From Balneolaceae bacterium (lineage in GTDB: Bacteria; Bacteroidota; Rhodothermia; Balneolales; Balneolaceae), in the NCBI GenBank assembly GCA_007118525.1, contig SKRK01000072.1, positions 1 to 12,560 of the forward strand: a stretch of DNA of 12,560 nt, given 5' to 3'. Positions within the stretch are counted from its first letter, which is position 1, and every line of letters starts with the position of its first letter. Below the pieces are notes generated by a model that saw only the letters and a program-made list of their open reading frames with translations, ran no database searches and was not told the origin of the DNA. The position numbers and the translations under genes were made by a program. Positions 1 through 12,560 of the stretch are shown here, in pieces.

Positions 1-179
1 AATTCACCCTGTTCATTATATCCAAGCACTGCGGCAGCCTCCTGCATATCTTCCGGCGCAGGGCTAACGGCTGCCCGAATTTGTTGCTCCGGGGTGGGTA
101 TTACGGATTGCCCCAATACATCTGCTGCTAAAATCCCATTCACAAAAACCAATAGTATAGATATGCTGATCAATTTCAT
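1..179 (-). CDS. Secreted protein of unknown function, N-terminal part only
   Basis: The reading frame runs from an ATG at 179 to the window edge without a stop, so the C-terminus is missing. An AGGAG ribosome binding site lies six bases upstream of the ATG. Residues 1-19 form a hydrophobic signal peptide (MKLISISILLVFVNGILA), so the protein is probably exported. The visible mature part reads Gln/Pro/Ala-rich and contains PAPEDMQEAAAVLGY. This resembles, from memory only, the start of a small uncharacterised secreted family of Bacteroidota and Gemmatimonadota that carries a similar 'APE..R..A.VLGY' segment. No enzymatic motif is visible in the 59 residues present. It is the same strand as the NirK-like gene behind it but is separated from it by a terminator, so it is likely an independent unit. 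Confidence 0.6.
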   Translation of the reverse strand, partial: MKLISISILLVFVNGILAADVLGQSVIPTPEQQIRAAVSPAPEDMQEAAAVLGYNEQGE

Positions 180-361
180 AACATCTCCTGTTTGATTAAT
201 TCTTCTGCGTTCGAATCGTATGACCGAAGGTACTATAAAAGTGTCATTTAATCGACCTGAATGCGGCTTAAGACCTGAGTTGGATTTTAAAATAGTAGAA
301 ATTGAAACTTAAATCCTTTGTTTGTATGGAGGGGCCGGGAGTGGTTATAATTCGTTTTACA

Positions 362-424
362 GAAAAAAACGGGTTACAAATGTCTTCAAGCCCATAAAAT
401 GGTTTAAAGAAAATGTAACCCGTT
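362..424 (-). terminator. Rho-independent terminator of the NirK-like gene
   Basis: A perfect 11-bp inverted repeat (AACGGGTTACA at 368-378 and TGTAACCCGTT at 414-424) encloses about 35 bases. On the minus strand the stem is followed by a T run (complement of 362-367). The loop can pair further (TCTTcAAgcCCAT with ATGGtTTaAAGA), which would give one long interrupted hairpin. It starts 32 bases past the stop codon of the NirK-like gene. The remaining DNA up to the next minus-strand gene (180-361) shows nothing I can assign beyond being the likely promoter region of that gene. Confidence 0.85.
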
Positions 425-455
425 GAAATGAATGTTGGCGAGTTCTATTTAGAAG

Positions 456-2147
456 TTACTCCGGTTTTCGCCTCCAAGCCACAATTGCAAAACCAAGCGC
501 GAGTAGTGCCGGAATCATGGGCCACATAAATGTAGCAATATCTATATCACGGTCTGCCTGGATGACATTTACCTTTCCTTCCATATAGGGGTGGGGAGTG
601 CATATATATGTGTACTCGCCCTCCTCTTCGAAGGTGTAGCTCCAGCTTTCGGCATGGGCCAGCATAGGAGAGTTTAGTGTAGTGGGCCCTTCGGTCGAAA
701 CAACATTATGTATACCCGAATATTCGCCGGCCAGATAACTGAACACATCCTCATTAATCCACGTCACTGTAGTGCCGGGTGTGATCTCCACTGTTTTTGG
801 ATAGTAGGAGTTACCAATAATATGTATGGTAACATCTTTGGTGTCGTTTCCATAAACGGCAGGAGGATCGATATCGGGAGTACCGGCCTTGAACGGCGAC
901 ATGATCCTGTTTGCACCATCCAATAGTTCTGCAAGCTCCTCATCTGAATAGAGAGGGCCGGTTGCTTCAATCCTCTTGGGTGTATCGGCGTCACGGTCGG
1001 CTACCAGCAGCCCGATTGCCCCCCGGCTGGTTGAGCCAACGGCGTGCGAAAGCATGGTATAGGCGCCTTCATCGGGTGGAACACGAAACTCAATGACAAA
1101 CGTGTCAGATGGGCCTGCTGTCACAGTCTGTCCACCTACAAATACATTTTCCGGGTGCCCCTGCCAGTATGCATAATCCCAGATTATTCCGACAAGATGA
1201 AATGTTGAGACAAGATTCGGACCCACGTTCATAAAGTTGATCCGAACATAGTCACCCGGTTTTGCGGTGATTGGTTCTTTCACATATTTGAAGATCTCGC
1301 CGTTAAATGTTACATACGTAGGATTGCCTTCCACAGCGTTTTTTCCGCTTGAGTACCACTCGTGCTGGATAAGGTCAATCTCAAGATCAGGGCCGTGGCC
1401 AAGCTCCTCTTCCAACTTATATTTTTTTTCAGCCGGTTCAACGATTATCATTCCGTATTGACCAAACATGACGTGCATGGGAATAGCATGTCCACCCGGC
1501 GCGCAGTGATACAAGTAAATTCCCGGAATGGTCGCTTTAAATTTCAAGGATTTTGATTGACCCGCAGGTATCTGACCCAAATACTTGGAAGTTTGTGTGT
1601 AAGCCGCGTGAATAGATGCACCGTGTGGTATAGTGCCATTATTTTGTACAATCACCTCAACAATATCACCTTCGGTTACCCGAAGAGTTGGTCCGGGTAT
1701 GGAACCATTGGTTCGAAATCCATCGTAAACTACTCCATTTCCCAGGTACGCCAGTCCTTCATCCAGTTCGATGGTAAAGCTTATATCAGCCTCAACATCC
1801 TGATCTACATAGCTGGTAGCCGGAATGGAGAGATTGGCATCTCGCTGAATAATCTCAATAAAATCCTGATCCTGTGATGCAGTTGCCCGGTCACCTCTGA
1901 AAAGGTGACTGGTCGCTTCGGCAAAATCGAGGGGCAGGTTTTTTTGAGCCTCCATGGCTGCCATCAACTCCTTTCCAATCAGGGTTTCACTCATGTCTTC
2001 TTCAATCTGCTTTTTATAGAGCAGATTACAAGCAGGGCATGCAAACGCTGATTCCACAACGGTAATCAGCGAAATTGCAAAGAGCAGTGTTGTAAACACC
2101 CCAATTGAAAGTGCTGTTTTATATTTGTTATTATGATCCTTCATCAT
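456..2147 (-). CDS. nirK: NirK-like multicopper protein with fused amicyanin-like domain and C-terminal membrane anchor
   Basis: The 563-residue product is the length of a NirK (about 340-380) plus an extra domain. Residues 10-36 are an export signal. The first cupredoxin domain (about 120-240) carries type 1 copper ligands His175, Cys215 and His225 and type 2 ligands His180 and His214. The second cupredoxin domain (about 255-385) supplies the third type 2 ligand, His368. Residues about 437-532 are an amicyanin/plastocyanin-like domain with His480, Cys516-TPH-His519 and Met522 as in CTPHPxM. Residues 541-557 are a membrane helix followed by Arg-Arg-Lys, so the protein is anchored outside the cytoplasm. 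Family knowledge suggests nitrite reduction to NO. However, the position of the catalytic Asp (AfNiR Asp98) is Ser178, that of His255 is Ile322, and the axial Met position is Gln230, so the activity is uncertain and another copper oxidase role is possible. A GGAG sits five bases before ATG 2147; the second ATG directly after is equally usable. It is divergent from ric. Confidence 0.82.
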   Translation of the reverse strand: MMKDHNNKYKTALSIGVFTTLLFAISLITVVESAFACPACNLLYKKQIEEDMSETLIGKELMAAMEAQKNLPLDFAEATSHLFRGDRATASQDQDFIEIIQRDANLSIPATSYVDQDVEADISFTIELDEGLAYLGNGVVYDGFRTNGSIPGPTLRVTEGDIVEVIVQNNGTIPHGASIHAAYTQTSKYLGQIPAGQSKSLKFKATIPGIYLYHCAPGGHAIPMHVMFGQYGMIIVEPAEKKYKLEEELGHGPDLEIDLIQHEWYSSGKNAVEGNPTYVTFNGEIFKYVKEPITAKPGDYVRINFMNVGPNLVSTFHLVGIIWDYAYWQGHPENVFVGGQTVTAGPSDTFVIEFRVPPDEGAYTMLSHAVGSTSRGAIGLLVADRDADTPKRIEATGPLYSDEELAELLDGANRIMSPFKAGTPDIDPPAVYGNDTKDVTIHIIGNSYYPKTVEITPGTTVTWINEDVFSYLAGEYSGIHNVVSTEGPTTLNSPMLAHAESWSYTFEEEGEYTYICTPHPYMEGKVNVIQADRDIDIATFMWPMIPALLALGFAIVAWRRKPE

Positions 2148-2259
2148 TTATTCTCCAGTCTTATGATTGTTTTTAAATACTCTTTTCATTTATCACTGTG
2201 GAGAAACGGAAAGAGTGTTTGATTTAAATTTCGTTGAATAAAATTATAACATTAATTTA

Positions 2260-2282
2260 TTAAAGACAAAATAGTCTTTTAT
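2260..2282. promoter_or_regulatory. Candidate Rrf2-type operator between nirK-like gene and ric
   Basis: A perfect palindrome AAAGAC-AAAATA-GTCTTT (2262-2279) sits in the middle of the AT-rich divergent intergenic region (2148-2407), about 120-135 bases from either start codon. Aligned over 23 bases, it matches the site before the cytochrome c gene (5307-5329) at 18 positions. The Rrf2-family regulator encoded in the window is the natural candidate to bind it, but this is inference. The rest of the intergenic region is very A/T-rich; no convincing FNR/CRP-type TTGAT-N4-ATCAA box was seen. Confidence 0.5.
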
Positions 2283-2407
2283 ATTTATATTGCCTTCACA
2301 AAACTTCCCTTTCTTTATAATTAAGAATAATTATTGTTCTGACGTGAAGGAAGAAAGTGGTCATAACAATAAGGGTTTAATTTTAAACAGAGGTGTAATT
2401 AAATAAC

Positions 2408-3139
2408 ATGAAACAATCAGAATTCAAAATCAGTGACTTGCCAACCACCCCAATCGGCGATATCGTTGCCGGCAATTATCATGCGGCCGGGGTATTTAAA
2501 GAGTTTGGAATCGACTTCTGCTGTGGCGGGGGCGTGTCGCTAGATAAAGCATGCCAAAAGAGAAATCTCGATATTGAGAAAGTTGTGGAGAAATTGAATC
2601 AACTAAAGAATACAGAGATCAATCCTGATCAAAACTACAATGCATGGGAGCCGGGCTATTTAATAGACCATATTGAAGCGACCCACCATAATTTTGTTAG
2701 AACCAAAACAGCTGAAATAACCGCTTATGCCGCAAAAGTAGCAGGTGTACATGCAGAGCGCCATCCTGAAAATGTAGCGATCTATGAAAAGTTTGTTGCC
2801 CTTTCACGTGAGCTTTTAAACCACCTGGAGGCAGAAGAAGAGCGTGTGTTTCCATTAATTCGCAAAATTTTTGAAGCCCGTATGCGTGGTGAAACAATTT
2901 CAGAGGAAGTGATTGGATCCTTGAAAAATGAACTGGAGCTGATGGAAGATGATCATGAAGAGGCCGGGGACGTGATGAAAGAGATCCGTGAATTGAGTAA
3001 CCAATTTACTCCGCCCACAGATGCCTGCAGAACCTATCAGATTCTCTACCTGAATCTTGCAGGTTTTGAGGAAGATCTCCACAAACACGTACATCTTGAG
3101 AATAACATCCTGTTTAAGAAAGCAGAAAATTTGGTTTGA
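2408..3139 (+). CDS. ric: Ric/ScdA/YtfE family di-iron iron-sulfur cluster repair protein
   Basis: The cytoplasmic 243-residue protein has the standard two-part architecture. Residues about 8-62 are the ScdA/DUF542 domain with the conserved Cys38-Cys39 in FGIDFCCGGG. Residues about 80-240 are a hemerythrin-like four-helix domain with His88, His139 and Glu143 (H-x3-E), His183, and His227/Glu231 in HVHLENNILF, which match the di-iron ligands of YtfE. Proteins of this family restore iron centres damaged by NO or oxidative stress, and may release iron or react with NO. The length is close to that of the usual family members. The gene is divergent from the NirK-like gene, shares with it a palindromic candidate operator, and is followed by a terminator, so it is probably transcribed alone. 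The start ATG at 2408 follows an A/T-rich leader (AGAGGTG about 10 bases upstream). Confidence 0.93.
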   Translation: MKQSEFKISDLPTTPIGDIVAGNYHAAGVFKEFGIDFCCGGGVSLDKACQKRNLDIEKVVEKLNQLKNTEINPDQNYNAWEPGYLIDHIEATHHNFVRTKTAEITAYAAKVAGVHAERHPENVAIYEKFVALSRELLNHLEAEEERVFPLIRKIFEARMRGETISEEVIGSLKNELELMEDDHEEAGDVMKEIRELSNQFTPPTDACRTYQILYLNLAGFEEDLHKHVHLENNILFKKAENLV

Positions 3140-3174
3140 TCTGTATACATACAATTGTAGATAGTTAAACTGCA

Positions 3175-3220
3175 TAAGAAAGTGTTTGCTCAATTAATGA
3201 TCCAATCAAGCACTTTTTTA
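3175..3220 (+). terminator. Rho-independent terminator after ric
   Basis: TAAGAAAGTGTTTG (3175-3188) pairs with CAAGCACTTTTTTA (3207-3220) over 14 bp with two G-U pairs and an 18-base loop. The 3' arm contains the T run. It lies 36 bases beyond the ric stop codon and separates ric from the membrane-protein genes that follow. Confidence 0.7.
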
Positions 3221-3306
3221 TCTCAGTCCCGGAGTGAAAATTCTGCGAAAAAGCTGTGGACAAGAGGTAATTCCCAAACCATTAATCATAGATTAACAAG
3301 ACTCCT

Positions 3307-3795
3307 TTGTACACCTGGTCTGTTTTTTTTCACCTGATATTTGTGACTTTTTGGATTGGCGGAATGCTGTTTACCGCTGCTGTTCTGGTTCCGGCTACCC
3401 GGAAAAAACTGTCCGCTCACCGAGGACTTCTTTTTACAGAGCTGGGAATCCGTTTTAGCAGGTTAAGCTGGATTATTTTTCCACTGCTAATTATCACAGG
3501 CTTTACGGCACTGCTTGGGCGGGGGTTTTCAATAGACACGATCTTATCGGTTGATTTTTGGAGAAGTAACTACGGTTCTCGGTTGATGAGCAAATTGCAC
3601 CTGTTTGGCATTGTGTTGATTGTAAGCGGGATTCACGATTTTTGGCTCGGACCAAAAACAGTGCAGCTCATGGAGAATGAACCTGAGAAAACACGCACAC
3701 GTCGATATCGAAAAACAACCAGCTGGGTGGGCAGAATAAATCTGTTGCTTGGATTGGGAATTCTATACTACGCAGTAACAATGGTGAGAGGTTAA
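3307..3795 (+). CDS. CopD-like four-helix membrane protein
   Basis: The 162-residue protein has four predicted membrane helices (about 5-30, 51-71, 93-113, 139-158) and no other domain. The first helix has the HxxxxxxWIGGMLF pattern (His9, Trp16-Ile-Gly-Gly) that is typical of the CopD-like/DUF4149-like membrane proteins, and the third helix region adds His98 and His110. Such paired helix histidines could bind heme b or copper, which is inference. The reading frame has no good ATG: the likely start is TTG at 3307, since an in-frame stop lies at 3289-3291 and the next Met (residue 20) would cut away most of helix 1. It is 14 bases upstream of the next gene, so it forms an operon with the two small membrane proteins that follow. 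The function is unknown; the context suggests NO, copper or electron transfer to the nos system. Confidence 0.78.
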   Translation: MYTWSVFFHLIFVTFWIGGMLFTAAVLVPATRKKLSAHRGLLFTELGIRFSRLSWIIFPLLIITGFTALLGRGFSIDTILSVDFWRSNYGSRLMSKLHLFGIVLIVSGIHDFWLGPKTVQLMENEPEKTRTRRYRKTTSWVGRINLLLGLGILYYAVTMVRG

Positions 3796-3809
3796 ATAGT
3801 TGATTAGAT

Positions 3810-4250
3810 ATGCCGAAAGTCACGCGATGGTTCATTAAAGCCGGAATTCTTTACTTTATTACAGGCGTATTGCTTGCGGTTATTGCTGAGATACCCGCAT
3901 TTGGTGCAGGCCCTCTATTGCTGCCGGTATACTGGCACATGTTGGTGATGGGTTGGATTACACAGACTATTATGGGTGTTTCAATCTGGATGTTTCCCCG
4001 TAAACATCGCGATAAACAGGAGCGTGAAAAATTGTTATGCTGGCTGGCATTCGGGCTGCTCAATACAGGACTGATACTTCGTTTTCTTTTTGAGCCTTTT
4101 CTATCAATTACTATGGGGAACTATGCTATTAACTTGTTGATAGTTGTTTCATCGGTTTTTCAGGTACTTGCTATAGTCGCTTACATACTTGAGATCTTGC
4201 CCAGACTGCAGCCTCGCGAAAAAAGAAGTATTCAACAAGGCAGATCATGA
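3810..4250 (+). CDS. Small four-helix membrane protein resembling part of heme-copper oxidase subunit I
   Basis: The 146-residue protein has four predicted helices (about 7-28, 37-62, 73-92, 104-130) and a basic C-terminal tail. Helix 2 carries YWHMLVMGWITQTIMG then WMFPRK, which recalls the H-x-H-L-x3-GW-x7-G...(L/M)P signature of the cbb3/NorB-like subunit I and NnrS-type membrane proteins. His43 is the only helix histidine. A full oxidase subunit would have 12 or more helices and six metal-binding His, so this cannot be a complete oxidase or NO reductase. It lies 14 bases after the CopD-like gene and its stop codon overlaps the start of a related protein (ATGATG at 4247). The pair may form a heterodimer that binds heme; this is inference. 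Confidence 0.72.
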   Translation: MPKVTRWFIKAGILYFITGVLLAVIAEIPAFGAGPLLLPVYWHMLVMGWITQTIMGVSIWMFPRKHRDKQEREKLLCWLAFGLLNTGLILRFLFEPFLSITMGNYAINLLIVVSSVFQVLAIVAYILEILPRLQPREKRSIQQGRS

Positions 4251-4669
4251 TGCCCAAGCCATCACTCTGGATGATATGGCTCTCTCTGCTGTATCTGCTT
4301 GTATCTGCAACTGCAGGCGGGGTCATTCTTGTACATAAAGCTGTCGACATCCATCCGGTAATTTGGTCTTTTTTACCTATTCATTACGAGCTGGCCATTT
4401 GGGGATGGCTTGTTCAATTTGTGATGGGAACCGCGTATTGGATGTTCCCAAAATATGTAAATGGAAAAAGGAGGGGGTCAGTGGCCATGGCCTGGGGGAT
4501 GGTATTTGTATTTAATATGGGATTATCTATTTTGGTATTAAGTATGCTATATAGGATGGAGCCTCTATATATAATCGCGGGAAGGTGTCTATTGGTGATC
4601 AGTGTAATAACCTTTAGTTTGCTGATGTGGAGACGAGTAGTTAGTTACCGGGAACTGACTGAGAGATAA
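4247..4669 (+). CDS. Second small four-helix membrane protein, paralog of the preceding gene
   Basis: The 140-residue product has four predicted helices (about 8-30, 42-67, 78-102, 106-127). Its helix 2 (PIHYELAIWGWLVQFVMG, then WMFPK) aligns directly with that of the upstream gene without gaps: Gly-Trp, Gln, Met-Gly and WMFP are shared. The histidine is shifted: His46 here aligns with Tyr41 there, and Glu48 here aligns with His43 there. Extra histidines His30 and His36 lie at the outer end of helix 1. The start overlaps the previous stop (either ATG at 4247 or the ATG at 4250), so the two are translationally coupled. The function is unknown; a paired heme- or quinone-handling membrane complex is a reasonable guess. 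Downstream, 4670-4787 shows nothing I can assign. Confidence 0.72.
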   Translation: MMPKPSLWMIWLSLLYLLVSATAGGVILVHKAVDIHPVIWSFLPIHYELAIWGWLVQFVMGTAYWMFPKYVNGKRRGSVAMAWGMVFVFNMGLSILVLSMLYRMEPLYIIAGRCLLVISVITFSLLMWRRVVSYRELTER

Positions 4670-4787
4670 GAGTTAATAGATACTTGTTGTTCCGGAGAGA
4701 AGTCTAAAATGCAGGAGCTATATGTATAGTGAAAGATTTTTAGATTTAACCGATTTACCTTGATTGTTAAGAAAGAATGGTTGTATA

Positions 4788-4821
4788 TTAAGACATAATA
4801 CTCCTTTAACTTATTATGTCT
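4788..4821. promoter_or_regulatory. Inverted-repeat operator candidate at the rrf2 promoter
   Basis: AGACATAATA (4791-4800) and TATTATGTCT (4812-4821) form a perfect 10-bp inverted repeat with an 11-base spacer. It ends 13 bases before the start codon of the Rrf2 gene. The left arm with its flank (AAGACATAATACTC, 4790-4803) is found again, identical over 14 bases, at 5310-5323 before the cytochrome c gene. The position fits autoregulation by the Rrf2 protein, which is common in this family. Confidence 0.6.
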
Positions 4822-4834
4822 AACAAAATCACGA

Positions 4835-5284
4835 ATGCTTCTTTCAAAATCATGCATGTACGGCCTGCGGGCTTCGGTTCAGCTGGCCGGAAAGAAAGAC
4901 AATACGTATGTAACCATACGTGAGCTGAGTGAGGATCTTGATATTTCGTTCTTTTTTTTAACAAAGGTACTTCAGAGGTTAACACAGGCTGAAATTCTTG
5001 AGTCTTACAAAGGACCAAATGGAGGGGTTAGATTACTGAAGCATCCCGGTGAAGTCACATTCCTGGATGTAGTGACAGCAATTGATGGGGCTTGTACCTT
5101 AAACGAATGTGCTCTGGGATTGCCGGGATGCGGAGTGATGAAACCTTGTCCTCTGCACGATAAATGGTCAATCATGAAAGAAAATATAATGAACATGATG
5201 CAAAATATAACAATTGCCGAACTGGCTAACAGAGGTAATGATAATTTGGACCTGGATGGGCTAATTCATTACATAATTAGGTAA
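4835..5284 (+). CDS. Rrf2-family Fe-S transcriptional regulator
   Basis: The 149-residue protein is full length for Rrf2 regulators. Residues 1-75 are the winged helix-turn-helix: MLLSKSCMYGLRA at the N-terminus, the recognition-helix region around 34-50 and the wing at GPNGGVRL (60-67). The cluster-binding segment has Cys92, Cys99 and Cys105 (C-x6-C-x5-C), plus Cys87 before and His108 after, similar to the ligand layout in IscR/NsrR/RsrR. NsrR-type members sense NO through this cluster, and the neighbours (NirK-like, ric, nosZ) make an NO- or redox-sensing role likely, but the exact subfamily cannot be decided by eye. A perfect inverted repeat lies just before the gene and related dyads precede nirK/ric and the nos genes. 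Little Shine-Dalgarno sequence is present. Confidence 0.9.
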   Translation: MLLSKSCMYGLRASVQLAGKKDNTYVTIRELSEDLDISFFFLTKVLQRLTQAEILESYKGPNGGVRLLKHPGEVTFLDVVTAIDGACTLNECALGLPGCGVMKPCPLHDKWSIMKENIMNMMQNITIAELANRGNDNLDLDGLIHYIIR

Positions 5285-5306
5285 GCAGAAGATTTTTTTA
5301 AAATGT

Positions 5307-5329
5307 TTAAAGACATAATACTCTTAATT
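5307..5329 (+). promoter_or_regulatory. Candidate Rrf2-type operator before the cytochrome c/nosZ genes
   Basis: AAAGAC-ATAATA-CTCTTA (5309-5326) is an imperfect dyad (AAGA...TCTT) that matches the nirK/ric site at 18 of 23 aligned positions and the rrf2 site at 14 consecutive positions. It ends 15 bases before the cytochrome c ATG and lies only 22 bases past the rrf2 stop, in a 60-base gap that must contain any separate promoter of the nos operon. Confidence 0.5.
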
Positions 5330-5344
5330 ACAAACTAGAATAAA

Positions 5345-5812
5345 ATGAAATCCTTAGTAACCATATTATTAACAATCGGTTTTTTATTAACCATACAGGC
5401 TTGCGGTGATGATGAGACAACAGACCGAAGAGCAGATGTTCAACAGGAGGAGGGCTTAACCGAATTTGAACTGGAGCACGGTATAGGCCCGATTACAGAG
5501 AGAATAGAGATAGATGAAGAAATTGACCAGGACCTTCTAACCAAAGGGCGCGATATCTACGAAATGAAATGTGAAATGTGCCACAACATGGAAGGACGTA
5601 TGGTTGGCCCCGAACTTGGCAATGTATTGGATCGCCGAAGTCCTGAGTTTGTAATGAATTTTATTCTCAACCCGGGAAGAATGGCTCAAGATCATCCCGA
5701 AGGGCAGAAGATGTTACGTGAATATATGACAGTGATGCCATTTCAGAATGTGAAAGAAGATGAAGCCCGCGCAATAGTAGAGTATTTACGCTACTACGCG
5801 GAACACAATTAA
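5345..5812 (+). CDS. Monoheme lipoprotein cytochrome c of the nos cluster
   Basis: The 155-residue protein begins with a signal peptide and a lipobox ending in Cys20 (TIQAC), so it is probably anchored by lipid at the outside of a membrane. An acidic linker (about 21-65) precedes a single cytochrome c domain with heme attachment at Cys76-x-x-Cys79-His80. Met131 in VMPFQN is the likely axial ligand. Its place directly before nosZ, 38 bases apart, suggests it donates electrons to the CuA centre of NosZ, as small cytochromes c do in other clade II nos clusters (for example the NosC proteins of Wolinella). The symbol is left blank because orthology was not tested. The start ATG follows an A/T-rich leader without a clear Shine-Dalgarno sequence. 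Confidence 0.9.
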   Translation: MKSLVTILLTIGFLLTIQACGDDETTDRRADVQQEEGLTEFELEHGIGPITERIEIDEEIDQDLLTKGRDIYEMKCEMCHNMEGRMVGPELGNVLDRRSPEFVMNFILNPGRMAQDHPEGQKMLREYMTVMPFQNVKEDEARAIVEYLRYYAEHN

Positions 5813-5850
5813 CAATCAATTACCTAAACCATCAATAAAACAATAAAAAG

Positions 5851-7830
5851 ATGACTCAAATAAAATCAAAAAAACTGCGCGGGATCCTATTGGGAGCAGG
5901 CTTTGTAGCAATAGCTGCATTTGTTTTCACAGGTTGTCCGGGACAGCAGAGAATGCTGGACACGGGTGACGCAGCCCAAAAAGTGTATGTGGCACCGGGA
6001 GAGCATGACGAGTATTATGGCTTCTTTTCAGGTGGATATAGCGGACAATTAAGCGTATGGGGCCTGCCCTCAGCACGGTTTCTGAAAGTAATTCCTGTAT
6101 TTTCTCAGGATCCGGAAACAGGTTATGGCTACTCGGAAGAGACTAAGCCACTATTTAATACCAGTTATGGATTTATACCCTGGGATGATTCTCACCATCC
6201 TCACATCTCACAAACGGATGGAGATGCTGACGGAAGATGGATTTTCATCAATGCAAACAACACTCCACGTATAGCCCGTATTGATTTGGTTACATTTGAA
6301 ACCAAAGAGATTCTGGAACTGCCTAATACCGGTGGTAACCACGCATCTTCATTTGTTACTTCAAATACGGAGTATGTAATCGGTGGAACCCGGTTCAGTA
6401 TTCCTTACGAGCAGGATCTGGATGTACCGATCGACAGCTATAGCGATGAGTTCAGGGGAGCTCTCTCTTTTATAAAAGTAGATGAGAACAGTGGAAAAAT
6501 GGATCTCGAATTCCAGATCGTAGTGCCCCCGTACAACTATGATTTAGGACGTGCAGGCAAAGGCCCTTCTGCCGACTGGGTATTTTTCACTACTTACAAC
6601 ACAGAAGAAGCGCACACCATGCTTGAAGTGAATGCCTCCAGAAACGACAAAGATTTTATTGCTGCCGTGAATTGGAGAAAAGCTGCCGAATTGGTAGCCA
6701 ACGGGCATGGCAAAACAGCACCGGGCGAGTACTATCATAATTACTATGAAGGAAACCAGGGATATGCAATATCTGAGCAGAAAAATGGCGTAACCATTTT
6801 AGACACGCGTGAGATCGATGAGGATTTCATCTACTACCTGCCTACACCGAAATCTCCGCACGGAGTGGATGTTGACCCTACAGGTGAATATATCGTTGGC
6901 GGTGGAAAACTTGCAACCGTTATACCGGTACACTCATTCTCCAGGATGCTTCAGGCAATTGAGGATGGAGCAGTTGTGGAGAGAATTGACGGTATTCCTG
7001 TATTGGATTACGACGCTACCATAGCCGGTGAAGTAGAAAACCCGGGTCTTGGCCCGCTTCACACCGAATTCGACGGACGCGGATACGCCTATACATCTGT
7101 TTACATCTCTTCTGAAATTGTAAAATGGTCATTGGAAACTTTTGAAGTAGTAGACAGAATTGATGCTTACTACTCCATTGGTCACTTGATGATTACAGGT
7201 GGTGACACAAAAAATCCGGATGCGCGATACATGGTTGGCCTTACCAAAACAGCAAAAGACAGATATCTGCCTACCGGTCCTAAGCAGAACCATCCGGCTC
7301 AGCTATATGATATCAGCGGCGACAGAATGGAACTTCTGCTCGATTTTCCAACCATCGGTGAGCCTCACTATGCACAGGCAATACGTGCCGACTTGATCAA
7401 AGACAATGTTGCCCAGATCTATGAGATGGAAGACAATGATCACCCGCATGCACTTAGAAGAATTGCTGACAACAGAGTTGAAAGAGACGGCAATGTTGTA
7501 AGGGTATTCATGGGATCAACAAGAAGCCACTTCCGTCCGGATAATATTGAAGGAATAAGAGTAGGCGATACGGTTTATTTCCACCTCACCAACCTGGAGC
7601 AGGAGTGGGATGTGGTACACGGTATCGCGATTAAAGGTGCACAAAACTCAGAAATTCTTGTAGCCCCCGGGCAGACCAAGACTATGAAATGGGAGCCTAA
7701 CAGAACAGGAATCTATCCGTTCTACTGTACGGCATTTTGTTCTGCCCTCCATCAGGAGATGCAGGGATATGTGCGGGTATCGGCAGCTGATTCAGATGTG
7801 CCTTTAACCTGGAGAACGGGCACCAATTAA
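5851..7830 (+). CDS. nosZ: Nitrous-oxide reductase, clade II (atypical) NosZ
   Basis: The enzyme reduces N2O to N2 outside the cytoplasm. The 659-residue product has an N-terminal hydrophobic signal without the twin-arginine motif of clade I NosZ; the signal ends in VFTGC (Cys29), a lipobox-like site. The seven-bladed propeller carries all seven CuZ histidines by alignment with Pseudomonas stutzeri NosZ: His115 and His116 (DDSHHPH), His164 (GGNH), His337 (SPHG), His404 (GPLHTEFDGRG), His445 (SIGH) and His506 (GEPH). The C-terminal cupredoxin domain (about 540-645) has the CuA ligands His590, Cys626, Cys630, His634 and Met637 in CTAFCSALHQEM, the form seen in clade II. The copper sites are complete, so it is probably active. 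It follows the cytochrome c gene and is followed by strong hairpins that may separate its expression from the accessory genes. The start is ATG 5851 with AAAAG just before. Confidence 0.98.
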   Translation: MTQIKSKKLRGILLGAGFVAIAAFVFTGCPGQQRMLDTGDAAQKVYVAPGEHDEYYGFFSGGYSGQLSVWGLPSARFLKVIPVFSQDPETGYGYSEETKPLFNTSYGFIPWDDSHHPHISQTDGDADGRWIFINANNTPRIARIDLVTFETKEILELPNTGGNHASSFVTSNTEYVIGGTRFSIPYEQDLDVPIDSYSDEFRGALSFIKVDENSGKMDLEFQIVVPPYNYDLGRAGKGPSADWVFFTTYNTEEAHTMLEVNASRNDKDFIAAVNWRKAAELVANGHGKTAPGEYYHNYYEGNQGYAISEQKNGVTILDTREIDEDFIYYLPTPKSPHGVDVDPTGEYIVGGGKLATVIPVHSFSRMLQAIEDGAVVERIDGIPVLDYDATIAGEVENPGLGPLHTEFDGRGYAYTSVYISSEIVKWSLETFEVVDRIDAYYSIGHLMITGGDTKNPDARYMVGLTKTAKDRYLPTGPKQNHPAQLYDISGDRMELLLDFPTIGEPHYAQAIRADLIKDNVAQIYEMEDNDHPHALRRIADNRVERDGNVVRVFMGSTRSHFRPDNIEGIRVGDTVYFHLTNLEQEWDVVHGIAIKGAQNSEILVAPGQTKTMKWEPNRTGIYPFYCTAFCSALHQEMQGYVRVSAADSDVPLTWRTGTN

Positions 7831-7844
7831 GCAAGAAACCCCTC

Positions 7845-7873
7845 GTTTCGTCCCGAAAGCTTCGGGACGAGAC
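7845..7873 (+). terminator. Strong hairpin just after nosZ
   Basis: GTTTCGTCCCGAA (7845-7857) and TTCGGGACGAGAC (7861-7873) pair over 13 bp with one G-U pair and a three-base loop. It begins 15 bases past the nosZ stop. No T run follows, so it may act as an mRNA 3' stabiliser, an attenuator or a dispersed palindromic element rather than a simple terminator. Confidence 0.55.
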
Positions 7874-7883
7874 AAATGATCCA

Positions 7884-7914
7884 TCCCGGATCCGGCAGAT
7901 AGCCGGATCCGGGA
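7884..7914 (+). terminator. Second strong GC-rich hairpin after nosZ
   Basis: TCCCGGATCCGGC (7884-7896) and GCCGGATCCGGGA (7902-7914) are a perfect 13-bp inverted repeat with the loop AGATA. It lies 10 bases after the first hairpin. The downstream bases (CATTAAAAACG) have no T run, so factor-independent termination is not assured; partial read-through to the accessory genes is expected, since they show no obvious promoter of their own. Confidence 0.55.
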
Positions 7915-7939
7915 CATTAAAAACGAATTGTTCTTTGGT

Positions 7940-8020
7940 TTAATGATGGTGGTAAAGAAAAAAGTGGAGGAGGAGATGAAGCGAAGAAGTCCCCTCTCCC
8001 ACCTTCACCACCATCATCAA
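7940..8020 (+). repeat. Long imperfect inverted repeat with a purine-rich and a pyrimidine-rich arm
   Basis: The outer arms, 7940-7953 and 8007-8020, pair at 13 of 14 positions (core ATGATGGTGGT with ACCACCATCAT). Inside, GTGGAGGAGGAG (7964-7975) pairs imperfectly with CCCCTCTCCCAC (7991-8002). This third structure ends 25 bases before the start of the next gene. With the two hairpins it fills nearly all of the 215-base gap 7831-8045. I see no gene or recognisable mobile element in it. Confidence 0.5.
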
Positions 8021-8045
8021 CTCAAACAACAAATGAATAAATTCA

Positions 8046-8621
8046 ATGAACTGGAAATCAAGAATATTAATGGGAGTCGGTGCACTGATGCTGATCGGAT
8101 TGTACTTTCAGCCGTTTTGGACTATCTCAATGACAGCCCCGCAGTATCCGGAGGGGATTGGGATGTACATCCACATCGATGATGTAACGGGCCATAACAG
8201 GCACGATTTGCAGAGCATCAATACGCTGAATCGCTATATAGGGATGTCGGAAATTCACAAAGAGGATTTTCCGGAGTTTGTAGTTATGCCCTGGATCATC
8301 GGCTTTATGATTCTATTTGGATTGCTTGCAGCGGCAACCGGAAGTGTAAAATTGGTTTTGACCTGGATTGGATTGATGATACTCCTGGGAATAGTGGGCC
8401 TTGTTGATTTCTATATGTGGGGCCACGACTATGGACACAATCTGAATCCGGATGCGCCGATAAAAGTGCCGGGGATGAGTTATCAACCCCCGCTTTTAGG
8501 CTGTAAACAGCTTTTAAATATCAATGCCTGTTCATGGCCATATATAGGCTCCATCTACATCGGTTTGTCGATGGTGTTTGGGGCAGGAGCAGTTTGGATT
8601 AATAAAAAGAGACAATATTAA
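8046..8621 (+). CDS. NosB-like integral membrane protein of clade II nos clusters
   Basis: The 191-residue protein has four predicted membrane helices (about 6-24, 80-98, 101-121, 166-185) and two sizeable loops. The first loop (25-79) has several His and Met residues (His50, His53, Met67, His71). The second loop (122-165) has WGHDYGHNLNPDAPIKVPGM and then SYQPPLLGCKQLLN, with His127, His131, Met144 and two cysteines. Membrane proteins at this position, right after nosZ, are typical of clade II clusters (NosB in Wolinella), and their role is unknown; copper or electron supply to NosZ is possible. Identity with NosB proper is not established. The ATG at 8046 is chosen because it opens directly on helix 1; there is no good ribosome binding site, only an A-rich leader. 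The next gene follows 19 bases later. Confidence 0.72.
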   Translation: MNWKSRILMGVGALMLIGLYFQPFWTISMTAPQYPEGIGMYIHIDDVTGHNRHDLQSINTLNRYIGMSEIHKEDFPEFVVMPWIIGFMILFGLLAAATGSVKLVLTWIGLMILLGIVGLVDFYMWGHDYGHNLNPDAPIKVPGMSYQPPLLGCKQLLNINACSWPYIGSIYIGLSMVFGAGAVWINKKRQY

Positions 8622-8640
8622 CAATTAAACAGGAAGGATC

Positions 8641-9153
8641 GTGGGGAAACGATTATTTAACATACTTCTATTAACCGCACTCTTAATTGCGGGATGTAAC
8701 GAAAATCAAACTCAGGAAAACGAGGTATTTCTTTACAAAAATAGCGTGGATATAAACTACGGCAGTGATATCTGCAGCTTTACGGGCAAGGCAATCGAAA
8801 CCGTACGTTATGGCGGAAAGATAGTTTTAACTGACGAAACAGAACATAAATTTATGTCGGTGGAGTGTATGGCCGGATTTTATCTGAAAATGGAAGACAT
8901 ATCGTCAATCAACTATATGCTTACGGTTGATTTTGCACACGGGCAACAGTATGTGCCTGTGGAGGATGCGGTTTACCTGAGAAGCTCACTGCGGCCCAGC
9001 CCGAACGGGATGAACCTGACGGCCGTGGATGCATCCAACGAAAGGATGAAAACCTATATCTACGACGCATACCCGGGCGAATACCTTTCATGGAACGAAG
9101 TTCTCGAACTGGTAAAAGATGAATGGAATATCCGCCATACCGCAATGAAGTAA
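8641..9153 (+). CDS. nosL: NosL-family lipoprotein with altered metal-binding motif
   Basis: The 170-residue product starts at GTG with AGGAAGG just upstream. Its signal ends in LIAGC (lipid-attached Cys19). The NosL fold is recognisable by the paired segments FMSVECMAGF (71-80), VEDAVYLRSS and RPSPNGMNLTA (118-128), which align with the second NosL behind it. NosL proteins bind Cu(I) and deliver copper to NosZ. Here the usual C-x-x-C-x-M motif is replaced: Cys45 is present (SDICSFTGKAI) but the second Cys is Thr48 and the Met is Lys50. Cys76-Met77 are kept. It could bind copper differently, serve as a partner of the canonical copy, or be a non-metal scaffold. It lies 28 bases upstream of the second nosL reading frame (38 to the preferred start). 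Confidence 0.88.
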   Translation: MGKRLFNILLLTALLIAGCNENQTQENEVFLYKNSVDINYGSDICSFTGKAIETVRYGGKIVLTDETEHKFMSVECMAGFYLKMEDISSINYMLTVDFAHGQQYVPVEDAVYLRSSLRPSPNGMNLTAVDASNERMKTYIYDAYPGEYLSWNEVLELVKDEWNIRHTAMK

Positions 9154-9190
9154 AATTAACAAAACTAAATTTAAAACAAAGGTGATGACC

Positions 9191-9676
9191 ATGAGGGGTG
9201 GATCAATCCTGATAACATTAGCAGTTTCATTACTGCTTTTTTCCGGCTGTGAGCCTAAACCGCAGCCTATTGAACTGGGCAGCGACCAGTGCGCATATTG
9301 CAGAATGATGATTACCGAGCAGGAGTTCGGTACGCAAATTCTAAACAAGCAGGGCCGGGCATTTAAGTTCGACTCTGTAGAGTGTATGGCTGCATATGAT
9401 ATTACTGAAGATGGAGAGAATTTCCATTCCAAATGGGTGCCTGATTTTTTGAATCGTGAAAATTGGGTAAACGCTGAGGAGGCTGTTTATCTGCACAGTG
9501 AAACGCTTCGCAGCCCGATGGGCTTATATCTGACCGCTTATGCAGACAGGGAATCAGCCGAGCAGATGCAGGCAGAATATGGCGGAGACATTCTTGACTA
9601 CGAAAGTGTAAAAGTGCTTGTAAGCGGTGAATGGCTTGACAACAGTGAAAACCAAGTGCATCACCAAAATCATTAG
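9191..9676 (+). CDS. nosL: Canonical NosL copper chaperone lipoprotein
   Basis: The 161-residue lipoprotein has a signal ending in LLFSGC (Cys20), the metal motif Cys34-AY-Cys37-R-Met39, and FKFDSVECMAAY (58-69) with Cys65-Met66, all as in copper-binding NosL. It is expected to bind Cu(I) outside the cytoplasm and hand it on for NosZ maturation. The start at ATG 9191 is preferred because AAAGG (9178-9182) is then eight bases upstream; in-frame GTG 9182 and ATG 9185 are alternatives that would add two or three residues. It shares its overall layout with the preceding NosL-like protein, so the two probably came from a duplication and then diverged. Confidence 0.95.
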   Translation: MRGGSILITLAVSLLLFSGCEPKPQPIELGSDQCAYCRMMITEQEFGTQILNKQGRAFKFDSVECMAAYDITEDGENFHSKWVPDFLNRENWVNAEEAVYLHSETLRSPMGLYLTAYADRESAEQMQAEYGGDILDYESVKVLVSGEWLDNSENQVHHQNH

Positions 9677-9684
9677 AGTAGAAC

Positions 9685-9762
9685 ATGGAAAAAGAAATTA
9701 TTTATGGCCCACAAATGGGCGAAAACTGGACAATACTTTCAGCCTTGAAAATCTCGATCTGA
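9685..9762 (+). CDS. Possible 25-residue leader peptide before nosD
   Basis: ATG 9685 opens a frame of 25 codons (MEKEIIYGPQMGENW... ending KISI) whose TGA (9760-9762) overlaps the preferred nosD ATG (9762-9764). It fills the gap between nosL and nosD almost exactly, and AGAG lies about 6 bases before its start. It has no known motif. Such a layout would allow translational coupling to nosD. It could also be chance, because a 25-codon frame is short. Confidence 0.3.
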   Translation: MEKEIIYGPQMGENWTILSALKISI

Positions 9763-11000
9763 TGAAACAGATAATTTACATAGTTGCTATACTCCTATTT
9801 CTGACCCCGGTGTCCTTAATCTATGGGCAGATCACTGTGAGTCCGGATGGATCGATAACATCTATCCAGGAGGCTATTGATCAGGCAATCTCCGGCGATA
9901 CAATCCGTGTTGAGGCGGGGACCTATAATGAGAGTGATATTTCCATAAAAAAACCGATTACGATTTTGGGAATAGACCGTCCGGTGATTGACGGTGAAGG
10001 AAAGGGATTCATCATGTTAATTACCGCAGATAGCGTCACGGTTAGCGGTTTTGATATCCATAATACCGGAAGAAGCTATATTCGCGACTATGCTGCCATA
10101 ATGATAGAGAATTCGAAAGATTTTATAATTGAAGACAATCGGCTCGACAACGTCTTTTTTGGAATCTACCTGGCAGAGACAGACAGGGGGGTTGTCAGAA
10201 ACAATGAAATTGAATCGTACGATTTGCGGGAAGCTTCATCGGGGAATGGAATCCATCTCTGGAGCGTAAAGAACCCGAGAATTGAAAACAACACCGTAAA
10301 GGGAATGCGGGATGGCATCTACCTGGAGTTTGTAGATAATGCCCGGATAACCGGAAATGTGAGCAGCGATAACAATCGTTACGGACTCCACTACATGTTT
10401 TCAAATGGCGGAATTTATCATGATAATACATTCAGGAAAAATGGTGCAGGTGTTGCGGTAATGTATTCCGAAAATGTAGATATGAAGAATAACCGTTTTG
10501 AAAATAACTGGGGCCCATCCTCGTATGGATTGCTTCTGAAAGATATACGAAACAGCACCATCGAAGGTAATCGTTTTTACCGGAACACAGTGGCGATCTA
10601 TTCAGAAAGTTCCTCAAATGTGCAAATTAGGCGTAATGACGTAGAGCTGAACGGTTGGGCGGTAAATATAAAATCGAGCAGTGCCCGAAACTACTTCACT
10701 GAAAATAATTTTATTGAGAACAGTTTTGACGTTAGGACCGACAGCCCCCGGAATAACAATGTTTTTGAGGGTAACTACTGGAGTCAATATGAGGGTTATG
10801 ACCTGGATCGGGATGGTATAGGCGATGTTCCATACCGTCCGGTTAGCTTGTTTTCGATTATTATTGATCGGCAACCGGAATCTCTTATTCTGATGCGAAG
10901 CATGTTCATCAGATTGCTTGATACGGCCGAACGGATTGCCCCGGTGCTGACACCGAAAACTCTTATAGATGAGAACCCAAAAATGAGCAGAATACAATGA
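9762..11000 (+). CDS. nosD: NosD, periplasmic beta-helix copper-maturation protein
   Basis: The 412-residue protein begins with a signal peptide (about 1-22, cleavage near IYGQ). The body is a right-handed parallel beta-helix of CASH/NosD repeats: opening VSPDGSITSIQEAIDQAISG, then many short turns of the type 'NN.I......GI.L' with frequent Asn. The C-terminus has GNYWSQYEGYDLDRDGIGD followed by VPYRPVSLFS, a hallmark of NosD. NosD works with the NosFY ABC transporter in assembling the CuZ centre of NosZ, probably by handling sulfur or copper outside the cytoplasm. The start at 9762 is chosen because it opens directly on the signal peptide; the open frame extends back to 9627, but this would overlap nosL and add 45 non-hydrophobic residues. 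Its stop overlaps the nosF start (ATGA). Confidence 0.95.
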   Translation: MKQIIYIVAILLFLTPVSLIYGQITVSPDGSITSIQEAIDQAISGDTIRVEAGTYNESDISIKKPITILGIDRPVIDGEGKGFIMLITADSVTVSGFDIHNTGRSYIRDYAAIMIENSKDFIIEDNRLDNVFFGIYLAETDRGVVRNNEIESYDLREASSGNGIHLWSVKNPRIENNTVKGMRDGIYLEFVDNARITGNVSSDNNRYGLHYMFSNGGIYHDNTFRKNGAGVAVMYSENVDMKNNRFENNWGPSSYGLLLKDIRNSTIEGNRFYRNTVAIYSESSSNVQIRRNDVELNGWAVNIKSSSARNYFTENNFIENSFDVRTDSPRNNNVFEGNYWSQYEGYDLDRDGIGDVPYRPVSLFSIIIDRQPESLILMRSMFIRLLDTAERIAPVLTPKTLIDENPKMSRIQ

Positions 11001-11767
11001 TTGAGATTAAAAACCTTGAAAAAGCATTTGGCAGGCTGAACGTTTTAAAAGGCATGAATCTGACCATTCCAAAGGGACAGGCTACCGGTATTGTGGGGCC
11101 AAACGGCGCAGGAAAAACGACGCTGATTAAAACAATACTCGGACTGGTGAAAGCGGATTCGGGATCCATCAGCGTAAACGGCATTGAGCTGAACGGCAAC
11201 TGGGATTACAGAAAAGATATCGGTTATATGCCGCAAGTGGCCCGCTATCCCGAGAATATGAAAGTGAATGAACTTCTCAGTTTTATTAAAAAGCTAAGAG
11301 ATCAGAATCCGGTTTATGAGGAAGAGCTGATAGATCAGTTCTCTCTTCGGTCAGAACTTGAGAAACCATTGCGAACTCTCTCCGGAGGGAACCGACAGAA
11401 AGTAGGCGCCATTCTGTCGATGATGTTTAACCCCGAGATCCTCTTTTTTGATGAACCGACGGCAGGGCTCGACCCACAGTCGAGCCACAAGTTCAAACAG
11501 CGTGTAAAAGCTGAAAAAGAGAATGGGAAAACAGTCATCATCACATCTCACATTATGAGTGAACTCGAGCAGCTGGTAGATCATGTCATTTTTATACTGG
11601 ATGGAAATATCAGGTATTACGGTTCAATGCAAAATCTGCTTGATGAGAGCGAAGAAGACCGGCTTGAGGCGGCGATTGCCCGGATGATGGATACACCATC
11701 TGAGGAGAATGACACTAAACGGGAACCAGGAACTATTACTAAATCACAAAAATTGGAAACCGCTTGA
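10997..11767 (+). CDS. nosF: NosF, ABC transporter ATP-binding protein
   Basis: The 256-residue cytoplasmic ATPase has all motifs in order: Walker A GPNGAGKTT (34-42), Q-loop Gln80, signature LSGGNRQ (128-134), Walker B ILFFDEP (148-154), D-loop GLDP (157-160) and H-loop His185. It powers the NosDFY complex together with the membrane protein NosY, which is required for maturation of the CuZ site of NosZ. The C-terminal tail (about 215-256) is acidic then basic and of low complexity. The start overlaps the nosD stop by ATGA, which indicates translational coupling. Its stop is followed without a gap by the small frame at 11768. Confidence 0.96.
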   Translation: MIEIKNLEKAFGRLNVLKGMNLTIPKGQATGIVGPNGAGKTTLIKTILGLVKADSGSISVNGIELNGNWDYRKDIGYMPQVARYPENMKVNELLSFIKKLRDQNPVYEEELIDQFSLRSELEKPLRTLSGGNRQKVGAILSMMFNPEILFFDEPTAGLDPQSSHKFKQRVKAEKENGKTVIITSHIMSELEQLVDHVIFILDGNIRYYGSMQNLLDESEEDRLEAAIARMMDTPSEENDTKREPGTITKSQKLETA

Positions 11768-11893
11768 ATGAGGAGTATTGCAGGAATATTAATTAACCAC
11801 AACGTATTACGCGAAGAACATAAAGAAGCACTTTATACCTTCCTTGAGTTTATTGTGGTGAACCCTGCGATTCCGGGAGAAAATATAGAATGA
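11768..11893 (+). CDS. Possible 41-residue small protein between nosF and nosY
   Basis: ATG at 11768 follows the nosF TGA with no gap, and its own TGA (11891-11893) overlaps the nosY ATG (11890). The 41 codons give MRSIAGILINHNVLREEHKE and then a hydrophobic-amphipathic part ending PAIPGENIE. There is no signal, no Cys and no known motif. The exact fit between two coupled genes argues that it is translated, if only to carry ribosomes from nosF to nosY. A remnant of a longer gene or of an extended nosF is possible. I do not recognise it. Confidence 0.5.
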   Translation: MRSIAGILINHNVLREEHKEALYTFLEFIVVNPAIPGENIE

Positions 11894-12560
11894 AAATACT
11901 ATCATACATCATACAAAATGAATGGAAAACCCTGCTTCGCGGAAAGTGGGTGGTGGGTTATGCGCTAATTTTTCTGGTACTGACCGATTCACTGCTTCGA
12001 TTCGGTGGAGGAGGTGCGGAAACACTGCTTAGCCTGTCGAACGTTATGCTACTGTTTGTGCCGCTGGTGAGTATGATCTACGGCATCCTCTACATCTACC
12101 AGTCGAGGGAGTTTGTGGAATTGTTGCTCATTCAGCCGATCAACCGAAGTGTGCTCTATTGGGGGCTTTTCCTGGGTATATCCACTCCGCTGATGGCTGC
12201 TTTTATATTAGGAGCTATGCTGCCTTTGGGCTGGCACGGAATTTTGATGCTGGATGGCACAGCTTCAACCATGGTGCTGGGGCTGGGCGGAGTGTTAACC
12301 CTGATATTTGCCTCACTTGGATTTGTTTTGGGACTGTTGTTCTACGAGGACAGAATTAAGGGGTTCGGTTTCACCATTGTGATCTGGTTGTTTCTGGCAA
12401 TTTTGTACGACGGCCTTGTGTTGATGCTGGTATTTACATTTGGAGATTACCCGCTCGAGCAGTTTGTAATTGCTGTATCTATGCTCAATCCGATCGACCT
12501 GGCCCGCATCATGGTGATGCTGGAGTTCGACATCTCGGCGCTGATGGGTTATACCGGCGC
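11890..12560 (+). CDS. nosY: NosY, ABC-2 type membrane permease (3' end outside the window)
   Basis: The frame is open from ATG 11890 to the window edge, giving 223 codons of a family that usually has about 275. It begins with a cytoplasmic stretch typical of ABC-2 permeases (MKILSYIIQNEWKTLLRGKW) and then alternates hydrophobic helices (about 20-37, 47-66, 95-120, 130-150, 160-182). The segment YQSREFVELLLIQPINR (67-83) is the conserved coupling loop with NosF, and SMLNPIDLARIM is the usual NosY motif in the C-terminal half. It forms the membrane part of NosDFY. The start overlaps the stop of the preceding small frame. Confidence 0.92.
   Translation, partial: MKILSYIIQNEWKTLLRGKWVVGYALIFLVLTDSLLRFGGGGAETLLSLSNVMLLFVPLVSMIYGILYIYQSREFVELLLIQPINRSVLYWGLFLGISTPLMAAFILGAMLPLGWHGILMLDGTASTMVLGLGGVLTLIFASLGFVLGLLFYEDRIKGFGFTIVIWLFLAILYDGLVLMLVFTFGDYPLEQFVIAVSMLNPIDLARIMVMLEFDISALMGYTG

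Follow-up and report, generated by a model that had tools for sequence, protein, structure and literature searches.

The window, by which we mean the whole 12,560-nt stretch of contig SKRK01000072.1 from a Balneolaceae bacterium, carries nirK, ric, several small membrane protein genes, an Rrf2-family regulator gene and a nos cluster that is cut by the contig end (Table 1). The amicyanin model matched nirK at 450–528 with 68.8 bits, below its cut-off. Several relatives also have both small COX1-like ORFs close to ric. When the assembly was searched for the COX1 family, two matches exceeded the cut-off and the 140-aa ORF of the window fell below it. The conserved 191-aa ORF of the nos cluster is possibly NosB-like.

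Table 1. Genes, predicted operators and promoter elements of the window
Feature	Positions	Strand	Evidence
Long nirK, resembling copper nitrite reductase, plus an extra cupredoxin-like domain	456–2147	−	TIGR02376 143.1 bits, below cut-off 296.3
Operator 1 (predicted)	2263–2278	+	16-mer AAGACAAAATAGTCTT; 18-bp dyad AAAGACAAAATAGTCTTT at 2262–2279; between nirK and ric
ric, ytfE/scdA-type di-iron Fe-S repair protein	2408–3139	+	TIGR03652 232.7 bits, above cut-off 204.7
CopD-like membrane protein, start uncertain	3307–3795	+	PF05425 39.8 bits, cut-off 32.1; NCBIfam CopD below cut-off
Small COX1-like membrane protein, 146 aa	3810–4250	+	PF00115 23.5 bits, below cut-off
Small COX1-like membrane protein, 140 aa	4247–4669	+	PF00115 24.5 bits, below cut-off
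Putative sigma-70 type rrf2 promoter	4760–4789	+	TTGATT 4760–4765, 18 bp, TATATT 4784–4789
Operator 2 (predicted)	4790–4805	+	AAGACATAATACTCCT; directly 3' of rrf2 −10-like box; 18.1 bits
Perfect 10-bp inverted repeat at rrf2	4791–4821	.	AGACATAATA-N11-TATTATGTCT; second arm 4812–4821
rrf2, Rrf2-family regulator, 149 aa	4835–5284	+	TIGR00738 107.6 bits (cut-off 73.3); PF02082 101.1 bits (cut-off 30)
Operator 3 (predicted)	5310–5325	+	AAGACATAATACTCTT; upstream of cytochrome c and nosZ; 25.4 bits
Cytochrome c, first gene 3' of operator 3	5345–5812	+	PF00034 41.9 bits
nosZ, Sec-dependent (clade II) nitrous-oxide reductase	5851–7830	+	TIGR04246 889.7 bits, cut-off 625
Conserved nos-cluster ORF, 191 aa	8046–8621	+	3' of nosZ in relatives; no Pfam match
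nosL-like ORF 1	8641–9153	+	No Pfam/NCBIfam match of its own; BLAST-clusters with nosL ORFs
nosL	9182–9676	+	PF05573 56.1 bits
nosD	9753–11000	+	TIGR04247 446.5 bits
nosF-like ABC transporter ATPase	10997–11767	+	PF00005 101.3 bits; nosF by position
Putative nosY, cut by contig end	11890–12560	+	Clusters with ORFs 3' of nosF in relatives; name from position

Three dyads and their rarity

A sequence-only reading of this DNA had proposed one dyad motif at three promoters. The dyad that it described between nirK and ric was there, and all three sites proved intergenic when set against the gene positions. The run of 14 bases common to site 2 (AAGACATAATACTC, 4790–4803) and site 3 (AAAGACATAATACTCTTA, 5309–5326) was recovered on recounting, and the 18 of 23 matches given for sites 1 and 3 came to 17 or 18, by register. 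The perfect 10-bp inverted repeat reported at rrf2 also exists, but begins at 4791 rather than 4790. The nearest relative (L052) lacks its second arm, and the long inverted repeat was for that reason rejected as a separate, larger operator; the 16-mer of operator 1 is unchanged in the same relative. On this comparison, conservation attaches to the 16-bp dyad and not to the 10-bp repeat. The 16-mer of site 1 ends 115 bp (nirK) and 129 bp (ric) from the starts of the divergent genes, site 2 ends 29 bp from the rrf2 start, and site 3 ends 19 bp from that of cytochrome c.

With at most two mismatches, AAGACATAATANTCTT matched the window four times, three of them intergenic, against 0.02 expected from shuffles, and none of 200 shuffles reached four matches. 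The fourth (6008–6023, 10.9 bits) lies inside nosZ, where L052 likewise has a match at this stringency; this match was taken as chance because the surrounding sequence codes for a 99%-identical protein. At no more than one mismatch, only four places remained in the 2.07-Mb assembly (81% complete), three in the window and one on contig C83, and exact copies numbered only three. A matrix for whose training the window was set aside, together with three loci from its own or the nearest genome, ranked the three sites first, with operator 1 at the top of the window (26.3, 25.4 and 18.1 bits; next 10.9 bits). Across 92 genomes the motif matched 109 times and the reversed control pattern still matched 30 times; some lone sites are therefore chance.

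Conservation at the promoters of relatives

Promoters were compared in the window and 20 loci chosen by Rrf2 matches (76 genomes had a match, of which 20 are represented), using a matrix of 55 sites from other places, outside the genus of the window, and counting a site at 10 bits or more. Sites lay upstream of the nos-linked (cytc-linked) rrf2 in 19/21 cases, of cytc(-nosZ) in 15/21, of ric in 10/13, of long nirK (nirK1) in 3/5, of U600 in 3/3 and of a hemN-linked rrf2 in 6/9. No site of this strength was found in the same loci upstream of any of 12 control families (nosZ 0/21, orf191 0/19, nosL 0/31, nosD 0/18, nosF 0/17, nosY 0/16, hemN 0/12, c14 0/11, c16 0/8, coxA 0/6, coxB 0/6, copD 0/2); among all fetched loci, many of them picked by motif, sites of at least 12 bits occurred at copD (1/7) and c16 (1/12). 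A lack of conservation at orthologous promoters, which would have spoken against the sequence-only reading, did not occur: within the family the dyad persists at the majority of rrf2, cytc-nosZ and ric promoters and at some of those of nirK. Since it returns at these genes in many relatives, the neighbouring Rrf2 regulator very probably binds there.

Among genomes of the family, the exact motif was present in 60/67 with a close Rrf2 (absent from the other seven) versus 2/25 without. These two were G073 and G077, in the latter between nirK and ric (assembly 90% complete). Since ric was also absent at E ≤ 1e-20 from 23 of the 25 Rrf2-less genomes, co-occurrence does not distinguish between regulator and targets. 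At one locus (L070, genome G044) the nos-linked rrf2, cytc, ric and nirK2 were all without a site, and an exact motif copy lay upstream of another gene. Further afield, a relaxed form (RGAY-N6-STCY) was counted in the 60 bp next to gene starts: 13/39 distant rrf2 genes had it versus 1/158 other ORFs, leaving 26/39 with no dyad in that interval. The corresponding counts in L165–L244 were 67/78 versus 24/368, and a slightly different, earlier dyad definition gave 15/36 for distant rrf2 versus 6/276 for other ORFs. Operator-like dyads preceded rrf2 in records titled Gemmatimonadetes, Calditrichia, Ignavibacteria and Kapaibacterium.

Within the dyad, GAY and STC are conserved at ±3.5 to 5.5 from the centre, and the 4–6 positions next to the core are 92–99% A/T. 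Operator bases and recognition-helix residues, read by eye, showed no clear covariation, because the helix and the operator core are both nearly constant. A 23-bp, NsrR-like 11-1-11 reading of the window's sites was discarded, a weak ATCTT-like signal past the dyad being absent there by eye. Elsewhere such a signal was seen by eye a few bases 3' of the dyad, and at some promoters the reading may hold.

The putative rrf2 promoter of the window matches the consensus at 9/12 positions, a level not significant alone (10 sites in the whole scan versus 9.1 expected). The operator served as reference point in 36 site-bearing promoters of nos-linked rrf2: TTGA stood at −30 in 20 of them, TATATT at −6 in 19, and the looser TAnnnT, also at −6, in 30. 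The promoters of cytc, ric and nirK2 lack this −35/−10 arrangement. As the operator usually adjoins a −10-like box at rrf2, autorepression of the gene is likely.

The Rrf2 protein and known regulators

Both family models place the rrf2 product in the Rrf2 superfamily. It has the three-cysteine sensing loop of Rrf2 Fe-S sensors (Cys92, Cys99 and Cys105), which with His108 and Cys7 supplies the candidate ligands; Cys92, Cys99, Cys105 and His108 are kept in 62, 60, 62 and 61 of 62 homologues, respectively, paralogues included. A PDB search gave S. aureus CymR as the best match, followed by IscR as the best of the Fe-S Rrf2 proteins. The protein shares with IscR a His after the third Cys, His108 aligning with a His of IscR. 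Unlike IscR, it scored only 71.3 bits with the NCBIfam IscR model TIGR02010 (cut-off 207.55). The IscR operator differs from the dyad found here, and no isc or suf gene was seen among the annotated targets, only part of the neighbour families being annotated. The NCBIfam NsrR model NF008240 likewise stayed below cut-off (50.8 bits versus 182). Position 8, which probably aligns with Asp8 of S. coelicolor NsrR, is V, I or M in 58/62 homologues and M in the window protein. Asp8 is a cluster ligand in S. coelicolor NsrR (PMC9338935, in part). Because the Fe-S-type cysteines are present, Asp8 is absent and the NsrR model failed, the window protein is classed from its sequence as NsrR-like, not NsrR.

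The NO sensor NsrR (E. coli, B. subtilis, S. coelicolor) also belongs to the Rrf2 family and has three sensing-loop cysteines, and in the consulted part of PMC1274295 (Rodionov 2005) it controls, among others, repair genes of the dnrN/ytfE type, nirK and, in one lineage, nos. The operators differ: here AAGAY-N6-STCTT, an even dyad with a 16-bp core, and for NsrR gATGyAT-N5-ATrCATc (PMC1274295) or, in another description, a 23-bp site (PMC9338935), each as given in the excerpts used. Unlike in NsrR regulons, cytc-nosZ is a frequent target here. The sequence-only reading had called the motif unlike the NsrR consensus, and rightly so: with at most two mismatches the consensus matched the window once (two mismatches; 2.96 expected by chance), inside nosZ, and neither NsrR-type nor Fnr-type sites were found at these promoters of the window. 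S. coelicolor NsrR, in its structure with DNA, touches bases roughly ±4 to 6 and ±9 to 11 from the centre and none in the central 7 bp (PMC9338935, in part); by analogy, the geometry of the dyad fits Rrf2 dimers.

Proposed regulation, alternatives and reach

The three dyads are, in our judgement, likely to be operators of the Rrf2 protein encoded between sites 2 and 3, acting in NO-relieved repression of nirK, ric, rrf2 and nos. Beyond what the comparison itself shows (the sites, their conservation at these promoters, the link to Rrf2 and the promoter-operator geometry at rrf2), we infer physical binding, a cluster with its ligands, NO as the signal and repression rather than activation. An Rrf2 homodimer would bind the dyad AAGAY-WWAATA-STCTT and its A/T-rich flanks while its Fe-S cluster, probably held by Cys92, Cys99, Cys105 and His108 or Cys7, is intact. 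The cluster-bearing protein would cover the rrf2 transcription start, directly 3' of the −10 box, and would lie close to that of cytc-nosZ, repressing both. NO from nitrite reduction by NirK would damage the cluster and make Rrf2 leave the DNA, and its release would allow joint expression of nirK, ric, rrf2 and the nos operon, such that NO damage could be repaired and N2O removed during nitrite reduction. Repression is most conjectural at the nirK/ric site, 115 and 129 bp from the two starts.

That the dyad instead serves another regulator, of the Crp/Fnr type (NnrR/DNR) or a two-component system, with rrf2 merely one target, seems very unlikely. DNR/NnrR have the same target functions, Crp/Fnr regulators govern proteobacterial denitrification genes (PMC1274295, in part), a CFB-group clade II nos scaffold is reported to carry an nnrR-like gene (PMC6264515, in part), and the dyad precedes many genes besides rrf2. 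However, DNR/NnrR belong to an unrelated protein family and their Fnr-like box (TTGAY-N4-RTCAA, at most one mismatch) occurred only at 6238, 7393 and 9636, outside these promoters. The dyad is, moreover, most constant at rrf2 (19/21), lies upstream of rrf2 in distant lineages too, and has a variant at a paralogous rrf2. A core promoter element of AT-rich genomes is hardly credible as a reading of the dyad: it does contain YAWAAT, which resembles a −10 box, and a TTGCA-like element stands about 16 bp 5' of it in some cytc promoters, but there are just three exact copies in the assembly, a separate −35/−10 precedes it at rrf2, and its distances to gene starts vary from 5 to 200 bp and more, divergent gene pairs included.

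Whether bound Rrf2 represses bears on the nirK/ric site above all, and activation, at all promoters or at some with repression at others, is rather unlikely. IscR is a repressor at some promoters and an activator at others, and His108 aligns with one of its His residues. The site is 73–200 bp upstream of ric or 115–130 bp upstream of long nirK in the window and several relatives, and in Fodinibius-type cytc and nirK promoters it stands 3' of sigma-54-like TGGCAC-N5-TTGCA elements, a promoter type that needs an activator. In other relatives, however, the site is 5–50 bp upstream of ric, and protein bound beside the −10-like box at rrf2 would be expected to block RNA polymerase. We also doubt, somewhat less firmly, that the signal is iron, Fe-S status, redox or oxygen, with the denitrification genes controlled as anaerobic genes. 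Kin of the protein sense Fe-S status (IscR), iron (RirA) and redox (RsrR) (PMC9338935, in part), the NsrR ligand Asp8 is missing, and some sites lie upstream of tryptophanase-like, acyl-CoA synthetase and formate-THF ligase genes; against this, ric, nirK and nos are the most constant targets, and no suf/isc gene is among the part of the neighbour families that was annotated.

The proposed single dyad over nirK, ric, rrf2 and nos thus found support, with two amendments. Conservation does not extend to the 10-bp repeat, and the regulon reaches beyond these genes: the fourth genomic site, on contig C83, lies between a tryptophanase-like gene and a family of about 600 aa without a name. Clade II nosZ is a sink for the greenhouse gas N2O, and control of its expression in Bacteroidota is poorly known. 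The source passages used describe clade II nos clusters without nosR (PMC9697520, PMC6264515) and call the role of Rrf2 at those of Bacteroidota hard to predict (PMC6264515). For Bacteroidetes, the same gene neighbourhood and proposed role are on record where rrf2 adjoins clade II nosZ (Melioribacter roseus Mros1101, PMC3534657; Ushuaia Bay scaffolds, PMC6264515); unlike the present analysis, the consulted parts of these reports name rrf2 and propose a role but give no operator or regulon. A defined operator would turn mere rrf2 proximity into a testable regulon, provide a DNA signature predicting genomes that couple NO production to N2O removal, and point to the unnamed family as part of nitrogen-oxide physiology. 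We give even chances to a broader reading, namely a separate Rrf2 subfamily, set apart from NsrR by operator (GAC-N6-GTC-like core) and ligands (Cys7/His108 for Asp8), that acts as local clade II nosZ controller over much of Bacteroidota and beyond, joins nitrite reduction, NO repair, N2O reduction and the widespread unnamed family in one regulon, and has a hemN-side duplicate that evolved its own operator. The variant at the paralogous gene, AAGAYAAAAGASTCTC, had 10 matches in 10 of 92 genomes, each time 18–21 bp upstream of rrf2, followed by hemN.

Conservation of the operator at related promoters

The three dyads that the sequence-only reading had placed before nirK/ric, rrf2 and the cytochrome c gene (cytc)–nosZ, here called sites 1, 2 and 3, were all present at those positions. 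With AAGACATAATANTCTT at two or fewer mismatches, four matches were obtained in the window against 0.02 expected from shuffles, and none of 200 shuffles reached four; the fourth match lies within nosZ. At one mismatch or fewer, only four places were found in the whole assembly (G000; 2.07 Mb, 369 contigs, 81% complete; the window is its contig C98), namely the three dyads and a site on contig C83. At rrf2 a perfect 10-bp inverted repeat is present, as had been described, but its second arm is lost in the nearest relative and the unit kept is the 16-bp dyad. Using a matrix built on relatives' sites, from which the window was left out together with three loci belonging to the same genome or the nearest one, sites 1, 3 and 2 scored 26.3, 25.4 and 18.1 bits, respectively, and the next places in the window 10.9 and 4.6 bits.

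Coordinates of operators, associated genes and putative promoter
Feature	Position	Context
Gene order in window		nirK (long form, minus strand), site 1, ric, CopD-like, two small COX1-like membrane proteins, site 2, rrf2, site 3, cytochrome c, clade II nosZ, orf191, nosL-like, nosL, nosD, nosF, putative nosY
Site 1	2263..2278	nirK/ric
Putative rrf2 promoter	TTGATT 4760-4765; TATATT 4784-4789	18 bp apart; promoter scan at chance level overall
Site 2	4790..4805	rrf2
rrf2	4835..5284 (+)	Rrf2-family regulator, 149 aa
Site 3	5310..5325	cytc–nosZ
cytc	5345..5812 (+)	cytochrome c
Fourth site of the genome	G000:C83:2512-2527 (L072, L033)	flanked by a tryptophanase/tyrosine-phenol-lyase-like gene and a ~600-aa family ORF
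Paralogous rrf2 before hemN (loci of relatives)	L277-L286, L055:15621, L057:13586, L067:12265	operator variant AAGAYAAAAGASTCTC

A gene-wise test covered the window plus 20 loci, chosen solely by their Rrf2 matches among the 76 genomes with a match. The matrix was made from 55 sites located elsewhere and outside the window's genus (five test loci share genera with training sites), and a site was called at ≥10 bits and ≤200 bp from the start. Sites were found before cytc-adjacent rrf2 (19/21), cytc (15/21) and ric (10/13), against none at 12 control families: copD (0/2), coxA and coxB (0/6 each), nosZ (0/21), orf191 (0/19), nosL (0/31), nosD (0/18), nosF (0/17), nosY (0/16), hemN (0/12), c14 (0/11) and c16 (0/8). 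Sites also preceded long-form nirK (nirK1, 3/5), hemN-adjacent rrf2 (6/9) and the ~600-aa family (3/3, two via a divergent promoter common with ric); tnaA (0/2) and nirK2 (0/1) had none in these loci. When every fetched locus was counted, including the many that had been selected because of the motif, sites of ≥12 bits also occurred at copD in 1/7 and c16 in 1/12.

Counting against a regulon are the promoters without a site in the same test (cytc 6/21, ric 3/13, nirK1 2/5), as well as one locus (L070, genome G044) in which nos-linked rrf2, cytc, ric and nirK2 all lack one. Taken as a whole, conservation tests able to refute it support the predicted Rrf2 regulon over nirK, ric, rrf2 and nos, and the most probable reading is an NsrR-like Rrf2 repressor, not NsrR itself, coupling nirK, ric and nos. 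Rrf2 genes adjoining clade II nosZ have already been reported (PMC3534657 and PMC6264515). No operator or regulon for this Rrf2 was found in the literature searched (titles, abstract openings and selected passages), which covered few subscription journals or regulon databases, so one may have been described elsewhere.

Distribution within and beyond the family

Of the family's 92 genomes, 62 carry the exact form AAGAYWWAATASTCTT, as do 74/128 in the wider order. Within the family it was found in 60/67 genomes that have a close Rrf2 (E < 1e-40) versus 2/25 without (Fisher p about 2e-13, a guide only, as the genomes are related). Co-occurrence alone cannot separate regulator from targets, because ric is also missing (E ≤ 1e-20) in 23 of those 25 Rrf2-less genomes, and isolated sites can be due to chance, since a reversed control pattern gave 30 hits versus 109 for the motif in the 92 genomes. 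Among 96 distinct fetched sites, a tally that describes the regulon and is no independent test as many loci were fetched for the motif, 67 are next to rrf2, cytc, ric or a nirK; a further 21 lie beside other recurring genes (the ~600-aa family, tryptophanase-like, ADP-forming acyl-CoA synthetase, DUF2249, formate-THF ligase and others), and eight adjoin neither group, one being within a gene.

The ~600-aa family ORF beside the fourth site recurs together with the operator in several relatives (L121, L122, L124, L127, L129-L131). One member searched gave no Pfam, NCBIfam or PDB-sequence match; a protein search returned at least 8000 relatives, with no functional name among the 120 matches listed. 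Several relatives carry a second rrf2 before hemN, about 10 kb downstream, and exact copies of the variant AAGAYAAAAGASTCTC number 10, in 10/92 genomes, each 18-21 bp before an rrf2 followed by hemN; no such copy was found in the window's assembly (81% complete).

Searching the genomes of 84,980 species with the protein gave 251 relatives, of which 80 loci were kept, and an Rrf2 was found at E ≤ 1e-36 in 132/395 genomes of the phylum. Before rrf2, the exact operator was found in one record with the title Gemmatimonadetes and AAGACAAAAGAGTCTT in another titled Calditrichia, and CAGAC-type forms occur in Ignavibacteria and Kapaibacterium records, all single metagenome-assembled contigs for which misassignment is possible. 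A fixed relaxed dyad ≤60 bp from the start was seen for 67/78 rrf2 genes versus 24/368 other ORFs in loci L165-L244, where genuine targets, cytc and ric among them, are counted with the comparison ORFs. For distant loci, drawn from other families of the order, class and phylum, the values were 13/39 versus 1/158, leaving 26/39 rrf2 genes without the dyad; a slightly different definition gave 15/36 versus 6/276, with two loci counted twice. Because the relaxed dyad also precedes part of the distant rrf2 genes, the common core of the operator is about RGAY-N6-STCY.

The Rrf2 protein and promoter geometry

Pfam and NCBIfam both assign the window's rrf2 product to the Rrf2 family; it falls under the cut-offs set for NsrR, IscR, RirA, CymR and SUF regulators, and has CymR and IscR as its nearest solved sequences. 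Across 62 homologues, a set that includes paralogues, Cys92, Cys99, Cys105 and His108 hardly vary, and 57 have Cys7. Position 8, which we take to be the equivalent of Asp8 in the NsrR of Streptomyces coelicolor, holds V, I or M in 58/62. We infer an Fe–S cluster in this Rrf2, its ligand residues and the signal sensed, and the link between operator and NO sensing is likewise putative. In the motif, an A/T-rich hexamer separates the conserved half-sites, and the flanks are 92-99% A/T. An NsrR–DNA structure (PMC9338935) has few base contacts, at roughly ±4 to 6 and ±9 to 11, and none in the central 7 bp; by analogy, the motif layout fits an NsrR-like dimer on DNA.

When 36 nos-linked rrf2 promoters with a site were anchored on the operator, TTGA was found at -30 in 20; at -6, TATATT stood in 19 and TAnnnT in 30. 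Operator 2 begins at the base right after TATATT in the window. A bound dimer would cover the rrf2 transcription start, which argues for negative autoregulation of rrf2, as judged from promoter sequence. Promoters of cytc, ric and nirK2 did not show this -35/-10 and operator arrangement. TGGCAC-N5-TTGCA, which we liken to the sigma-54 consensus, stands directly before the cytc or nirK2 operator in several loci of Fodinibius type (L139, L143, L151-L158), some copies being degenerate (by eye), and suggests a second, activator-dependent layer of control in these loci.

By eye, ric promoters (e.g. window 2295-2302, TTCACAAA) carry a TTCACAAT/TTCATAAT-like element 3' of the operator, and a similar element lies 5' of the operator in nirK2 promoters (L112-L118). 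The adjacent COX1-like proteins (window 3810-4669) are just 146 and 140 aa, under the Pfam cut-off, and occur near ric in several relatives; the pair might have a role in NO handling.
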